Below, one piece after another: positions 1-64,000 of a stretch of 64,000 bases of DNA. Source of the stretch: Phycisphaerales bacterium (GTDB lineage: Bacteria; Planctomycetota; Phycisphaerae; Phycisphaerales; UBA1924); assembly GCA_007693765.1 (NCBI GenBank), contig RECZ01000152.1, positions 1-64,000 on the forward strand. Reading direction: 5' to 3'. Made by a program: the position numbers and the translations under genes. The notes below the pieces were generated by a model. It did not search any database and had not been told where the DNA came from. It saw only the letters and a list, made by a program, of their open reading frames with translations. How positions within the stretch are numbered: the stretch's first letter is position 1; every line of letters begins with the position of its first letter.

Positions 1-24
1 GCGCATCACACACAGGAGCAAGCC

Positions 25-306
25 ATGCGGAAAGACACCACATCAAAGATCGGTTGGATGGTCGTCGGCGGAGCGCTGCTCGGAATCGGGTACGCGCTGG
101 GCGCATCCGGAGCGGGCGCCCGAGAGGCCAACGCGCAGCAGCAGGGGAGCGACCGCACGATGCGCCAGAGCATGGCCGCGGTGGACCAGGGCGGTTTCGC
201 GGTGATCATCGACCATTCGAACTTCGCCTACGTCGTCGACGACCAGGGCCGCGCCACCCGCGTGACCAACACCGCGGGCCGCAACGAGGACGTGCGCGTG
301 CGCTGA
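25..306 (+). CDS. Small exported hypothetical protein
   Basis: A 93-residue protein that I do not recognise. The ATG at 25 follows an AGGAG ribosome-binding sequence with normal spacing. The N-terminus has a short basic stretch (MRKDTTSK), a hydrophobic segment at about residues 9-30 (GWMVVGGALLGIGYALGASG) and then a polar Ala/Gln region, consistent with a signal peptide or a single membrane anchor. The rest is polar, with no Cys and no recognisable catalytic motif. It ends about 50 bases before the convergent tRNA gene. Role unknown; exported or membrane-anchored location is inferred only from the hydrophobic segment. Confidence 0.55.
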   Translation: MRKDTTSKIGWMVVGGALLGIGYALGASGAGAREANAQQQGSDRTMRQSMAAVDQGGFAVIIDHSNFAYVVDDQGRATRVTNTAGRNEDVRVR

Positions 307-358
307 AGCGCGCGCGGCTGCGGAGTGAAGCATCGACCCGCCCGAACCCGTGCAGCAA

Positions 359-431
359 TGGCCCCGGCAGGATTCGAACCTGCGACCTGACCGATTATGA
401 GTCGGCTGCTCTACCGCTGAGCTACGGGGCC
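359..431 (-). tRNA. tRNA with CAU anticodon (tRNA-Ile2 or elongator tRNA-Met)
   Basis: On the minus strand the sequence folds as a 73-base cloverleaf. It has a 7-bp acceptor stem GGCCCCG/CGGGGCC, D-arm GCTC...GAGC, anticodon stem GCCGA/TCGGT around loop CTCATAA (anticodon CAU), and a T-arm containing GGTTCGAATCC. The discriminator is A and CCA is not encoded. The GGCCCC acceptor end and the GACTCATAATC anticodon arm are closer, from memory, to bacterial tRNA-Ile2, whose C34 is converted to lysidine by TilS, than to elongator tRNA-Met. I therefore favour Ile2 but cannot separate the two without a covariance-model search. It lies downstream of glnN on the same strand. Confidence 0.9.
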
Positions 432-455
432 GCGTCGCCGCAGGTATGCGGCGGC

Positions 456-478
456 GGGGGGGGGGGGGGGGGGGGGGG
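456..478. repeat. Poly-G (poly-C) homopolymer, 23 bases
   Basis: An uninterrupted run of 23 G on the plus strand, followed after one C by another seven G and a further C. It sits between the glnN stop codon and the tRNA gene, so on the transcribed strand it is a C tract just after the glnN stop. The length may be imprecise because such runs are error-prone in sequencing. It could be a hypermutable tract or form quadruplex structure; no coding role is apparent. Confidence 0.9.
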
Positions 479-489
479 CGGGGGGGCGG

Positions 490-2685
<2,196 letters not shown>

Positions 2686-2809
2686 CTGGGCTCCGTGGTG
2701 CGTGAAACTCGAAAGAAGCAAGTGCTAGGGCGTTCGCCCGTGGAAGAAAGTGTCATTGTCCGTGCGTCCGTGGCGGACGCAAGTGGCGATGCCGGAGGCC
2801 GCGTGAGTC

Positions 2810-3640
2810 TCAATCGAGACCGGCCGCCAGTTCGGCGACGAAGGCGCTCGCGGCGTGGGCGCCGTCCTCGCCCCGCCCGATCCCGTCCTCGATGCGGCGA
2901 ACCAGCGCCGAGCCGACGATCGCCGCGTCCGCGTCCGCCTGGCGGAGGATCGCCCGCACGTGCTCCGGGCGCGAGATGCCGAACCCGCAGGCCACCGGCA
3001 GCCCGGAAGCCGCACGGGCCGCGTGCACCCGTTCCCGGAGGGCCGCGGCGTCCGGGGCGCCCTCGCGCTCCCCCGTCAGCCCCGCCCGCGCCAGCATGTA
3101 CACGAACCCCGAGCACATCGACGCGATCTCCGCCGCACGCTCCGGCGGCGAGGAGGGCGCGACGAGCAGCACCGCGTCCAGCCCGGCCTCCCGGGCGGGC
3201 TCGGTGAACCGGGGCGCTTCCTCGAGCGGGGCGTCGGGGAAAATGACGCCGTCGAGCCCCGCCGCGGCGCACTCGCGGCAGAAGGCGGCCGCGCCGAGCC
3301 GTTGCACGATCGACACGCTCACCATCGCCACCAGACCCATCTTCACGCGGTCCCGCGCGGCGCCGATGGCCTCCAACGCGGTGTGGGGCGTCACACCGTC
3401 GAGCAGCGCCTTGTGCATCGCGCCGGCGATGACGGGCCCGTCGGCGATCGGGTCGCTGAAGGGGATGCCGATTTCCACGATCCCGGCGCCGGCGCGCTCC
3501 ATCGCCACGAGCATGTCGGGCAGGGCGGCGAGCGAGGGCCGGCCCGCCACCACGAAGGGCGCAAGCACGCCACGCGACGGCGCGCGCCCGGCGGCGCGCG
3601 CTGCGCGAACATCGGTGAATGCGTCATCGATGCGCGTCAA
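2810..3640 (-). CDS. trpA: Tryptophan synthase alpha subunit
   Basis: Cleaves indole-3-glycerol phosphate to indole and glyceraldehyde 3-phosphate, working with TrpB in the last step of tryptophan synthesis. The 276-residue length is typical. The active-site segment VEIGIPFSDPIADGPVI carries the expected Glu (E49-type) and Asp (D60-type), followed later by VSIVQRLG, DGVIFPDAP and the phosphate-binding GFGIS. I chose TTG at 3640: it overlaps the TGA of the upstream mazG-like gene in the string ATTGA, and the family homology begins here, whereas the ATG at 3733 adds 31 Arg/His-rich out-of-family residues. No other trp gene is in the window, so trpA is separated from its usual partners and is the last gene of the riboswitch-headed array. 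Confidence 0.95.
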   Translation of the reverse strand: MTRIDDAFTDVRAARAAGRAPSRGVLAPFVVAGRPSLAALPDMLVAMERAGAGIVEIGIPFSDPIADGPVIAGAMHKALLDGVTPHTALEAIGAARDRVKMGLVAMVSVSIVQRLGAAAFCRECAAAGLDGVIFPDAPLEEAPRFTEPAREAGLDAVLLVAPSSPPERAAEIASMCSGFVYMLARAGLTGEREGAPDAAALRERVHAARAASGLPVACGFGISRPEHVRAILRQADADAAIVGSALVRRIEDGIGRGEDGAHAASAFVAELAAGLD

Positions 3641-3951
3641 TCCTTCACGCCCTCCACGCGGCCCTCGTCGGTGTACTTCTGCAGCGCATCGGCGAGGTCG
3701 ACGCCGGTGATGTTGGCGAGCGTGGCGAGCCACGCGAGCACGTCGGCGAACTCTTCGGCGAGATTGGCGCGCTGCTCGGGCGTGGGCGACTTGCCGGGGG
3801 CGTTGTCTTGGATCGCGGTGGCGAGTTCACCGATCTCCTCGATGAACCACATGAACGTGCCGGGGGCGCCGCGGGCGGCGTCGGTGTCGTAGTAGCGGCG
3901 ACGGATCAGGGCCTGGAACTCGGCGACGGTGATGGGGTTTGCAGCGCTCAC
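3637..3951 (-). CDS. MazG-like nucleotide pyrophosphohydrolase
   Basis: A 104-residue all-helical protein with the MazG/dUTPase-superfamily metal-binding signature: FIEEIGELATA (EExxE) followed about 27 residues later by EEFADVLAW (ExxD). Family members hydrolyse (d)NTPs to monophosphates, typically as house-cleaning enzymes; the substrate here is unknown. It is the short single-domain type rather than the two-domain E. coli MazG. The GTG start at 3951 overlaps the stop of the upstream Cys-rich gene (GTGA), and its own stop overlaps the trpA TTG start, so three consecutive genes look translationally coupled. A start further upstream is open but would read antisense to the Cys-rich gene's frame and lacks homology. 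Confidence 0.85.
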   Translation of the reverse strand: MSAANPITVAEFQALIRRRYYDTDAARGAPGTFMWFIEEIGELATAIQDNAPGKSPTPEQRANLAEEFADVLAWLATLANITGVDLADALQKYTDEGRVEGVKD

Positions 3952-4193
3952 GGGAGATGACGATAGCAGGGGGCGGCCGGGTGAGTGTCCGACGGCGCCG
4001 GCGCCGGCGCCGCGGCGTCGAAGACGGTCTGGCCGGACGCGAGGGCGGCCCGGACGTAGGGCTCGCACAGCGTGCAGCCGCGGCAGCACTCGGTGGACTC
4101 GCACAACGCCTCGAAGCCGAGGCCGCCCGCGCGGGCGCGCCGGAGAAGGCTGTCGAAGGTGGTGTCGATGCAGACGCAGCGGTCGATCGTCAT
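3948..4193 (-). CDS. Small Cys-rich protein, possible BFD-like [2Fe-2S] protein
   Basis: An 81-residue protein with seven cysteines concentrated in its first 43 residues: CVC near the start (residues 6-8), then C31, CC at 36-37, GC at 40 and C43. CxC followed by a C-x2-C cluster resembles bacterioferritin-associated ferredoxin (BFD-like) [2Fe-2S] domains, but with extra cysteines and wider spacing. The C-terminal 30 residues are Ala/Pro-rich and probably disordered. It starts at ATG 4193, 13 bases after the prepilin gene ends, and overlaps the mazG-like gene by four bases. A redox or metal-sensing role is inferred from the cysteines only. Confidence 0.65.
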   Translation of the reverse strand: MTIDRCVCIDTTFDSLLRRARAGGLGFEALCESTECCRGCTLCEPYVRAALASGQTVFDAAAPAPAPSDTHPAAPCYRHLP

Positions 4194-4206
4194 GCGGGAT
4201 CCTTGC

Positions 4207-5007
4207 TCATTCGTAGTCGTAGAGAGAGTTGTCGTCGCGATCGCCGAACCAGCCGAGGCCGACCGAGCCGGAATCGGTGAGCCAGAAACCGCTCGACCAC
4301 GTGAAGGTCATGACCTCGCTCGAAAGGTGGCCGTCGAGCCACACGACGTTGGCCCGTTCGGCGTGCCGGAAATGCGTCGTGGGGTCTGTTCGGGCGCCGG
4401 GTATGTCCGGCCAGAACCGCGGCTCGAGGAACGCGTACTCGATCAGCCCGTCGTCGGCGGCGAACGCCCCGTCGGCGAAGGCGAGCGTGCGCGAAGGGTT
4501 GCGGAACCGATCCTGTGATGCGCCCGATGCCGACGACGCGACGATCCACGCCCCGCTCGAGGTCCGGTGGCGCTGCACGCCGACGAAGGCGTTGTTGTAG
4601 GCGTACCCGCCCGCCCCGTTGTCGAAGCCCTCGCTCGACTCGCGCAACGCATCCTGCGTGCGCGCAAAGGACGGGCACTCGCGAAGCGCATCGCTCGTCG
4701 GCGCGCTCTCGAGATACCGGGTGAGCGTGCCGCCCTCGGGGGCGAAGGGCGAAGAGAGCGTGGCCCGGGCGCCGTGCCATCGCACGAGGTCCTGCAGCGG
4801 GTTGGGCGCGCCCGCGGCGAATCGTCCGTCTCGATCCTTCGCGTGCATGAGGTTCGCGAGTTGGAGTTGGCGCAGGTTCGATGCGCACGCCGCGCTCCGC
4901 GCTGCGCCGATCGCGCCGCTCAGCGTGGGCAGCAACACGCCCAGCAGCAGCGCCACGACGCTCACCACAACGAGCGTCTCCACCAGTGTGAACGCGGGCC
5001 GTTTCAA
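4207..5007 (-). CDS. Type II secretion/pilin-like protein with H-X9-DG domain
   Basis: A 266-residue prepilin-like protein. The N-terminus LKRPAFTLVETLVVVSVVALLLG is a class III signal: a short basic leader, cleavage before Phe, Glu at mature position 5 and a hydrophobic helix. Near the C-terminus HAERANVVWLDGH fits the H-X9-DG motif of planctomycete prepilin-type proteins. Such proteins are processed by prepilin peptidase and sit in the inner membrane or a pseudopilus. I chose TTG at 5007, which overlaps the TGA of the upstream surface protein (ATTGA) and places the leader exactly at the prepilin signal; the ATG at 5094 would add a long basic stretch. Its place in a B12-riboswitch array is unusual. 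Confidence 0.85.
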   Translation of the reverse strand: MKRPAFTLVETLVVVSVVALLLGVLLPTLSGAIGAARSAACASNLRQLQLANLMHAKDRDGRFAAGAPNPLQDLVRWHGARATLSSPFAPEGGTLTRYLESAPTSDALRECPSFARTQDALRESSEGFDNGAGGYAYNNAFVGVQRHRTSSGAWIVASSASGASQDRFRNPSRTLAFADGAFAADDGLIEYAFLEPRFWPDIPGARTDPTTHFRHAERANVVWLDGHLSSEVMTFTWSSGFWLTDSGSVGLGWFGDRDDNSLYDYE

Positions 5008-6239
5008 TGGATGTCCGTCCCGAAGTTGGCGAGCACCATGGCGAGGTCGGCGAAGTCCACCACGCCGTCGCCGTTGAGGTCGCCCGCGAGGCACTCACCG
5101 GACTGCCCGAACTGCCCGAGCAGCAGCGCCAGGTCCTCGAAATCCACCACGCCGTCGCCGTTGGCGTCACCCGCGAGCGGCGAACGCGCGCGCACCCGGG
5201 CCACGCCCGCGACCTCCATCGAGATCTCACCCAGCACGCCGCCGGGCCCGGCCAGCGCATCGACGCCGGTGCGGAGGCGGATGAAGTCGAACCCGTCGAG
5301 GTTCGCCGGCGCGCCGGTCTCCGGGTCCACGGCCCAGGCGATGTCGAACGCGTCGCCGCCGCCGCTGCCCGGCGACACACCGACGGTGAACGGGTCGTCG
5401 GGGGTGGTGTAGAAGAACGCGGGGTCGACGCCCGGCAAATCCTCGGGTTGATCGAGCCGGTTGTCGTGCGCGCTGTTGCCGGTGGCGCCAGACATGTCGC
5501 CCAGCAGCAGCGTCGGCGAGAGGCCCCCGTACCCCCAGACGCCCTCCACTGTCGCGCTGAGCCCATTAGGGTTGGTGAGGATGGACTGCGTAAAGAGCGA
5601 GGGCAACTCGTACCCCTGCGTGGTGTACGCGTCGGGGAAGCCGGGGAAGTGGGGGGGCGCCGGGTACCAGTTGATGTTGGTCGGGGGTGTGGGCGTGTTG
5701 GGATCGTTGTCCCACGCCTGCGTGCGCAACACGGACGACGGCGCTGCGGGCAGGTGCGATCCGGGGATCACGTACCACGGGTCGTCGGGCAGGCCGTTGC
5801 CGTTGACGTCGCGGCTGATCTCGATCACCGCGGCCTCGGCCCAGCGCCTGTTTGGGTTGCCGCTGACCCAGAACGCGTTGGTGAACACGATCGCGTCAAG
5901 CCCCATCGGGTTGCACGGGTCGTCCCAGACGGTGTCCGCGAACCCCAGCACGATCGTCCCACCGAAGCCGCCCAGCGTCACGACCGCGGAGTTGTCCGCG
6001 GAGAGCGTGCCGCCGCCGACGGGCGGGCCGAGGGCCGCGGCCGGGTCGTTGAAGTACGTCCCGTCTGCGCCGGGGAGATTCACGAACTGCCCCGGCGCCG
6101 GCGTGTACTCGTGCACGACGGAGGCGAACCAGTGGGTGTGATCGAGGCCGGGCCCGGCGACGACGGTCGCGGACAACGCCCAGACGAGCGCTGAGACGCC
6201 CGCGAACGTGCGCACTGTGCGGCGGTGTGAGGGCTGCAT
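5004..6239 (-). CDS. Secreted surface protein of cobalamin-locus type with two dockerin-like repeats
   Basis: A 411-residue exported protein. A signal peptide occupies about residues 1-29 (basic start, hydrophobic core, AVVAG). The body contains EYTPAPGQFVNLPG, VTLGGFGGTIVLGF, NGNGLPDDPWYVIPGS, AFDIAWAVDPETG and GEISMEVAG. From memory this pattern matches the cell surface proteins found beside BtuB/BtuG in Bacteroidota vitamin B12 loci. Two Ca-binding dockerin/EF-hand-like units, GDANGDGVVDFEDL and GDLNGDGVVDFADL, end the protein; unlike its relatives here it ends without a Cys. The ATG at 6239 follows AAGGGAG. It is 29 bases downstream of the propeller-like gene and shares its riboswitch. 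The function, probably binding at the cell surface, is inferred. Confidence 0.8.
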   Translation of the reverse strand: MQPSHRRTVRTFAGVSALVWALSATVVAGPGLDHTHWFASVVHEYTPAPGQFVNLPGADGTYFNDPAAALGPPVGGGTLSADNSAVVTLGGFGGTIVLGFADTVWDDPCNPMGLDAIVFTNAFWVSGNPNRRWAEAAVIEISRDVNGNGLPDDPWYVIPGSHLPAAPSSVLRTQAWDNDPNTPTPPTNINWYPAPPHFPGFPDAYTTQGYELPSLFTQSILTNPNGLSATVEGVWGYGGLSPTLLLGDMSGATGNSAHDNRLDQPEDLPGVDPAFFYTTPDDPFTVGVSPGSGGGDAFDIAWAVDPETGAPANLDGFDFIRLRTGVDALAGPGGVLGEISMEVAGVARVRARSPLAGDANGDGVVDFEDLALLLGQFGQSGECLAGDLNGDGVVDFADLAMVLANFGTDIH

Positions 6240-6268
6240 GGGGTCGTCTCCCTTCTTTGTGCGCCGGG

Positions 6269-7468
6269 TCAGCACGCGTCCCCGAACGATTCGAGCACGA
6301 TGGTCAGATCGTCGAAGTCCACGACGCCGTCGCCGTTGACATCGCCCTGCAGGCCCGCGCCCTCGGATCCGAACTGGCTCAGCACGATCACGAGATCGGA
6401 GAAGCCGACGGCGTTGTCGCCGTCGATGTCGGCGGGGAGCGGTCGCGGCCCGACGCTGGCGCTCCACGTGGCCACGCCCGTGTCGTAACTCACGTACGTC
6501 ACGACGATCTCGCCCGTGGCGTGATTGGGGAACGCGCCGTAGAACGCGAACGGGTCGGCGACGGGCGTGAGCCGTAGCAGGTGGGCGGGGTTTTTGATGT
6601 CCAGTGGGCCGGCGCCCATGAGGGCCGCGTCGATCGCGTCGGCGCGGATCACGCCGAGGTAGCCGACCTCGCCCGAGTCGAAGAAGTCGCCCCCGCCGAC
6701 GAACAGGTTGCCTTCGGCGTCGAACCGCAGCGACACCGCGCTGAGCACGGTCCCGATGAGCACGCCCTCGTGCACGAAATCCGCCGGGGTGGCGGCGTAC
6801 AGCGCGGGGGCGAAGGCCTTGATGTCGCCGGTCCTGGTTCCGTCTGGATCGAACGCGAACCCGTTGCCAGTGTAGAGGTTGCCGTCGGCGTCCACGCTCA
6901 CGCCCGCGGAGGCACCGTCGATATTGGCGATGAGCGTGCGCACGCTCGGCGCCAGCGGGTCGCTGGTCACATCCAACTCCACCACGACGCCGTCCGCGCT
7001 CAGGGCGAGCCGCGTGTCGTCCAGCCACACACCGTCGTAGTGGGGCACGCCGAAGAGCAACGCCGTGGCCGACACATCCGCGGCCGGGTCGCCCTGCGCG
7101 GCGAGTTCGCTCGTCTCGAACACCACCACCGCGGTCCCCGTGCCGACCGCCAGGGCGAGACCGTCGGGGCTGACGGCGATGAAGGCGGGGTCGCTGGTGA
7201 GCCCGAACGTCGCGCCGGCGTTGAAGACGCCCGAACTCGTCGCGGTCTCGACATACACGGTGTCGCCGGTGACGGCGAGCAGCCGCCCGTCGTGCAGGGC
7301 GGCGCCCGCGATGGTGAACGACCCTGCGCCGATCGGCGCAGGCGTGAAGGTGCGCCACGACGCGCCGTACCCATCGAAGGCGGGGCACTGGGCGGGGGCG
7401 ACGCTCGCACAAAGCGTGAGCGCGCAGAGCGGTGCTGCGCAACGGCGCACGAATCGGGCATACGGCAT
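6269..7468 (-). CDS. Exported beta-propeller-like protein with dockerin-like repeats
   Basis: A 399-residue protein with a signal peptide (about residues 1-26, ending ASVAPAQ). The body has recurring blade-like units: DGRLLAVTGDTVYVET, SPDGLALAVGTGTAVVVFE, DDTRLALSADGVVVELD, DADGNLYTGNGF and DAEGNLFVGGGDFF. This suggests a six- or seven-bladed propeller. Two dockerin-like units follow, the first (DIDGDNAVGFSDL) slightly degenerate and the second GDVNGDGVVDFDDL, ending in FGDAC. It is the first gene after the cobalamin riboswitch. The Bacteroides B12 receptor BtuG is also a surface propeller, so a cobalamin-binding role is attractive but unproven. ATG 7468 was chosen because it begins the signal peptide; an ATG at 7633 lies inside the riboswitch region. 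Confidence 0.75.
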   Translation of the reverse strand: MPYARFVRRCAAPLCALTLCASVAPAQCPAFDGYGASWRTFTPAPIGAGSFTIAGAALHDGRLLAVTGDTVYVETATSSGVFNAGATFGLTSDPAFIAVSPDGLALAVGTGTAVVVFETSELAAQGDPAADVSATALLFGVPHYDGVWLDDTRLALSADGVVVELDVTSDPLAPSVRTLIANIDGASAGVSVDADGNLYTGNGFAFDPDGTRTGDIKAFAPALYAATPADFVHEGVLIGTVLSAVSLRFDAEGNLFVGGGDFFDSGEVGYLGVIRADAIDAALMGAGPLDIKNPAHLLRLTPVADPFAFYGAFPNHATGEIVVTYVSYDTGVATWSASVGPRPLPADIDGDNAVGFSDLVIVLSQFGSEGAGLQGDVNGDGVVDFDDLTIVLESFGDAC

Positions 7469-7596
7469 GGAAGAAGACCCTTCGCTGTAACGCCCTGAAA
7501 ACGCGCAGGACGGCTCCCGAGACACTCGTTGTCCCGCCGCGTGGGGGTCTGCGCCTGCACAGGAGATTCGCCGGGGAGCGCGCGAAGTCTGCGGAG

Positions 7597-7618
7597 GCGC
7601 CCCGAAACGCGGGGGCGC
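7597..7618 (-). other. Hairpin in riboswitch-to-gene leader (possible expression platform)
   Basis: A perfect 7-bp stem (GCGCCCC/GGGGCGC) with an 8-base loop lies between the B12 box and the start codon at 7468. It lacks a downstream U tract, so it is not a standard intrinsic terminator. It may be part of the regulatory switch or a Rho-dependent arrangement. Confidence 0.35.
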
Positions 7619-7629
7619 ACAAACACGTG

Positions 7630-7812
7630 TCAACGGCAGGTCTTCCGGCTCCGGGCGCCGGGCTTCGCGAAGAAGCCCGGGGCGGGTCCGCCTTCCCGCG
7701 GCGTGAGGGCCGCAGTGGCGTTCTATGGACCCGCGATCGCTCCGTTACGGCGGCGCGTCCGCGGCGGTTTTTCACCGCACTTCCCATTTTCATCCCCCGG
7801 CGCGCACGAGCG
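7630..7812 (-). promoter_or_regulatory. Cobalamin (adenosylcobalamin) riboswitch
   Basis: Read on the minus strand, the conserved parts of the cobalamin aptamer occur in order. GGGAAGTGCGGTGAAAAACCGC is at 7764-7785, then GCCGCCGTAACGG, then CCACTG at 7713-7718, GGGAAGGCGG at 7688-7697, and the B12 box AGCCGGAAGACCTGCC at 7635-7650. Ligand binding normally represses downstream B12 synthesis or uptake genes. It lies about 165 bases before the start codon of the propeller-like protein at 7468 and downstream of the AAA+ gene that ends at 7873. The element boundaries are approximate because the P1 stem was not modelled. Confidence 0.92.
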
Positions 7813-7872
7813 CGACGGGGAAACCATCGACTCCCCGAAGATACCCGCGAGGGCGACGCTGTCAAGGCTCCG

Positions 7873-9378
7873 TCAATCCGCAGGCACGCAGCGGCCATCG
7901 GCCCACGCGCGCAGGGCGAGGATGCGTTCGCGCATCGTCACCGAGAGCGGTGGCGAGGTGCGCAGCGCACGCTCGACGTGCGCCGTGCCGAGCGGCTCTC
8001 CCGCCGCGTGCGCCTCGTGCATGGCGCTGAGGATCGCCTGCTCGATCTCCGCCCCGCTGTAGCCCTCGCTCGCATCACTCAGCGTGTCGAGGTCGAACGC
8101 GGCGGGGTCGTGCCGGCGTTTGCGCAGGTGGATCTCAAGGATCGCGCGGCGCGCAGCGTCCTCCGGCAGGTCAACGAAGAAAATCTCGTCGAACCGCCCC
8201 TTGCGCAGCATCTCGGGCGGCAGAGCGTCGATGTTGTTCGCCGTGGCCACGAGGAAGACGGGCGAGGTGTGCTCCTGCATCCACGTCAGTAGCGTGCCGA
8301 ACATGCGCTGCGAGAGGCCGCCGTCGGTGTTCGTCGACGCGGCGGACGCGAACCCCTTCTCGATCTCGTCGATCCACAACACGATCGGCGACATGCGCTC
8401 CGCCTGCTGCAGCGACTGGCGCAGGCGCCGCTCCGACTCGCCGATGTAACGGTCGTAGAGCGCGCCGGGGTCGAGCCGCAGCAGCGGGCGGCGCCACGCC
8501 GTGGCTATCGCCTTGGCGCACATGCTCTTGCCAGCCCCCTGCACGCCCAGCAGCAGCACGCCCCGCGGCGGCGTGAGGCCCTTCGCCTTCGCGGCGGCGT
8601 CGAGCGACAACTCCCGCGCCCGCAGCCACCGCTTGAGGTTCTCCATCCCGCCCACGTCGTCGAGCGAGGCGGGCGCTTCGATGTACTCGAGCAACCCATC
8701 CGCGTGCAGGCACTGGCGCTTGAACGCGAGGATCGCGTTCAGATCACCGGCGTGCAGGCGGTGGTCATCCAACACCGCGTCGGTGATGACCTGCTCGATC
8801 TGCCGGCGCGTCAGCGCCCGCAGGTTGCGGATCATCGTGTCCAGATCGCGCCGGTTCACCGACACCTCGATCGGGCGCTCGCGCGAGTTGAGCCGGTTGA
8901 GCGTGCGCCGGATGATCTCCTCGATATCCTCGTCCTCGGGGAACGACAGGTGCAGGCGCGTGGCGTGTCCTTCGACGACCGGCGGCGCCCGCTCGGTGTG
9001 GTCGATGAGCACCAGCGTCCGCCCCGTGCCCTTGCACGCGTCGATCGCGTCGCGGAGGGCGCGCAGCGTGCCAGGGTCCTGGTTCTGCCCGGTCATGTGG
9101 TCCAGGGAGTCGAGGAACACCCACACCCCCTCGCCCTTCTCACGCGAGACGTGGAAGAACGCCGCGGCGAGGTGCTCGCTGCCGGCGATGGCGTCAGCGT
9201 CGTCGGCCACGATGGCGTTGCGGAGTCCACGGTTCGCGGACCACACGAACGCGGTCCGCGACAGCCCCATCGCCGCCTCGCGCACAATGTGCAGCGCATC
9301 GCGCTCCTCGTGCGTGCCGATGAGCACGATCGGGCGCCCAGCCTTGATGAGTTGCTCCAGCCGTTTCGCGTCGTTCAT
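7873..9378 (-). CDS. Ycf46-like AAA+ ATPase
   Basis: A 501-residue protein of the type seen in cyanobacterial/plastid Ycf46: an N-terminal degenerate P-loop-like region (about residues 1-240, GRPIVLIGTHEERDAL, VWVFLDSLDH) followed by a full AAA+ module. Walker A is GVQGAGKS near residue 280, Walker B is IVLWIDEIEKGF near residue 335, sensor 1 is VATANN and an arginine-finger-like GRFDEIFF follows. The lid helix region EGYSGAEIEQAI is conserved with the FtsH/ClpA-type classic clade. In cyanobacteria Ycf46 has been linked to photosynthesis or CO2 responses; the role here is unknown. The ATG at 9378 follows GGGAG; the longer open frame to 10440 runs antisense to the glycosyltransferase gene. Confidence 0.85.
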   Translation of the reverse strand: MNDAKRLEQLIKAGRPIVLIGTHEERDALHIVREAAMGLSRTAFVWSANRGLRNAIVADDADAIAGSEHLAAAFFHVSREKGEGVWVFLDSLDHMTGQNQDPGTLRALRDAIDACKGTGRTLVLIDHTERAPPVVEGHATRLHLSFPEDEDIEEIIRRTLNRLNSRERPIEVSVNRRDLDTMIRNLRALTRRQIEQVITDAVLDDHRLHAGDLNAILAFKRQCLHADGLLEYIEAPASLDDVGGMENLKRWLRARELSLDAAAKAKGLTPPRGVLLLGVQGAGKSMCAKAIATAWRRPLLRLDPGALYDRYIGESERRLRQSLQQAERMSPIVLWIDEIEKGFASAASTNTDGGLSQRMFGTLLTWMQEHTSPVFLVATANNIDALPPEMLRKGRFDEIFFVDLPEDAARRAILEIHLRKRRHDPAAFDLDTLSDASEGYSGAEIEQAILSAMHEAHAAGEPLGTAHVERALRTSPPLSVTMRERILALRAWADGRCVPAD

Positions 9379-9537
9379 TGCGTCTCCCGCACGAAAACCC
9401 GCGGCAGCATACCGTCTAGGAGGCCCCGCCCGGGCGCCGCACCCGGGGAGATTCGCCCCCGCTGCGACCCTCCGGGGCCCGCCGGGGACCGATCGGCGTC
9501 CTAGCATGCCCCCGGCGTATCGGGAGCACGGAACACC

Positions 9538-10296
9538 ATGACGCGTATCCTCATCGCGATCCCTGTCTACAACGAAGAGAGACACCTCCAGCGCGTGCTC
9601 ACGCGCGTGCTCGAGCACGCCAAGCACGTTCTGGTGATCGACGACGGCTCCACCGACTCGACCCCCTGCCGCCTGCCCGACTTCCCCGTCGAGGTCATCC
9701 GGCACGCCGAGAACCGCGGCTACGGGCGCTCCATGCTCGACGCCTTCCGCTGGGCCGCGGTCGACGGCTACGACTGGGTGATCACCATGGACTGCGACGA
9801 GCAGCACGAGCCGGCCTCGATCCCCGACTTCGAGCGCGCGATCGAGGAAGACGCCCACGACGTCATTAGCGGCTCGCGGTACCTCGTCGGGGCCGACGGC
9901 TCCGCCGAGAGCGTGCCGCCGCCCGACCGGCGGGCCATCAACGCGGAGCTCACCGCCGAGATCAACCAGCGTCTCGGCCTCGACCTCACCGACGCCTTCT
10001 GCGGCTTCAAGGCCTATCGCGTCGAGCCCCTTGCGGCGCTCAGCCTCGACGAGCGGGGCTACGCCTTCCCCATGCAGTTCTGGGTGCAGGCCGTCGCCAA
10101 CGGGCTGCGCATCCGCGAGCTGCCCGTCCGCCTGATCTACAACGACCCCAACCGCACCTTCGGCGGCCCCCTCGACGACCCGGCCGTGCGCATCGCGCAT
10201 TACCGGCGAGTCTTCCACTGCGAGCTCGAACGCTGCGCCGATCGCCTGCCCGCCGCGGCGCTCGCCGGCGTCTCCACGGGGTGTTCCGACGCGTGA
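9538..10296 (+). CDS. Glycosyltransferase family 2 (DPM1/DPG-synthase-like)
   Basis: A 252-residue GT-A fold transferase. The N-terminus ILIAIPVYNEERHL, then VIDDGSTDST (nucleotide-sugar binding), NRGYGRSMLDAF and MDCDEQHEP (DxD-type metal site) resemble dolichol/polyprenyl-phosphate mannose synthases. CGFKAYR and an acceptor-side segment near residue 165 also fit. There are no C-terminal membrane helices, so it is a soluble, membrane-associated form. Likely substrate: a nucleotide sugar transferred to polyprenyl phosphate for envelope glycans (inferred). GGGAGCAC precedes the ATG. The stop codon overlaps the next gene's GTG start by four bases, suggesting coupling. Confidence 0.85.
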   Translation: MTRILIAIPVYNEERHLQRVLTRVLEHAKHVLVIDDGSTDSTPCRLPDFPVEVIRHAENRGYGRSMLDAFRWAAVDGYDWVITMDCDEQHEPASIPDFERAIEEDAHDVISGSRYLVGADGSAESVPPPDRRAINAELTAEINQRLGLDLTDAFCGFKAYRVEPLAALSLDERGYAFPMQFWVQAVANGLRIRELPVRLIYNDPNRTFGGPLDDPAVRIAHYRRVFHCELERCADRLPAAALAGVSTGCSDA

Positions 10297-11693
10297 GCGG
10301 AAGCGCGCCCGATGCGGTCGAACTCCACATCGACCCGCCCCCGGGCGAGTGGCGCGCCGTCGTTGCTCCCGGCGCCGCACGCGCCGGGCGCCTGCCCCCA
10401 CCAACGCACAGCGATGACGTGAAGCGATGCCGCGCGGCATTGGGTCTGCCCACCGAAGGGCGCATCGTCATGTCGGGTCATCAGCCCGGCTTCTGGCACC
10501 CCGGCATCCTCGCCAAACGCATCGCGGCGCCCACGGCGGCGGAGGCGATCTCCGCCGAGTACGCGTGGCTGATCGTCGATCAGGACGAAGCGGACATCAC
10601 CGCACTGCGCGTGCCGACGCGAGACGGGGCCTCCGGTGGTTCCAAGGGTGGCGCGTTGCGCGCACAGACCCTGCGCATCGGCCCCGAGCCCACGCCGGGC
10701 GCACCCGCGTGCGCGGCGCCGTCATTCATACCGGGTTCCGTCGACACCAACGCCGTGCATCCGGCGGCGAAGGGCGGCGTGCGGGCGATCCTCGAAGCGC
10801 TCCGCGCCCATGCCGAGGCCCCGGACGGCGTCGCGCAGGTCGAGGCGGCCTCGCGCGATCTCCTTGAAGGTGTCGCGCTCCCTACTCGCACGCTGCGGGC
10901 CACCGAACTCGCCGGCAGCGACTACTTCCACACCCTCCTCGCCCGGATGCGCGCCGACCCCGCCCGCTGCGTGGCCACGTACAACGAGGCCGCCGCGGCG
11001 TTCCCCGATGCCCGCATCGCCCCGATGGCGCACGACAAGCGCCGCGGCCGCTGGGAACTCCCCCTGTGGCGCATCGTCTCGGGCCGGCGCGAGCGCGTCT
11101 GGTCCGACGAGATCGGCCCCGACGCCGGCGAACTCGCGCCACGGGCGATCCTGATGACCACGATCGTGCGCGCAGCGCTCTGCGACCTCTTCCTCCACGG
11201 TCGCGGCGGCATCGTGTACGACCGCGTCGCCGAGCGCTGGGCGGGGGAGTGGCTCGGTGTGCGCCTCGCGCCGATGGTCTGCGTCAGCGCCACCCTGCGA
11301 CTGCCCCTGCTCGATGCCCCGGCGCCCACGCCCGAGCAGGCCGCCCGGGCACGCTGGCTGGCCCACCACGCGCGGCACAACCCCGGCGCCGCGGGCGATG
11401 CGGGGCTCGCGCAACGCAAGCGCGAACTGCTGCGCTCCATAGAAAACGACAAGGCCCACGGGCGCGACCCCGCAAGCAACTACCGCGCGTTGCACGAACT
11501 GCTCGACCGCCACCGGCGCGACAACGCGGAAGCGCTCGCCGCACTCGAACAAAACGCCGACGCCGCCGCGTCTCTCCTCCGTGACGCGGCGGTCGCCGAC
11601 GATCGAACCTGGGCTTTTCCGCTGCACAGCGCCGAAGCGCTGGCGTCGCTGCGCGACGAGATCGAACGCGCGTTCAGCCCCTTGTCAGGATGA
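10293..11693 (+). CDS. Conserved hypothetical protein, remotely BshC-like
   Basis: A 466-residue soluble protein that I cannot assign firmly. Three regions recall bacillithiol synthase BshC: SGHQPGFWHPGILAKRIAA (compare GGQQAGLLTGPLYT), WLIVDQDEADITALRVP (compare FWVAGEDHDLDEINF), and a later AILMTTIVRAALCDLFLHGRG stretch that lines up with the BshC NxxTRPLxQE...AFIAGPGE region. The similarity was noticed by eye and is weak. The GTG at 10293 overlaps the glycosyltransferase stop (GTGA) and has GGGG upstream; a GTG at 10281 is also open. The C-terminal ~100 residues are Ala/Arg-rich helices. The 3' end overlaps the convergent coiled-coil gene by 20 bases. Confidence 0.6.
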   Translation: MSGSAPDAVELHIDPPPGEWRAVVAPGAARAGRLPPPTHSDDVKRCRAALGLPTEGRIVMSGHQPGFWHPGILAKRIAAPTAAEAISAEYAWLIVDQDEADITALRVPTRDGASGGSKGGALRAQTLRIGPEPTPGAPACAAPSFIPGSVDTNAVHPAAKGGVRAILEALRAHAEAPDGVAQVEAASRDLLEGVALPTRTLRATELAGSDYFHTLLARMRADPARCVATYNEAAAAFPDARIAPMAHDKRRGRWELPLWRIVSGRRERVWSDEIGPDAGELAPRAILMTTIVRAALCDLFLHGRGGIVYDRVAERWAGEWLGVRLAPMVCVSATLRLPLLDAPAPTPEQAARARWLAHHARHNPGAAGDAGLAQRKRELLRSIENDKAHGRDPASNYRALHELLDRHRRDNAEALAALEQNADAAASLLRDAAVADDRTWAFPLHSAEALASLRDEIERAFSPLSG

Positions 11694-12414
11694 ACGCGAT
11701 GGCCACGATCGCGGCCGCCACGCCGAGGGCGCCGATCACAAGCGCCGCGACGACCCAGCGCCGCGTGAGGTTGAGCATGTCGGCGAGTTCCTTGTCGCGG
11801 AGGGCGTTGCGCTCGTTCATCGCGGCGATGGCGCCGCTGGAGCGCTCGCTCGAGTGGGCCATATCCTGAAGCGAGCCGCGGAACTCCGTCAGCGTGCCCA
11901 CGAGGTGCGTCTCGGTCTCGCGGGCGTCGTCGAGGCGGTCGCGGATGTGCGTGAGGGCGGACTGCACCTTCTCGTCGCGCCGGGCGGACTGCTCCGAGCT
12001 CTCGCGCAGCGTCTCGACGGCGCGCTTCGTCTGATCGCGCAGCTCCGGCAGCGCGTCGAGGGCGTCGGGGATGCGCTCGACGATGGTCATCAGCTTCGCC
12101 GTGCGCTCCGACTCGCGGTCGAGGTGCGTGTTGACTTTCCGCACGAGCTCGAGCACCTCGGTGTAGTTCTTCTGGAGCTCGACGATGAGCTCCTGCTTGT
12201 TGCGGGGGGTCGCGAGGGCGCCGCGGTCGTCGGCGTCGTCGGAACCGGGGGCTCCGGGGGCGCCGAGGGCCTCGTCACGGGCGTTGGGGCGGGCGTCGTC
12301 CGCGTCCATGCGCACGGGGCGGAAGGGCACGGCGCCGCGCTGACCGTTGGCGGTGTGCGCCTTGGCGTTCGGCTTCCGGGTGAACATCGATGAGAGTTTG
12401 GCCAACACGCTCAT
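11674..12414 (-). CDS. Coiled-coil protein with C-terminal membrane anchor
   Basis: A 246-residue hypothetical protein. Residues 1-65 are polar and low-complexity. Residues about 70-205 are heptad-rich helix (NKQELIVELQKNYTEVLELV through RNALRDKELADMLNL), predicted coiled coil. A single strongly hydrophobic helix at about 212-240 (WVVAALVIGALGVAAAIVAIAF) ends the protein, so it is probably a tail-anchored cytoplasmic rod at the inner membrane. There are no catalytic motifs. The ATG at 12414 has an excellent AAGGAAGGAG ribosome-binding site. Its 3' end overlaps the end of the BshC-like gene on the opposite strand. Function unknown; a scaffold role would be speculation. Confidence 0.75.
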   Translation of the reverse strand: MSVLAKLSSMFTRKPNAKAHTANGQRGAVPFRPVRMDADDARPNARDEALGAPGAPGSDDADDRGALATPRNKQELIVELQKNYTEVLELVRKVNTHLDRESERTAKLMTIVERIPDALDALPELRDQTKRAVETLRESSEQSARRDEKVQSALTHIRDRLDDARETETHLVGTLTEFRGSLQDMAHSSERSSGAIAAMNERNALRDKELADMLNLTRRWVVAALVIGALGVAAAIVAIAFILTRG

Positions 12415-12518
12415 GGCTCCTTCCTTTCGCGAGGCCGCGGGAATCGACGGCTCCGCCGTCGCTGCCTGACAGTACGCCAAGCGGGACGCATCCGCAACGG
12501 GGAACCCGACGCTTCGCG

Positions 12519-12524
12519 TAGGAT
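12519..12524 (+). promoter_or_regulatory. Putative -10 element (leaderless start at 12531)
   Basis: TAGGAT lies six bases before the GTG start of the BtuF-like gene, which has no Shine-Dalgarno sequence; transcription would begin at or next to the start codon. No clear -35 is visible. Confidence 0.45.
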
Positions 12525-12530
12525 TTACGC

Positions 12531-13421
12531 GTGACGCGATTCGCGACAACCAGAGCAACCCTCGGCGCCGTGCTGGCGCTCGCCTGCGCGCTCGTGGCCG
12601 CGTGCGGCCGCGGCGAGCCGGCGCCCGCGACGCACACCGGCGCCGTTCCCGACCAGCCGCGCATCGCCGTGCTCAGCCCGGCCATCGCCATCATGCTGGT
12701 GGACCTCGGCGCGGAAGGCGCCATCGTCGGACGGCACGCCTTCGACCTCGTCCTGCGCGAGGGTGTGCAGGTGGTGGGGGACCAGGCCGGGATCGATTAC
12801 GAGGCCCTCCTCCGCGTCGAACCTACCCACGTCGTGATCGAACGCGGCGCCGGAGAGCGGCCGCCCCGCCTCAACGACCTCGCCGCCCGCCGCGACTGGA
12901 CGGTGCTCGACTACCCCATGCTCACCTTGCAGGACATCCGCCACGCCCTCGCCGCCCTCCCCGCGGATCTGGCCCTGAGCGGGGGCGCCGCCGCGCGACG
13001 CGACGCCCTGCTCGCCGCCATGGATGCGTCGTGGTCGCCGCGATCGGGCTTCGGCGCCGCCACGGGGCGGGCGCTGCTGCTCTACTCCACGGAGCCCCTC
13101 GGCGCCGCGGGGCCGAGGTCCTTCCACGCCGAGTTGCTCGAAGCGCTCGGGGGCGAGAACGCCATCGCCGCCGGCGCCCCGTACATCGCCCTCGACACCG
13201 AGGATGTGCGCAGGCTCGACCCCGACAGTGTCTTTCTCATCATCCCCAGCGCTGATCCCGCACGACTGGACGACCTGCTGCGCCCCCTGCGCCGGGCCGG
13301 CCTGCGCGCCGTCGCCGAGGGGCGCGTGGCGCTCATCCATCACCCGCACGCGCAGACGCCCAGCACCGCGATGATCGACGTCGCGGAGGAGATCGCCGCG
13401 GCCGCCCGCCAGTGGGAGTGA
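12531..13421 (+). CDS. BtuF-like periplasmic binding lipoprotein
   Basis: A 296-residue ABC-transporter substrate-binding protein of the helical-backbone (cluster A-II) type that binds cobalamin, haem or siderophores. The N-terminus is a lipoprotein signal: hydrophobic core then LVAAC lipobox with Cys near residue 24. The body has PRIAVLSPAIAIMLVDLG (family-typical opening), GIDYEALLRVEPTHVVIE, VLDYPMLTLQDI and, in the C lobe, FHAELLEALGGENAIA. There is no permease or ATPase gene next to it, so the transporter is encoded elsewhere or the protein is an orphan. With the cobalamin riboswitch 5 kb away, B12 is a reasonable ligand, but iron-chelate binding is equally possible. Confidence 0.75.
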   Translation: MTRFATTRATLGAVLALACALVAACGRGEPAPATHTGAVPDQPRIAVLSPAIAIMLVDLGAEGAIVGRHAFDLVLREGVQVVGDQAGIDYEALLRVEPTHVVIERGAGERPPRLNDLAARRDWTVLDYPMLTLQDIRHALAALPADLALSGGAAARRDALLAAMDASWSPRSGFGAATGRALLLYSTEPLGAAGPRSFHAELLEALGGENAIAAGAPYIALDTEDVRRLDPDSVFLIIPSADPARLDDLLRPLRRAGLRAVAEGRVALIHHPHAQTPSTAMIDVAEEIAAAARQWE

Positions 13422-13424
13422 CCC

Positions 13425-13444
13425 CCCGGGAAATTTTCCCCGGG
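13425..13444. terminator. Inverted repeat between convergent genes
   Basis: CCCGGGAAA and TTTTCCCCGGG form an imperfect palindrome (one bulged base) in the 46 bases between the convergent BtuF-like and TPR-YggX genes. The position suggests a bidirectional terminator, but there is almost no loop and no strong U run. Confidence 0.4.
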
Positions 13445-13467
13445 AAAGTGACCCCGGCGCTCGCCGC

Positions 13468-14121
13468 TCAATTCTTCTTCGCCGTCTCCGACCCGAGTTC
13501 CTTGAGCAGCGCTTCGTCGATGCCGAGGTACTCGCGCATGTGCCGGTCGTACGTCTCCTGGTCCTGCTCGCGGGAGAAGTCGAGGCGCAGCTCGTTGATG
13601 ACCTTCGTGCCCTGCCCGATCCACGCCCGCCACGTCTCGGCGCTGATGTTCTCGTGGATCCACTTGCCTACCGGGCCGCGCATGGGCGGCTCGGGGAGTT
13701 GGGTGCCGGGACGCCCGGTGCGCTTGCACATGAATCCGCCCGCCGCGGCCTTCCGCGCCGCCTCGGCCTTCGCCTTGGTCTCGGCGTCGATCTCCGGCGG
13801 CTCCTCGCCCAGTTGGCCCAGCAGTTCGGCGATGGCGTTGCGGGGCATCAGGTCGCCCTTGGCGCTGGCGACGAGGTAGCCCCGCCGCAGCGTGGTCTTG
13901 GCGTCGTCGGTGCGTCCGGCCTCGACGAGGGCGGCGCCGGCGAGCTGGTAGGCCTTGCTCATGTCCTCGTTGAGCTCGATGCAACGCAGGTACGACGCCG
14001 CGGCGTCGTCGTGGCGTCCGGCCTGCGCGTACGCGCCGGCGAGGCTGAAGTGGGCCATGTCGTTGTCGGCGTCGTCGCTCGCCATCTTCTCGAAGCGGGC
14101 GATGCGTTCGTGGATGTCCAT
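13468..14121 (-). CDS. TPR protein fused to a YggX-like Fe(2+)-trafficking domain
   Basis: A 217-residue two-domain protein. Residues about 1-95 are tetratricopeptide repeats (NDMAHFSLAGAYAQAGRHDDAAASYL, then SKAYQLAGAALVEAGRTDDAKTTL). Residues about 128-205 match YggX/Fe-S repair proteins: the near-start Cys in MCKRTGRPG, then GKWIHENISAETWRAW, TKVINELRLDF and MREYLGID, the same order as in E. coli YggX, which is normally a stand-alone ~90-residue protein protecting Fe-S clusters. The ATG at 14121 follows GGGAGCC. A protein-interaction module fused to an iron-trafficking domain is unusual. It could couple iron handling to a partner complex (inference). Confidence 0.8.
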   Translation of the reverse strand: MDIHERIARFEKMASDDADNDMAHFSLAGAYAQAGRHDDAAASYLRCIELNEDMSKAYQLAGAALVEAGRTDDAKTTLRRGYLVASAKGDLMPRNAIAELLGQLGEEPPEIDAETKAKAEAARKAAAGGFMCKRTGRPGTQLPEPPMRGPVGKWIHENISAETWRAWIGQGTKVINELRLDFSREQDQETYDRHMREYLGIDEALLKELGSETAKKN

Positions 14122-14286
14122 ATCGGGCTCCCGTGTGGGGTTGGGACGGAGGGGAATCCGGAAGGGGGAAGGAAGGATAGAGCCCTCCCGCCGCAATGCC
14201 ACCGCCCGCGTCCCCCGAACACCGAATGCCCGGTTCCGAAGTGAGCGTGTGAAAGGCGCCCGCTTCCATCCGTGGGCGCCCTCCCG

Positions 14287-14292
14287 TACGCT
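14287..14292 (+). promoter_or_regulatory. Putative -10 element (leaderless start at 14299)
   Basis: TACGCT lies six bases before the GTG at 14299. If this is the pyrD promoter, the upstream in-frame GTG at 14272 cannot be the start. Confidence 0.45.
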
Positions 14293-14298
14293 TTCGGC

Positions 14299-15246
14299 GT
14301 GCCCGACGCCCTCGAATCCTCGTTGCTCTCAACCGACCTCGCCGGGATCGTCCTGCGCAACCCCGTCATCCTCGCGGCGGGCACGGCGGGCTACCTCGAT
14401 GAGACTGCCGACGTGCTGGACCTCTCCCGCATCGGCGCGGTCATCACCAAATCCATCACCGCCCGCCCGCGTCCCGGCAACAAGACGTGGCGCATCATCG
14501 AAACCCGCGCCGGGATGCTCAACGCTGTGGGCCTGGCCAACATGGGCCACGAGGTCTTCGAGCGCGAACTCGGGCCCCGCGTCGCGCGCGTGCCCACGAC
14601 GGTCATCGGCTCCATCTCCGGATTCAGCGTGGAGGACTACGTCGCCGTCGCAGCCGCCATGGAGCGGATCGAGGCCGTGCCCGCGGTCGAGCTGAACATG
14701 TCCTGCCCCAACGTTTCGGGGGGGATGGAGTTCTGCTCCACGCCGGAGATGGCCGGCCTGCTGCTGCGCGAGGTGCGCCCCGTGCTGCAACGCTGCCGCC
14801 TGTTCGTGAAGCTCTCGCCGCGCACGTACGACATCGTGGGCGTGGCCGGCGCGTGCATCGACGCGGGCGTCGACGCCCTCACGATCGCCAACACCTACCC
14901 CGCGATGGCCATCGATGTCGAGACGCGCCGGCCCCGGCTCTCGCGCACCACCGGCGGCCTCAGCGGGCCCGCGATCCACCCCATCGCGCTCAAACTCGTG
15001 CACGAGGTGCATCAGGGCGTCGCCATGCAGGCGGGCGTGCCCATCATCGGCGTCGGCGGCGTGATGCGCTGGGAGGACGCGGCGGAGTTCATCCTCGCCG
15101 GCGCCTCGGCCGTGCAGATGGGCACCGCGATCTTCGCCGACCCCCGTTCCCCCCAGCGCGTGGCGCAGGGACTGGCCAGGTGGGTGCGCCGACAGGGCTG
15201 CGCATCGCTGCGCGAACTCGTGGGCGCGATGGAGACGGATCGATGA
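14299..15246 (+). CDS. pyrD: Dihydroorotate dehydrogenase, class 1B type
   Basis: Oxidises dihydroorotate to orotate in pyrimidine synthesis. 315 residues, flavoprotein TIM barrel. Visible family features: GIVLRNPVILAAGTAGY, ITKSITARPRPGN (FMN/substrate Lys region), the active-site loop VELNMSCPNVSGGMEF, FVKLSPRTYDIV and the phosphate-binding GVGGVMRWEDAAEFILAGAS. The class 1B assignment rests on the overall pattern; the PyrK electron-transfer subunit is not in the window. I prefer the GTG at 14299 over 14272 because of the upstream TACGCT and because homology begins here. The stop overlaps the next ATG (ATGA). Confidence 0.93.
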   Translation: MPDALESSLLSTDLAGIVLRNPVILAAGTAGYLDETADVLDLSRIGAVITKSITARPRPGNKTWRIIETRAGMLNAVGLANMGHEVFERELGPRVARVPTTVIGSISGFSVEDYVAVAAAMERIEAVPAVELNMSCPNVSGGMEFCSTPEMAGLLLREVRPVLQRCRLFVKLSPRTYDIVGVAGACIDAGVDALTIANTYPAMAIDVETRRPRLSRTTGGLSGPAIHPIALKLVHEVHQGVAMQAGVPIIGVGGVMRWEDAAEFILAGASAVQMGTAIFADPRSPQRVAQGLARWVRRQGCASLRELVGAMETDR

Positions 15247-15638
15247 CCGACGAGGAGCGTCAGCGCTTCGACGCCCTGCTCGAGGACGTGCTCGACGTCC
15301 TGCCCGCGCACCTGCTCAGGCTGCTCGAAGAAATCCCGCTCATCGTCGAGGACCGCCCCTCAAAGAGCATCCTCAAGGAACTCGGCATGGACGAGTCCGA
15401 GACGCTCTGCGGCCTGCACACCGGCACGGCGATCACCGAACGCTCCGTCGATCAGCCCGCCGGCCTGCCCGACGAGATCCGCATCTTCCGCGAGGGCATC
15501 GTCGAGACCGCCGGCGGCTGGGACCAGGACCTCGCCGATCAGGAGGTCTACGAGGAGATCCGCATCACCGTGCTGCACGAGATCGGCCACCACTTCGGTC
15601 TCGACGAGGATGATCTGGCTGACCTTGGGTACGACTGA
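15243..15638 (+). CDS. Zincin-like metallopeptidase family protein
   Basis: A 131-residue protein of the small zincin_1 (PF06262-type) family. It has the family architecture: an acidic N-terminus beginning MTDEERQRFDALLEDVLD, a central PDEIRIFREGI segment and the C-terminal signature HEIGHHFGLDEDDL with the HExxH zinc motif and a downstream Glu/Asp. The family's biochemical role is poorly known; peptidase activity is presumed from the motif. It overlaps pyrD by four bases (ATGA), so the two are probably translated together. Confidence 0.85.
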   Translation: MTDEERQRFDALLEDVLDVLPAHLLRLLEEIPLIVEDRPSKSILKELGMDESETLCGLHTGTAITERSVDQPAGLPDEIRIFREGIVETAGGWDQDLADQEVYEEIRITVLHEIGHHFGLDEDDLADLGYD

Positions 15639-15810
15639 AGAAAACACCGTCGCGGCGTCGGTGCTGCGTGCGGAGCGGGGTTGTCGCCCATGCGCCGCGA
15701 GCCGCGGCGGCTACCATCACGCAACCCCGCCGGCGATCGCCGGAATCAATGCAGACGCCCGGCGTCCCGGCGGACACCACGCACAGCGCTCCCGAGGAGA
15801 CGATTCGCAT

Positions 15811-17625
15811 ATGACGACCCCTATCACACGGCTTCACTCCCTCGTTCTGGCGGCCGTGATGGCCTTCGCCGCGTCCGGCGTGGCCTCCGCCCAGCGCACC
15901 GTCGGCTGGGTCGAGCTCGAGGGCGCACTGGCGCACAAGCCCAGCCCGCTCGCGTGGCTGGCCGGCCCGAACGTCAAGCCCACGATGCGCGACGTCATCG
16001 ACGGCCTGCGCCGCATCGAGCGTTCGGCGGAAGTCGACGCCATCGTGCTGCGCCTCCGCGAGCCCAAGCTCACGATGGCGCAGGTCGAGGAGCTCGGCGC
16101 CGCGATCACCCGCGTCCGCAACGCCGGCAAGCCCGTGCACGTCTTCACCGAGATCTACGGCCCCGGCGAACTGCTGCTGGGCACGTACGCCGACGAGATC
16201 GTCATGCAGGCCGGCGGCGCCGTGACGCTGCCGGGCATCTACATGGAGGAAATGTTCCTCGCCGACACCCTCGCGTGGGCCGGCATGAAGGCGGACTTCG
16301 TGCAGGTCGGCGACTACAAGGGCGCCAACGAGGCCCTCGTGAACAGCGCGCCGAGCAAAGCGTGGGAAGAGAACATCTCCGGCCTGCTCGACAGCATGTA
16401 CGCCACCATGCGCCAGCGCCTGCGCGAGGGGCGCCGCATGAGCGACGCGGCCCTCGACACCGCCATGCAGGCCGCGTGGTACGCCAACGGCGCGGACGCC
16501 ATCCGTGTCGGCCTCATCGACCGCGAGATGGACCGCCTCGACCTCGACATCCACCTCGCCAATCTCTACGGCGCCGACCACCAGCACGCGACCGACCTGA
16601 TCCGGCCCAGCGGCGCCGGTAAGGCCGTTAACATGAACAACCCCTTCGCAATCCTCGAGATGCTCTCCGCGCCGCAGCGCCGAACGCTCAACCGCGACAC
16701 CATCGCCGTCGTGCACATCGACGGCGCCATCATGGACGGCGAGTCCAGCCCCGGCGGGTTCATGGGCGGCGAGACCGTGGGCAGCCTCACCATCCGCAAG
16801 GCCCTGCTCGAGATCGAGCGCGACCCCAACGTCAAGGGCGTCGTCGTGCGCATCGACTCGCCCGGCGGCAGCGCCATCGCCAGCGAGTCCATCTGGCTGG
16901 GCGTGCGCCGCGTCGCCGAGATCAAGCCCGTGTGGGTGAGCGTGGGCGGCATGGCCGCGTCGGGCGGGTACTACATCGCCGTCGCGGGCGACAAGGTGTA
17001 CGTGAACCCGTCGAGCATCGTGGGCAGCATCGGCGTGGTGGGCGGCAAGATCACGTTGGGCGGGCTGTACGACAAACTCCGCGTCAACGTCGTGCCCCGC
17101 GCCCGCGGCCCCCGCGCCTCGCTCATGAGCACCTCGTCCGTGTGGTCCGACAGCGAGCGCGAGTTCGTCCGCCAGCGCATGACGCAGACGTACGACCTCT
17201 TCGTGCAGCGCGTGCGCAGCGGCCGATCCGAAATCGACATCGGGCGCGTCGCCGAGGGCCGCCTCTTCACCGGCCACGACGCCGTCGCGCTGCGCATGGC
17301 CGACGAGATCGGCACGACCGACGACGCCATCCGGGCCCTCGCCTCCTCGCTCGGCCTGCGTGACGGCGCCTACGACGTGGCCGACTTCCCCGGCCCCAAG
17401 AGCCTCGACGAGTTCTTCGAGGACCTCATGAAGCGCTTCGGCGGCTTCGGGGCGCAGGCGCAGGCCGAGGGCGGCTCGCTGCTCGCCCGCGAGTTCGGCG
17501 CCGCCCTCCGCGAGATGGTCGGCCCCCGCGCGTGGCCCGCCCTGCAGGACACCATCAACGCCACCATGCAGATGCGCGATGAGCCCGTGCTGCTCGTCTC
17601 GCCGCGGGCGCTGATCTTCCGCTGA
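15811..17625 (+). CDS. sppA: Signal peptide peptidase SppA, 67K type
   Basis: A 604-residue S49 family protease that degrades cleaved signal peptides in or at the cytoplasmic membrane. It has an N-terminal signal/anchor (residues 1-27, ending GVASAQ) and two tandem S49 domains. The Lys of the Ser-Lys dyad is in VGDYKGANEALV (near residue 168) and the nucleophile Ser is in GGMAASGGYYIA (near residue 388), matching the two-domain E. coli enzyme. IDSPGGSAIASE precedes the Ser. The ATG at 15811 follows GAGGAGA; the frame is open upstream to 15610 but that overlaps the zincin gene and lacks homology. Confidence 0.93.
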   Translation: MTTPITRLHSLVLAAVMAFAASGVASAQRTVGWVELEGALAHKPSPLAWLAGPNVKPTMRDVIDGLRRIERSAEVDAIVLRLREPKLTMAQVEELGAAITRVRNAGKPVHVFTEIYGPGELLLGTYADEIVMQAGGAVTLPGIYMEEMFLADTLAWAGMKADFVQVGDYKGANEALVNSAPSKAWEENISGLLDSMYATMRQRLREGRRMSDAALDTAMQAAWYANGADAIRVGLIDREMDRLDLDIHLANLYGADHQHATDLIRPSGAGKAVNMNNPFAILEMLSAPQRRTLNRDTIAVVHIDGAIMDGESSPGGFMGGETVGSLTIRKALLEIERDPNVKGVVVRIDSPGGSAIASESIWLGVRRVAEIKPVWVSVGGMAASGGYYIAVAGDKVYVNPSSIVGSIGVVGGKITLGGLYDKLRVNVVPRARGPRASLMSTSSVWSDSEREFVRQRMTQTYDLFVQRVRSGRSEIDIGRVAEGRLFTGHDAVALRMADEIGTTDDAIRALASSLGLRDGAYDVADFPGPKSLDEFFEDLMKRFGGFGAQAQAEGGSLLAREFGAALREMVGPRAWPALQDTINATMQMRDEPVLLVSPRALIFR

Positions 17626-17648
17626 GCGCAGCGCGTCACCCGGGGCGG

Positions 17649-18377
17649 TCAGTCGTCTTTGGGCTCGAAGTTGGTGTAGACCTTCTGCACATCGTCGTTG
17701 TCTTCGAGGGCGTCGATGAGCTTGAGCACGCGCTGGGCGTCCTCTTCGCCGACGTCGGCGACGGTGGCGGGCGTGAACGTGAGCTCCGACGACGCCGTCT
17801 CGACGCCCGCGGCGTCGAAGGCCTCTTTCACGCCGAGGAACTCGGTCGGCCCGGTGGTGATGATCCACGCGCCGTCCTCGTGGGCGATGTCCGCCGCGCC
17901 GGCCTCGAGGGCGATCTCCATGATGCGCTCCTCCGAAGCCTGCCCGTCCTCGATGGCGATCACACCCTGATGCTCGAACATGTACGCGACGCTGCCGGAG
18001 GCGCCCAAGTTGCCGCCGTGCTTGCCGAAGATCAGGCGGATCTCGGCGGCCGTGCGGGTGCGGTTGTCCGTGAGGACGTCGGCGATCACCGCCACCCCGC
18101 CGGGGCCGTAGCCCTCGTAGCGGATGTCCTCGTACGAATCAGCACCCAGTTCGCCGGCGCCCTTCTTGATCGCCCGCTCGATGGTGTCCTTGGGCACGTT
18201 GGCGGCCTTGGCCTCGACGATGGCGAACCGCAGGCCGATGTTGCCGTCGGGATCGGGGCCGCCGTGCTTGGCCGCGACCATGATCGCCTTGACCAGCTTG
18301 CTCCAGATCTTGCCGCGCTTGGCGTCGTTGGCGGCCTTCTTGTGCTTGATGTTCGCCCAGTGGCTGTGTCCGGCCAT
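17649..18377 (-). CDS. yebC: YebC/PmpR family DNA-binding regulator (TACO1 family)
   Basis: A 242-residue protein with the invariant start MAGHSHWANIKHKKAANDAK, the GYGPGGVAVIADVLTDNRTR segment and the C-terminal EDAQRVLKLIDALEDNDDVQ, all hallmarks of YebC. Family members have been described as transcription factors and, more recently, as translation factors relieving ribosome stalling. GAGGAA precedes the ATG. It is convergent with sppA (23 bases between stops). Often found near ruvC; no ruvC is present here. Confidence 0.95.
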   Translation of the reverse strand: MAGHSHWANIKHKKAANDAKRGKIWSKLVKAIMVAAKHGGPDPDGNIGLRFAIVEAKAANVPKDTIERAIKKGAGELGADSYEDIRYEGYGPGGVAVIADVLTDNRTRTAAEIRLIFGKHGGNLGASGSVAYMFEHQGVIAIEDGQASEERIMEIALEAGAADIAHEDGAWIITTGPTEFLGVKEAFDAAGVETASSELTFTPATVADVGEEDAQRVLKLIDALEDNDDVQKVYTNFEPKDD

Positions 18378-18488
18378 GTCTCAGTGGGTTCCTCGCGGCG
18401 ATCGTGATTGGGGGGCGCGGCGTCGGGATGCTCCCCGGATGCCTCGGGGCGCCTTTCCGGGGGTGGGGGAGGAGCAGGAACGGGGAGG

Positions 18489-21400
18489 TTACGTCGCTGG
18501 GCCGTCGGTGGGGCGCGATGCGGGGGCGTCGGCGGGGGGGAGGTCGCCGTCGCCAAGGATGGGGGTCACGGGGGGCTCTTCGCCGTCGGCCACGGCCTGA
18601 AGTTTCTGTTCCACGTTCTTGAGCAGGTCGAGGAACTCCAGCGCCAGCGGGTCCGCCGTTTCTCGCTGGCGCCGCTCCGGCGCCAGGCCGGCGAGGTAGG
18701 CGCTCGCCTCCCGCCGCGCAAGCTCCCACGACCGCGCCGCTTCCTCGCGACGGCCCACGCCCCACAGGGCGTCACCGAAGTGATCGAGCACGATCGGCGA
18801 GGCGTCGTCCACGCCCACCTGCACAGCGCGCCCAAGGTGCGTGACCGCGCCCTCAAACGGGCGCCCGCGCTCGTCCTTCGTGTCCTCGAGCACGCCCATC
18901 CGGTAGAGCACCCAGCCCATCGAGTCGATGATCGCGCCTTCGTCGGGCATCCGATCGAGCGCGCGACGGATCATGCGGTACGCCTCGTCGAGGCGCTCGC
19001 CGCGCTCGGTGTAGCGGTAGCCGAGATTGTTGTTTGCCCACGGGTGGTCGGGATCGAACTCCAGCGCCAGCAGGTACAGGTTCTCGGCGCCATCGGGGTT
19101 TTCGGTGTAGGCGAAGGCGTTGGCCATGATGTAGGCGAGCTCCGCGGCCTCGCCGTCGCCCGGCGGGATGCCGCCCCGGAGCATCTGCGACATCATGCGC
19201 TGCGTCCGGGTCACGACGTCGTCCTCGACCGCGATGCGCAGCGCATCGGCGACCGCGACGTCGTCGAGCAGGCCGTAGGCGATCAGCACCCACGCCGCCA
19301 GCAGCGACGGACGCGCCGGCCGCTGCGTCGTGCCGGCGTGCCGGGCGAGGGCCGCGGCCTCGGCGACGAGGCGCGCTTCGCGCAGGGTGTCGAGGGCCAT
19401 GAGGTAGAGCTCCACGACGCTCTCGGGGTGCTGGGCGGCGGCGAGGTCGCACGCGCGGGCCAGCGACGCGACGTCCGCGCCCATGCGCGCCATCAGCCGC
19501 ACGCGGGCGCGGTGCAGATCGTCGGGCAGCGATGGCAGCCGCGTGGCCAGCGCCTCGGCGAGTTCGAGGGTCTCCGCGGCGCCGGGGCGGGTGGCGTCGG
19601 CGCGGACGAGCAGCGTGCGGAGCGTCGCCTGGGCGCGCTCGGCCTGATCGGGCCGGAGGGAGGTGTCGGGGCGCAGGGCATCGACGATGGTGCGGGCCGC
19701 CGCCTCGTCTTCACGCCGGGCGGCGCGGATGGCGGCGATCTCCAGCGCGTTGTCGATCACGCCCGGGGCCCGCTCGAGGCGCATCAGCGCCACGGCGTCG
19801 GCGTCTTCGGGGCGGTCCAGCGGGCCGCGCAGGATCTCTTCGAGCCGGCGCGAGGCGCCGTCGTCGCCGGGGCGGCGCACGAGCCAGTCGCGCAGCAGGG
19901 TCGCGCCTTCTTCGGCGCGGTCGCTGAAGGCCATGACGCGGGCGAGTTCGGCGATCGGGGCGCCGTCGTCGGGTCGGCTCTCGACGCGGTCGAGGAGCCA
20001 CGCCTCGGCGCGATCGAACGAGCCCGTGGCGATCCACACCGAGACGAGCAACTCGGCCACCTGCGCATCGGCGGGGTCTTGCTCGGCGAGGTCGAGCAGG
20101 TCGCGCTCGGCGCGGTCGTACTGGGCGCGGGCGATGGAGTCGCGGGCGCGGAGCAGCCGCAGGGTGCGGTTGGCGGGCACGGCGTCGCGCAGGGCGCGGA
20201 GCGTGTCGTTGAGGCGGGCGTCGTCGGCGAGCGGGCCGGACCCCGCGTAGAGCGAGATCAGCCCCGCGTAGCCGTCCTCGCGCAGCGGGTCGATCTCGAT
20301 GAGGCGGCGTAGCCAGCGCTCCGCGACGCGGTCGTCGTTGAGCGTGTGCGCGAGCCCCGCCGCGAGCAGCAGGTGATCCGGGTGCGGGGCGGCGCCGGCG
20401 CCGTCGACGAGCGGGGCGATCGTCTCGAGCGCATCGGCGAATCGTTGCAGCGCGTGCAGCGCCCGGGCCCGCGCGTACCGCGCTTCGGGGCCCGCCGCGG
20501 CGTCGATCCGTGCGAGCAGCCTTTCCGCGCGGGGCCAGTCTCCGGCGCGTGAGAGCGTCTCGATCTGCGCCACCAGCGCCGGCGTCCACGTGGGGTCGCG
20601 GGCGAGGAGCGCATCGAGGGTGGCCGTGGCCTCGGCGAGATCGACCGACTGCAGCAGCCGCGCCCGCACCAGCGCGCCGGCCGGGCTCGACGCCTCCGCC
20701 GCGGGGATGCGCCCCCAGCGCGCCAGCAGCGCCCGGGCATCGGGCAGCGCACGCAGCAGCGCATCGGTGAGCGCCCGTTCTCGCGCCGGTGAGGCGCTCA
20801 CCAGCGCGATCGTCTCGCGCACGGCGCCCGTTGCATCTTGTGCGGCCAACCGCGTCAATAGGTCTTCGACGGCGCCGGCGTCGTCCGGTGCTTCGGCGAT
20901 GTAGCGGCGGAGTGCGTCGATGGCGCGGTCGCCGTCGAGCGCCGCGGCCCGTGCCCGCGCGAGTGAGCCCGTCACGAGCCGGCGCTGCGCCGGCCCGAGC
21001 GAAGCCTCGATCTCCAGCAGCGCGCCCGCCATCGCCGGCCCCTCATCGCTGTGCGACGCCACATGACGGATGAGCGCCAAACGGCGATCCTCCACACGCC
21101 CGCCGTCGTCGCGGATGTCGCGAATAATGGCGGTGGCGGCCCGGGCGGGCGCTCCGCGGCGCATCGCCGCGTACACCCGTCGCGGCAGCAGCGCCGTCGC
21201 GCCGTCGATCGAGGGCAGGCCGCTGGCGAGGTCGTAGGCGAGGCTCGCGCCGCTGTCGTCGCCGAGCCGCAGCAGCGCATCGCCCACGTCGCGCAGGATG
21301 TCGCTACGCGAGCGATACAGGGCGCCGAGTTCACGCGCGTAGCGCGTAGCGCTCGGGAAGGGCTCCGGAAGGTTCGCGGCGAGTGCCAACGCCTCGGCGC

Positions 21401-22172
21401 CGGCGCTCACGTACCCGAGGTCGCGCAGCGCGCCGCCCAGTTCCCACGCCACGATGTAGGGCAACGCCGGGTCGTACGACGCGGGCCCCAGCGCCCACGC
21501 GCGGGCGAGGAGCGTGGCGCCGCCCGTCATATCGCGCGTCGCCAGCGCGTGGCGGCCGAGCTGTTCGAGGGCGCGGATGTCCTCCGGGTCGCGCTCGAGG
21601 ACCTCCCGGTACGAGGCCATGGCCGCCGCGCGGGCGCCGCGTCGGCTCTGCGATTCCGCCAGCTCGCGCCACGGCTCCGGCGCCTGCTCATCGAGGCGGC
21701 GTGCGACGTCCAACTCGCGTTCCGCGGCGGCGAGGTCGCCGCTGAGTCGAAGCGTGCGCCCGACGATGTATCTGCGGAGCGCCTCGTCGGGGACGACACG
21801 CTCCGCGACGGCGGGGTCGCGTGTCGGGGCGCCGTGGGTTATCTCCGCGACGGCTTCATCGAGGGTCGCCCGCGCCCGCGTGTCATCGGGCGCGACGCGC
21901 GCGAGAAGGGACGGGTCGACCCCCGGCGGCGGCGGCGCCCGCAACGATCTCGCGGACGGGCGCGCGGCTTCGCGGGTCGCCCGAGCTTCGAGCCGTTCAA
22001 TCGCGTCGGAGGGAGCGTTGGTCGCGTCGGTGACGCGCCCGCCGCCGTCGACGCGGCACCCGGGCGCGAGCATCGGCAGGGGCGACATCAAGACGAAGGC
22101 GAACAGCGACACGACGCTCAGACGCTTCGCGCCGAGGCCGTTTCGCTCTGGATCGCCGGTGTGCAATCGCAT
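18489..22172 (-). CDS. Large TPR-repeat lipoprotein
   Basis: A 1227-residue protein built almost wholly of helical tetratricopeptide-type repeats, for example PEPWRELAESQSRRGARAAA, AAELAYIMANAFAYTENPDG and DHPWANNNLGYRYTERGERL near the C-terminus. The N-terminus has a signal segment (VVSLFAFVLMSPLPMLA) followed by a PGC lipobox-like Cys near residue 34, so it is probably a lipoprotein facing the periplasm. The last 30 residues are acidic and Pro-rich. I chose the ATG at 22172 because TATCCT lies nine bases upstream and the signal peptide starts there. TPR scaffolds of this size often assemble secretion, pilus or polysaccharide complexes; the partner is unknown. Confidence 0.8.
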   Translation of the reverse strand: MRLHTGDPERNGLGAKRLSVVSLFAFVLMSPLPMLAPGCRVDGGGRVTDATNAPSDAIERLEARATREAARPSARSLRAPPPPGVDPSLLARVAPDDTRARATLDEAVAEITHGAPTRDPAVAERVVPDEALRRYIVGRTLRLSGDLAAAERELDVARRLDEQAPEPWRELAESQSRRGARAAAMASYREVLERDPEDIRALEQLGRHALATRDMTGGATLLARAWALGPASYDPALPYIVAWELGGALRDLGYVSAGAEALALAANLPEPFPSATRYARELGALYRSRSDILRDVGDALLRLGDDSGASLAYDLASGLPSIDGATALLPRRVYAAMRRGAPARAATAIIRDIRDDGGRVEDRRLALIRHVASHSDEGPAMAGALLEIEASLGPAQRRLVTGSLARARAAALDGDRAIDALRRYIAEAPDDAGAVEDLLTRLAAQDATGAVRETIALVSASPARERALTDALLRALPDARALLARWGRIPAAEASSPAGALVRARLLQSVDLAEATATLDALLARDPTWTPALVAQIETLSRAGDWPRAERLLARIDAAAGPEARYARARALHALQRFADALETIAPLVDGAGAAPHPDHLLLAAGLAHTLNDDRVAERWLRRLIEIDPLREDGYAGLISLYAGSGPLADDARLNDTLRALRDAVPANRTLRLLRARDSIARAQYDRAERDLLDLAEQDPADAQVAELLVSVWIATGSFDRAEAWLLDRVESRPDDGAPIAELARVMAFSDRAEEGATLLRDWLVRRPGDDGASRRLEEILRGPLDRPEDADAVALMRLERAPGVIDNALEIAAIRAARREDEAAARTIVDALRPDTSLRPDQAERAQATLRTLLVRADATRPGAAETLELAEALATRLPSLPDDLHRARVRLMARMGADVASLARACDLAAAQHPESVVELYLMALDTLREARLVAEAAALARHAGTTQRPARPSLLAAWVLIAYGLLDDVAVADALRIAVEDDVVTRTQRMMSQMLRGGIPPGDGEAAELAYIMANAFAYTENPDGAENLYLLALEFDPDHPWANNNLGYRYTERGERLDEAYRMIRRALDRMPDEGAIIDSMGWVLYRMGVLEDTKDERGRPFEGAVTHLGRAVQVGVDDASPIVLDHFGDALWGVGRREEAARSWELARREASAYLAGLAPERRQRETADPLALEFLDLLKNVEQKLQAVADGEEPPVTPILGDGDLPPADAPASRPTDGPAT

Positions 22173-22181
22173 CGTGCAGGG

Positions 22182-22187
22182 AGGATA
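22182..22187 (-). promoter_or_regulatory. Putative -10 element (near-leaderless start at 22172)
   Basis: TATCCT on the minus strand, nine bases before the ATG of the TPR lipoprotein, which has no Shine-Dalgarno sequence. Confidence 0.4.
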
Positions 22188-22239
22188 GGCGCGCCGTCGT
22201 TCGGCCTGATTCGGGGCGTGCGCGGCGCCGGGCCCTCGG

Positions 22240-22884
22240 TCAGCGTTTCCGCGTCTTCTTCTTGCCGCCGCCCCGGCCGCGTCCCCCGCCGTCTTCACGA
22301 CGCTGCATGAGCAGGATGTGCGTCTCCACGCCTTCGGCGGCCTTGATGTGGCGTTCGAGCGACGCCGTTGCGCGGTCCAGCGGCGTGCTCTCCTCGAAGA
22401 CCCCGTCTTCGATAAGGCACGCGAGGGCGCGCTCGTCGAGCGGGCAGGCGTGTCCGCCGAAGCCCAGCAGCGTCAGCCGCGCCGAGACGAAGGGCGGCAC
22501 GCCCTCGAGCGTCTCGACGTATTGACGCGACTCGCGCTTCGGGGCTTCCTTGAGACGGTCGAAGCTCACGGCGTGCTCGCGCTGGTACAGCTCGTTGAGC
22601 GCGGCGCGGAGGCGGAGCGCACGCTCCGGCCCTCGCGGATAACGCGTGCCGAGCAGGCTCATGATCTCGTCGGGCAGAAAGATGCGCAGGTCGTTGAAGT
22701 CGACGATCTCGGCCGTAATCCGCTTGAATACGCGCTCCGCATCCGCGGCGCCGGCCTCCCACAGCAGGAACGAATAGACGAACTGCGACACCAGATCGAG
22801 CGGCGCCGGAGCGAACGCCTCGTAGCGGGCGCGGAGCTCTTTCATCACTTCATCGAAGCGTTCAGGGTTGAAGCCTGTGCTCAC
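22240..22884 (-). CDS. HhH-GPD-like (endonuclease III-fold) protein
   Basis: A 214-residue protein resembling the DNA-glycosylase fold. VDFNDLRIFLPDEIMSLLG, YPRGPERALRLRAALN and LEGVPPFVSARLTLLGFGGHACPLDERAL line up with the endonuclease III helix-hairpin-helix GVGRKTA..VL and following VDTH. The catalytic Asp position is occupied (CPLDE), but the Lys of bifunctional enzymes is missing and there is no C-terminal [4Fe-4S] Cys cluster. The tail is Gly/Lys/Arg-rich (GGGRGRGGGKKKTRKR), suiting nucleic-acid binding. GTG at 22884 overlaps the rbfA stop (GTGA), so it is the last gene of the nusA-infB operon; a role in RNA/ribosome biology is possible. Confidence 0.65.
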   Translation of the reverse strand: MSTGFNPERFDEVMKELRARYEAFAPAPLDLVSQFVYSFLLWEAGAADAERVFKRITAEIVDFNDLRIFLPDEIMSLLGTRYPRGPERALRLRAALNELYQREHAVSFDRLKEAPKRESRQYVETLEGVPPFVSARLTLLGFGGHACPLDERALACLIEDGVFEESTPLDRATASLERHIKAAEGVETHILLMQRREDGGGRGRGGGKKKTRKR

Positions 22885-23321
22885 GGAGAGGGCTCCCTTG
22901 TGGTGTCATCGGGGGGATCGGGATCGTCATCCGCACGGGCCGGGGTGTCGGCGTCGTTGGGAGGCGCATCGGCGGCTTCCAGTTCTTCACGCACGCGGGC
23001 GATGGCGGCCATCGTCTCCGCCTGACGCGCTGAGCGGTCGTCGAGGCGGAACTCGAAGCGCGGCATCCGACGCACGCGCACCATGTCGCCGACTTCACGC
23101 CGGATGTGCTCGGTCGCATGCCGAAGCGCGTGCATCGTGAGCGACGCCCGGTCGTGCGGCAACACGGAGACGCGGATGAACGCGTCGATCCCGTCAGGGC
23201 TTACGATCACCTCGGTCACCGTGACCAGGCCGGAGTAGCGCGGGTCGCTCAGCCCCTTGGCCAGCGCCGTCTGCACGCCCCGCTTGATGGCCGCGGCGAG
23301 TTGTTCCTGTTTGCGGCTCAC
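22881..23321 (-). CDS. rbfA: Ribosome-binding factor A
   Basis: A 146-residue 30S maturation factor that helps process the 16S rRNA 5' end. The KH-like core contains SDPRYSGLVTVTEVIVSPD, and FIRVSVLPHDRASLTMHALR, MPRFEFRLDDRSARQAE follow as in the family. The C-terminal ~30 residues are Asp/Pro-rich and probably disordered. I chose the GTG at 23321, which overlaps the DUF503 gene's stop (GTGA); the reading frame is open further upstream, but that part is antisense to DUF503's frame and has no homology. Position after infB and DUF503 is the classic arrangement. Confidence 0.92.
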   Translation of the reverse strand: MSRKQEQLAAAIKRGVQTALAKGLSDPRYSGLVTVTEVIVSPDGIDAFIRVSVLPHDRASLTMHALRHATEHIRREVGDMVRVRRMPRFEFRLDDRSARQAETMAAIARVREELEAADAPPNDADTPARADDDPDPPDDTTREPSP

Positions 23322-23701
23322 GCGGTGGGGTCCTGTGGTTCGGCGCGCCGCTCGTCTTCGGTCCAGAGCGGCTCGGGCGCCTCGCCGGGCGTCTCGGCGG
23401 CGTGGGGGAGGTGGTCGCCGTGGAGCACCTCGCGGGCGACGTCGCCGAGCCGAGCGTCGCGCAGCGAGCGCAGTTTCTCGGTGATGCGGTCGAGCACCGA
23501 GTTGATGTGCGTGGTCGAGTTGGAGACGCACGCCAGCCCCATCACCGCGAGGCGGTGGTGCTCGAGCGCCTCGACCTCGGCGACGCTGACCATGTGCTCA
23601 CGGTGCAGCCTGTCCTTGACGGACTTGACCACACGGCGCTTGTCCTTGAGCGACCGGCTGCCGGGGACGACGAGTTCGAACTGGAGCACACCGATGAACA
23701 T
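23318..23701 (-). CDS. DUF503 (YlxP-like) protein
   Basis: A 127-residue protein with the family's opening MFIGVLQFELVVPGSRSLKDKR and VKSVKDRLHREHMVSVAEVE; the small alpha/beta fold is usually encoded between infB and rbfA, exactly as here. Biochemical function is unknown, with a link to ribosome assembly or translation inferred from gene neighbourhood. The C-terminal 35 residues are a Pro/Glu-rich extension beyond the usual ~95-residue family length. It starts 27 bases after infB and overlaps rbfA by four bases. Confidence 0.88.
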   Translation of the reverse strand: MFIGVLQFELVVPGSRSLKDKRRVVKSVKDRLHREHMVSVAEVEALEHHRLAVMGLACVSNSTTHINSVLDRITEKLRSLRDARLGDVAREVLHGDHLPHAAETPGEAPEPLWTEDERRAEPQDPTA

Positions 23702-23728
23702 GGGCGTCGCGGTCGCGGGCGTTGCGCG

Positions 23729-26584
23729 TCAGAGCGTCCGCTTGACCTCCACCTTGCGATAGCACTCGATGACGTCGCCCTCCTTGATGTCGTCGTACCC
23801 GACGATCTTCATGCCGCACTCCTGCCCGGCACGGACCTCCTTGGCGTCGTCCTTGAAGCGTTTCAGCTGCTCGAGCACGCGGTCGTGCTCGACGACGATG
23901 CCGCCGCGTGTGACACGCACCATCGCGTTGCGCTCCACCGTGCCGTCGGTGACGTAGCACCCGGCGATCGCGCCGACGCGGGAGACCTTGAACACCTTGC
24001 GCACCTCGGCGTGGCCCAGCACGTCCTCGCGGAGGTCGGGCTCGAGCAGGCCCTCGGCGGCCTTCTTCACGTCGTCGACGATGTCGTAGATGACCTGGTA
24101 ATTCCGGATCTCGACGCTCTTGCGCTCCGCGAGCTGACGGGCCTTGTTCGAGGCGATGACGTTGAACCCGATGATGACGGCGCGGGAGGCCTCCGCCAGC
24201 AGCACGTCCGACTCGTTGATCCCGCCCACCGCGGCGTGCAGCACACGCACCTTGACCTCGTCGGTGGTGATCTCCTCGATCGCCTTGCGGAGCACGTCCA
24301 CCGAGCCCTGCACGTCGGCCTTGACGACCACCAGCAGCTCCTTGACCTCGCCCTCCTTGAGCTGGCTGAGGATCGATTCGAGCGTGACCTTGGGCTGCGC
24401 CAGGTCGCGGTCGCGGTCGCTCTCGCGCCGCTGCTCGGCCGCCTCCTGCGCCTTCTTGAGCGAGTCGACCACGTAGAACTTGTCGCCGGCGTCGGGCAGC
24501 TCGTCGATGCCCGAGAGACGCACCGGCGAGGCGGGCGACGAAGACTTCACGCGCGTCCCGCGGTCGTCGACGATGTCGCGGACGCGCCCGAACGCGCGCC
24601 CCATCACGATGAAGTCGCCGACCTTGAGCTCGCCGTCGTGGATGAGCACGCTCGCCGTGGCGCCGCGCCCTTCCTCCATCTTCGACTCGACGACCACGCC
24701 GCGCGCCGGGCCGCCGAAGTCGGCCTTGAGCTCGAGCAACTGCGCCTGGTAGTCGAGCGTCTCGAGCAGCTCGGTGATGCCCGTGCCGCTGATGGCGCTG
24801 GTGCGCACCACCTCCGTGGACCCGCCCCACTCCGCGGGGTTGAGCCCGTGCTCGGCGAGTTGGCCCAGCACCTTCTGGACGTTGGAGTCCGTCGCCTCCG
24901 GCTTATCGATCTTGTTCAGCGCCACGACGATCGGCACGCCCGCCGCCTTGGCGTGGTTGATGGACTCGATCGTCTGCGGCATGACGCCGTCGTCCGCGGC
25001 GATCACCAGCACCACGATGTCCGTCACGTTGGCGCCGCGGGCGCGCATCTCGGTGAAGGCCTCGTGGCCCGGCGTGTCGAAGAACGTCACGCTCTTCTGC
25101 TCGCCCGCGACCTCGATGGGCACCTTGAAGGCGCTCGTCGCCTGCGTGATGCCGCCCGCCTCGCCCGACGCCACGTCGGTGTTGCGGATGCGGTCCAGCA
25201 GCGACGTCTTGCCGTGGTCGACGTGCCCGAGGATCGTCACCACCGGGCTGCGGGGGCGCTCGTCGACCATGTCGCGCTCGGCGTACTGCTCGGTCACGCG
25301 CTGCTCCGCCGTCACGTGCTCGACGACCTCGAGTTCGATGCCCAGTTCGAGCATGATCTCCTGGCCCTTCTCGGCGTCGATGCCCGAGTTCACCGTCGCC
25401 ATCACGCCCTGCATGAAGAGCCGCTTGACGATCTCGCTCGCCTTCACGCCGGTGGCGGCGGAGAGGTCCTTGATGCTGAACGGCGCGGCGATCTTGACCG
25501 GACCGCCGGCCTCGGCGGGCGACTGGGCCCGCTCGCCGCCGCGTTCCTTCTGCTTGATGTCGCGACGACGCTGCCGCAGCAAACCGCCGGCCCTGGAGAG
25601 GCGCTCCTCGCGCTCCACAAGGTCCTGCTTGCGCCAGTTGAAGCCGCGATCGGCGCCCTCGCCGGGCTTGACGCCGCCGCCGCCGCGACGCGCGGGCGTC
25701 GCCGGGGCGGCGCCCGGTCCGCCGGGGCCGGCGCGGCGCTTGTTGCGACGCGGGCTGCGCGCTGTGTCGTCTTCCACCGTGCCCGGAGCGCGAGCGCCGG
25801 AGCCGCCACGGGCCGCGGGCGACATGGGGCCGCCGGGCGCCGCGGGACGTCGCGGACGCGGCGGCTCGATGACCTCCGGCGCCTCGACGCGGACAACCTT
25901 CGGACCGGAGAGCTTGGTCGGTCGCACGACTTCGAGGCGCGGCCCGGCGGGCTTCACGACCTTGGGGCGCGAGGGCACGTTCATGACGGGCGAACCGTCG
26001 TCGTCAACGACGACGGCGTCCGCGTCCGGCGCATCGGGGTCGGCGGTCTCCGCCGTGGGGGCGGGCGCCGGCGCCGGGGCTTCAGTCTTGTGCGCGGCGA
26101 CGCGGCGCGGCTCGGGCGCATCGTCTGCAGCGGGCGCTTCGTCGCCCACGGGCTTCGTGGGGCGGCTCGGCGCGCTGGGCGCTGCGGGGGCGCCCGCGGC
26201 CGGCGCTGAGGCCGGCTTTGCGGAGGGCGCAGCGGGGGCGCTGCGCGTGGTGGTTGGCGCGGGAGGTTCCTCGGTGGCGGTGGTGACGCCCTCGCCCGAC
26301 GATCCCTCGTCGTCATCCCCGCCGGCGGCCTTGGAAGGCCGCGCCTTGCGCCGAGCGACCTTCTTCACCTTCTCGAGGTCGACCTTCTCCGCCGTCTCGA
26401 CGGCCGTGCCGCCCTCTTGTGCGGCGGACGCATCGAACCACTCGCGGATCGTCGCCTCAAGCCCCGCCGAGATGCTGGACATGTGGTTGTTCATGTTGGG
26501 AATGCCCTCGGCGCGGCATTTCTCAAGGATGGCCTTCGAGGCCACGTCCAGTTCTTTCGCGAGTTCAAAGATCCGCTTGGCCAA
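23729..26584 (-). CDS. infB: Translation initiation factor IF-2
   Basis: A 951-residue GTPase that brings initiator tRNA to the ribosome. The N-terminus has an IF2N domain ([20 protein letters not shown]), then a ~300-residue Pro/Ala/Lys-rich linker, a second IF2N-like region ([21 protein letters not shown]) and the G domain: [13 protein letters not shown] (P-loop), [11 protein letters not shown] and NKIDKPE. Domains II-IV follow to the C-terminus. I chose TTG at 26584 because GGAG lies six bases upstream and the IF2N domain starts there. It is 111 bases after nusA, in the conserved nusA-infB-rbfA order, without an intervening ylxR/rplGA. Confidence 0.96.
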
Positions 26585-26622
26585 TGGATGCTCCGCGTGG
26601 TGCGATGGTCGCTCGGGTCGTC

Positions 26623-26642
26623 GTCGGTCGGTCGGTCGGTCG
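26623..26642. repeat. Tetranucleotide tandem repeat GTCG x5
   Basis: Five perfect copies of GTCG lie in the nusA-infB intergenic spacer, about 40 bases before the infB start. It is short enough to be coincidental in this GC-rich genome, but it could vary in copy number. Confidence 0.7.
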
Positions 26643-26695
26643 TGCGCAGGTGTGAAACGAAGGTGAACGGTGTCGGGCCGCGCCCGGGAAAGGGA

Positions 26696-28129
26696 TTACG
26701 CCTTGCGCCCCGAGTCGCCGGACGTCCCGCCGAGGATCTCATCGGCGCGGGCCTCGGCGTCCTTGCTGGATTCGGGGTTCTCGTCGGTCTTGGCGTCGTC
26801 GTCACGCTGCTTGTGAGGCGGCGCGAAGCCCGCGGAGAGGATGGCCGCGGCCCGGAGGTCGGCGTCGGCCTCGCCCTCGTAGTCGCCGGCGAGGAGTTGC
26901 TGTGCGGCGGTCTCTTCCTCGCGCTTGCGGAGCTCCGCCTCGGCGCGGTCCTTCTCTTGCTGCTCGGCGACGACCTTGGCCTTGGCGGAGGCCGCCTCGA
27001 CCATCGTGGCCGAGAGCGCCGCGTCGATCTCGAGTTCTTCGGTCAGCACGTCGGCGCCGACCTCCTCGATGTCGAACACGCTGACCATGCCCAGGGCGGC
27101 GAGCTTGTCGAGCATCTCCTCGGTGACGCCCTCGATCGAGTTGAGGGTGTCGGCCATGATCTCGAGGCCCTTGTTGAACTCGTCGGGCGTGAGGATGTCG
27201 ATGTCCCACCCGGTGAGGCGGGCCGCGAGGCGGACGTTCTGCCCGCGCTTGCCGATGGCGAGCGAGAGCTGGTCGTCCTGCACGACCACGGTGCCGCGCC
27301 CGAGTTCGAAGCACAGCGAGACCTCGGCGATCATCGCGGGCTTAAGCGCGTTCTGGATCAGGATCTGGCTGGACTCGTTCCAGCGGACGATGTCGATCTT
27401 CTCGCCGTTGAGCTCGTCGACGATGTTCTTGATGCGCGAGCCCCGCACGCCCACGCACGCGCCCACCGCGTCGACCTTGGAGTCGATGGAGGACACCGCG
27501 ATCTTCGTGCGGTAGCCGGCCTCGCGGGCCATCGCCTTGATCTCGATCACGCGCTCCGCGACCTCGGGCACCTCGACCTCGAAGAGCCGCTTGATGAAGT
27601 CCGGGTGGCTGCGCGTGAGCACGATCTTCACCTGGTTCCCCACGTCGCGCACGTCGAGGATCATGCAGCGCACACGGTCGCCGGGCTGGAACTGCTCGCC
27701 GGGGATCTGCTCCGACCGGGGCATGAAGGCCTCGGCGCGGTCGATCGACACCACCAGCGACCCGCCCTCGTACCGCTGCACGGCGCCGATGACGATCTCG
27801 CCCACGCGCCCGGAGAACTCCTCGTACAGGCTGTTGCGCTCGTCCTCGCGGAAGCGCTGAATCATCACCTGCTTGAAGGTCTGCGCCGCGATGCGTCCGA
27901 ACGTCTCGGGGCGAACCTCCATCGGCTCGCCGTACCGCTTGAGCTCCATGTCGCCCGAGAGCCGGTCGATCGTGCAGGTGAACTCCTCGGCGTCCAGCGT
28001 GTTGAAGAACTTGCGCGCGGCCGAGGCCATCGCGACCTCGAGGTCCGTGATGAGAAGCTCGCGGTCGACGTTGCGGTCGCGTGCGATCGAATCGAGCACG
28101 CGCATCATTTCTTGAGTGTTGATCGACAA
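26696..28129 (-). CDS. nusA: Transcription termination/antitermination factor NusA
   Basis: A 477-residue RNA-polymerase-associated factor. Domain order is standard: N-terminal polymerase-binding domain (to about residue 125), S1 domain (GRVGEIVIGAVQRYEGGSLV), KH1 with VGVRGSRIKNIVDELNG, KH2 with AIGKRGQNVRLAARLTG, and a helix-hairpin-helix near LDKLAALGMVSVFDIEEVG. An acidic/Arg-rich ~120-residue tail follows. I chose TTG at 28129, with GGAGC eight bases upstream; ATG codons at 28111/28108 are less well placed. No rimP is upstream, where it usually sits. The 5' neighbour is a long non-coding stretch with tandem repeats. Confidence 0.95.
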   Translation of the reverse strand: MSINTQEMMRVLDSIARDRNVDRELLITDLEVAMASAARKFFNTLDAEEFTCTIDRLSGDMELKRYGEPMEVRPETFGRIAAQTFKQVMIQRFREDERNSLYEEFSGRVGEIVIGAVQRYEGGSLVVSIDRAEAFMPRSEQIPGEQFQPGDRVRCMILDVRDVGNQVKIVLTRSHPDFIKRLFEVEVPEVAERVIEIKAMAREAGYRTKIAVSSIDSKVDAVGACVGVRGSRIKNIVDELNGEKIDIVRWNESSQILIQNALKPAMIAEVSLCFELGRGTVVVQDDQLSLAIGKRGQNVRLAARLTGWDIDILTPDEFNKGLEIMADTLNSIEGVTEEMLDKLAALGMVSVFDIEEVGADVLTEELEIDAALSATMVEAASAKAKVVAEQQEKDRAEAELRKREEETAAQQLLAGDYEGEADADLRAAAILSAGFAPPHKQRDDDAKTDENPESSKDAEARADEILGGTSGDSGRKA

Positions 28130-28804
28130 GGCAGTGGCTCCGTTCGTGATGTCCGAGGCGGTTGGGTTGTCTGGATGTCCGGTTGTCGAGGCCCCCACGC
28201 GGGGGCGCCATGGGTGGAGAAGGCGGGGAAACGATCGGGATGTCCGCGGCGGGCGGGCCTCGGGGCCCGGCGCCGTTCAACGCACAGGACCACGTGCGTT
28301 CGTCAAAACGCGCGTGGTCCGCGACAGGACGCGCTCCGCGTCGGGCGTCCCCCGGCCTCTTCGGGCGGGGGGGCCGCGTCGTTGAGCGACGGGCGGTATG
28401 GAGCGCGCGCTCAGGTCATGGCGCGCTCCGCGACCCCGGCGCAAAAACCACGGGCGGCGTCGTTGCGCGAGGGGCGGTATGGCGCGCGCGCTCAGGTCAT
28501 GGCGCGCTCCGCGACCCCGGCGCAAAAACCACGGGCGCAACAGCGCCGCGGGGTCGCACGACCGGTCGAATCACCACGCATTGTCGCGAACCGTGCGCAT
28601 CGTGCGTGTCCTGCAAACGGGGAATGGCCGCCACGAACCGAGGGCGACCAACGATTTCCGAACAAAAGAGCGTACCCGACACCGCCCCCCCCGGTCAAAG
28701 CGCCCCCGCCCACGATTCGGACGCAGGGGGGCTCAACGGCTCCTCACCCCCCGCACGGCCCAACGCTCTTGGGCCCGTGTTTGACGCCGCCCCGCCGACC
28801 CGGG
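28130..28804. other. Long non-coding stretch upstream of nusA
   Basis: 675 bases between the nusA start and the STAS gene with no gene I would defend. It contains the 81-bp tandem repeat and, on the minus strand, an 87-codon open frame (28277-28540) whose translation simply repeats PWFLRRGRGARHDLSAR. That frame has no ribosome-binding site and mirrors the DNA repeat. The nusA leader and the promoters of both divergent genes must lie here. Confidence 0.6.
28376..28537. repeat. Two tandem copies of an 81-bp repeat
   Basis: Copies at 28376-28456 and 28457-28537 differ at only a few positions. The core, 28405-28450 in the first copy, includes CTCAGGTCATGGCGCGCTC, CGACCCCGGCG and CAAAAACCACGGGCG. 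Each copy contains short self-complementary stretches of GCGC. It lies upstream of nusA in a gene-free region; a period divisible by three is the only coding-like trait. Function unknown. Confidence 0.9.
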
Positions 28805-29176
28805 ATGCTCGGCCCGGTGGAGACCATCCGCCACGAGTTTGGGGGCCTCGACGGGGCGATCCTCATCGTCCGCGTCCCGCCAGAGGTCAATCACATCACC
28901 GCGGACCCCCTCCGCGAGACCGTCCTGCACGCGCTCCCTGCCCGTGACGACGCGGGCGTGGTGCTCGACTGCGCCGACGTCTCTCTCATCACCTCCATCG
29001 GCGTGGCGGCCCTGCTCCAGATCAAGGACCACTGCCAGAGCGTCCGGGCCCCGATGTGCCTCGCCAACGTCTCGGGCGTGCTGCGGACGATGCTCACGCT
29101 GCTCAAACTCCGCGACCACTTCAAGGAAGCGCCCGACCTCGACGCGGCGATCGACCTCGTCGCGCAGGGCGCCTGA
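28805..29176 (+). CDS. STAS-domain anti-sigma factor antagonist
   Basis: A 123-residue single STAS domain like SpoIIAA/RsbV, which binds and inactivates an anti-sigma factor when unphosphorylated. The core VVLDCADVSLITSIGVAALLQI contains the Ser of the TSIG loop, the usual phosphorylation site. RTMLTLLKLRDHFKEAPDLDAAI is a typical final helix/strand. No partner kinase is adjacent. The start is uncertain: ATG 28805 or GTG 28817 (119 codons before the stop), the latter preceded by a GATGCT hexamer resembling the leaderless pattern in this window. Confidence 0.85.
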   Translation: MLGPVETIRHEFGGLDGAILIVRVPPEVNHITADPLRETVLHALPARDDAGVVLDCADVSLITSIGVAALLQIKDHCQSVRAPMCLANVSGVLRTMLTLLKLRDHFKEAPDLDAAIDLVAQGA

Positions 29177-29194
29177 GACCCGCCGCCGCCGCGG

Positions 29195-30655
29195 CTACTC
29201 GCGCCGGAGCCTCTCGCGCGTCTCCGTCACCACCGGGACCCCCCAGCCGCCGACGAACACCCGCGCCCGGGCGCCCTCGACGATCCCCCACGCGGGGAGT
29301 CGCAAAAACCCCGCCGGGTCCACGCGCAGCGACCACACGCTCGCCGGGTCCAGATCCACCCTGTCGCGGAACGGGCCGAGCATGTTCTCGAGCGCTCGCC
29401 GCGCCGCCGCGGCGTCCGCGTCCTCGCTCAGCGGCGCGATGAACGTCGCCGCCCCCGGGATCGGCAGCAGTGGGGTGGGCGAATCGCACACCACCAGCCA
29501 CGGCCCCAGCGAGCCCATCAGCAGGTCTCGCGATGCGCCGTGGGCGCCCTCCCACGCCTCCATCGACGCCCGCCGCGCATCCGCGTCGCTGTCCTGCGTG
29601 CTCGCGAGCAGCACATGCATCGCGAGTGCGAAGAGTTCGGCCCAGTCCACGCGCGACACGATCACGTACGTGCCCGGCGGACGCGCGATGGGCAACGCGC
29701 CGCCGGGCCACGACGACTCGCTCAACGGGGTGCGCACCGGCGCTGCGCCGCGCTGCGGGGTGGTCGTTGTGTCCAGGACGACGAGCGGCTGGGCGCCGGG
29801 GTCATCGCGCACGCGCCGGGCGTGGGCCATGACCTCCGCCGCGGGCAGGAGACCCAGCGTCGCGAGCACGCGCGAGATGCGCCCCGAGTGGAAGGCCTCG
29901 GGGTAGGCATTACGGAGCGTACGCAGGTCGGCGTACGCCTCGAGAAAGACCTCGCCCGCGGGCCGGGCCTCATCCACGCTCGCGCGGTGCGGCGCCCAAC
30001 GCGCCTCGGGACCCTCGCCGGCCCCGTTCTCCTGCGCTTCGAACCATTTGTGCAAGGCGCCGCGCCCCATGGCGACCACGAACACCCCGTCGTGCGAACT
30101 CCACGACACCTCGCGCCAGTCCGGCCAGCCCGCGCGGGTGAAGGCCACGCCACGCCGGCCGCCGGGCAGTTCGAGCACGCGCTGGCGCGGCGCGCCCGCG
30201 GCCGCGTCGTCGCCGCCGGCGCGGGGTGCGTCGACGAGGATCGCCCGGATGGTGCGCACGTACGCGCTGTGATCGGCGCCGGTGCGCAGTTCGAGGATGA
30301 TCTGCAGCCGCTGGACGTCCATCCCGGCCCCGTCCGGGGGGCGCTCCGCGGCGAAGTCGAGCAGGCACAGGGTGTGCTCCGTGGCGCCTACCTCCGCCGC
30401 CACCAGCACGCCCTCGAGCGCCGACGCGGCCCGCCGATCATCGATGATGCGGCTCGACACCGCCGCCCGCATCCCGGCCAGCACCGTCTCCCGCTGTGCC
30501 CGCGGCGTCGCGGCGGAGCCGAACCCGGTGGGGTCGAAACGCCACCAGGCCAAGGCGTCGTGGGGCACGACGCTCTTTGCGCATGCCGGCGAGATGGGCG
30601 CGAGCGTGAGGGCGCACAAGAAAAGCGTCATCGCGCGGATGCGGCGTGTGGGCAT
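29195..30655 (-). CDS. Exported hypothetical protein
   Basis: A 486-residue protein that I do not recognise. It opens with a signal peptide (MPTRRIRAMTLFLCALTLAPISPACA), followed by HDALAWWRFDPTGFGS. The body is a mixed alpha/beta sequence rich in Ala/Arg, with phrases such as RIISRVLATLGLL-like helices, PPGTYVIVSRVDWAELFALAM and GSLGPWLVVCDSP. There are no zinc or nucleophile motifs. It looks like a periplasmic protein of the kind in which planctomycetes assess a modelled quantity per element, but that is guesswork. TACAGT lies seven bases before the chosen ATG at 30655. Confidence 0.7.
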   Translation of the reverse strand: MPTRRIRAMTLFLCALTLAPISPACAKSVVPHDALAWWRFDPTGFGSAATPRAQRETVLAGMRAAVSSRIIDDRRAASALEGVLVAAEVGATEHTLCLLDFAAERPPDGAGMDVQRLQIILELRTGADHSAYVRTIRAILVDAPRAGGDDAAAGAPRQRVLELPGGRRGVAFTRAGWPDWREVSWSSHDGVFVVAMGRGALHKWFEAQENGAGEGPEARWAPHRASVDEARPAGEVFLEAYADLRTLRNAYPEAFHSGRISRVLATLGLLPAAEVMAHARRVRDDPGAQPLVVLDTTTTPQRGAAPVRTPLSESSWPGGALPIARPPGTYVIVSRVDWAELFALAMHVLLASTQDSDADARRASMEAWEGAHGASRDLLMGSLGPWLVVCDSPTPLLPIPGAATFIAPLSEDADAAAARRALENMLGPFRDRVDLDPASVWSLRVDPAGFLRLPAWGIVEGARARVFVGGWGVPVVTETRERLRRE

Positions 30656-30662
30656 GGCTCGC

Positions 30663-30668
30663 ACTGTA
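30663..30668 (-). promoter_or_regulatory. Putative -10 element (near-leaderless start at 30655)
   Basis: TACAGT on the minus strand, seven bases before the ATG of the exported hypothetical protein. It faces the divergent TACATT promoter of the GT9 gene, with 70 bases between the two start codons. Confidence 0.45.
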
Positions 30669-30713
30669 GCGCAGCGCGGGGCGGCCCGGTTCGCGCCGTG
30701 AGGGGGTTCCGCG

Positions 30714-30719
30714 TACATT
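30714..30719 (+). promoter_or_regulatory. Putative -10 element (leaderless start at 30726)
   Basis: TACATT lies six bases before the GTG of the glycosyltransferase family 9 gene; no Shine-Dalgarno sequence is present. Confidence 0.45.
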
Positions 30720-30725
30720 GCGCGC

Positions 30726-31799
30726 GTGACGCCGCCCCGGCGCATCCTGTTGATCCGCCCCAGCGCGCTCGGCGATGTCTGCCGCACGGTCCCCGTGCTG
30801 GCGAGCCTGAAGCGATGGGCGCCCGACGCCCGCATCGACTGGCTGGTGCAGGACGCCTTCGCCCCCGCCGTGGCCGCCCACCCGGACCTGCACGCCGTCG
30901 TGCCCTTCCCAAGGACGCGCTTCCGCAACTGGTGGCGCAGCCCGACGGTCGCGCGCGAACTGTGGGCGTGGCTCGGTGCGCTCCGGCGAACGCGATACGA
31001 CATGGTCTTCGACTGTCAGGGGCTGGCGAGGAGCGGCCTCTTCGCGTGGTGTACGCGGGCGCCGGCGCGGGTGGGCTACGCCAACGCGCAGGAATGGGCG
31101 TGGCTGGGCGTGAACCGGCGCCATGATGCGCCCCGCGACGCCCACACGGTGGACCGCATGCTGGCGCTGGTTGAGGCCGAGGGCGTCCCCGCGCAGCGCG
31201 ACATGCGCCTCTACACCAGCGAGGAGGACCGGCGCGCCGTCCCCGATTCGCTCCGCGGCGCCCGCTACGCAGTCGTCGCGCCCACGAGCCGCTGGGAGGC
31301 GAAGCGATGGCCCGATGCGCGTTTCGCCGCCCTCGTGCGCGCGCTCCTCGACGATGGCGGGTTCGACCGCGTAGCGGTGGTGGGGGGGCCCGGCGAGCGC
31401 GCCCAGTGCCCGGAGACGATCAACGCGTGCGCACAGGACGAGCGCATCATCGACCTGATCGGCGCAACGGGCGTGGGGGGGCTGATGGCGGCCATCGAGT
31501 CGTCGTCGCTGGTCGTGGCGAACGACTCCGCCGCCCTGCACATGGCCGTCGGGTTCGATCGGCCCTACGTGGGGCTCTTCGGGCCCACTCAACTGAGCCT
31601 CGTCGGCCCCTACGGCGGCCAGGGCGTGACGCTGCAACGCGTCGAGCCGGATGAACGCCCGAACCACAAAGCGCCGGAGCCGGGCCGGACGATGATGGCG
31701 CGGATCACGCTCGAAGACGTGCTGGCGGGCGCGGCGGAAGCGCGCAGATTGCGCACAGGAACGGTCACGACGGCGAACGCGCCGCCCCGCACGCCGTAG
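30726..31799 (+). CDS. Glycosyltransferase family 9 (heptosyltransferase-like)
   Basis: A 357-residue GT-B fold enzyme of the ADP-heptose:LPS heptosyltransferase family. It opens RRILLIRPSALGDVCRTVPVL, the family start. VAPTSRWEAKRWPDARFAAL, VVGGPGERAQC, VVANDSAALHMAVGFDRPYVGLFGPT cover the nucleotide-sugar site. With hldE (ADP-heptose precursor) and lpxK close by, it probably adds heptose to the LPS core (inferred). The TAG stop overlaps the -10 hexamer of maf. Confidence 0.88.
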   Translation: MTPPRRILLIRPSALGDVCRTVPVLASLKRWAPDARIDWLVQDAFAPAVAAHPDLHAVVPFPRTRFRNWWRSPTVARELWAWLGALRRTRYDMVFDCQGLARSGLFAWCTRAPARVGYANAQEWAWLGVNRRHDAPRDAHTVDRMLALVEAEGVPAQRDMRLYTSEEDRRAVPDSLRGARYAVVAPTSRWEAKRWPDARFAALVRALLDDGGFDRVAVVGGPGERAQCPETINACAQDERIIDLIGATGVGGLMAAIESSSLVVANDSAALHMAVGFDRPYVGLFGPTQLSLVGPYGGQGVTLQRVEPDERPNHKAPEPGRTMMARITLEDVLAGAAEARRLRTGTVTTANAPPRTP

Positions 31800-31802
31800 G
31801 AT
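31797..31802 (+). promoter_or_regulatory. Putative -10 element (near-leaderless start at 31811)
   Basis: TAGGAT, overlapping the TAG stop of the GT9 gene, eight bases before the maf ATG. Confidence 0.4.
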
Positions 31803-31810
31803 TGTCCGTC

Positions 31811-32467
31811 ATGCCCCCGACCGCGCCGCACAACGACGGATCGACGCGCCTCGCGCTGGTGCTCGCGAGCACCTCGCCGCGCCGGGCGGAGATCCTGCGC
31901 GCCCACGGTGTGCCCTTCGTCGTCGAGGCGCCCTCCATCGACGACGGCGACCTCACGTCCGGCGACGTCTCGCCGCAGCAGTGGGTGGCGTCGCTGGCGC
32001 ACCTCAAGGCCCGCAGCGTCGTGGACCGGCTGACGGCGCGGGGCGATCGCGGCTGGCTGGTGCTCGGCGCCGACACGATCGTGGTCAAGGAGGGTCAGAT
32101 CATCGGCCAGCCGCAAGACCGACGCGAGGCCGGGCGGATCATCCGCACGCTCGAAAACGGCGCGCACGCGGCGGTGACGGGCGTCGCCCTGCTCTGCGAG
32201 GACGGCCGCCGTCGTCTGTTCGCCGATGAGGCCCGGGTGCGCGTGGGCAAAATCGGCGACGACCGCATCGAGGCGTACCTCGCCACCGACGGCTGGCGGG
32301 GCAAGGCGGGGGCGTACAACCTGCAGGAGCGCATCGACGACGGCTGGCCCCTCGAATGCGAGGGCGACCCCACGACGGTCATGGGCCTGCCGATGCGTCG
32401 GCTGGCGCCGATGCTGGCGCGGCTCCTCGGCGCGGCGGCGCGGGGCGCTGAGGGGGCGATCGCGTGA
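31811..32467 (+). CDS. maf: Maf-like nucleoside triphosphate pyrophosphatase
   Basis: A 218-residue house-cleaning enzyme that hydrolyses non-canonical nucleotides (for example dTTP/UTP or methylated NTPs) to monophosphates. The signature ASTSPRRAEILRAHG is at the N-terminus, followed by LVLGADTIVV and GKAGAYNLQERI; the tail ends VMGLPMRRLAPML. An in-frame TTG at 31802 is also open, but the ATG at 31811 follows the TAGGAT hexamer. The stop overlaps the next start (GTGA). Confidence 0.9.
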   Translation: MPPTAPHNDGSTRLALVLASTSPRRAEILRAHGVPFVVEAPSIDDGDLTSGDVSPQQWVASLAHLKARSVVDRLTARGDRGWLVLGADTIVVKEGQIIGQPQDRREAGRIIRTLENGAHAAVTGVALLCEDGRRRLFADEARVRVGKIGDDRIEAYLATDGWRGKAGAYNLQERIDDGWPLECEGDPTTVMGLPMRRLAPMLARLLGAAARGAEGAIA

Positions 32468-32901
32468 GCGGCCACATGTCGAGCCTGGCCGCGGGCGTGC
32501 TGCCGGCGTGGCTGATCATGCCCGTGGCGCTGCTGGGGATGCTGTTTATCGCGTGGTACACGGTCGCCGTCGAGCGGAGCGACCACCCGGTGAGCCGCAA
32601 GCGCATCCGCACCGCCAACGGGTGGGTGATGCTGCTGGCGGCGCCGCTGGTGGGGGCGGGCTTTTCGCTGGTGAACGCCGAGTCGCAGCCGCGGGCGTTC
32701 CTGCTGGTGTGGGCGGCCGCGATGCTGCTGGTGTTGCTGAGCGTCGCGCTGGCCATCGCGGACATGTTCAACACGATGCGACTGGCGCGAAAGAAGCGCG
32801 AGGAACTGGCCATGTCGCTCTCGGACGGACATCGAAAGTCCTCGCGTGCGGGCGGCACGTTGGCGCAGAGCGATGCGCAGGGCGGTTCGGGTGCCAACTG
32901 A
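32464..32901 (+). CDS. Small integral membrane protein
   Basis: A 145-residue hypothetical protein with three predicted transmembrane helices: about residues 13-33 (LPAWLIMPVALLGMLFIAWY), 52-70 (GWVMLLAAPLVGAGFSLV) and 77-99 (AFLLVWAAAMLLVLLSVALA). The basic loop and Ser/Gly-rich tail are likely cytoplasmic. No catalytic motif. It overlaps maf by four bases and overlaps the start of lpxK, so it belongs to that transcript. Role unknown. Confidence 0.7.
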   Translation: MSGHMSSLAAGVLPAWLIMPVALLGMLFIAWYTVAVERSDHPVSRKRIRTANGWVMLLAAPLVGAGFSLVNAESQPRAFLLVWAAAMLLVLLSVALAIADMFNTMRLARKKREELAMSLSDGHRKSSRAGGTLAQSDAQGGSGAN

Positions 32902-33943
32902 ACGCGCGCGGCGTGGGCCCGTTCCCGGTCCGCTGGGGCGGGCGGCATCGCGCATCTACGCGGGCGTCGTGGCGCGCCGGAACAGGGCGTTCGATCGCGG
33001 CGAGCGGGTGACGGACGTCGGCCTGCCGGTGATCAGCGTCGGCAACCTGAGCGTGGGCGGCACGGGCAAGACACCCACCGTGGTGCGCCTTGTGCGCGAG
33101 TTGCGGGCGGCGGGCGCCAAGCCGGCCATCGCTATGCGCGGCTACGGCGCGCGGACGCCTGACGAGATGAGCGACGAGCACGCCGAGTATCTCTCGCGTC
33201 TGGGGCCCACCCCGATCGTGGCGCAGCCAGATCGCGTCGAGGGCATACGCTCGCTGCGCGCACGCGACCCGTCGGTGACGTGCGTGGTGCTCGATGACGG
33301 CTTCCAGCACCGCTTCGTGCGCCGCGCTGTGGACCTCGTGCTGTTGGATGCGACGCGCGACGTGTTCAGCGACAGCCTGCTCCCGGCGGGATGGTTGCGC
33401 GAGCCCGTCGAGTCGCTCGCGCGGGCGCACGCCGTGGTGCTGACCCACGCGGAGGGCGCACCCGCGGAACGCGTCGCGTCGATGCGTGCGCACGTTGCGC
33501 GGCAGGCCCCCGGCGCGCACGCGGCGGTCGCGCGCCACGTGTGGGACGGCGTCGAATCGGGCGACGGTGTGGCGCCGGTCGAGAGCCTCCGCGGGCGCCG
33601 GCTGTGGGTCGCGTGCGCCGTGGGGAACCCGGACGCGTTCGTCGCCATGGCCCGCGCGGCGGGCGTGGATGTCGCCGGGGTGGACGCCCGGCGCGATCAC
33701 GCCCGCTACGACGAGCGGGGCGTGCGGGCGATCGCCCGATCGGCGGTCGACGCGGGGGCGGAGGGCGTGCTGACCACGGCCAAGGACTGGGTGAAGATCG
33801 AGCCGGCGATGCGCGGCATGGCGCCGGGTGAGACGCCGCCCTTCCTGCGCCCGGTGCTGGGGGTGGCGTTCGACGAGGGCGGCGAGGGGCTGCTGGGGAT
33901 GGTTCTCGACGCTGCCGGGGCGCCGGGCGTGGTACCCTCATAA
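32873..33943 (+). CDS. lpxK: Tetraacyldisaccharide 4'-kinase
   Basis: Phosphorylates tetraacyldisaccharide 1-phosphate to lipid IVA in lipid A synthesis at the cytoplasmic membrane face. 356 residues with the P-loop VGNLSVGGTGKTPTVVRL, the catalytic-site AIAMRGYGART, VVLDDGFQHRFVRRAVDLVL (LpxK signature) and TTAKDWVKIEP. The ATG at 32873 was chosen; it overlaps the membrane-protein gene by 29 bases, and GTG at 32846 or 32891 are alternatives. Presence of LpxK is direct evidence for a lipid A-type outer membrane. Confidence 0.92.
   Translation: MRRAVRVPTERARRGPVPGPLGRAASRIYAGVVARRNRAFDRGERVTDVGLPVISVGNLSVGGTGKTPTVVRLVRELRAAGAKPAIAMRGYGARTPDEMSDEHAEYLSRLGPTPIVAQPDRVEGIRSLRARDPSVTCVVLDDGFQHRFVRRAVDLVLLDATRDVFSDSLLPAGWLREPVESLARAHAVVLTHAEGAPAERVASMRAHVARQAPGAHAAVARHVWDGVESGDGVAPVESLRGRRLWVACAVGNPDAFVAMARAAGVDVAGVDARRDHARYDERGVRAIARSAVDAGAEGVLTTAKDWVKIEPAMRGMAPGETPPFLRPVLGVAFDEGGEGLLGMVLDAAGAPGVVPS
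33933..33938 (+). promoter_or_regulatory. Putative -10 element (near-leaderless start at 33948)
   Basis: TACCCT, nine bases before the hldE ATG, lying inside the last codons of lpxK. Confidence 0.35.
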
Positions 33944-33947
33944 GCGC

Positions 33948-35465
33948 ATGACGACCCTCTTTTCGATGCTCGACGCCTGGCGCCCGGTGCGTGCGCTCGT
34001 GGTCGGCGACTACATGCTCGATCAGTTCGTCTACGGCGACGCCGAGCGTCTCAGTCCCGATGCGCCCGTGCCGGTGCTCTCGGTGCGCAGGACGGAGGAC
34101 CGTCCCGGGGGCGCCGCCAACGTGTGCCTCGATCTGGTCGCGATGCGCGCCGAGGTGCGGGCGGTGGGGGTGGTGGGGCGAGACGAAGAGGGCAAGCGGT
34201 TGCGGTCGGCGCTGGAAGAGGCCGGCGTCGGCTGCGCGGGCCTGATCGCCGACCCCGCCCGACCGACCACGCTCAAGCGCAGCCTCGTGGGCCTGGCGCA
34301 GCACCGGCACCCGCAGAAGATGTTCCGCATGGACGTCGAGTCGCGGGCGGCGCTGGATGCGGAACGCCGCGCCGACGTCCTGCGCGCGTGCGAAGACGCC
34401 CTCGCGTGGGCCGAGGTGGTGCTGATCGAGGACTACAACAAGGGCGTGTGCGCCACGGATTTCTGCGCAGCGCTGATCGCGATGTGCAACGCCCGGGGGA
34501 CGCCGGTGCTGGTGGACCCGGCCTCGCTCGAGGAATACTCCCGGTACGCGGGCGCGACGTGCGTGACGCCCAACCGGACGGAGGCGGAACTCGCCGCGGG
34601 CGTGCGCGCAGAGACGCGCGAAGACACCCCGGACAGCGCCGAGGGCGTGGCCCGCACCTGGGCGGCGCTGGGCACGCGACTTCTCGAAAAGCACGATCTG
34701 CAAACCGTGGTGCTGACGCTCGACCGGCACGGCGCCCTGCTGCTCGAACGCGGCAAGGAGCCCGTCCACCTGCCCACCGTGGCGCGGCAGGTGTACGACG
34801 TCACCGGCGCGGGCGACATGGTGCTGGCGGCGCTCGGCGCGGCCATCGGCAACGGGGCCTCATGGGAGGACGCCGTCCGCTTCGCCAACGCCGCGGCCGG
34901 GCTGGAGGTCGAGGTGTTCGGCGTGCAGCCGATCCCCTTCGAGCGCATCCACCACGCCCTGCTGCGCGACCACGGGCGGCTCGCGGGCAAGACGCGCACG
35001 CTGGAGGAGGCGCTGATCGAGGTCTCCGCGCACCGGCGCGAGGGGCGCAGCGTGGTCTTCACCAACGGGTGCTTCGACCTGCTGCACGCGGGGCACGTGG
35101 CGCTGCTGCGCCACGCCGCGAAGCAGGGGGATGTGCTGATCGTGGGCGTGAACGACGACGGCTCCACGCGGCGGCTCAAGGGCGAGGGGCGCCCGGTCCA
35201 CGCCGAGCGCGATCGGGCCGAGATTCTCGGCGAACTCGAATCGGTGGACATGGTCGTGCTCTTCGCGGAGGACACGCCCCTGCGCCTGATCGAGGCGATC
35301 AAGCCCGATGTGCTGGTCAAGGGCGGGGACTACACCCCGGAGCAGGTCGTCGGGCACGAGGCGGTGCTGGCGCACGGCGGACGCATCGAGATCGCGCCGC
35401 TGCTCGACGGGCGCAGCACGACGAGCGCGGTGCGCAAAATCCGGGCCGCGACGGGCGCATCGTGA
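33948..35465 (+). CDS. hldE: Bifunctional heptose kinase/adenylyltransferase
   Basis: Two steps of ADP-heptose synthesis: phosphorylation of heptose 7-phosphate at C1, then adenylyl transfer. 505 residues. Residues 1-~340 are a ribokinase/PfkB kinase with VVGDYMLDQFVYGDAERLSPDAP and the anion-hole TGAGDMVLAALGAAI; residues ~365-505 are a cytidylyltransferase-type domain with TNGCFDLLHAGHVALL (HxGH) and VNDDGSTRRLKG. Most genomes have the same fusion in enterobacteria but separate hldA/hldC elsewhere. The GT9 gene just upstream could use its product. Confidence 0.94.
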   Translation: MTTLFSMLDAWRPVRALVVGDYMLDQFVYGDAERLSPDAPVPVLSVRRTEDRPGGAANVCLDLVAMRAEVRAVGVVGRDEEGKRLRSALEEAGVGCAGLIADPARPTTLKRSLVGLAQHRHPQKMFRMDVESRAALDAERRADVLRACEDALAWAEVVLIEDYNKGVCATDFCAALIAMCNARGTPVLVDPASLEEYSRYAGATCVTPNRTEAELAAGVRAETREDTPDSAEGVARTWAALGTRLLEKHDLQTVVLTLDRHGALLLERGKEPVHLPTVARQVYDVTGAGDMVLAALGAAIGNGASWEDAVRFANAAAGLEVEVFGVQPIPFERIHHALLRDHGRLAGKTRTLEEALIEVSAHRREGRSVVFTNGCFDLLHAGHVALLRHAAKQGDVLIVGVNDDGSTRRLKGEGRPVHAERDRAEILGELESVDMVVLFAEDTPLRLIEAIKPDVLVKGGDYTPEQVVGHEAVLAHGGRIEIAPLLDGRSTTSAVRKIRAATGAS

Positions 35466-35475
35466 GGGCGCGCCG

Positions 35476-36426
35476 ATGACCCCCGGCGACGGAACGCCCA
35501 TCGATCTGAACGCGCTCTCGCTGGAGGGCCTCTACGCCGAGCTCGCGCGGTCGGGCGCTGTGCGCACGCTCTTTGACCTGGCCCGCGAGGAGGACATGGG
35601 CGACGCGGCCGCGCCGATGGATGTGACGTCGGCCTCGATCGTGCCTGAGCACGCGTCGGCGGTCGCGACGGTGCGGGCGCGGCGGGCGGGCGTCGCGGCG
35701 GGGTTGCGTTCGATCCCCGAACTGCTCGCGGTGTACGGGGGAGCGTGCTCGTTCTTGGCCGCGATCGAGGACGGTGCATCGTTCGAGCGTGGCGCGGCGA
35801 TCGGCGTCCTGCGCGGGCCGTTGCGCGACGTGCTGGCGGTGGAACGCCCGCTGCTCAACACGCTTGGGCGCTGCTGCGGCGTGGCGACGTTCGCGCACGA
35901 TCACACACGGTCGGTCGAGGGGACGAGCGCGGTGATCTGCGAGACGCGCAAGACCATCCCCGGATGGCGTGTGCTGGATAAGTACTCCTGTCGCTGCGGC
36001 GGGGCCACGCTGCACCGCCTGGGGCTCTTCGATGCAGCGCTCTACAAGGACAACCATCTCGCGCACATCCCGGACGAGGAATGGACCGACGCGCTGACGG
36101 ACGCGATCCGGCGGGCGCGGGCCGGCTCTGCGCTGCGCTTTGTCGAGGTCGAGGCTGACACGCTGGCGCAACTCGAGCGCGTGCTGACGGTCGAGGCCGG
36201 ACTGGTGGACATCGTGCTGCTGGACAACATGACGACCGATGAACTGGCGGCGGCGGTGGCGATGCGGAACAAGAGCGCCTCGCGCCCGTTGTTCGAGGCC
36301 TCCGGCGGCGTGCGGATGGACCGCCTGCGGGAGATCGCGTCCACGGGTGTCGAGCGGATCAGCGTGGGGGCGCTGACGCACGGGGCGCCCTCGCTCGACC
36401 TGGGGCTGGACATCGATCGCGGGTAG
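35476..36426 (+). CDS. nadC: Nicotinate-nucleotide pyrophosphorylase (quinolinate phosphoribosyltransferase)
   Basis: Converts quinolinate and PRPP to nicotinate mononucleotide in de novo NAD synthesis. 316 residues, type II PRTase. Key signature ETRKTIPGWRVLDKYSCRCG then HRLGLFDAALYKDNHL, with later EVEADTLAQLERVL, VDIVLLDNM and FEASGGVRMDRLREIASTGV, all typical. There is a GAGGGCG sequence before the ATG at 35476, ten bases after the hldE stop, so co-transcription is likely. nadA/nadB are not in the window. Confidence 0.94.
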   Translation: MTPGDGTPIDLNALSLEGLYAELARSGAVRTLFDLAREEDMGDAAAPMDVTSASIVPEHASAVATVRARRAGVAAGLRSIPELLAVYGGACSFLAAIEDGASFERGAAIGVLRGPLRDVLAVERPLLNTLGRCCGVATFAHDHTRSVEGTSAVICETRKTIPGWRVLDKYSCRCGGATLHRLGLFDAALYKDNHLAHIPDEEWTDALTDAIRRARAGSALRFVEVEADTLAQLERVLTVEAGLVDIVLLDNMTTDELAAAVAMRNKSASRPLFEASGGVRMDRLREIASTGVERISVGALTHGAPSLDLGLDIDRG

Positions 36427-36569
36427 CACGGACTCGGCGTTGCCCGGCGGTAGTGGGGGCGTCGGTTCGGCCGCGCTACAGTTCAGGTGAGCGCTGCCGC
36501 GATCCCCGGCGGCGCGTGGCGCGAGGCCACGTCGTGCGGGCGACGAAGTGGGATTAGGAGGGCGTAGTC

Positions 36570-36746
36570 ATGCTCCAATGGGCGCTCATTTTCTTTATCG
36601 TCGCGATCATCGCCGCCGTGCTGGGCTTCTCCGGCATCGCCGGCGCCGCGACGGACATCGCGAAGATCCTGTTCTTTGTCTTCCTCGTGATATTTGTGCT
36701 GAGCCTGATCTTCGGGCTCGCCCGCGGGGGCGGACGGCGGCACTGA
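36570..36746 (+). CDS. DUF1328 small membrane protein
   Basis: A 58-residue protein with two hydrophobic helices: [19 protein letters not shown] followed by [13 protein letters not shown] and [18 protein letters not shown], ending GRRH. This is the YtjA/DUF1328 pattern, widespread two-helix membrane proteins of unknown role. A strong AGGAGG lies just upstream of the ATG. Confidence 0.88.
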
Positions 36747-36773
36747 GTCCCGGAACCGATCGACGGTCCGCGG

Positions 36774-36779
36774 TACGAT
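36774..36779 (+). promoter_or_regulatory. Putative -10 element (leaderless start at 36786)
   Basis: TACGAT, six bases before the ATG of the M28 peptidase gene, which has no Shine-Dalgarno sequence. Confidence 0.45.
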
Positions 36780-36785
36780 CACCGT

Positions 36786-37811
36786 ATGCCTTCGATCCAA
36801 CTCATCGCGGGTTTCGCGGCGCTGCTGGCGCCGGCGAACGTCAATCCCGAGGCGGAGGTCAGTCGCGACCTCATCGAGGCGCACATCCGCGCCCTGCCGG
36901 AACTGCGCGCCGTGTACGTCGAGCCCGAGCGGCAGCAGGGGCTTGCGGACGCGGAGCGCATCGTCGCTGAACGACTGCGCGCGATGGGCTACGAGCCTCG
37001 GCTGGAGCAATTGGATTGGACGACGGGCGGGAAGGTGCCCGTGCGGCGCGACGGAGAGTGGGTGGTCGTCGACGACCCCGAGCCGCGCCGGTGGCACAAC
37101 GTGATCGTCGAGATCCCCGGGCGCGAGGCGCCCGAGGAGGTCATCATCGTCGGGGCGCACTTCGACGCGGTCCCGATGTCGCCGGGGGCGGACGACAACG
37201 CGTCGGGTGTGGCGGGGGCGATGGAGGTGGCGCGCATCCTGCGCGAGCGCCCCATGCGCCGCACGGTGCGCATCGTGTTCTTCAACCTCGAGGAGATCGG
37301 GCTCATCGGCGCCCGTCAGCACGCCGCGGCGATGAAGGCGCGCATCGAGGCGGGCGAGGAATCGCTGGTGGGCATGATCAGCCTCGAGATGATCGGCTAC
37401 TTCTGCGACGAGCCGGGGTGCCAGACGTCGCCGATCCCGCCGATCCCGGGCGTGTTCGAACCCCCGGACACGGGCGAGGACATCGTGCTCGTCGCGACGA
37501 TCCCCAGCCGTCCCTTCGCCCACGCGCTCCACGACGGCATGATCGAGGCGGAGCCCACGATGCCCATCGTGTTGGTCGACTTCCTGCCGGGCGTGGGGGC
37601 GATGGCGCCGGACACACGCCGCAGCGACCACGCCCCGTTCTGGGACATCGGCGAGCAGGCGGTGATGATCACCGACAGCTCCGAGTTCCGGAACCCGCAC
37701 TACCACAAACCCTCGGACACCATCGAGACGCTCGACCTCGAGCGCATGACGCTGGTGGTGCGCCAGGTCGTGGGCGGCGTGTGGCGCGTGGCGGGGCCGA
37801 TCGAGGAGTGA
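36786..37811 (+). CDS. M28 family metallopeptidase
   Basis: A 341-residue zinc aminopeptidase-type enzyme. Ligands appear in order: VGAHFDAV (His), GADDNASGVAGAME (bridging Asp), FFNLEEIGLIGAR (catalytic Glu and Glu ligand), ISLEMIGYF (Glu/Asp site) and NPHYHKPSDT (His). The N-terminus is weakly hydrophobic (LIAGFAALLAPA), so export is possible but not certain. M28 enzymes remove N-terminal residues or glutamate-type groups from peptides; the substrate is unknown. Confidence 0.87.
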   Translation: MPSIQLIAGFAALLAPANVNPEAEVSRDLIEAHIRALPELRAVYVEPERQQGLADAERIVAERLRAMGYEPRLEQLDWTTGGKVPVRRDGEWVVVDDPEPRRWHNVIVEIPGREAPEEVIIVGAHFDAVPMSPGADDNASGVAGAMEVARILRERPMRRTVRIVFFNLEEIGLIGARQHAAAMKARIEAGEESLVGMISLEMIGYFCDEPGCQTSPIPPIPGVFEPPDTGEDIVLVATIPSRPFAHALHDGMIEAEPTMPIVLVDFLPGVGAMAPDTRRSDHAPFWDIGEQAVMITDSSEFRNPHYHKPSDTIETLDLERMTLVVRQVVGGVWRVAGPIEE

Positions 37812-37883
37812 GCCGGGGGCCCCCGCCCGCCGGGCCGTCGCGCTGCGCCCGGGCCCGACAGGGCGATGCGTGGCGCCGATTCC

Positions 37884-37889
37884 TACACT
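37884..37889 (+). promoter_or_regulatory. Putative -10 element (near-leaderless start at 37899)
   Basis: TACACT, nine bases before the ATG of the PIN-TRAM gene. Confidence 0.4.
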
Positions 37890-37898
37890 GTGGGCAGT

Positions 37899-39305
37899 AT
37901 GCAGCAGCGAAGCACGAGCATCGATCCGCGTGAGGGCGGCGTGGTCCGCAATGTCCGCGGCCCGATCCTGATCCTGCGCGTGATCTTCTACGTGGTGGTG
38001 ATCTCCATCACGGTCGTGAGCTTCCTGCGCGTGGAGCCGGGCTCGCCGGCGTGGGAACTCTCCGTCGCGACCGGCGGGTGGTGGGCGGTCGCGCTGGCGC
38101 TGGCGCTGGCGACCGGCGTGCTGGCGATCGACCTGCTCACGCCGCGGAAGAAGGTCTCGACCCTCTCGGGCGTGTTCCTCGGGCTGCTCGCGGGCGTGCT
38201 GGCGGCGATCGCGGTGTCGTTCCTGCTCGATCTGCTGGCCCAGGGCTACGCGCTGGAGGGACAGCCGATCATCACCACGCTCAAGATCCTCTTCGGGGTG
38301 TGCTTCTGCTACCTCGGCGTGAGCGTGGTGCTGCAGACGCAGGACGATTTCCGGTTGGTGATCCCCTACGTCGAGTTCGCCAAGCAGATCCGCGGCCAGC
38401 GCCCGATGATGCTCGACACCTCGGCGCTCGTGGACGGGCGCATCCTCGACCTCAGCCTGACGGGGATGGTGCAGGCGCCCATCATCGTGCCGCGGTTCGT
38501 GATCGACGAGCTGCACGCGCTGGCGGATTCCTCCGACAAACTCAAGCGCTCCCGGGGCCGGCGCGGCCTCGACATGCTCTCGCGCCTGCAGCGGGAGTCG
38601 CCGCTGGACATCACCATCGAGGAGCGGCCCGCCGCGGGCGCGGGCGTCGATCAGATGCTCGTCGAACTCGCGCGAGAGCAGCAGGCGATCATCCTCACGA
38701 CGGACACCGGGCTCGAGCGCGTGGCGGGCGTGCAGAGCGTGCCCGTGGTGAACATGCACAACGTCGCCGGCTCCATGCGTTCCGTGATCGTGACCGGCGA
38801 GACGCTGCGCATCCACATCGTCAAGGCCGGCGAGCAGGCGGGGCAGGGGGTCGGATACCTCGATGACGGCGGCATGGTCGTCGTGGAGAACGGCGGGGGG
38901 CTGATCGGGCGCACGGTGGCGGTGGTCGTCACAGGCGCGCTGCAGACCAGCGCGGGCCGGCTCACCTTCGCGAGGGCGCCGGACGCCGAAAACGAAGGAG
39001 GCGGAGAGGAGCCGCGCGACGACGAGCCGGCGCCGCGTTCGCCCCGCGACGATGCGCAGCCGGGCGACGCCCGCGTAGGCGACGACGTCGCGAACGCGCA
39101 CCCCGGGCAATCTGCCGACGCGGCCCCGCGGGCGCCCGCTGCGCCGAACGCGCCGTCGGCGCCGGCGGGGGACTCGGGGAAAATCCCGAGGGTGGGGGAG
39201 GAGACACCGGGCGCTCCGACACTTCCGGGGGCGGGGGCGCTTCCGGGGGCGGGGGGGTCGCGATCGGGGCGGCGGTCCACGGCGAGGAACCCACGTCGCG
39301 GGTGA
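37899..39305 (+). CDS. PIN/TRAM-domain membrane protein (YacL-like)
   Basis: A 468-residue protein of the YacL type. Four predicted transmembrane helices occupy about residues 25-155. A PIN nuclease domain follows (MLDTSALVDGRILDL, FVIDELHALADSSDK, IILTTDTGLERV) with the conserved acidic residues. A TRAM domain then appears (VTGETLRIHIVKAGEQAGQG). The last ~110 residues are an Ala/Pro/Gly-rich, probably disordered tail (GAPTLPGAGALPGAGG) longer than in most relatives. PIN-TRAM proteins are presumed membrane-tethered RNases; the target is unknown. Confidence 0.87.
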   Translation: MQQRSTSIDPREGGVVRNVRGPILILRVIFYVVVISITVVSFLRVEPGSPAWELSVATGGWWAVALALALATGVLAIDLLTPRKKVSTLSGVFLGLLAGVLAAIAVSFLLDLLAQGYALEGQPIITTLKILFGVCFCYLGVSVVLQTQDDFRLVIPYVEFAKQIRGQRPMMLDTSALVDGRILDLSLTGMVQAPIIVPRFVIDELHALADSSDKLKRSRGRRGLDMLSRLQRESPLDITIEERPAAGAGVDQMLVELAREQQAIILTTDTGLERVAGVQSVPVVNMHNVAGSMRSVIVTGETLRIHIVKAGEQAGQGVGYLDDGGMVVVENGGGLIGRTVAVVVTGALQTSAGRLTFARAPDAENEGGGEEPRDDEPAPRSPRDDAQPGDARVGDDVANAHPGQSADAAPRAPAAPNAPSAPAGDSGKIPRVGEETPGAPTLPGAGALPGAGGSRSGRRSTARNPRRG

Positions 39306-39312
39306 GGGCGTG

Positions 39313-39318
39313 TATCCT
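39313..39318 (+). promoter_or_regulatory. Putative -10 element (leaderless start at 39325)
   Basis: TATCCT, six bases before the ATG of the BamD-like gene; it identifies 39325 rather than the in-frame GTG at 39310 as the start. Confidence 0.45.
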
Positions 39319-39324
39319 GCCCGC

Positions 39325-40392
39325 ATGGTGCAAGGATTGCCATTGTTCAAGCTCGCGCGGTGTCTGGCGGCGGTGCTGATCGTCGCGGCGTTCACCGCCC
39401 CGGCGGCGTCGCAGTCGCAGACCTTCGGCATGTCGGACGACGAATGGGTGCTGGAGCGCGAGCCCGAGCCCGGCAGCGACGACGCCGTGATGGCCGATGC
39501 CCGCCGCGCCCTCGCCAACGACAACCCGGGCTTGGCTCGGCGCATCCTCAACGACTGGATCCGCGAGAACGATCGCTCCGGGAAGGAGCAGTTGCCCCTC
39601 GCCCTGCGGCTCCGCGGCGACGCCCGCGTGGCGCTCAACGACGAGTACAACGCGCTGTACGACTACGAGGCGGTCATCCGCCGGTTCCCTCAGAGCGAAG
39701 AGTTCGTCATCGCCATCGAGCGTGAGCTCGAGATCGCCATCCGGTACGCGTTCGGCCTGCGTCGCAAGTTCCTCGGGCTCCGCATCGATGACGCGAGCGA
39801 TCTGGCCGTCGAGATCCTCATCCGTGTGCAGGAGCGGCTGCCCGGCAGCGTGCTGGCGGAGCGTGCGGCGATCGAGCTCGCAGACTTCTATTACCGCAGG
39901 CGGGAGATGAAAGAGGCGGCGGAGGCGTACGAGCTCTACCTGCTCAACTTCCCCAACGGCCCCAACCGGATGCGCGCCAAGGAGCGGCGCATCTACGCCT
40001 CGATCGCCCGCTTCCGCGGTCCCGAGCACGACGCCTCGGGGCTGGTCGACGCGTCGCTGCAGATCGAGTCTTTCGCGGCGGAGTTCCCCGCCGAGGCGGA
40101 GCGGCAGGGGCTCAACAGCGCGCTGATGTCGCGTCTGGAGGAATCCGCCGCAGCCCACATGCTCGACAGCGCCCAGTGGTACCTCAGGACGCGTGACGAT
40201 CCCAGCGCGAGGCTCACCCTGCGCCGGCTCGTGCGTCGCCACCCGCAGACAGTGGCGGCGAGCCGGGGGATGGACATCCTCGAGGCTCGCGGCTGGCTGG
40301 AGGACGGCGCCCCCGGAATAACCACTCCCGATGATGGCCCCGGAGAGGCCGATGCGACGGGCGCGGAGCGCGACGCGGGGGGCGGTTCCTGA
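39325..40392 (+). CDS. BamD-like outer membrane assembly TPR protein
   Basis: A 355-residue exported protein with a signal peptide (LARCLAAVLIVAAFTAPAASQ) and TPR-type helices: LPLALRLRGDARVALNDEYNAL, EEFVIAIERELEIAIRY, SVLAERAAIELADFYYRRRE and MKEAAEAYELYLLNFPNG. Overall it resembles BamD/YfiO, the periplasmic TPR lipoprotein of the BAM complex, although no clear lipobox Cys is seen, so membrane attachment may differ. The C-terminal 40 residues are acidic and Gly-rich. It shares one base with the LptE-like gene that follows. Confidence 0.7.
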   Translation: MVQGLPLFKLARCLAAVLIVAAFTAPAASQSQTFGMSDDEWVLEREPEPGSDDAVMADARRALANDNPGLARRILNDWIRENDRSGKEQLPLALRLRGDARVALNDEYNALYDYEAVIRRFPQSEEFVIAIERELEIAIRYAFGLRRKFLGLRIDDASDLAVEILIRVQERLPGSVLAERAAIELADFYYRRREMKEAAEAYELYLLNFPNGPNRMRAKERRIYASIARFRGPEHDASGLVDASLQIESFAAEFPAEAERQGLNSALMSRLEESAAAHMLDSAQWYLRTRDDPSARLTLRRLVRRHPQTVAASRGMDILEARGWLEDGAPGITTPDDGPGEADATGAERDAGGGS

Positions 40393-40925
40393 TGCCGGCT
40401 ACAGGCGTTCGCTGGGCGTCGGCGCTGTTCGCAGCGGCCGTCGCGTGGGCACTGATCGGGTGCGCATCCGACCCGCGAGCGGGGTACAGCACCGCCAGCG
40501 CGTACGACGAGGAGATCCGCTCGATCAGCGTCCGGGTCTTCGAGAACTCCACGTACGAGCACGGGCTCGAGGTCTACCTGACCGACGCGATCGTGAAGGA
40601 GATCCACCGGACCACGCCCTGGCGTGTGGTTTCCGAGGAGCTCGCCGAGACCGTCCTGAGTGGGGCGGTCACCGATGTGCGGCTCCGGCGCGTGAGCCGC
40701 GATCGCCGCAGCGGGCTGGTGCAGGAGATGGCGTACGAGGTCGTCACCGACTACGACTGGCGTGACCGGCGCACCGGGCGCGTGCTCGCGGCCCGTCGGA
40801 ATTTCCGCGCCGCGGACGCATTTGTGCCCGCGTTGGGTGTGAATGAGCGGATAGACATCGGTGCGCAAGGCGCTGTGGAGGCCCTGGCGCGCGACATCGT
40901 TGCCTCGCTCCGGACCCAGTGGTGA
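40392..40925 (+). CDS. LptE-like LPS-assembly lipoprotein
   Basis: A 177-residue lipoprotein: signal segment SALFAAAVAWALIGCAS with lipobox Cys near residue 24. The body (IRSISVRVFENSTYEHGLEVYLTDAIVKEIHRTTPWRVV, then AVTDVRLRRVS and VVTDYDWRDRRTGRVL) has the LptE-type fold pattern: a paired helix and strands with a periodic Val-Glu-Asn-Thr start. LptE plugs the LptD barrel that inserts LPS into the outer membrane. It fits the lpxK/hldE context; the paralog-like CsgG/YjgN families are an alternative. Confidence 0.72.
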   Translation: MPATGVRWASALFAAAVAWALIGCASDPRAGYSTASAYDEEIRSISVRVFENSTYEHGLEVYLTDAIVKEIHRTTPWRVVSEELAETVLSGAVTDVRLRRVSRDRRSGLVQEMAYEVVTDYDWRDRRTGRVLAARRNFRAADAFVPALGVNERIDIGAQGAVEALARDIVASLRTQW

Positions 40926-41157
40926 GCCCGTCCCTCCGGGATCGAGCCTCCGAGACGACCTACCATCCAGCGACGACGCCCGCACAGTGATCCCCCGTTT
41001 CACGAATACGCACGATCGGCCGCGGCAATCCGTCGGCGACTCGGCGGCGAACACCCCCTACGCACAGCCCATCAAAGGGGTGCACGCGGTGATCCGTCGA
41101 GGAACCCCGAACCCGCTCGCGCTTCAGACCGAATACCACGGTTGAGGACAACGCACG

Positions 41158-43212
<2,055 letters not shown>

Positions 43213-43278
43213 GCCGTCGCATGTGCGATCGCTGATCCTGTGCGCGGCCGTGTGTCTACGACCCGTGTGGGTTTGGCC

Positions 43279-43920
43279 TCAGCAGCCCTGACCGAAGAGC
43301 GAGAGCACAAGGCTGAGGTCGCCGAAGTCGACCACGCCGTTGCCGGTGACATCGCCGGGCAGGTTGGCGCCGGATTGCCCGAAGTTCGCGAGCACGAGGC
43401 TGAGGTCGCCGAAGTCGACCACGCCGTCGCCATTCGCGTCGCCGATGAGCGCCTTGACGAAGTGGGTGCTGTTGTCGAGGTTGATCCAGCCGACGTTCTC
43501 CCCCCACGCGTAGCCGCGGAAGCGGCGGGCGCTGAAGTCGAAACGGGCGCCCTGCGAGCCCACGCTCGCGGTAGTCCCGAAGTTCACCCAGCCGATGTTT
43601 TCGCCCCACGCGAAGCCGCTGAGTTCACCCGTGGAGGGGTCGACGTTCACGCCGAAGTTCGTGCCGTTGGTGTTGGCGTAGGGGCCGGAGCCGGAACCGA
43701 CGTTGATCCAGCCGACGTTCTCACCCCAGACCCAGCCGCGAAGGTGGTTGTTGAAGACGCGGACGCCTTGGGCGCCGGCGTTGGCGTCCCGGAAGTTAAG
43801 CCAGCCGATGTTCTCCGCCCATGCGAATTTGCCGTCGGGGCAGACGTTCGTGCTCTGTGCCGCGGCGTGGCCACTAGCCAGTGCGAGCACGGCTGTGGCG
43901 GCGATGAGGCTTGTGCGCAT
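43279..43920 (-). CDS. Secreted repeat protein with dockerin-like C-terminus
   Basis: A 213-residue exported protein (signal peptide to about residue 22, SGHAAAQ). Four imperfect ~20-residue units follow: FAWAENIGWLNFRD, WVWGENVGWINVGS, FAWGENIGWVNFGT and YAWGENVGWINLDN. Each has the W-x-EN-GW pattern and a variable linker. Two dockerin-like units (GDANGDGVVDFGDL and DVTGNGVVDFGDL) end it, with a terminal FGQGC. The ATG at 43920 has a good GAGGAGA. It is divergently transcribed from the T5SS-repeat protein. The role is likely at the cell surface; no enzymatic motif. Confidence 0.75.
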   Translation of the reverse strand: MRTSLIAATAVLALASGHAAAQSTNVCPDGKFAWAENIGWLNFRDANAGAQGVRVFNNHLRGWVWGENVGWINVGSGSGPYANTNGTNFGVNVDPSTGELSGFAWGENIGWVNFGTTASVGSQGARFDFSARRFRGYAWGENVGWINLDNSTHFVKALIGDANGDGVVDFGDLSLVLANFGQSGANLPGDVTGNGVVDFGDLSLVLSLFGQGC

Positions 43921-44280
43921 GGGTGTTTTCTCCTCGTCCGGACTCACGTATCTGCTGGGGCAAAGACCCCACTGGCTCGCAGTCTAACGAATTCTGGGGG
44001 GGTCTCCAAGCGCCGAATCGTTGTTTTTCGAAGGTTTTCGCGGCTGCCAAGGCCCGTCGAGGCCGTGGCATGGCCCGATTGATGCAGCCAGACCGCTCCG
44101 GGGTGCGAACATGCCCACGGTCGCGGCCCGTCGATTGCTTGCGGCGTAGAGACGCACGAGACGTCCGAAAACGGCGATGCGTCGCCGGACCCTCGCCGCC
44201 CCCGAGACTCGCCGATACGCTCCACAACACCGCCTCGCCACCCATCCGCCGCAGCCGCGGCGTCGCCCGGAGAGAGATCC
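43921..44280. other. Divergent intergenic region of two surface-protein genes
   Basis: 360 bases between oppositely oriented secreted-protein genes. It is less GC-rich than its surroundings around 43985-44040 and must hold both promoters. I see no clear repeat, small gene or RNA; an RBS-like GAGAGAG precedes the gene at 44281. Confidence 0.6.
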
Positions 44281-46344
44281 ATGAACAGATCGATCAAAAC
44301 GTCACGCATCGTCCTCGCTGCGGGCTTCCTGTTGAGCGTCGGCGCGCTCGACGCCGCCGCGGTGGACCGCTTCTGGACCAACACCAACGGGGGCGAGTTC
44401 GGCAACGCCGGCAACTGGGCGGGTGCGGCCCCCGACGTAAGTGACACCGCGATCTTCGGCGTCCCCGGCACGTTCACGGTGACCTTCCCGGTGACGGCGC
44501 AGACCGCGGGCCTCCTGATGCGCGACGGGGATGTGACGTTCCAGTTCGGCGTCAACCCGGGGTACGTCGTCACGGGACTGGCCGTGATCGGAGAGGAAGT
44601 CGGGGCGACCTCGGTGCTGCGCGTGACGACCCGCAGGTTCTCGCTCTCGACGCTGCGTCTCGGCTTCGTCGCGAACACATCCGGCGAGCTCGTGATCGAC
44701 GGCGCCGACGCCGAGCTCGACGTCTCCGGCTCGACGACCGTGGGCTTGTCGGGCGATGGGGTCATCCGCGTCGCGGGCGGCGGTAAGGCGACGTTCTTCA
44801 GCGATGTGACGGTCGGTTTCAATGGCGGCGCGAACGGCGAAGTCATCGTCACCGGCGGTGGTTCGAACGCGGTGTTTGAGGCCGGCCTGAGCATCGGGTT
44901 CATTGGCGACGGCGCGGTGCGCGTGATGGGCGGCGGTTTGGCGACCTCAAACTCGGCGTCGTTCGGGGCCGGGTTCACCGGCTTCGGCGAGCTCGAAGTC
45001 CGCGGCTCCGGTTCGGCGTTCAACAACACGGTCTCCACGTTCATCGGCGCCGACGGCGCCGGCGCCTTGACCATCGCCGCGGGCGGTGCGGTCAACAGTT
45101 TCGGGGCCTCGCTCGGCGCGTTCGCCGGGAGCGAGGGCGAGGGGGATGTGGCGGGCGCCGGCAGCCGCTGGTCGATCGGACAGGTGCTGCAGATCGGGCG
45201 TCAGGGCACGGGCTCGCTCGTGGTCCGGAACGGCGGGCTCGTGGAGAACACGCAGAACTTGTTCGTGGGCAGCCTGACCGGCAGCGAGGGTTTCCTCGAG
45301 GTGCGCGGCTCCAGCTCCGCGATGCAGGTCGGCCAGCAGATCATCGTCGGGCGTGAGGGCGTCGGCTCGATGCTGATCGCCAACGGCGCCAATGTGACGA
45401 GCAGCGGCGTCGGTTCGGCGTCCTTCTCCGGTGGGATCGTGGGCGGCTTCGCCTCCGGGGTGGGCAGCGCGACCGTCCGCGGCGCGGGCTCCACGTGGAC
45501 GATCTCGCCGGGTTCGATGAACGTCGGGTTCCTCGGCGACGGCGCGATGTTCATCGAGCAGGGCGGGAGCGTCGTGTCCGGCGATGCCTACATCGGGCGC
45601 CAGTCGGGCTCGATGGGGCACGTCGAGATCACCGACTCAGGCTCCGCGTGGACGGCCGGCGGCACGCTCCGCATCGCGCTCGATCCGAACAACGCGATCG
45701 GCGGTTCGGGCACGCTCCGACTGCTCAACGGCGGCGTGATGAACCCAACCGCCGCGATCATCGGCCAGCAGGGCATGCTGACGGGCGAAGGCGGCGTCCT
45801 GCAATCTGATGTCGAAAACCGCGGCGTGGTCGAGCCGGGCGCGCCCACCGGGGTGCTCAACATCGCCGGGGCGTACACGCAGTCCCAGAGCGGCGCGTTG
45901 CGCATCGTCTTCGACGACACCGCGGGCGGGGGCGGGCCGATCCACGGGTCTCTCAGCGTCTCCGGCGCCGCCAGCCTGAACGGGACGCTCGAGGTGGTGC
46001 TCGCGCCGGACGCGAACCCCCCCGCCGGGGCCTACACCGTGCTGACCGCGACGGGCGTGTCCGGATCGTTCGCGTCGGTGATCCCCGTCACGCTGCCCGA
46101 CGGGCGCACGTTCGACGTGGACATCTTCTCCGACAGCGTCGTGGTGACGCTCGGAGATCCGAGCCCCACCAACTGCCCGGGGGACACGAACGGCGACAAC
46201 GTCGTGGATTTCGCCGACCTGAGCACGGTGCTGGGCGAGTTCGGCCTGACGGGCGCGGGTCTGGACGGGGACGTCAACGGCGACGAGGTCGTGGACTTCG
46301 CTGATCTGAGCATCGTGCTGTCCAACTTCGGCAACGAATGCTGA
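44281..46344 (+). CDS. T5SS/PEP-CTERM-associated repeat protein with dockerin-like C-terminus
   Basis: A 687-residue secreted protein. After a signal peptide (residues 1-27) come tandem beta-rich repeats of about 45 residues with the recurring theme VTVGxxGxGxLxVxGGGS, for example DGAVRVMGGGLATSNS, FGELEVRGSGSAFNN, GALTIAAGGAVNSF and GSLVVRNGGLVENTQ. This is the pattern of T5SS/PEP-CTERM-associated repeats predicted to form a beta-helix. It ends with dockerin-like GDTNGDNVVDFADL and GDVNGDEVVDFADL and a final FGNEC. No autotransporter barrel or PEP-CTERM anchor is present, so dockerin-type anchoring is inferred. GGAGAGAG precedes the ATG. Confidence 0.82.
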   Translation: MNRSIKTSRIVLAAGFLLSVGALDAAAVDRFWTNTNGGEFGNAGNWAGAAPDVSDTAIFGVPGTFTVTFPVTAQTAGLLMRDGDVTFQFGVNPGYVVTGLAVIGEEVGATSVLRVTTRRFSLSTLRLGFVANTSGELVIDGADAELDVSGSTTVGLSGDGVIRVAGGGKATFFSDVTVGFNGGANGEVIVTGGGSNAVFEAGLSIGFIGDGAVRVMGGGLATSNSASFGAGFTGFGELEVRGSGSAFNNTVSTFIGADGAGALTIAAGGAVNSFGASLGAFAGSEGEGDVAGAGSRWSIGQVLQIGRQGTGSLVVRNGGLVENTQNLFVGSLTGSEGFLEVRGSSSAMQVGQQIIVGREGVGSMLIANGANVTSSGVGSASFSGGIVGGFASGVGSATVRGAGSTWTISPGSMNVGFLGDGAMFIEQGGSVVSGDAYIGRQSGSMGHVEITDSGSAWTAGGTLRIALDPNNAIGGSGTLRLLNGGVMNPTAAIIGQQGMLTGEGGVLQSDVENRGVVEPGAPTGVLNIAGAYTQSQSGALRIVFDDTAGGGGPIHGSLSVSGAASLNGTLEVVLAPDANPPAGAYTVLTATGVSGSFASVIPVTLPDGRTFDVDIFSDSVVVTLGDPSPTNCPGDTNGDNVVDFADLSTVLGEFGLTGAGLDGDVNGDEVVDFADLSIVLSNFGNEC

Positions 46345-46389
46345 GGCGCGACCACCGGGAGCGGCCTTGTTCGCCGCGCCCGGCGTCCG

Positions 46390-48654
46390 TCAGTTCCCCT
46401 GGCAGACAACGCCGAAGTTCGAGAGCACGAGCGAGAGGTCGGCGAACCCGATCGAGCCGCTCCCCGTGAGGTCGCCGGGCAGGTCGGGTCCGACCTGCCC
46501 GAAGCCCGTCAGCACGGCGGAGAGGTCGACGAAGTCGACGACGTTGTCGCCGTTGACGTCGCCCTCGCACACCCCCGCCGACGGGGAATCCGAGACGGCG
46601 CCGGTGACGACAACCGCGAAGCCCTGCTTCTCGGCGTTGATCGCGGCGCCGCGGACTTTCACCGTCCATTGCCCGACCTGCGGGTTATTCACGTGCACCT
46701 GCTCGGTCGAGTTGATGGCGTCGGGTTGCCCCCCGGTGGCGGAGACGCCGCCAGAGAAGACGTTGCCGCGGTAAAGCGTTCCGCCGGGTGAGATGACCTC
46801 GAGGTTGATGTCGTTGACCGGCGCGAACGCGGCGCCGATGGTCGCGGGCACATCGGTGAAGGACATCGTGACCCGGAGTTGCTCTGCGTTGCTCTGGACG
46901 TCGAAGGTGAACGAGTACGTCTCACCGGTGCTCAGTGCCTGTGCGCTGTCGTTGCGGACGTCGCGCACGATGAGCGTACGCGGATCGCCGGGGAAGTACA
47001 GCGACATATTGGCGTTGACACGCCCCCAGCCCTCGCGGTCGCTGGGATAGCCGGGCACGCCGGTCATGTTCTGCGAGCTGTTGATGAGCAGGGCGCGGAG
47101 CAGGGCGCCGGTGGGGATGAGAGGGCTGTTCGCGGCCGCGACGCCGGTCGGGTAGTACCCGTCGGTGAAATATTGGCGTGCGAGCAGGGCGGCGCCGGCG
47201 ACCGCGGGGGAGGCCATCGAGGTGCCGGAGTCGCTGTATGTGGAGCAGGAAGTCTGCGACTGCGCCGACACCGTGTTGCATCCGGGGGCATAGACCTCGG
47301 GCTTGCGGCGCCCGTCTTCGGTCGGGCCGATGCCGCCGAGGCAGTGCTGGTGAATGTTGGGCGCACGCTGCGTGGCGCCGACGGCGAGCACGCTTTTGGC
47401 GTTCTCTGGGGTGTAGAGGAAGTTCTGGTTGCTGATGGCGAAGAGGACGACCGAGTCTTCGTTCTCGCGGCTGAAGGCGTCGATGGTGCGGGTCCAGCCG
47501 TTGTAATCGGTGCGGAAGTCGGCGCCCCACGAGTTGGTGTGCACGCGTGCGCCTTGGTCGTGATGCGTCTGCAGGCGCATCATGAGCGAAGCGCCCGAGT
47601 TGACGTCCGTGAAGCCCGGAACGGTGTTGAAGACGATCTTGGCGCCGTAGGCGACGCCGCGGTTGTTGTTGAACGCCCCCGAGTCGCCCGCGACGATGCC
47701 CGCGACGTGCGTGCCGTGCGTGGAGATGAAGCCGTTGCTGGCGTTGAACGCGAGCACCTTGCGGTGCGCAGGGCCGGGGGGCACGGAGTCGGAGAAGGCG
47801 CAATGATTGATGTCCATGCGGCCGTCGATGATGCCGACGACCTGTCCGAACCCGGTGAGCCCGTTGTTGTAGAGGGGGGTGTTGTCGAGACCGCCGCTCT
47901 GCACGACCTCGCGCACGGTGTTGTTCCGGCGCATCGTGACCTCAGGGGCCTCTTCGACATACTGCACGTCGGCGATGTGGGTGATTGCCTCGACGGCGTC
48001 GAGGGACGCGGTTAGCGTGAGCACCTTCTGGCCGCCGACGGCGTCGATCGAGCGCACGGCGACCCCGGGGAGGGCGCCGATGGCGTCGATGGCGCGGTCG
48101 GTGTCGGCGTCGGGGAAGAGGTGCACCCAGATCAGCGCGGAATTGAGCGCCTGCAGGATCACCCGCTCGGGCGAGGTCACGTGGCGAGCGCCGATGTCCG
48201 GGTCGAGCTTCCACGAGCTGTCGAAGGCGTCGCCCCAGCGGACGAAATCCACGCGTCGCATGGCCTCGGGGTCGGCGTCGGGGCCGAAGGTCACGATGTA
48301 GGCGTCGACGGGAAGGTACGCCCCGATCCGCACGCCGGCGTTCTCGAGCGCGGCCCGACGCTGCGAGGTGAGGGGGCCGTCGAGCTGGATGACGAACCGG
48401 TCTCCGGCGGCAATGGGCGCACGCTCGGCGAGGTCGCTCAGGCGGGCGATCACATCGCGGTCGGTGCGGATTCGTCCCGCCCGGAGGTGCAGCGCTTCGA
48501 GCTCCGCGACGCCGCGAGGTGAACGCACATCCTCGATCGCACCGGGGCCGGCCGCGCCCGGCTGCGCGATGGCGGCGGTGTGGCCGAAGATGAGCACAAA
48601 GAACAGCCCAGCGCCTACGGTCGTGCACGCGCGAGAAACGGATCGGGTTGACAA
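46390..48654 (-). CDS. Secreted subtilisin-like serine protease (S8)
   Basis: A 754-residue exported protease. The signal peptide is at residues 1-30. A prodomain-like region is followed by the S8 catalytic triad: Asp in VVGIIDGRMDINH, His in STHGTHVAGI and Ser in DSGTSMASPAVAG. A P-domain/PKD-like beta sandwich covers about 560-690 (SFTFDVQSNAEQLRV, GQWTVKVRGAA). Dockerin-like units GDVNGDNVVDFVDL and a degenerate DLTGSGSIGFADL end it. The start is TTG at 48654, with AGGAG seven bases upstream. The enzyme probably acts outside the cell on proteins; the substrate is unknown. Confidence 0.9.
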   Translation of the reverse strand: MSTRSVSRACTTVGAGLFFVLIFGHTAAIAQPGAAGPGAIEDVRSPRGVAELEALHLRAGRIRTDRDVIARLSDLAERAPIAAGDRFVIQLDGPLTSQRRAALENAGVRIGAYLPVDAYIVTFGPDADPEAMRRVDFVRWGDAFDSSWKLDPDIGARHVTSPERVILQALNSALIWVHLFPDADTDRAIDAIGALPGVAVRSIDAVGGQKVLTLTASLDAVEAITHIADVQYVEEAPEVTMRRNNTVREVVQSGGLDNTPLYNNGLTGFGQVVGIIDGRMDINHCAFSDSVPPGPAHRKVLAFNASNGFISTHGTHVAGIVAGDSGAFNNNRGVAYGAKIVFNTVPGFTDVNSGASLMMRLQTHHDQGARVHTNSWGADFRTDYNGWTRTIDAFSRENEDSVVLFAISNQNFLYTPENAKSVLAVGATQRAPNIHQHCLGGIGPTEDGRRKPEVYAPGCNTVSAQSQTSCSTYSDSGTSMASPAVAGAALLARQYFTDGYYPTGVAAANSPLIPTGALLRALLINSSQNMTGVPGYPSDREGWGRVNANMSLYFPGDPRTLIVRDVRNDSAQALSTGETYSFTFDVQSNAEQLRVTMSFTDVPATIGAAFAPVNDINLEVISPGGTLYRGNVFSGGVSATGGQPDAINSTEQVHVNNPQVGQWTVKVRGAAINAEKQGFAVVVTGAVSDSPSAGVCEGDVNGDNVVDFVDLSAVLTGFGQVGPDLPGDLTGSGSIGFADLSLVLSNFGVVCQGN

Positions 48655-49016
48655 GACCTTGCTCCTGTTGTGGCGGATACACCGGCGAGAGCGGATCCGT
48701 GAACACCCTTAGATAGAGTACAGTAAGTCACCCTACTTTCGGCTCAGGAAGGTGATTGTTGCCACACAAGAGAAGCGAATTCACAAATCCCCCACGACGG
48801 GGTGTTGTCAGGTCCGAAAAGGGGGCGAACACGGCGCAACCGGCCTCACCGGGGAGACTTTTTGGCGCCTGTTGAACGCGGGGCCGCGCAGGACGATACT
48901 GTGTCCCCGCGTGGGGCGCGGCCGCGCCCCGGCCCGGGCGGCGCCGGGGGGCGGCCCGGCCCGGCGCGCCGCCGGTGTGCGGCGTGACCTCGGGCCCTCA
49001 CCCCCCGGATCCGAGC
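48655..49016. other. Divergent intergenic region between subtilase and tig
   Basis: 362 bases with a small AT-richer patch at 48710-48790 (containing TAGATAGAGTACAGTAAG). It must hold the subtilase promoter and the tig promoter. I see no gene, RNA or repeat. Confidence 0.6.
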
Positions 49017-50453
49017 ATGGCGACCAAAACGACGACCCCCGAGACGGAAACGGCCTTCGAACCCAAGGTGAAGATCGAGAATATCGGTCCTTGCCGCAAG
49101 AAGGTCACGATCGAGGTGCCGGCGGACGCTGTGCGCGCCGAACTGAGCGGCTCGTTCGACGCCTTGTCCACACAGGTCAGTGTCCCCGGGTTCCGCCCCG
49201 GCAAGGCCCCCCGCAAGCTCGTCGAGCGGATGTTCGGCAAGGCCGCCCGCGACGAAGCGAAGAAGAAGCTCGTCGCCGACGCCTACAAGAAGGCGATCGA
49301 GTCCAACAAGCTCAGCGTCCTGGGCGAGCCCGAGGGCGGGGATGAGCTCGAGGGTCTGGTCATCGACCCCGCCAAGCCCATCTCGTTCACCATCGAGGTG
49401 GAGGTCTCACCGGAGTTCGAACTGCCCTCGATCGACGGCGTGCCGGTCAAGAAGCCCAAGTACGAGCCGACCGAGGCGATGATCGATGAAGAGATCGAGC
49501 GCCTGCAGGTCCATGAGGGCGACCTCGAGTCCCGCGAGAAGGCGGAGCCCGGCGACTACTGCACCGGCCTCGGCGTCATCGCGGACAAAAAGGGCGAGAC
49601 GGTGCTCGAGATCGACGGCGCCGTCATCCAGGTCCCCGCCAAGGACGACGACGGGCGCGGCGCCATCATGGGCGTCATGGTCGACGACTTCGCCAAGCAG
49701 GTCGGAGCCCCCAAGCCCGGCGACACGCTCACCATCAAGGCGACGGGCCCGGAGAACCACGAGACGCTGGCAATCCGCGGCGAACCGATCACCATCACCT
49801 TCGAGGTGCAGCGCGTCGATCGGATCATCCCGATCGAGGTCGATGCGCTCTGCGAGCGTCTGGGCATGCCCGATGCGCAGCGCCTCCGCGAGGCCGTGAC
49901 GCTCCGCCTCAACCACCGCGTCATGGTCCGTCAGCAGAGCGTGATGCGCCGCCAGATCGCCGACTACCTCCTCGAGAACGTCGAGCTCGAGCTCCCCGAG
50001 AAGCTTACCGAGCGGCAGGCCGAGCGCAACCTCGCCCGTCGGCGCATGGACCTCATGCACCGCGGCGTGAACACCGTGAAGATCGAGGAGCAGGTCGCCG
50101 AGATGCGGGCCGCGTCGTCCGAAGTTGCGCAGCGCGAGCTCAAGCTGTTCTTCATCCTCGACCGCATCGCCCGCGAGAAGGGCGTGCAGGTGACCGAGGG
50201 CGAGGTCGGCTCGCGCATCACCCAGATCGCGCAGGAACGCGGCGAGCGCCCCGAGAAGGTGCGTGATGCGCTCGTGAGCTCCGGGCAGGCGAACTTCCTC
50301 GTGCAGCAGATCCGCGAGCACAAGGCCATGGACGCGATCCTCGCCAAGGCCGCGATCGAAGAGGTCGACGGCGAGACGTTCGACGAGCAGGACGGCGTCG
50401 CCGACGCCAAGACCGCCAAGGGCGACGCCAAGTCCAAGAAGAAGAAAAAGTGA
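49017..50453 (+). CDS. tig: Trigger factor (ribosome-bound peptidyl-prolyl isomerase/chaperone)
   Basis: A 478-residue chaperone at the ribosome exit tunnel. The ribosome-binding signature GFRPGKAP is in the N-terminal domain (near residue 60), followed by a PPIase-type middle domain (AEPGDYCTGLGVIAD, ATGPENHETLAIRGEPITITF) and the helical C-terminal domain. It ends with a Lys-rich tail. The ATG at 49017 was chosen because it starts the homologous sequence. The next gene overlaps it by four bases (GTGA). tig is usually linked to clpP-clpX; clpX follows three genes later without clpP. Confidence 0.95.
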   Translation: MATKTTTPETETAFEPKVKIENIGPCRKKVTIEVPADAVRAELSGSFDALSTQVSVPGFRPGKAPRKLVERMFGKAARDEAKKKLVADAYKKAIESNKLSVLGEPEGGDELEGLVIDPAKPISFTIEVEVSPEFELPSIDGVPVKKPKYEPTEAMIDEEIERLQVHEGDLESREKAEPGDYCTGLGVIADKKGETVLEIDGAVIQVPAKDDDGRGAIMGVMVDDFAKQVGAPKPGDTLTIKATGPENHETLAIRGEPITITFEVQRVDRIIPIEVDALCERLGMPDAQRLREAVTLRLNHRVMVRQQSVMRRQIADYLLENVELELPEKLTERQAERNLARRRMDLMHRGVNTVKIEEQVAEMRAASSEVAQRELKLFFILDRIAREKGVQVTEGEVGSRITQIAQERGERPEKVRDALVSSGQANFLVQQIREHKAMDAILAKAAIEEVDGETFDEQDGVADAKTAKGDAKSKKKKK

Positions 50454-51787
50454 ATCGCGCCCGCGGCATCGCCCGGCTGCGTCCGGTGTTCGTCGCGTTG
50501 CTCTGCCTCGTCGCGCTGGCGCCCTCCGGCGGCGCGGCTCTCGCGGAGACGCTGCTGCTGCATTGCGGCGAGTTGCTCGCCACGCCCGGTCAGCGCCCGG
50601 TGCGCGAGGCAACCGTCATCGTCCGCGACGGGCGCATCGTCGATGTTCGCGATGGCTATCTCGACCCGACGCAGGCGCCCGGCGGCGGCGAAGTCCGCGT
50701 CATCGACCTGCGCGACCGGTTCGTGCTCCCGGGTCTGATCGACTGCCACACTCACCTCACCCATGAACTCGCCCCCGACAGCCGCCTCCGCGCCGTCGAG
50801 GACAGCGACGCCATGAGCGCCCTGCGCGGCGTTGCGTACGCGCGGCGCACCCTCCTCGCCGGCTTCACCACCGTGCGCAACGTCGGCTCACGCGGCGACG
50901 CCGGCTTCGCCCTGCGCGACGCCATCAATCAAGGCCTCGTTCCCGGGCCGCGCATCCTCGAGGCGGGGAGAGCCATCACGCCCACGGGCGGGCACGGCGA
51001 TCACACGCACGGCTACCGGCACGACATCTTCGACATCCCCACGCAGATGCAGGGCGTCGCCGACGGGGTGGACGAGTGCCGGCGCGCCGTCCGCTCGCAG
51101 GTGAAGCGCGGCGCGGACGTCATCAAACTCACCGCGACCGGCGGCGTGCTCAGCGCCACCGCGGCGGGCACCGACCGGCAGTTCTTCGAGGATGAGCTCG
51201 AGGCCATCGTCGAGACGGCGCACCTGCTGGGCCGCAAGGTCGCCGCTCACGCCCACGGGACCGACGGCGTCAACGCCGCGCTCCGCGCCGGCGTGGACTC
51301 GATCGAACACGGGACGTACCTCGACGACGAATCGATACGCCTCTTCCTCGAGACGGGCGCGTTCCTCGTGCCGACGCTGCACGCCGGCGACACCGTGGCG
51401 CGGCTCGCGGAGCAGGACGGGTACTTCGTCCCCGCGGTGCGCGCCAAGGCGATGGAGGTCGGCCCCCGCATGCAGGGCATGCTCGCCCGCGCCCACGCCG
51501 CCGGCGTGCGCATCGCCTTCGGCACCGACTGCGGCGTGGGGACGCACGGCGACAACGCCCGCGAGTTCCAGCTCATGGTCGACGCGGGGATGTCGCACGT
51601 CGAGGCCATCATCGCCGCGACCGTCAACGCCGCGGAACTGCTCGGCCTCTCCGACGAGATCGGCACGATCGAGCCCGGCAAGGCCGCGGACATCATCGCC
51701 ACGCGCGGCAGCCCGATTGACGAAGTGGCGCAACTGATGGATGTCGCCTTTGTGATGCGCGCGGGCGTCGTTCACAAGAACGAGTGA
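50450..51787 (+). CDS. Secreted amidohydrolase-family protein
   Basis: A 445-residue enzyme of the imidazolonepropionase/dipeptidase-like amidohydrolase superfamily. A signal peptide (ALLCLVALAPSGGAALAE) suggests export. Metal ligands: HTH in LIDCHTHLTHE, carbamoyl-type Lys in DVIKLTATGG, His in AAHAHGTDG and SIEHGTYLD, and Asp in FGTDCGVGTHG. Ending is the usual GTIEPGKAADIIATRG. Substrate could be an N-acyl amino acid, dipeptide or cyclic imide; not determinable here. The GTG start overlaps tig (GTGA) and its own stop overlaps the SHOCT gene. Confidence 0.88.
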   Translation: MNRARGIARLRPVFVALLCLVALAPSGGAALAETLLLHCGELLATPGQRPVREATVIVRDGRIVDVRDGYLDPTQAPGGGEVRVIDLRDRFVLPGLIDCHTHLTHELAPDSRLRAVEDSDAMSALRGVAYARRTLLAGFTTVRNVGSRGDAGFALRDAINQGLVPGPRILEAGRAITPTGGHGDHTHGYRHDIFDIPTQMQGVADGVDECRRAVRSQVKRGADVIKLTATGGVLSATAAGTDRQFFEDELEAIVETAHLLGRKVAAHAHGTDGVNAALRAGVDSIEHGTYLDDESIRLFLETGAFLVPTLHAGDTVARLAEQDGYFVPAVRAKAMEVGPRMQGMLARAHAAGVRIAFGTDCGVGTHGDNAREFQLMVDAGMSHVEAIIAATVNAAELLGLSDEIGTIEPGKAADIIATRGSPIDEVAQLMDVAFVMRAGVVHKNE

Positions 51788-52215
51788 GCCCGAGCATGCG
51801 CTGGACGCAGATCGCACAGCCCCAAACGCTGCTCGCGTTGAGCGACGCCGGCCGCGCCGTCTTCTGGGTGGCGGCGCTGATCGTCCTCGCGCTCGTCGGT
51901 GGGGCGGTGCTGATGGTGCTGCGGAGGGCGCTTCTCCATCGAGGGGACGACCCGGCGCACACCCCGGTCCTGACCCTCGCCGACCTCCGGGCGATGCGCG
52001 ACAAGGGCGAGATCAACGACGCCGAGTACGCGCGGGCGCGCGAGGTGCTCCTGCGCGAGGCCGGCGCGTCGGCGACACCCAAAGCGCCGCGACGGGACGT
52101 GGTGGGTGGCGCACCCGGGCTCGACCTGACGGGAGACCCGCTCCCGCCACCCGCGGACCGCGGCAAGAAAAAGGGAACGTCCGAAGAACCGCCCGGGGAT
52201 CGTCGGAAGGGCTGA
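51784..52215 (+). CDS. Small membrane protein with SHOCT-like motif
   Basis: A 143-residue protein with one predicted transmembrane helix at about residues 27-47 (VFWVAALIVLALVGGAVLMVL) and a SHOCT-like segment TLADLRAMRDKGEINDAEYARARE (residues about 64-87; SHOCT domains are short C-terminal modules of unknown role). A Lys/Pro-rich tail follows. GTG at 51784 overlaps the amidohydrolase stop (GTGA). Function unknown. Confidence 0.72.
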   Translation: MSPSMRWTQIAQPQTLLALSDAGRAVFWVAALIVLALVGGAVLMVLRRALLHRGDDPAHTPVLTLADLRAMRDKGEINDAEYARAREVLLREAGASATPKAPRRDVVGGAPGLDLTGDPLPPPADRGKKKGTSEEPPGDRRKG

Positions 52216-52352
52216 CCGCCACCCAAACACTGTCAAAAGCGTGTGGATGGCGGACTCGTGTCGAGATTCACGGTCATGACGCCGATACACTGTGCAGGAG
52301 CGCTGCGTGGGTCGCACGCGCCCTTATGTGACGCGGCGAGAGCGAGGAACGC

Positions 52353-53690
52353 ATGGCGAAAGATCGGATCGACGGAGGAGACGGCGCCACCACCCCGGGA
52401 GGTGGCGGCGATGGCGGCGGCGGTGGATTCCGCGGCCGCAAGGTGACCACATGCTCGTTCTGCGGCAAGACCTCCCGCGAGGTCGGCCCCATGGTCGAGG
52501 GCCCGAGCGAGGTCTACATCTGCTCCTCCTGCACCGACCTCTGCCAGAACATCTTCAAGCAGGAAAAGCGGCGCGTCTCGACGGCGCGCCCGGCGCTGGG
52601 CGCCATCCCCTCGCCGCGACAGGTCAAGGAGTTCCTCGACCAGTACGTGATCGGGCAGGACCTCGCCAAGAAGTGTCTCTCGGTTGCCGTCCACACGCAC
52701 TACAAGCGCCTGACGCAGGTCGACAACGAGGCCGCGGGCGTCGAACTCGATAAGTCCAACGTGCTGCTGCTGGGCCCAACGGGCTCCGGCAAGACGCTGC
52801 TCGCCAAGACCATGGCCCGCATGCTCAACGTGCCCTTCGCCATCGGCGACGCCACCACCCTCACCGAGGCGGGCTACGTCGGCGAGGACGTCGAGAACCT
52901 GCTCCTCAAGCTCCTGCAGGGGGCGGACTACGACCTCGAAGCGGCCCAGCGCGGCATCATCTACATCGATGAGATCGACAAGATCGGCAAGACGTCCAAC
53001 AACGTCTCGATCACGCGCGACGTCTCCGGCGAGGGCGTGCAGCAGTCGCTCCTGAAGATGCTCGAGGGCACCATCGCCAACGTCCCCCCGCAGGGCGGGC
53101 GCAAGCACCCCGAGCAGCAGTACATCCAGATGGACACGACGAACATCCTGTTCATCTGCGGCGGCTCGTTCGTGGGCCTCGAAGAGATCATCCGTCGTCG
53201 CATCGGCCAGCGCCGCATCGGCTTCGCCACCGGCCCCGAGCAGTCGACCACCGACGCCGCCAAGCAGACCGAGGAAGTGCTCTCGCAGGTGACTTCGGAG
53301 GACATCCTCGAGTTCGGGCTCATCCCCGAGCTGGTGGGGCGTCTCCCCCTCGTCGTGCCCCTGATGCCGCTCACCCGCAGCGCCCTCGTCTCGATCCTGA
53401 CCGAGCCGCGCAACGCACTCGTGCGGCAGTACCAGCACCTCTTCAGCCTCGAGAACGCCAAGCTCACGTTCACCGACGACGCCCTCCTCGCCATCGCCGA
53501 CCGGGCCATGGAGCGCAAGACGGGCGCCAGAGCCCTCCGCGCCGTGCTCGAGGAGATCATGATGGACCTGCTCTACGACCTCCCCGACGCCGACAACGAG
53601 GGCGCGGAGTACGTCGTGGACGGCGAGGCCATCGGCCGCGGCGGTGTCCGCCTGGCCGACCTGCGGGTGCGCCGGAAGGAATCGGCCTGA
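52353..53690 (+). CDS. clpX: ATP-dependent Clp protease ATP-binding subunit ClpX
   Basis: A 445-residue AAA+ unfoldase that feeds ClpP. The N-terminal zinc finger is CSFCGK...CSSC; then Walker A GPTGSGKT, pore-1 loop [13 protein letters not shown], Walker [11 protein letters not shown], and the sensor-2 GARALR. The C-terminal ClpP-binding IGF-type loop is RRIGFATG. The ATG follows GAGGAA; a possible promoter TACACT is at 52286-52291. No clpP lies between tig and clpX, the usual order. Confidence 0.96.
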
Positions 53691-53761
53691 CCGACACGCC
53701 CGGCCCGCCAAAGCGGCGGGGTCCGAACCGCCCCCTCGAAAAAGGGGCGCGAGGCCACGTA

Positions 53762-53773
53762 TCAACATGTTGA
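53762..53773. promoter_or_regulatory. Perfect palindrome overlapping the marR -35 (candidate operator)
   Basis: TCAACATGTTGA is a 12-bp perfect inverted repeat whose right end overlaps TTGACT (-35) of the marR promoter. Such placement suits autorepression by a MarR-family dimer. Confidence 0.55.
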
Positions 53774-53797
53774 CTTAGCCCGACGCACAGCTACCGT
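53770..53797 (+). promoter_or_regulatory. Promoter of the marR-RND operon
   Basis: TTGACT (53770-53775), 16-base spacer, TACCGT (53792-53797), then the ATG at 53803 five bases later, so the transcript would start at or near the start codon. The spacing fits a sigma-70 promoter. Confidence 0.6.
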
Positions 53798-53802
53798 TGC
53801 CC

Positions 53803-54387
53803 ATGCAGGGCGACGCCGGTCACGAGCGAGAGACGAAAAACGGGCAGAAGTGCTGCGCGGCCAGCGCGCTGCGCGAGGATGCGCCGCTCATCCTCCGCTT
53901 CTTCATGATCCACAACATGACGATGCGCATCGGCGACCGCCTGACGTCGCCGCACGGCCTCACCAGCGCGCGTTGGATGATCCTCTGCACCATCGGCGAG
54001 CGTGAGGAACCACCCACGCTCTCCGAACTCAGCGCCGACGCGATGCTGAGCCTGCAGAACGTGAGCCGCATGGTCACGCTGCTGGAGAAAGAGGGCCACC
54101 TCGAGCGTTTCAACAAGCTGGGCGCGGGGCGCGCCGTCTTCGTGCGCCTCACCGACAAGGGCCGCCGGGCGCAGGAGACGCTGCACACCCTGGGCGATCA
54201 CTTCGACACGCGATTCCTGCACGGCGTGACGCCGAAAGCGCAGGCCGCGCTCGCCCAACAACTCGACCACCTCATCGCCAACCTCGAATCCTTCGAGCAC
54301 GAACTCGACAGCACGACTACCGCCGCACAGCCCGCGGGGCGACGCCCCGGCGACGCCCGCGCGGCGAAGACGGGGAAACAGAAATGA
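53803..54387 (+). CDS. MarR-family transcriptional regulator
   Basis: A 194-residue winged-helix dimer-type repressor. The core TSARWMILCTIGEREEPPTLSELSADAMLSLQNVSRMVTLLEKEGHLERF contains the recognition helix and the wing, with the Leu/Arg-rich flanking helices of MarR. A C-terminal tail is Ala/Arg-rich. The promoter and a perfect palindrome precede it. It overlaps the following membrane-fusion-protein gene (ATGA), so it probably controls the efflux pair. Confidence 0.88.
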   Translation: MQGDAGHERETKNGQKCCAASALREDAPLILRFFMIHNMTMRIGDRLTSPHGLTSARWMILCTIGEREEPPTLSELSADAMLSLQNVSRMVTLLEKEGHLERFNKLGAGRAVFVRLTDKGRRAQETLHTLGDHFDTRFLHGVTPKAQAALAQQLDHLIANLESFEHELDSTTTAAQPAGRRPGDARAAKTGKQK

Positions 54388-55601
54388 CACGACAGATCCA
54401 GCATCTCGCCGCGCTCGTGGCGCTCGTCGCGGCGTGCCCGATCGCGGCCACGGCGCAGCCGGGCTCCGGGGGCGGCCCGCCGCCGGCGCACGTCCGCATC
54501 GCGATGACCACGATGGAGCCGGTCGAACAGCACGCCGTGGTGACGGGCAGCGTGCGCGCGTGGCGTGAATCACGCATCGCCGCCCGCGAGGCGGGGCGCG
54601 TCTTGGTAATCGACGTGCGCGAGGGCGACCTGATCGAGCAGGGGGGTGTGCTCGCCACCCTCGACGACGCGATCCTGCGCATCGAGCTCGACGCCGCACG
54701 GGCTGGCGTCCGCGCCGCCGAGGGCGCCGTGGCCGAGCGGCTAGCCAATCTCAGCAAGGCGGAGCGCGACCTCGACCGCATCACCTCCCTCCGCGCCACG
54801 CGCAGCGCATCGCAGAACGAGTACGACGACGCCGCCACCGAGGTGGAGCGCGCCCGCGCCGCCCTCGATCAGGCCCGCGCCCACGCCGAGCGCGATCGCG
54901 CCGTCGTGCAACTGCTCGAATCGCGCATCGACGACATGACCATCCACGCGCCCTTCACCGGGCGCGTCGGCGCCCGCCTGATCGACGCCGGCGAGTGGGC
55001 CGCGCAGGGCGCGCCCATCGTGCGGCTGGTGGCGACCGAAACGGTGGATGTCTGGCTCGACGTCCCCCAGCAGCACGTCGCGGCGGCGACGCGCGCGGGC
55101 GCTGTGATCACCTTCGAATCACCCGCGCTGGGGCGCACGTTCGAGGCGCCCGTCGCTGGTGTGGGGCCCGTCGGCGACGAATCCGCCCGGACGTTCCCCG
55201 TCCGTCTCACCCTCGACAGCGACGACGAGGCGCTGCGGCCGAGCATGAACGTCGTCGCCCGCGTTCCCGTCGGGGTGGAGGGCCCGTCGCTGCTGGTGCC
55301 GCGCGACGCCCTGCTCCGCGACGACGCCGGCTGGTTCGTCTACACCGCCACGGGCCCCGATGTGGAGAGCATGCTGGCGATCCCCGCCCGTGTCGAGCAG
55401 TTATTCACGGTCGGCTCGCGCCGAGTCGCGGTGCGTGTGATCTCTGGCCCGCTCTTCCCCGGGGCGCCGGTGGTGGTGGAGGGCAACGAGCGCATCCTGT
55501 TCCCCAGCCAGCCGCTGCGCATCACAAACCCCGCCGACCTCGCGCGCCCCGATGCGCCCGCGGACGGGCCGGGTGAAGCCCGTCGGGGCGGGGGCGCGTA
55601 A
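54384..55601 (+). CDS. RND efflux periplasmic adaptor (membrane fusion protein)
   Basis: A 405-residue HlyD/AcrA-type adaptor. Signal peptide at residues 1-25, then a biotinyl-lipoyl-like region (SRIAAREAGRVLVIDVREGDLIEQGGVLATLD), a long coiled-coil hairpin (ERLANLSKAERDLDRIT ... RARAALDQARAHAERDR) and the barrel domain (DDMTIHAPFTGRVGARLIDAGEW). It lacks an obvious lipobox. It joins the RND pump and an outer membrane channel encoded elsewhere. The start overlaps marR by four bases and the RND gene begins immediately after its stop. Confidence 0.9.
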   Translation: MTRQIQHLAALVALVAACPIAATAQPGSGGGPPPAHVRIAMTTMEPVEQHAVVTGSVRAWRESRIAAREAGRVLVIDVREGDLIEQGGVLATLDDAILRIELDAARAGVRAAEGAVAERLANLSKAERDLDRITSLRATRSASQNEYDDAATEVERARAALDQARAHAERDRAVVQLLESRIDDMTIHAPFTGRVGARLIDAGEWAAQGAPIVRLVATETVDVWLDVPQQHVAAATRAGAVITFESPALGRTFEAPVAGVGPVGDESARTFPVRLTLDSDDEALRPSMNVVARVPVGVEGPSLLVPRDALLRDDAGWFVYTATGPDVESMLAIPARVEQLFTVGSRRVAVRVISGPLFPGAPVVVEGNERILFPSQPLRITNPADLARPDAPADGPGEARRGGGA

Positions 55602-58600
55602 ATGGGGCTGCTCCGCCTGTGCATCGAACGGCCGGTCACCGTCGCGGTGGGCGCGATCATCATCGTGCTGCTTGGGCTGCTGAGCCTCAGCGCCACGCCG
55701 GTGCAGCTCACGCCCAACGTCGATCAGACGGTCATCACCGTCACCACCCGCTGGAGCGGCGCCAGCCCCGCCGAGGTGGAGTCGGAGATCGTGCGCCCGC
55801 AGGAGGAGAAGCTCCGCGGCGTGACGAATCTCGTCAAAATGTCCTCCGCCAGCCGGCAGGACGAGGGTTCGATCAATCTCGAGTTCGCGGTCGGGACCAG
55901 CCGCGAGGCGGCCCTGCGCGAAGTATCGGACAAGCTGCGCGAGGTATCGAGATACCCGGACAACGTCGACGAGCCCGTGGTGACCGCGGGAGACGATCGA
56001 AACCGCGACTACATCGCCTGGATCATCGTGCGCAACCCGAACCCAGGGTTCGACGTGCGCGAGATGTACGACTTCTTCGAAGACCGCGTGAAGCCCTTCC
56101 TTGAGCGCGCGGACGGCCTGAGCGAGATCCGCGTGCTGGGCGGGCGCGAGCGCGAGGTGCAGGTGCTGGTGGACGCCGAGGCCATGGCCGCGCGCGGCGT
56201 GACGTTCGATCAGCTCGCCTCCGCGCTGCGCCGCGAGAACGTGAACGCCTCCGCGGGCCAGCTCGCCGAGGGCAAGCGCGACGTCCGCCTGCGCGTCATC
56301 GGTGAGTACGAGAATCTCGAACAGATCCTCGACACCGTCGTCACCGACCGCGCCGCGGTGCCCACGCGGGTGCGCGACATCGCCGAGGCGGTGCTGACGC
56401 TCCGCAAGCCGACGAGCGTGGTGCGGTCCAAGGGCGAGACGGCCCTGGCGATGAACGCCCAGCGCGAGCCGGGCTCGAACGTGCTGCGCGTCATGGACGG
56501 CCTGAAAGGGCGCATCAACGAGTTGAACGCCCCCGGCGGCATGCTTGAGCAGGAGTCGCGCCGGCTCGGCCTCGAGAACAGCGTGCACCTCGATCAGGTG
56601 TACGACCAGACGGTCTACATCAAGAGCTCGCTGGAGTTGGTGCGCAACAACATCTACATCGGCGGCGCGCTGGCCGTGCTGTGCCTGCTCACGTTCCTAC
56701 GCTCGTGGCGGGCGACGATCATCGTTGGCGTCACGATCCCGGTGTCGATCATCGGCTCGTTCGTGGTGCTGGTGCTCCTGGGGCGAAACATCAACGTCAT
56801 CAGCCTCGCGGGCATGGCCTTTGCGGTGGGCATGGTCGTCGACAACGCCATCGTGGTGCTCGAGAACATCTACCGGCGCCGGCAGGCGGGCGACGACGCC
56901 CCCGTCGCTGCGTACCGCGGCGGCGCGGAGGTGTGGGCCGCGGTGCTCGTCTCCACGCTCACCACGGTCATTGTGTTCGTGCCGGTGCTCACCATCGAGG
57001 AGGAGGTCGGCCAGCTCTTCCGAGACATCGCGCTGGCGATCTGCGCCGCGGTGCTGCTCTCGCTCGTCGCCTCCATCACCATCATCCCCGCGGCGACGTC
57101 GCGCCTGCTGCGCAAGCCCGTCGGCTCGACGGGGCGGGACGTCTCCGGGCGTTCTCGCCCGCGACGGGCGTGGGAGCGCATGCGCGTCGGCCTCGCCGAA
57201 CGCGCCTCCGGCGCGCGCGAGTTCTACGGTTCGACGCTGAACAAGACGCTCGGATCGTGGACGATGCGCGCGGGCGTGGTGGCGACGATCTCCATCACGT
57301 CCGCCGTCGGCGCCTTCCTGCTGATACCGCCGGCGACGTACCTCCCCGCGGGCAACCGCAACCTCGTCTTCGCGTTCATGATCCCGCCGCCGGGCTACAA
57401 CCTCGACATGCAGATCGACCTCGGCATGCGCGTCGAAGAGTCGCTGCGCCCGTACTGGGAGGTGCAAGCGGGCACGCCCGAGGCCCGCGCCCTGCCCGCC
57501 ATCTCCATGCGCGACAACCGCGGCCGGATGCGCGAGGTCACGCCGCCCCCGATCGACAACTTCTTTTTCGTCTCCTTCGGCGGCGGCATGTTCATGGGCG
57601 CGATGAGTCAGGAGGAGACGAACGTCGCCCCGCTGGCCAGTCTGCTCTCGCACGCCGCACGCCCGGACGTGCTGCCGGGCGTCTTCAGCGTGCCCTTTCA
57701 GGTGCCGCTCTTCAACGTCGGCGGGTTCGGCGCGGGCAACAGCATCGAGCTGGAAGTCTCCGGCGACGATCTCAACGAGGTGCGCGACGCCGCGTCTGCG
57801 ATCATGGGCGAGGCGTTCGCGCTCGTCGGTGAGGGGGTGTTCCAGTCTGTCCGCCCCGACCCCGGCAACTTCAACATCCCCGCGCAGGAGGTGCAGGTCA
57901 TCCTCGACCGCGTCCGCGCCAGCGAAGTGGGCATGACGGTCGCCGACGCGGCGCTCGTGGTGCAGGCGCTGGGCGACGGCGCGATCGTGGGCGAGTACAC
58001 ACTCGGCGGCGAGCGCATCGATCTGCGTGTCATGGAGCAACGACAGCGCGACTGGCGGGCCCCGGGCCTCTCGTTCCAGGACATGGCGTCGACGCCCGTC
58101 GCCACGCCCTCGGGACGCGTCGTGCCGCTGGGCTCGCTCGCCTCGATGCGCCGGGTCGATTCGCCGCAGCAGATCAACCGCATCGAGTCGCTGCGGAGCG
58201 TGACGCTCTCGATCACCACCGCTCCCGGCACGCCGCTCGAGGCCTCGATGGACGTCGTGCGCGACCGCCTCATCGATCCGCTGCGCGAGCAGGGCGCGAT
58301 CTCGCCCATGGTCCTGACGAACCTCTCCGGCGCCGCGGGCAAGCTCACGCAGGTGCGCGAGACGATGCTGGGCGAGTGGGGTGGCGGCATTCTCGTGTCG
58401 CTCATCTCGCTCTTCACGAGCCGACTGTTCCTGGCGCTGCTGTTCGTCTACCTGCTGATGTGCGCCCTCTTCGAGAGCTGGATGTACCCCTTCGTGATCA
58501 TGGTCAGCGTGCCGCTGGCGCTCATCGGCGGCATCCTCGGCCTGCGCATCGTGCACACATTCGTCCCGACGCAGCAGCTCGACACGCTCACGATGCTGGG

Positions 58601-59147
58601 GTTCGTCATCCTTGTGGGCATCGTGGTCAACAATTCCGTGCTCATCGTCACGCAAGCGCTGAACTTCATGCGCGGCTTCGGCGAGAACGAATTTGACGAC
58701 GTCGAGCGCATGCCGCCCCGCAAGGCCATCGTTGAATCCGCCAAGAGCCGCCTGCGCCCGATCATGATGACCACCAGCACCTCGGTGCTGGGCATGTCGC
58801 CGCTGGTGCTCCAGCCCGGCGCCGGGTCGGAGCTTTACCGAGGCTTGGGCGCCGTGGTGATCGGCGGGCTCCTCTGCTCCTCGATCTTCACGCTCGTGCT
58901 GGCCCCGATGCTCCTGAGCCTCGCGATCGACGGCCGCATCGCCCTGTCGCGCCTCTTCGGCCGCACGTGGGACCCCGGCGAGGTCGTGCGCATCATGGGC
59001 AAGCGGGCGGTCCCGGGAGAGCCGGCGACCGGGCCCGTCGTCGCGACGAGCGCCACGAAGCCCGTGACCGAGTCGCTCAACGGCGCCGGCGCATCAGCGC
59101 GAAGCGGGGCCGAGCCCCACACGACGGGGAGCGGCCAAAAGGATTAG
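55602..59147 (+). CDS. RND efflux transporter (AcrB/HAE1-like)
   Basis: A 1181-residue proton-driven exporter with the usual two-fold arrangement: TM1 (VTVAVGAIIIVLLGLLSLS), a large periplasmic loop, TM2-6 and TM7-12. The proton-relay site in TM4 reads GMAFAVGMVVDNAIVV, with Asp followed by Asn where AcrB has two Asps. This DN pair also occurs in many HAE1 homologues. The last ~60 residues form a cytoplasmic Ala/Gly tail. The likely substrates, solvents or drugs, are inferred from family membership and from the linked MarR regulator. Confidence 0.92.
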   Translation: MGLLRLCIERPVTVAVGAIIIVLLGLLSLSATPVQLTPNVDQTVITVTTRWSGASPAEVESEIVRPQEEKLRGVTNLVKMSSASRQDEGSINLEFAVGTSREAALREVSDKLREVSRYPDNVDEPVVTAGDDRNRDYIAWIIVRNPNPGFDVREMYDFFEDRVKPFLERADGLSEIRVLGGREREVQVLVDAEAMAARGVTFDQLASALRRENVNASAGQLAEGKRDVRLRVIGEYENLEQILDTVVTDRAAVPTRVRDIAEAVLTLRKPTSVVRSKGETALAMNAQREPGSNVLRVMDGLKGRINELNAPGGMLEQESRRLGLENSVHLDQVYDQTVYIKSSLELVRNNIYIGGALAVLCLLTFLRSWRATIIVGVTIPVSIIGSFVVLVLLGRNINVISLAGMAFAVGMVVDNAIVVLENIYRRRQAGDDAPVAAYRGGAEVWAAVLVSTLTTVIVFVPVLTIEEEVGQLFRDIALAICAAVLLSLVASITIIPAATSRLLRKPVGSTGRDVSGRSRPRRAWERMRVGLAERASGAREFYGSTLNKTLGSWTMRAGVVATISITSAVGAFLLIPPATYLPAGNRNLVFAFMIPPPGYNLDMQIDLGMRVEESLRPYWEVQAGTPEARALPAISMRDNRGRMREVTPPPIDNFFFVSFGGGMFMGAMSQEETNVAPLASLLSHAARPDVLPGVFSVPFQVPLFNVGGFGAGNSIELEVSGDDLNEVRDAASAIMGEAFALVGEGVFQSVRPDPGNFNIPAQEVQVILDRVRASEVGMTVADAALVVQALGDGAIVGEYTLGGERIDLRVMEQRQRDWRAPGLSFQDMASTPVATPSGRVVPLGSLASMRRVDSPQQINRIESLRSVTLSITTAPGTPLEASMDVVRDRLIDPLREQGAISPMVLTNLSGAAGKLTQVRETMLGEWGGGILVSLISLFTSRLFLALLFVYLLMCALFESWMYPFVIMVSVPLALIGGILGLRIVHTFVPTQQLDTLTMLGFVILVGIVVNNSVLIVTQALNFMRGFGENEFDDVERMPPRKAIVESAKSRLRPIMMTTSTSVLGMSPLVLQPGAGSELYRGLGAVVIGGLLCSSIFTLVLAPMLLSLAIDGRIALSRLFGRTWDPGEVVRIMGKRAVPGEPATGPVVATSATKPVTESLNGAGASARSGAEPHTTGSGQKD

Positions 59148-59169
59148 TCCGGCCTTGTTGCGGTTCGGC

Positions 59170-60558
59170 TCAGTTGAGATCGGCGCACGCCCACGCGTCG
59201 CGTCCGTCGAGGCGCACCGGCGCGAGCAGATGCAGGCGGATGTCGCCGTCGATCAACGGCCGCACCTTGGGCGCGGCGTCGGTGAACAGGTGCAGCTTTG
59301 GCGGAGCGTCGTCGCGCAGCGCCGGCAGCCCTTCGCCCTTGCACGCCGCGGCCAGAAGCGATGTGTGGGCGCCGGCCCAGTCGCGCACGCTCAACAGGCA
59401 CTTGATCGCCCCGCGGGTGCGCCGGTCGACGAGCAGGTGCAGCACGCCTTCGTCGTCGAGGGCGATCTCCACGCCGGGCGCGAGCGGGCAACGCAGGTCG
59501 GTCGGCGTGAGGCCGCGCAGGCGCAGGGCGAGCGGGCCGCTGTCGGCGCAGATGCGCGTCGCGGTGGATGCGCGCCGCGGGGCCGGGACGTGCGACGCCG
59601 GGGCAGCGGCGTGTGGTTCGGCGTTGCGGGCGCGGACGAACGGCGCGGAGAGATCAGCGCGAGCGTCCGCCTCGGGCGCCGGCGCGGCGGGCATGATCGG
59701 TTCCGGGGGCGCCAAGACGCCGAGTCCCTCGCACCCGGCCACATCGCAGACGAGGCGCAGCAACGTGGCCGCGTCGGTCGCGGTCTCGCCCCGGTGCAGC
59801 GCAGCGCCCATCACGGGGCTCAGGCGTGCGACGCCCGGCTCGAGCGTGAGCGGCGTTTCGAGGAACGTGGACGCGGCGGTGGAGAGTTTCTCGAACGCCT
59901 CCGCGGCCTTCGCCCTGTCGACGCCGGTGAACGCCACGTGGATGCCGACGCTCTCGCCGCGCTCGTCGATGGCGCCGGCGAGCGCCTTGATCGTGCGGTA
60001 CGCGGCGACGGTCGCGGCCTGATCCGCCCCGGCGAGCAGCGTCACACGCGAGATGCCGCGGCAGTGGGCGAGCAGGGGCTCGTCTGTTTCATCGACGCGC
60101 ACGATGAGCCGCCGGCAGGTCGCGCACGCGCGGCGTACGGCGAGGGCGAGGTCGCCGGTCGGTTCGTGGCGGGCGCCCGTGGGCAGCCCGAAGACCTGCA
60201 CCGCGGCGTGCCCGGCGTGGAGACGGATGAAGGCGACGGGTTCGCCGAGTTCGGACGCGACACGGGCCGCGTACTGCGACGCCCACGCCCCGGCCATCGG
60301 CGGCATATGCCCGAAGAGCAACGCCTCGACAACCACCGCGGGGTCGTTCGTCGCCGGCGCGGCGGGCGTCTCGGCGGCATCGTCGAGGTGTGGGTGATCG
60401 ACGGGAGGCGCGGGCGCCGGTCGTGGGACGTCATCGCCCGCGAAATCCTCATCGCTCAAAAAGAGATCGGCCAGCGCGTCATAGTCGTTGGCGTGGTCTC
60501 CGCCGATCGACTGGTGCGCGCTGTGGGCCTCCTGCTCACTGCCGAACCGCATCATCAT
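59170..60558 (-). CDS. Degenerate ParA/MinD-like protein
   Basis: A 462-residue protein. The middle (about 150-290) has ParA/MinD phrasing: SRVTLLAGADQAATVAAYRTIKAL, VGIHVAFTGVDRAKAAEAFEKL. There is no Walker A KGGxGKT, so it is probably non-catalytic. N-terminal ~75 residues are acidic and disordered; the C-terminal ~130 residues (LRLRGLTPTDLRCPLAPGVEIAL, GVLHLLVDRRTRGAIKCLL) form an unknown domain. It starts at 60558, with ATG repeated three times after GGGAGCGAAG. It lies directly downstream of the ParA-CBM48 gene on the same strand, 37 bases away. Confidence 0.65.
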   Translation of the reverse strand: MMMRFGSEQEAHSAHQSIGGDHANDYDALADLFLSDEDFAGDDVPRPAPAPPVDHPHLDDAAETPAAPATNDPAVVVEALLFGHMPPMAGAWASQYAARVASELGEPVAFIRLHAGHAAVQVFGLPTGARHEPTGDLALAVRRACATCRRLIVRVDETDEPLLAHCRGISRVTLLAGADQAATVAAYRTIKALAGAIDERGESVGIHVAFTGVDRAKAAEAFEKLSTAASTFLETPLTLEPGVARLSPVMGAALHRGETATDAATLLRLVCDVAGCEGLGVLAPPEPIMPAAPAPEADARADLSAPFVRARNAEPHAAAPASHVPAPRRASTATRICADSGPLALRLRGLTPTDLRCPLAPGVEIALDDEGVLHLLVDRRTRGAIKCLLSVRDWAGAHTSLLAAACKGEGLPALRDDAPPKLHLFTDAAPKVRPLIDGDIRLHLLAPVRLDGRDAWACADLN

Positions 60559-60595
60559 GCTTCGCTCCCGAAGCGGTGGGGGTGGTCTCTCTCGC

Positions 60596-62074
60596 TCAGG
60601 CGTTGGACCCGCCGGGAGCGTGCGTCGGATCGATCATACCCGGCGAAGACGGACGCACGATCACCACGCTGTTGCGTTGACCGAAGGGGTTGGTCTCGGT
60701 GTCCGGGTTCCGTTCATCCGTGAGCCATTTCCCATCCACCACCAGGCGGTAATGCGTCTTGCCGGGCGGCAGGGCGACGGTCGTCTCGTGGCATCGGCTG
60801 GCCTCGTTCCACCGCAGCGGGTGCGTGTCCGGGGACCAGCCGTTGAAATCGCCCGCGACGCACACGCGGCTGTGGGCGGGGGCGTCGCACACGAACCGCA
60901 CGCTGCGCAGTTCGCTCGCCCGTTCGTTGCTGATCGGCGGGGAGGCGGGCGCGGGGGACACGGGTTTGGGCTCGTCGAGGATATCCGGCGCCGGCGTCAC
61001 ATTCGGATCAGAGGCGAGACGCGTCTGCAGCGTCTCGCTCTTGTGCACCAGTTGGCGCACTCTCGCTGCGAGTTCCGCCGCGCGGCTGAGGACCGGGTCA
61101 GCCGCGTCGGCGGGTGCGGGGCGTTCGTTGAGGCCGGTGTGCGCGGCGGCGGCGCCCGCGTCCGTTGACGGCGAGTTTTCGTCGTCGGTCTGCGGATCTG
61201 CTTCACCCATGGGCGTCTCGAACACCGCGATGCCGGCGTGCTCCGGCGCTGCGCGGCGTGCGGGCGGGTTGGCGGTGATCCACGTGCCCAGGCGTGCGTA
61301 GTCCTGCGCGCCGGTGGACATCGGCGCGTACTCAATCACAGGCTGGCCGAGCGACGTGGCCTCGCGCAGTTTCTGATCGAGCCGGATGACAACGGGCGCC
61401 ATCGACTCGGGGAACTGTGCGCCGATCTCGTTGAGGATCGACGCCGCGAGCGGGTGCGAGGCGTCGTGCATTGTCGCGAGCAGGCGGTAGGGGGTGGCGC
61501 CGCCGAGCCGACGCGCGAGCATGCGGATGGTGTTGACCTGCTTCGATGCGCCCTTCATCGCGAAGTAGCTTGTCTCGACGGGGATGAGCGCCTCGGTCGC
61601 GGCCCGGAGAGCGTTGTACGTGAGCAGTCCGATGGAGGGCGGGCAGTCGATCACGACCCATTCGTAGCGCGACGCGTCCGGCTGGTCCGAGGGCCCCGCG
61701 GCGAGGCGACGGATGACGCTCTGGAGACGCTGGTCGCGGTCTTCCACCGCGGCGAGCCCGCCGCGTGCGGCCTCGAGGCCCGCGAGACGCATCGTGCTCG
61801 GCAGCAGATCGAGCCCCTTGGTGATGCGCCAGAGCAGGCGCGTCGCGTCCAGCGGCGCATCAGGGTCGGAGAGCAACGCGTCCCCGACGTGCTGGTCGAT
61901 GCGGTGCTCGGGGATGGCCAGACCCGCGGCGCAGTGGCTCTGCGGGTCGAGGTCAACGAGGAGGGTCGGGTGGTCGAGGCGGGCGAGCACCGACGCGAGG
62001 TTGATCGCGGTGGTGGTCTTGCCGCAGCCGCCCTTTTGGTTGAGTATCGCGACGACTCGCACGTAGGGCCTCAT
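60596..62074 (-). CDS. ParA-family ATPase fused to a glycogen-binding (CBM48/AMPK-type) domain
   Basis: A 492-residue two-module protein. Residues 1-~270 are a ParA ATPase: deviant Walker A ILNQKGGCGKTTTAINLA, LLVDLDPQSHCAAGLA (Walker A'), EWVVIDCPPSIGLLTYNAL (Walker B) and IPVETSYFAMKG. A ~120-residue acidic linker follows. Residues ~400-480 match the AMPK-beta/CBM48 glycogen-binding fold (VRFVCDAPAHSRVCVAGDFN, GWSPDTHPLRWN, ETTVALPPGKTHYRLVVDG). ParA positions DNA or cargo by ATP-dependent gradients. The carbohydrate module suggests a polysaccharide or glycogen cargo. The ATG at 62074 lacks a Shine-Dalgarno sequence; no parB is adjacent. Confidence 0.88.
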   Translation of the reverse strand: MRPYVRVVAILNQKGGCGKTTTAINLASVLARLDHPTLLVDLDPQSHCAAGLAIPEHRIDQHVGDALLSDPDAPLDATRLLWRITKGLDLLPSTMRLAGLEAARGGLAAVEDRDQRLQSVIRRLAAGPSDQPDASRYEWVVIDCPPSIGLLTYNALRAATEALIPVETSYFAMKGASKQVNTIRMLARRLGGATPYRLLATMHDASHPLAASILNEIGAQFPESMAPVVIRLDQKLREATSLGQPVIEYAPMSTGAQDYARLGTWITANPPARRAAPEHAGIAVFETPMGEADPQTDDENSPSTDAGAAAAHTGLNERPAPADAADPVLSRAAELAARVRQLVHKSETLQTRLASDPNVTPAPDILDEPKPVSPAPASPPISNERASELRSVRFVCDAPAHSRVCVAGDFNGWSPDTHPLRWNEASRCHETTVALPPGKTHYRLVVDGKWLTDERNPDTETNPFGQRNSVVIVRPSSPGMIDPTHAPGGSNA

Positions 62075-62251
62075 CGTGGAGGGGGTGAGGTCGCGCGTAC
62101 GCCGCCCGCTGCGGCGAACGCCCGTGTCGGTGTTCAGTCGACTTATCGGGCGACGCGACTTCTGCGCTTCACAATGCGTCGTGGACGGGGGGCCGGGCTG
62201 GTCCACGGGTAGTGGATGACCGGCGACAAAGACCCCCCTGAAAACGGGTAA

Positions 62252-63448
62252 TCAGGTGGCCCGCATGGCGTTGACGCCCGCCGCGACGGCGTCGCGGTCG
62301 GGGTCCACGATGACCCGGGCGCGGCCCAGCGCCGTGGGCACAATGACCCGCAATTTGCCCGAGGCGACCTTCTTGTCGTGCCCCATCGCCTCGACGACGC
62401 GCTCGGTGGAGGGCAGGTCGCGCACGCTCGTGGGCAGCCCCGCGCGCCGGAGCGCCTCGAGCAGGGCGGGCAGGACGTCGGCGTCGGTCAGCCCCAGCGC
62501 CTCGCCGCAGGCGCACGCCCCGACGAGGCCGAGGGCCACCGCCTCGCCGTGCTGCAGCGGCGTGTGTTCGGGGCGGCCGTCGGGGGAGAGTTGCGGCATG
62601 GTCTCGATGGCGTGGGCGAACGTGTGGCCGAGGTTGAGCAGCATGCGGCTGCTCGCGCCGTTGCTCTGGCCGTCGGATTCTTCTCGCTCATCCTGAGCGA
62701 CGACGTGCGCCTTGATGCGCACGTTGCGGGAGATGAGTTCCTGCAACGTCGCGGCGTCGCGGTGCAGCGCCCCCGCGGCGTGCTGGGTCGTCCACGCCAG
62801 CAGGTCCGGGTCGCCCGCGTCGGCGCTGAGCAGGCCGTGCTTGACGCACTCGGCCAGGCCGGCTCGGAGCTGCCGGTCGGGGAGCGTGTCGAGCGCGCGG
62901 GTGTCGGCGAGGACGAGCGAGGGCTGCCAGATCGCGCCGGCCATGTTCTTGCGAAGTCCCGATTCGGTGCGCAGGTTGACGCCGGTCTTCCCGCCCACGC
63001 TCGCGTCCACCATGGAGAGCAGCGTCGTGGGGCAGTGGATCACCGGCACGCCGCGCCGGTAGACGGCCGCGACGAACCCCGCGATGTCGCCCGTCACACC
63101 GCCGCCGAGCGAGATCACCGGGTCGTTCCGCTCGTGGCGCGACTCGACGAGGTCTTCGAGGATGCGCCCCGCCGCGTCGAGCGTCTTTTCTGTCTCCACG
63201 GCGCGCACGCCCGCGGAGGACACGACGAAGTTGTGATGCGCGAGGGCGCGGGTGGCGTCGACGAGCATCTCCTGCGGCAGGCCCTCGTCGAACACCACGA
63301 AGACGCGACGCGGGCTCATCCGCTCGGCGAGGATTTCGCCCAGGCGCACGAGCAGACGGGGCCCGACGAGCACCTCGTAGGGCCGATCGGCGAGGGGCAC
63401 CGGGATGGAGACAGCGTCGTCGAGTCGCATGGGTGTCTGGGGGAGCAT
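62252..63448 (-). CDS. aroB: 3-dehydroquinate synthase
   Basis: Second step of the shikimate pathway, DAHP to 3-dehydroquinate, NAD- and metal-dependent. 398 residues. The NAD-site SLGGGVTGDIAGFVAAVYRRG, VIHCPTTLLSMVDASVGGKTG, catalytic/zinc LAECVKHGL (Glu), NLGHTFAHAIE (His) and QHGEAVALG (His) are all present. Two Met starts are in the N-terminus (63448 and 63430); family similarity begins near MRLDDAV. 177 bases separate it from the ParA-CBM48 gene on the same strand. Confidence 0.94.
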   Translation of the reverse strand: MLPQTPMRLDDAVSIPVPLADRPYEVLVGPRLLVRLGEILAERMSPRRVFVVFDEGLPQEMLVDATRALAHHNFVVSSAGVRAVETEKTLDAAGRILEDLVESRHERNDPVISLGGGVTGDIAGFVAAVYRRGVPVIHCPTTLLSMVDASVGGKTGVNLRTESGLRKNMAGAIWQPSLVLADTRALDTLPDRQLRAGLAECVKHGLLSADAGDPDLLAWTTQHAAGALHRDAATLQELISRNVRIKAHVVAQDEREESDGQSNGASSRMLLNLGHTFAHAIETMPQLSPDGRPEHTPLQHGEAVALGLVGACACGEALGLTDADVLPALLEALRRAGLPTSVRDLPSTERVVEAMGHDKKVASGKLRVIVPTALGRARVIVDPDRDAVAAGVNAMRAT

Positions 63449-63482
63449 CGGTCAGGCATGTACGCCGCTCCAGCGGGAGGGT

Positions 63483-64000
63483 TCACTCCCATTCGATCGT
63501 TGCGGGCGGTTTGCTGGAGATGTCGTACACCACCCTGTTCACCCCCCGGACCTCGTTGATGATCCGGTTGGAGATCGTGGCCAGGATGTCGTAGGGGATG
63601 CGCGACCAGTCGGCGGTCATGAAGTCCTGCGTCTCGACGGCGCGCACCGCGACGACGTTCTCGTACGTCCGCCCGTCGCCCATCACGCCCACGCTCTGCA
63701 CCGGCAGCAGCACGGCGAAGACCTGGCTCGTCGAGCGGTACAGGTTGGCGCTGACGATCTCTTCGAGCAGGATCTCGTCGCAATCGCGCAGGACCTCCAG
63801 CTTCTCACGCGTGACCTCGCCCAGCACGCGCACCGCGAGCCCGGGCCCGGGGAAGGGGTGGCGCCAGATGAACTGGTCGGGCAGGCCCAGCACCTCGCCG
63901 AGCTTGCGCACCTCGTCCTTGAACAGGTCGCGCAGCGGCTCGACGAGCTCGAACCCGAGGTCCGCCGGCAGCCCGCCGACGTTGTGGTGGAGCTTGATGT
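63483..64000 (-). CDS. guaA: GMP synthase, C-terminal part (runs off window)
   Basis: Converts XMP to GMP with glutamine. Only the C-terminal part is inside the window, and the frame is open to position 64000, so it continues beyond. Seen: [57 protein letters not shown] and the terminal [18 protein letters not shown], the conserved GuaA end. No start is within the sequence. Confidence 0.95.

Follow-up and report, generated by a model that had tools for sequence, protein, structure and literature searches.

A riboswitch-linked type IV-type prepilin accompanies candidate B12-capture proteins in a Phycisphaerales bacterium

In well-studied Gram-negative bacteria, vitamin B12 is taken up through a TonB-dependent receptor. 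The closest described counterparts of the locus reported here come from Bacteroides thetaiotaomicron, where BtuH2 (PDB 7biz), the product of a riboswitch-controlled locus, has six published B12-contact residues (PMC8941943), and BtuG1 joins a propeller and a BtuH domain in one protein (PDB 8blw; PMC10404256). Another exported family, DUF4465 or BtuJ, whose fold is unrelated to that of BtuH, has been demonstrated to bind B12, and one protein from Mucisphaera, a member of the Phycisphaerae, is among the binders (PMC13398666, a paper that mentions no association with a prepilin). The regulons of the RF00174 aptamer comprise btuB, cob genes and B12-independent isozymes, while type IV-type prepilins are familiar from competence (DNA-uptake) pili and from the pseudopili of type II secretion.

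The window, a stretch of 64,000 nucleotides from a Phycisphaerales bacterium (contig RECZ01000152.1), carries a cobalamin riboswitch on the minus strand at 7618..7843, ahead of three genes as the first-pass annotation had proposed. In the cmscan search this RF00174 match covered the full model (1-189) and scored 80.0 bits (E=4.4e-18), well above the gathering threshold of 31.5, and a whole-genome search found no other match in the 96%-complete genome. The aptamer extends to 7843, so the upper end of the stretch first noted, 7812, cuts through it. Three co-directional genes follow on the minus strand, encoding a beta-propeller protein, a BtuH-family protein and a prepilin, and the presence of the riboswitch suggests that this operon is repressed by cobalamin. 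The leader downstream of the aptamer was no more stably folded than shuffled versions of it (z=-0.03), and we identified in it neither a terminator nor a structure that would sequester a ribosome site.

The second gene (5004..6239, minus strand) encodes a protein of 411 residues that had been likened to the surface proteins of Bacteroidota B12 loci. Indeed, sequence searches of the PDB with phmmer returned 8blw_B, the structure of BtuG1 including its BtuH domain (E=8e-19), and BtuH2 itself (7biz, E=1e-17), and a profile of 22 homologues matched 7biz at 1.3e-23 across 291 positions. A Foldseek search with a model of low confidence gave the same two structures as top matches (8blw, E=1.4e-13; 7biz, E=2.4e-12), and the protein is thus homologous to the C-terminal B12-binding domain, of about 270 residues, of the BtuH family. 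Three of the six BtuH2 contacts are retained and are invariant or nearly so among the planctomycete homologues, namely Gln333 (here Gln51 in the motif PAPGQ, codon at 6087..6089, from the 7biz alignment and near-invariant in our alignment A1), Asn399 (Asn121, codon at 5877..5879, from the same 7biz alignment and invariant in A1) and Tyr510 (Tyr237 in a GY pair, codon at 5529..5531, from the profile comparison with 7biz and invariant in A1), all on the minus strand. The other three are altered, His476 to Thr, Trp511 to Gly and Trp577 to Val. The planctomycete protein also differs from BtuH2 in lacking PKD domains, and its signal peptide contains no cysteine and hence no lipobox. The lipobox cysteine is a trait of the Bacteroides members of the BtuH family and not of the binding domain.

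Upstream of it, at 6269..7468 on the minus strand, lies the gene for a protein of 399 residues, likewise with a signal peptide and no lipobox. AlphaFold2 predicts a beta-propeller (pLDDT 80), the Foldseek matches of the model are propellers (E down to 1.9e-8), and orthologues stand in the same place between riboswitch and btuH in more than 20 genomes. The earlier suggestion that this propeller resembles BtuG thus stands as regards fold and context, but no sequence relationship could be detected: no BtuG chain appeared among the PDB profile matches up to E=1, the best of which had E values of about 0.03 or worse. The parallel with BtuG is one of predicted fold and context alone. BtuG1 offers the nearest precedent for the pairing, and in one relative (L043) propeller and BtuH domain are cleanly fused; here, in contrast, they are usually two proteins, and there is no BtuB for the propeller to cap. 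Members of the BtuG family form a complex with BtuB, and no TonB plug domain was found in the genome. Other apparent fusions (L036, L055 and L047) were set aside; they carry tail or signal sequence in mid-protein and may reflect lost stop codons or gene-calling errors.

Both proteins end in dockerin-like calcium-loop tails, as first described, although their scores fall just short of the curated cut-offs. The tail of the propeller (residues 345-399; 6272..6436, minus strand) scores 23.1 bits with NF041540 (cut-off 29) and matches dockerin 2y3n at E=2e-5, and that of the BtuH-family protein (residues 355-406; 5022..5177, minus strand) scores 26.5 bits with the same model and 22.1 bits with PF00404 (cut-off 22.9), with a Foldseek match to 2y3n (E=8e-4, TM 0.79 on the target). 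Dozens of other proteins in the genome bear such tails, and the propeller and BtuH-type proteins of other families in the class have PEP-CTERM-like tails instead. Both proteins are putatively located at the cell surface, where display by dockerin or pilin may take the place of the lipid anchor.

The third gene (4207..5007, minus strand) encodes a type IV-type prepilin of 266 residues, which we assign to family F1 by profile, linkage and family match. It scores 16.7 bits with TIGR02532 (cut-off 16.3), has the sequence FTLVE with Glu at mature position 5, and agrees with its earlier description as an H-X9-DG prepilin: the H-X9-DG model TIGR04294 gives 13.8 bits against a cut-off of 19, but the motif (H215...D225-G226) is plain in the sequence and nearly invariant. 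The btuH stop codon and the TTG start of the prepilin gene share the bases TTGA (5004..5007, minus strand), pointing to translational coupling, and in relatives about 38 of 95 prepilin genes overlap the preceding gene by at least one base.

Synteny in other Phycisphaerae, proposed earlier as a check, extends beyond the order of propeller and btuH. In our main Phycisphaerae sample, of genomes that are mostly MAGs and related to one another, the same type of prepilin follows 105 of 124 cobalamin riboswitches on the same strand, at a distance of no more than 3.7 kb (median 2.4 kb), and lies on the opposite strand in no case; further riboswitches gave 14 of 20. Although the genomes checked hold from 26 to at least 150 matches each to this prepilin family, the riboswitch-linked one ranked first in all 10 of them, three of which (G071, G096, G137) had been left out of the model. 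It scored 268-326 bits against at most 151 for the next, and led by at least 115 bits even amid at least 150 paralogues. Conversely, this prepilin is present at 71 of 80 BtuH loci, Hydrogenedentota included, and a riboswitch at 11 of 13 outlying BtuH loci searched. We did not obtain a single clade of all riboswitch-linked prepilins (three label changes), and the divergent ones at PQQ-propeller and some other loci form no one certain clade with the core; a single origin for all of them is still conceivable.

The constant partner of the riboswitch is therefore the prepilin and not BtuH. The exported proteins beside it are BtuH-like proteins, propellers or DUF4465 proteins, the latter sitting between riboswitch and prepilin at L041, L069 and L076; we counted only these Pfam-confirmed loci, because tail motifs had crept into our own profile of this family. 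At several of the riboswitches without this prepilin, the genes under control are NrdD/MetE, CobT/CobS or a BtuB-type TonB receptor, that is, classical B12 genes, as would be expected for a B12 regulon. The partner swaps remain inside B12 biology, and the main target of the riboswitch in this class is an operon of surface proteins and prepilin. We discarded three downstream families, F2, F4 and F19, as candidate B12 transporters, since on inspection by eye their sequences resemble a sensor kinase, a peptidase of the prolyl-oligopeptidase type and a MutS2-like protein. A viral fold library gave no match at E<=0.001.

In contrast to the BtuH2 locus, this one has a prepilin partner and no BtuB or TonB component. 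We found no TonB plug domain in 15 genomes of the window's family, its own included, nor in eight Hydrogenedentota-type or Isosphaera genomes from BtuH loci. Plug proteins are present, however, in 39 of 103 genomes that bear the module, which therefore does not depend on their being absent. Secretins were found in all 14 genomes tested, and FecCD-type transporters, for which B12 is a candidate cargo, in all tested genomes of the window's family; a MetH-sized B12 domain was also detected.

We favour, with a probability of roughly 0.75, a reading of the locus as an operon for B12 capture that cobalamin represses and that includes a (pseudo)pilin of its own. When cellular cobalamin falls, the riboswitch would permit expression, and the BtuH-family protein and the propeller would be exported and shown on the surface by their dockerin-like or, elsewhere, PEP-CTERM-like tails. 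Both are candidate B12 binders, and the BtuH-family protein would bind cobamides. The prepilin, coupled to btuH in translation, would act mechanically through a type IV pilus or type II secretion apparatus equipped with a secretin, and since no TonB-dependent receptor could be detected in the outer membrane of this lineage, we prefer for it a role in helping captured B12 across that membrane in place of BtuB; a FecCD-type ABC importer would complete the step at the inner membrane. The recurrence of the module across the class and beyond suggests a B12 uptake route that may work through a pilus-like machine. More tentatively, and with the odds somewhat against it, a cobalamin-repressed (pseudo)pilin and secretin might carry into the periplasm either B12-loaded proteins of the BtuH, propeller or DUF4465 type or the vitamin taken from these, as a TonB-independent route that stands in for BtuB in Phycisphaerae, Hydrogenedentota and their relatives.

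The strongest competitor, to which we give about one chance in three, is that the prepilin is a type II secretion-like pseudopilin that exports the BtuH-family protein and the propeller through the secretin, while B12 enters by an ordinary porin or through a receptor that has escaped recognition, with no part in uptake for the pilin. With signal peptides and no lipobox, both partners need a path across the outer membrane, secretins are at hand, pseudopilins are normal components of type II systems, and the pilin is accounted for about equally well. Such pseudopilins, however, as a rule handle many substrates instead of being encoded one for each, and this prepilin holds its position while its partners switch between unrelated folds. 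No link to DNA or to enzyme secretion was found; the locus differs from competence pili and type II pseudopili in having a single prepilin devoted to it next to a candidate small-molecule binder.

It is unlikely that the product of the operon is a set of extracellular fibres or particles that bind B12 and serve in competition, storage or attachment to surfaces rich in B12, and not in direct import: planctomycete pili-like fibres bind macromolecules such as dextran (PMC5394234) and dockerin-like tails could form assemblies, yet control by a cobalamin riboswitch, which in relatives also governs the classical genes for uptake and salvage, indicates a role in supplying the cell. Somewhat less likely still is a different ligand for the two proteins, whose use would need B12 and so explain the riboswitch. 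The altered contacts and the unrecognisable relation of the propeller to BtuG would allow this, but the fold and sequence matches are specific to B12-binding structures, and conserved contacts and DUF4465 proteins in the same slot also speak for B12. Least probable is a chance passenger drawn from the tens to hundreds of prepilins in these genomes, a notion already contradicted by the recurrence of the same family member on the same strand, by the stop/start codon overlaps and by its first rank among family matches in every genome tested.

Of the outcomes that the first-pass annotation had named as telling against it, such as no significant riboswitch match or no propeller fold, none of those open to testing here was found. 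Among the papers searched, none joins BtuH with planctomycetes or a cobalamin riboswitch with Planctomycetes, and nothing relevant turned up on prepilins or pseudopilins with cobalamin. BtuH-type capture proteins now extend beyond the gut, and a family with no detectable TonB-type receptor retains a B12-controlled surface-capture operon with a pilin of its own, giving one of the many unexplained planctomycete prepilins a testable job. Should the pilin prove to act in uptake, this would be a new way to move a vitamin through the outer membrane.

Lastly, gene calls and conserved order place a gene for a small BFD-like [2Fe-2S] protein (3948..4193, minus strand) 13 bases downstream of the prepilin gene. 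The same succession occurs in several genomes of the window's family, a homologue at L034 (37% identity) scores 27.0 bits with PF04324, and this gene is possibly the last of the operon here.

The cobalamin riboswitch proposed in the first-pass annotation was borne out by an Rfam search, which matched RF00174 over the complete model at 7843-7618 on the minus strand of the window (80.0 bits, E=4.4e-18). A search of the whole genome (2.9 Mb, 96% complete) identified this as its sole cobalamin riboswitch. The 3' end lies 150 bases upstream of an ATG at 7468, and the leader between aptamer and ATG folds no better than shuffled sequence. Three co-directional minus-strand genes follow, encoding a propeller protein of 399 aa (6269-7468), a BtuH-family protein of 411 aa (5004-6239) and a prepilin of 266 aa (4207-5007), whose TTG start overlaps the stop of the preceding gene as TTGA.

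The 411-aa protein had been likened to surface proteins of Bacteroidota B12 loci, and both sequence and fold agree. Searched against the PDB as a single sequence, it matched the Bacteroides thetaiotaomicron structures 8blw_B (BtuG1; E=8e-19) and 7biz (BtuH2; E=1e-17), its other matches being on the dockerin-like tail or not significant. A profile of 22 planctomycete homologues covered 291 positions of the BtuH2 domain. Foldseek, given a modestly confident AlphaFold2 model (pLDDT 67), returned the same two structures as its three best matches. BtuH2 contacts B12 through Gln333, Asn399, His476, Tyr510, Trp511 and Trp577 (PMC8941943), a numbering that we could fix because alignment chain positions + 100 give exactly those six residue types. 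The 411-aa protein keeps three of these contacts: Gln333 as Gln51, near-invariant across the family alignment, and Asn399 as Asn121 and Tyr510 as Tyr237, both invariant. The remaining three (His476, Trp511, Trp577) are altered in it. Given the homology and the kept contact residues, the motifs EYTPAPGQFVN, LGGFGG and NGNGLPDDPWY are genuine family motifs, and the first includes a residue aligned to a B12 contact.

The suggestion that the 399-aa protein is a BtuG-like propeller held for the fold but not at the sequence level: AlphaFold2 predicted a confident propeller at residues ~35-340 (pLDDT 80 overall) and Foldseek matched the model to propellers from many families, but a profile search gave no sequence link to BtuG. 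The synteny is shared, with the propeller gene placed between riboswitch and btuH in more than 20 genomes of the class. In one relative (L043) propeller and BtuH are fused in one polypeptide, resembling B. thetaiotaomicron BtuG1, itself a propeller fused to a BtuH domain (PMC10404256). Neither of the two exported proteins of the window has a lipobox, and both carry dockerin-like repeats at the C-terminus, as had been claimed; these repeats fall narrowly under the curated cut-offs. Dozens of other proteins of this genome carry the same tails, about 50 in all (in the window also at 43282-43455, 46129-46341 and 46402-46605), and relatives outside the family have PEP-CTERM-like tails instead; the tail reflects how the lineage sorts proteins to its surface and is not specific to B12.

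The constant part of the module is the prepilin. We ran a prepilin profile over all frames of stretches downstream of cobalamin riboswitches of the class, picked by score rank together with the window's relatives, a sample that is broad, not random, and drawn from related genomes. A same-strand prepilin was found downstream of 105 of 124 riboswitches (median 2.4 kb, maximum 3.7 kb), and the opposite strand of these stretches gave no match; in five of the 19 without one the contig ends within 3.3 kb. Further riboswitches, several of them second in their genome, gave 14 of 20. In ten whole genomes, three of them outside the prepilin model (G071, G096, G137), the riboswitch-linked prepilin was always the top family match (268-326 bits; runner-up at most 151 bits), including in G137, which has 150 or more prepilin matches. 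A tree placed 34 core riboswitch-linked prepilins, the window's included, on one supported branch; it did not recover a single origin for riboswitch-linked prepilins as a whole, some divergent ones being placed elsewhere.

The exported proteins between riboswitch and prepilin vary: propeller plus BtuH, distant BtuH-like proteins, PQQ-type propellers, DUF4465 (Pfam-confirmed at L041, L069 and L076) or unassigned proteins. DUF4465 proteins, including one of the phycisphaeran Mucisphaera, bind B12 in vitro (PMC13398666). At L092 (1016-1579) and L115 (6271-6834) a PduO-type corrinoid adenosyltransferase look-alike, recognised by eye, lies in the same gene run, after the riboswitch and before the surface-protein/prepilin operon. 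Modules are swapped even inside the window's family, since L138, L144, L136 and L132 carry a different set: a distant BtuH-like protein, a PQQ-type propeller and a divergent prepilin.

Riboswitches without a prepilin precede an NrdD operon with MetE (L101), NrdD (L121), CobT and CobS (L119) or a TonB receptor (L141; by position also L120 and L139). The NrdD/MetE loci put B12-independent isozymes of Phycisphaerae under the control of B12, and all these targets form the regulon expected of cobalamin, which supports reading the prepilin operon as a member of it. L108 and L110 also have a riboswitch before an NrdD operon, with gene sizes as in L101. In G137, two tandem riboswitches ~2.1 kb apart (L141) precede a prepilin and a TonB receptor, respectively, so that both routes stand side by side. 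By gene calls, no recognised B12 gene comes next on the riboswitch strand at L058, L060 (G037) and L118 (G080). The prepilin, too, is missing at L058 and L118, but both genomes have a further riboswitch with the module (L059, L248).

A BtuH-alignment scan of one genome per species, reaching beyond the class, gave 80 loci, 71 with a same-strand prepilin; of the other nine, six are cut off by the end of a contig close to btuH and three have no prepilin (L177, L200, L224). Among the 80 are loci of Isosphaera, of many Hydrogenedentota and of one contig each with the titles Armatimonadota and Nitrospiraceae, and 11 of the 13 outlying loci searched have the riboswitch. Four titles are doubtful (L209, Alphaproteobacteria; L185, Vicinamibacteraceae; L223, Nitrospiraceae; L221, Armatimonadota) and disagree with, or may misfit, Phycisphaerae/Hydrogenedentota-like content; L209 and L029/L054 are one and the same contig, which belongs to a genome in the class of the window.

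A search for the TonB plug (PF07715), positive in E. coli, Caulobacter and Bacteroides controls, found none in the 15 genomes of the window's family, nor in the module-bearing Hydrogenedentota-type and Isosphaera genomes tested, and just 102 of 248 class genomes have it. The riboswitch-prepilin pair was present in 103 of the sampled genomes, of which 64 lack the plug; with second riboswitches added, the pair occurs in every TonB-less genome with enough sequence and is absent from five TonB-bearing ones (Fisher p about 0.01, which ignores kinship). Secretins, FecCD-type permease matches and B12-binding domains were each present in 14 of 14 genomes tested, the last, in the window's genome, inside a 1203-aa, MetH-sized frame. 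With B12-binding domains and the module present and the TonB plug undetected, the cell appears to use and capture B12 without a recognisable receptor for its entry. In G000, a genome without TonB receptors, a FecCD permease gene (contig 128, 11924-12865; L156 5907-6932) is followed by an ABC ATPase-like gene, with no adjoining binding protein; the pair is a candidate B12 importer.

We favour, at a probability of roughly 0.75, a B12-capture operon to whose function the pilin contributes. In the most economical model, low cobalamin would switch the operon on and the exported proteins would bind cobamide at the cell surface. Working with the secretin machinery of the cell, the dedicated pilin would either export the surface proteins or bring the captured vitamin in. 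The latter is reasonable, if unproven, because pili-like fibres of planctomycetes bind macromolecules (dextran) that are possibly internalised afterwards (PMC5394234); that the pilin works in uptake is a stronger claim, which we hold tentatively and rate below even odds. A small fourth minus-strand gene (3948-4193), beginning 13 bases past the prepilin, encodes a BFD-like [2Fe-2S] protein with a possible role with captured corrinoid or iron. Its homologue at L034 (8435-8677) beats the Pfam cut-off for such proteins, and the gene directly follows the prepilin in several family genomes; at L136 it likewise follows the prepilin, there of a different module.

Follow-up and report, generated by a model that had tools for sequence, protein, structure and literature searches.

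What does a ParA-type ATPase joined to a glycogen-binding domain act upon, and what is the part of the MinD-like protein encoded next to it? These questions are raised by two adjacent genes, here called A and B, of a Phycisphaerales bacterium, found in a stretch of 64,000 nucleotides (contig RECZ01000152.1, positions 1 to 64,000; the window). ParA/MinD ATPases determine where in the cell chromosomes, plasmids, carboxysomes, chemoreceptors and flagella are placed, and a separate adaptor protein is normal in such systems. A preliminary description of the locus had proposed a positioning ATPase with an inactive partner, resembling McdA/McdB and MinD/MinE, that might distribute glycogen or another polysaccharide granule between daughter cells.

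The pair is laid out as follows:

60596-62074, minus strand: gene A, open reading frame of 492 aa, ParA-type ATPase with an AMPK-type carbohydrate-binding domain (CBM)
60559-60595, minus strand: A-B intergenic gap of 37 bp, B lying downstream of A
59170-60558, minus strand: gene B, open reading frame of 462 aa, partner protein

The start site of gene A is the same in its orthologues. Lying on the same strand and only 37 bp apart, A and B are probably co-transcribed. RNA-fold prediction across the A-B junction revealed nothing out of the ordinary, and no RNA family matched positions 51000-64000 of the window.

Protein A is a ParA-type ATPase carrying a carbohydrate-binding domain

The following features were located in A:

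61250-62074, minus strand: ParA domain, residues 1-275, KGGCGKTT and DLDPQ intact
62012-62035, minus strand: deviant Walker A, KGGCGKTT, residues 14-21, with an unusual conserved Cys
61457-61459, minus strand: Ser206, aligned with Soj R189 and Caulobacter ParA R195, the Arg being lost here
61010-61093, minus strand: linker helix, residues 328-355 (SRAAELAARVRQL...), from the AF2 model
60650-60910, minus strand: AMPK-type CBM (CBM48-like), residues 389-475, with W413, R443, W450, G465 and N468; PF16561

By motifs and fold A is a member of the ParA/MinD (Walker A cytoskeletal ATPase) family. The Pfam family AAA_31 matched at 3e-35, and comparison with Soj (9a6n) gave a VIA Z of 36.8 and an rmsd of 1.8 over 251 aligned residues, placing A within the ParA fold; identity to Soj/ParA was 36-38% over 250 residues. 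KGGxGKT was present in all 145 A orthologues and DxDPQ in 137 of them. Val is the usual residue at x in the ParA Walker A, and Cys (KGGCGKT) was found in 131 of the 145. A PHROGs search returned a generic ParA match and nothing more, and the best NCBIfam match, BcsQ (TIGR03371; 1.6e-26), scored 93.3 bits, below the curated cut-off of 157.85.

Two positions are relevant to DNA binding. Ser206 replaces the first arginine, and Lys235 aligns with Soj R218, by Soj numbering and the alignments the second position of nonspecific DNA binding. Loss of the first arginine (Soj R189, Caulobacter ParA R195) abolishes DNA binding (PMC10120649; for the role of Arg see also PMC7229837). However, DNA-binding residues are in general poorly conserved across the ParA superfamily (PMC7229837), so that one lost arginine is not proof of lost nucleoid binding. 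Neither parB nor parS had been noticed at the locus, and neither was found by a directed search: the whole window held no match to TGTTTCACGTGAAACA at up to three mismatches, and no parB was present at the locus, B having no family match and a different fold and no other conserved neighbour fitting the part.

The segment that follows the ParA domain had been described as an acidic linker. It is indeed mostly disordered (residues 280-326), yet it holds a conserved helix, modelled at residues 328-355, in which Arg331 is invariant (alignment A2). Beyond it PF16561 (AMPK1_CBM) matched residues 403-476 with 42.5 bits, over the gathering cut-off of 26.8, and the structure model of this region is confident, so that the fusion of an intact ParA module to a CBM is confirmed. 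Profile comparison with AMPK beta-2 (2f15) gave 2.8e-13, and the nearest solved CBMs are those of AMPK beta and the glucan phosphatases. PF16561 had a single match in the genome, namely gene A.

In AMPK beta a change of W100 or K126 abolishes glycogen binding and a change of W133 or G147 reduces it (PMC6274970). In the alignment these four residues correspond to W413, R443, W450 and G465 of A. Conservation over 122 distinct CBM-bearing orthologues was 96% for W413, 93% for R443, 89% for W450, 94% for G465 and 82% for N468, the median column reaching 55%. Judged by these residues, the CBM of A keeps its glucan contacts and looks functional for sugar.

Protein B is a predicted pseudo-ATPase

B had no family match in Pfam, NCBIfam or PHROGs, and a Pfam scan of 42 B members gave just scattered single weak matches. 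Its AF2 model (mean pLDDT 82) suggests three parts:

60457-60489, minus strand: N-terminal helix motif, residues 24-34 (YDALADLFL), modelled with low confidence, motif conserved
59719-60339, minus strand: MinD/FlhG-fold domain without P-loop, residues 74-280, from AF2 with structure and profile searches
60283-60312, minus strand: GHMPPMAGAW, residues 83-92, a conserved G-H-L-P-type motif at the P-loop site within that domain
59173-59556, minus strand: C-terminal alpha/beta domain, residues 335-462, AF2 pLDDT above 90 over most of it

The middle domain aligned with FlhG/FleN (4rz2) over 167 residues with a VIA Z of 12.0 and an rmsd of 3.2, values that mark a MinD-like fold. The Foldseek value for FlhG/FleN was 1.3e-6, and the profile of B matched FlhG at 1e-5 and FleN at 6e-5. 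At the P-loop position GK[ST] was absent from 42 of 42 sequences in each of two B alignments, and G83, P86 and W92 of the motif found there are invariant (alignment A1). Sequence and model together indicate that B is a P-loop-less protein of the MinD/FlhG fold, presumably a dead relative of the ATPase in A. The preliminary description of B as MinD-like but lacking Walker A was therefore accurate for the middle domain, but it missed two further parts: the N-terminal helix, whose L29, F33, L34 region is conserved, and the C-terminal domain, in which P358 and W394 are invariant.

Distribution, neighbourhood and loss of the CBM

A strong match to A was found in about 98 of 101 relatives. G026 and G054 gave matches no better than the level of the second ParA, and G065 has a divergent A that was found by profile. 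B was detected by BLAST in 92 of the 101, with a few more by profile. Such a distribution indicates that A and B are not there by chance. Of the 83 loci having B, 81 had it directly downstream of A and in the same orientation; the pair is thus conserved together, as its proposed joint function had presupposed.

Full-length ParA-CBM fusions were seen in Phycisphaerales, Sedimentisphaerales and related Phycisphaerae. Among the matches listed in a phylum-wide sample, those of genomes from outside the class were similar to the ParA part only. Among the sampled genomes the fusion is limited to the class Phycisphaerae, where it is near universal. In one record titled 'Cyanobacteria bacterium' (RHKP01000016.1, L128; also L196) the A gene does not differ from the one found in a member of the Phycisphaerales (G033), and the title of RHKP01000016.1 is probably a mislabel.

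The only recurrent neighbours beyond A and B were aroB, rsfS and clpX, and neither these nor the RND pump gave a functional clue. In the window, a probable regulator, an HlyD-type periplasmic adaptor and an RND transporter of 1181 residues occupy 53797-59147 on the strand opposite to B, pointing at B, and are preceded by clpX (52353-53690).

A tree of 117 ParA domains, built with FastTree, showed at least six state changes for the CBM, four for an adjacent B and five for the Soj R189 position. About five losses of the CBM fell within the clade of the window, ParA and B staying paired, and CBM-less A proteins lie inside the 62-row clade that contains the window. With loci cut by contig ends set aside, B was retained at all examined CBM-less A loci but one. 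In Phycisphaerales, ParA and B are the constant core and the CBM is optional; some lineages have retained the CBM throughout and others have lost it. On the other hand, A with its CBM stood without a B in the locus in 33 cases, almost all of them belonging to other lineages of the class, indicating that B is not essential to every version of the system.

Basic residues at the Soj R189 and R218 positions were counted by locus type. For CBM loci lacking B the counts were 33/33 and 32/33, for loci with both CBM and B 25/68 and 40/68, and for CBM-less loci with B 0/15 and 0/15. The counts are non-independent, one early loss accounting for most of the first position. Loss of the R189-position arginine apparently goes back mainly to a single event, and the CBM losses fall within the clade concerned. 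When CBM loss and arginine loss were compared by independent-pairs tests, significance was not reached, the independent events being too few.

Function of the A-B pair

The explanation that we tentatively favour is that the two proteins form an orphan switch of ParA type belonging to the class Phycisphaerae, in which B would be a pseudo-ATPase regulator and the CBM an optional tether or sensor. A would alternate between an ATP-bound dimer and a monomer. B, presumably unable to bind ATP in the usual manner, would serve as its dedicated adaptor or regulator, docking on A through the N-terminal helix and/or the pseudo-NTPase face, and the C-terminal domain of B may contact the cargo or anchor. 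The CBM would tether A to, or let it sense, an alpha-glucan or glucose oligomer. The nucleoid was the probable matrix of the ancestral ParA; in the clade of the window one DNA-binding arginine is gone, and use of the nucleoid may be weaker there or replaced. An ATPase working with a partner, as initially suggested, is plausible, but the likeness to McdA/McdB and MinD/MinE holds as an analogy only.

It is also possible, although unlikely, that the pair serves polysaccharide secretion in the manner of BcsQ/BcsE, an exopolysaccharide machine having A as its ATPase chaperone and B as the adaptor. BcsE, built of degenerate domains, recruits BcsQ (PMC7439463), BcsQ is the best NCBIfam match of A, and A aligns with BcsQ folds at a Z of about 27. 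However, A is much nearer to Soj (Z 36.8) than to BcsQ (Z 27.5), its TIGR03371 score is 93 against a cut-off of 158, and no synthase or export gene adjoins the A-B pair.

The partitioning of glycogen granules, with the CBM hooking particles that A spreads over the nucleoid to the daughter cells, agrees with the conserved contact residues of the CBM and with an alpha-glucan phosphorylase, which was found in the genome itself and in 79 of 101 relatives. The only linkage to a glucan enzyme that was seen comes from a single genus: in two of its genomes (L074 in G085:C1, and G094:C32) about 5.5 kb separate a GH57 branching-enzyme domain from the ParA-CBM gene. In the genome of the window, however, nothing exceeded the cut-off for GlgA, generic glycosyltransferase-like matches being the only ones, and GlgC, GlgB and GH57 branching enzyme gave no match at the thresholds used. 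A GlgA over the cut-off occurred in 1 of 101 relatives (G070:C1:397906-400608, adjoined by a GlgC-like gene). Four relatives (G010, G028, G031, G056) have the CBM fusion and no canonical GlgA, GlgB or GlgP, and presence of the CBM was not associated with canonical glycogen genes. The genomes are draft metagenome assemblies, in which single absences are weak, and the argument lies in the pattern across many. These results suggest that granules are unlikely as a general cargo, unless made by a non-canonical route (GT3/GT4 synthases, GlgE). Together with the several losses of the CBM from loci that kept ParA and B, they speak against the granule-sorting role first put forward, which we now consider distinctly improbable; the ligand may still be alpha-glucans of other origin, or oligosaccharides.

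Equally hard to favour is a purely metabolic sensor, in which the CBM would read intracellular glucan or oligosaccharide as AMPK beta does and tune the ParA switch, with no granule cargo and with outputs such as chromosome or division timing. The kinship of the CBM to AMPK beta and the glucan phosphatases is consistent with such a sensor, and a dispensable CBM would suit an accessory input, but no downstream target was identified and the genome has a second, ordinary ParA for chromosome duties. That second ParA lies at G000:C171:30171-30959 (L192), with a MurJ-like gene, not parB, downstream.

A flagellar role, in which B as a relative of FlhG would set flagellum number with A, is suggested by the FlhG/FleN-like fold of B and by FliG in 85 of 101 genomes, this one included, but is largely refuted and barely credible, as A and B are kept in 14 of 16 FliG-less relatives, indicating that the fold does not imply such a role, and no flagellar gene lies near the pair.

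Comparison with known systems

With the Soj/ParA chromosome partition ATPases, A shares the fold, the deviant Walker A, DxDPQ and Walker B. It differs in the fused CBM and linker helix, in the replacement, within the clade of the window, of one of the two DNA-binding arginines, and in the window having neither ParB nor parS. The McdA/McdB system for carboxysome positioning likewise combines a ParA-like ATPase with a dedicated gene neighbour, and A aligns with McdA at a Z of 29. However, the Walker A of McdA is SGGQGKT (PMC9178275) and that of A is KGGCGKT, which leaves the pair outside the McdAB systems; B, a predicted folded pseudo-ATPase of MinD/FlhG type, is unlike McdB and unlike MinE.

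The BcsRQ-BcsE system of cellulose secretion also pairs a ParA-like ATPase with an adaptor of catalytically dead domains (PMC7439463), but those of BcsE are REC and GGDEF and that of B is MinD/FlhG-like, and cellulose genes are absent near A-B. FlhG/FleN shares the fold of residues 74-280 of B (Z 12; profile 1e-5); B differs in having no Walker A, in its additional N-terminal helix and C-terminal domain, and in being present in FliG-less genomes. In CBM family and contact residues A resembles AMPK beta, the plant glucan phosphatases LSF1/SEX4 and PTST, the last of which combines a CBM48 with a coiled coil and places an enzyme on starch (PMC4339375), but the CBM of A is joined to a ParA ATPase, in bacteria.

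In open-licence papers we found no ParA-CBM fusion, no ParA with AMPK1_CBM and no Phycisphaerae glycogen associated with ParA. A ParA with a partner is already known; in that literature no counterpart was found for the glucan module fused to A or for a pseudo-ATPase partner of FlhG type. That the locus represents the first ParA/MinD-type spatial switch to recognise a polysaccharide tether or cargo directly, by a glucan-binding domain fused to it, under the control of a pseudo-ATPase from the same fold family, and that it is ancestral to the class, is a possibility on the doubtful side. If true, the range of cargoes or anchors of ParA/MinD ATPases would widen to polysaccharides. The A-B pair also opens cell organisation in the Phycisphaerae, hardly studied so far, to experimental test, and the repeated loss of the CBM across sister lineages provides a natural experiment.

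Small proteins consisting approximately of an AMPK-type CBM alone, in open frames of about 105-206 aa, were seen in many relatives, for example at G036:C1:2749190-2749375, G018:C22:17859-18044 and G004:C144:10929-11114.
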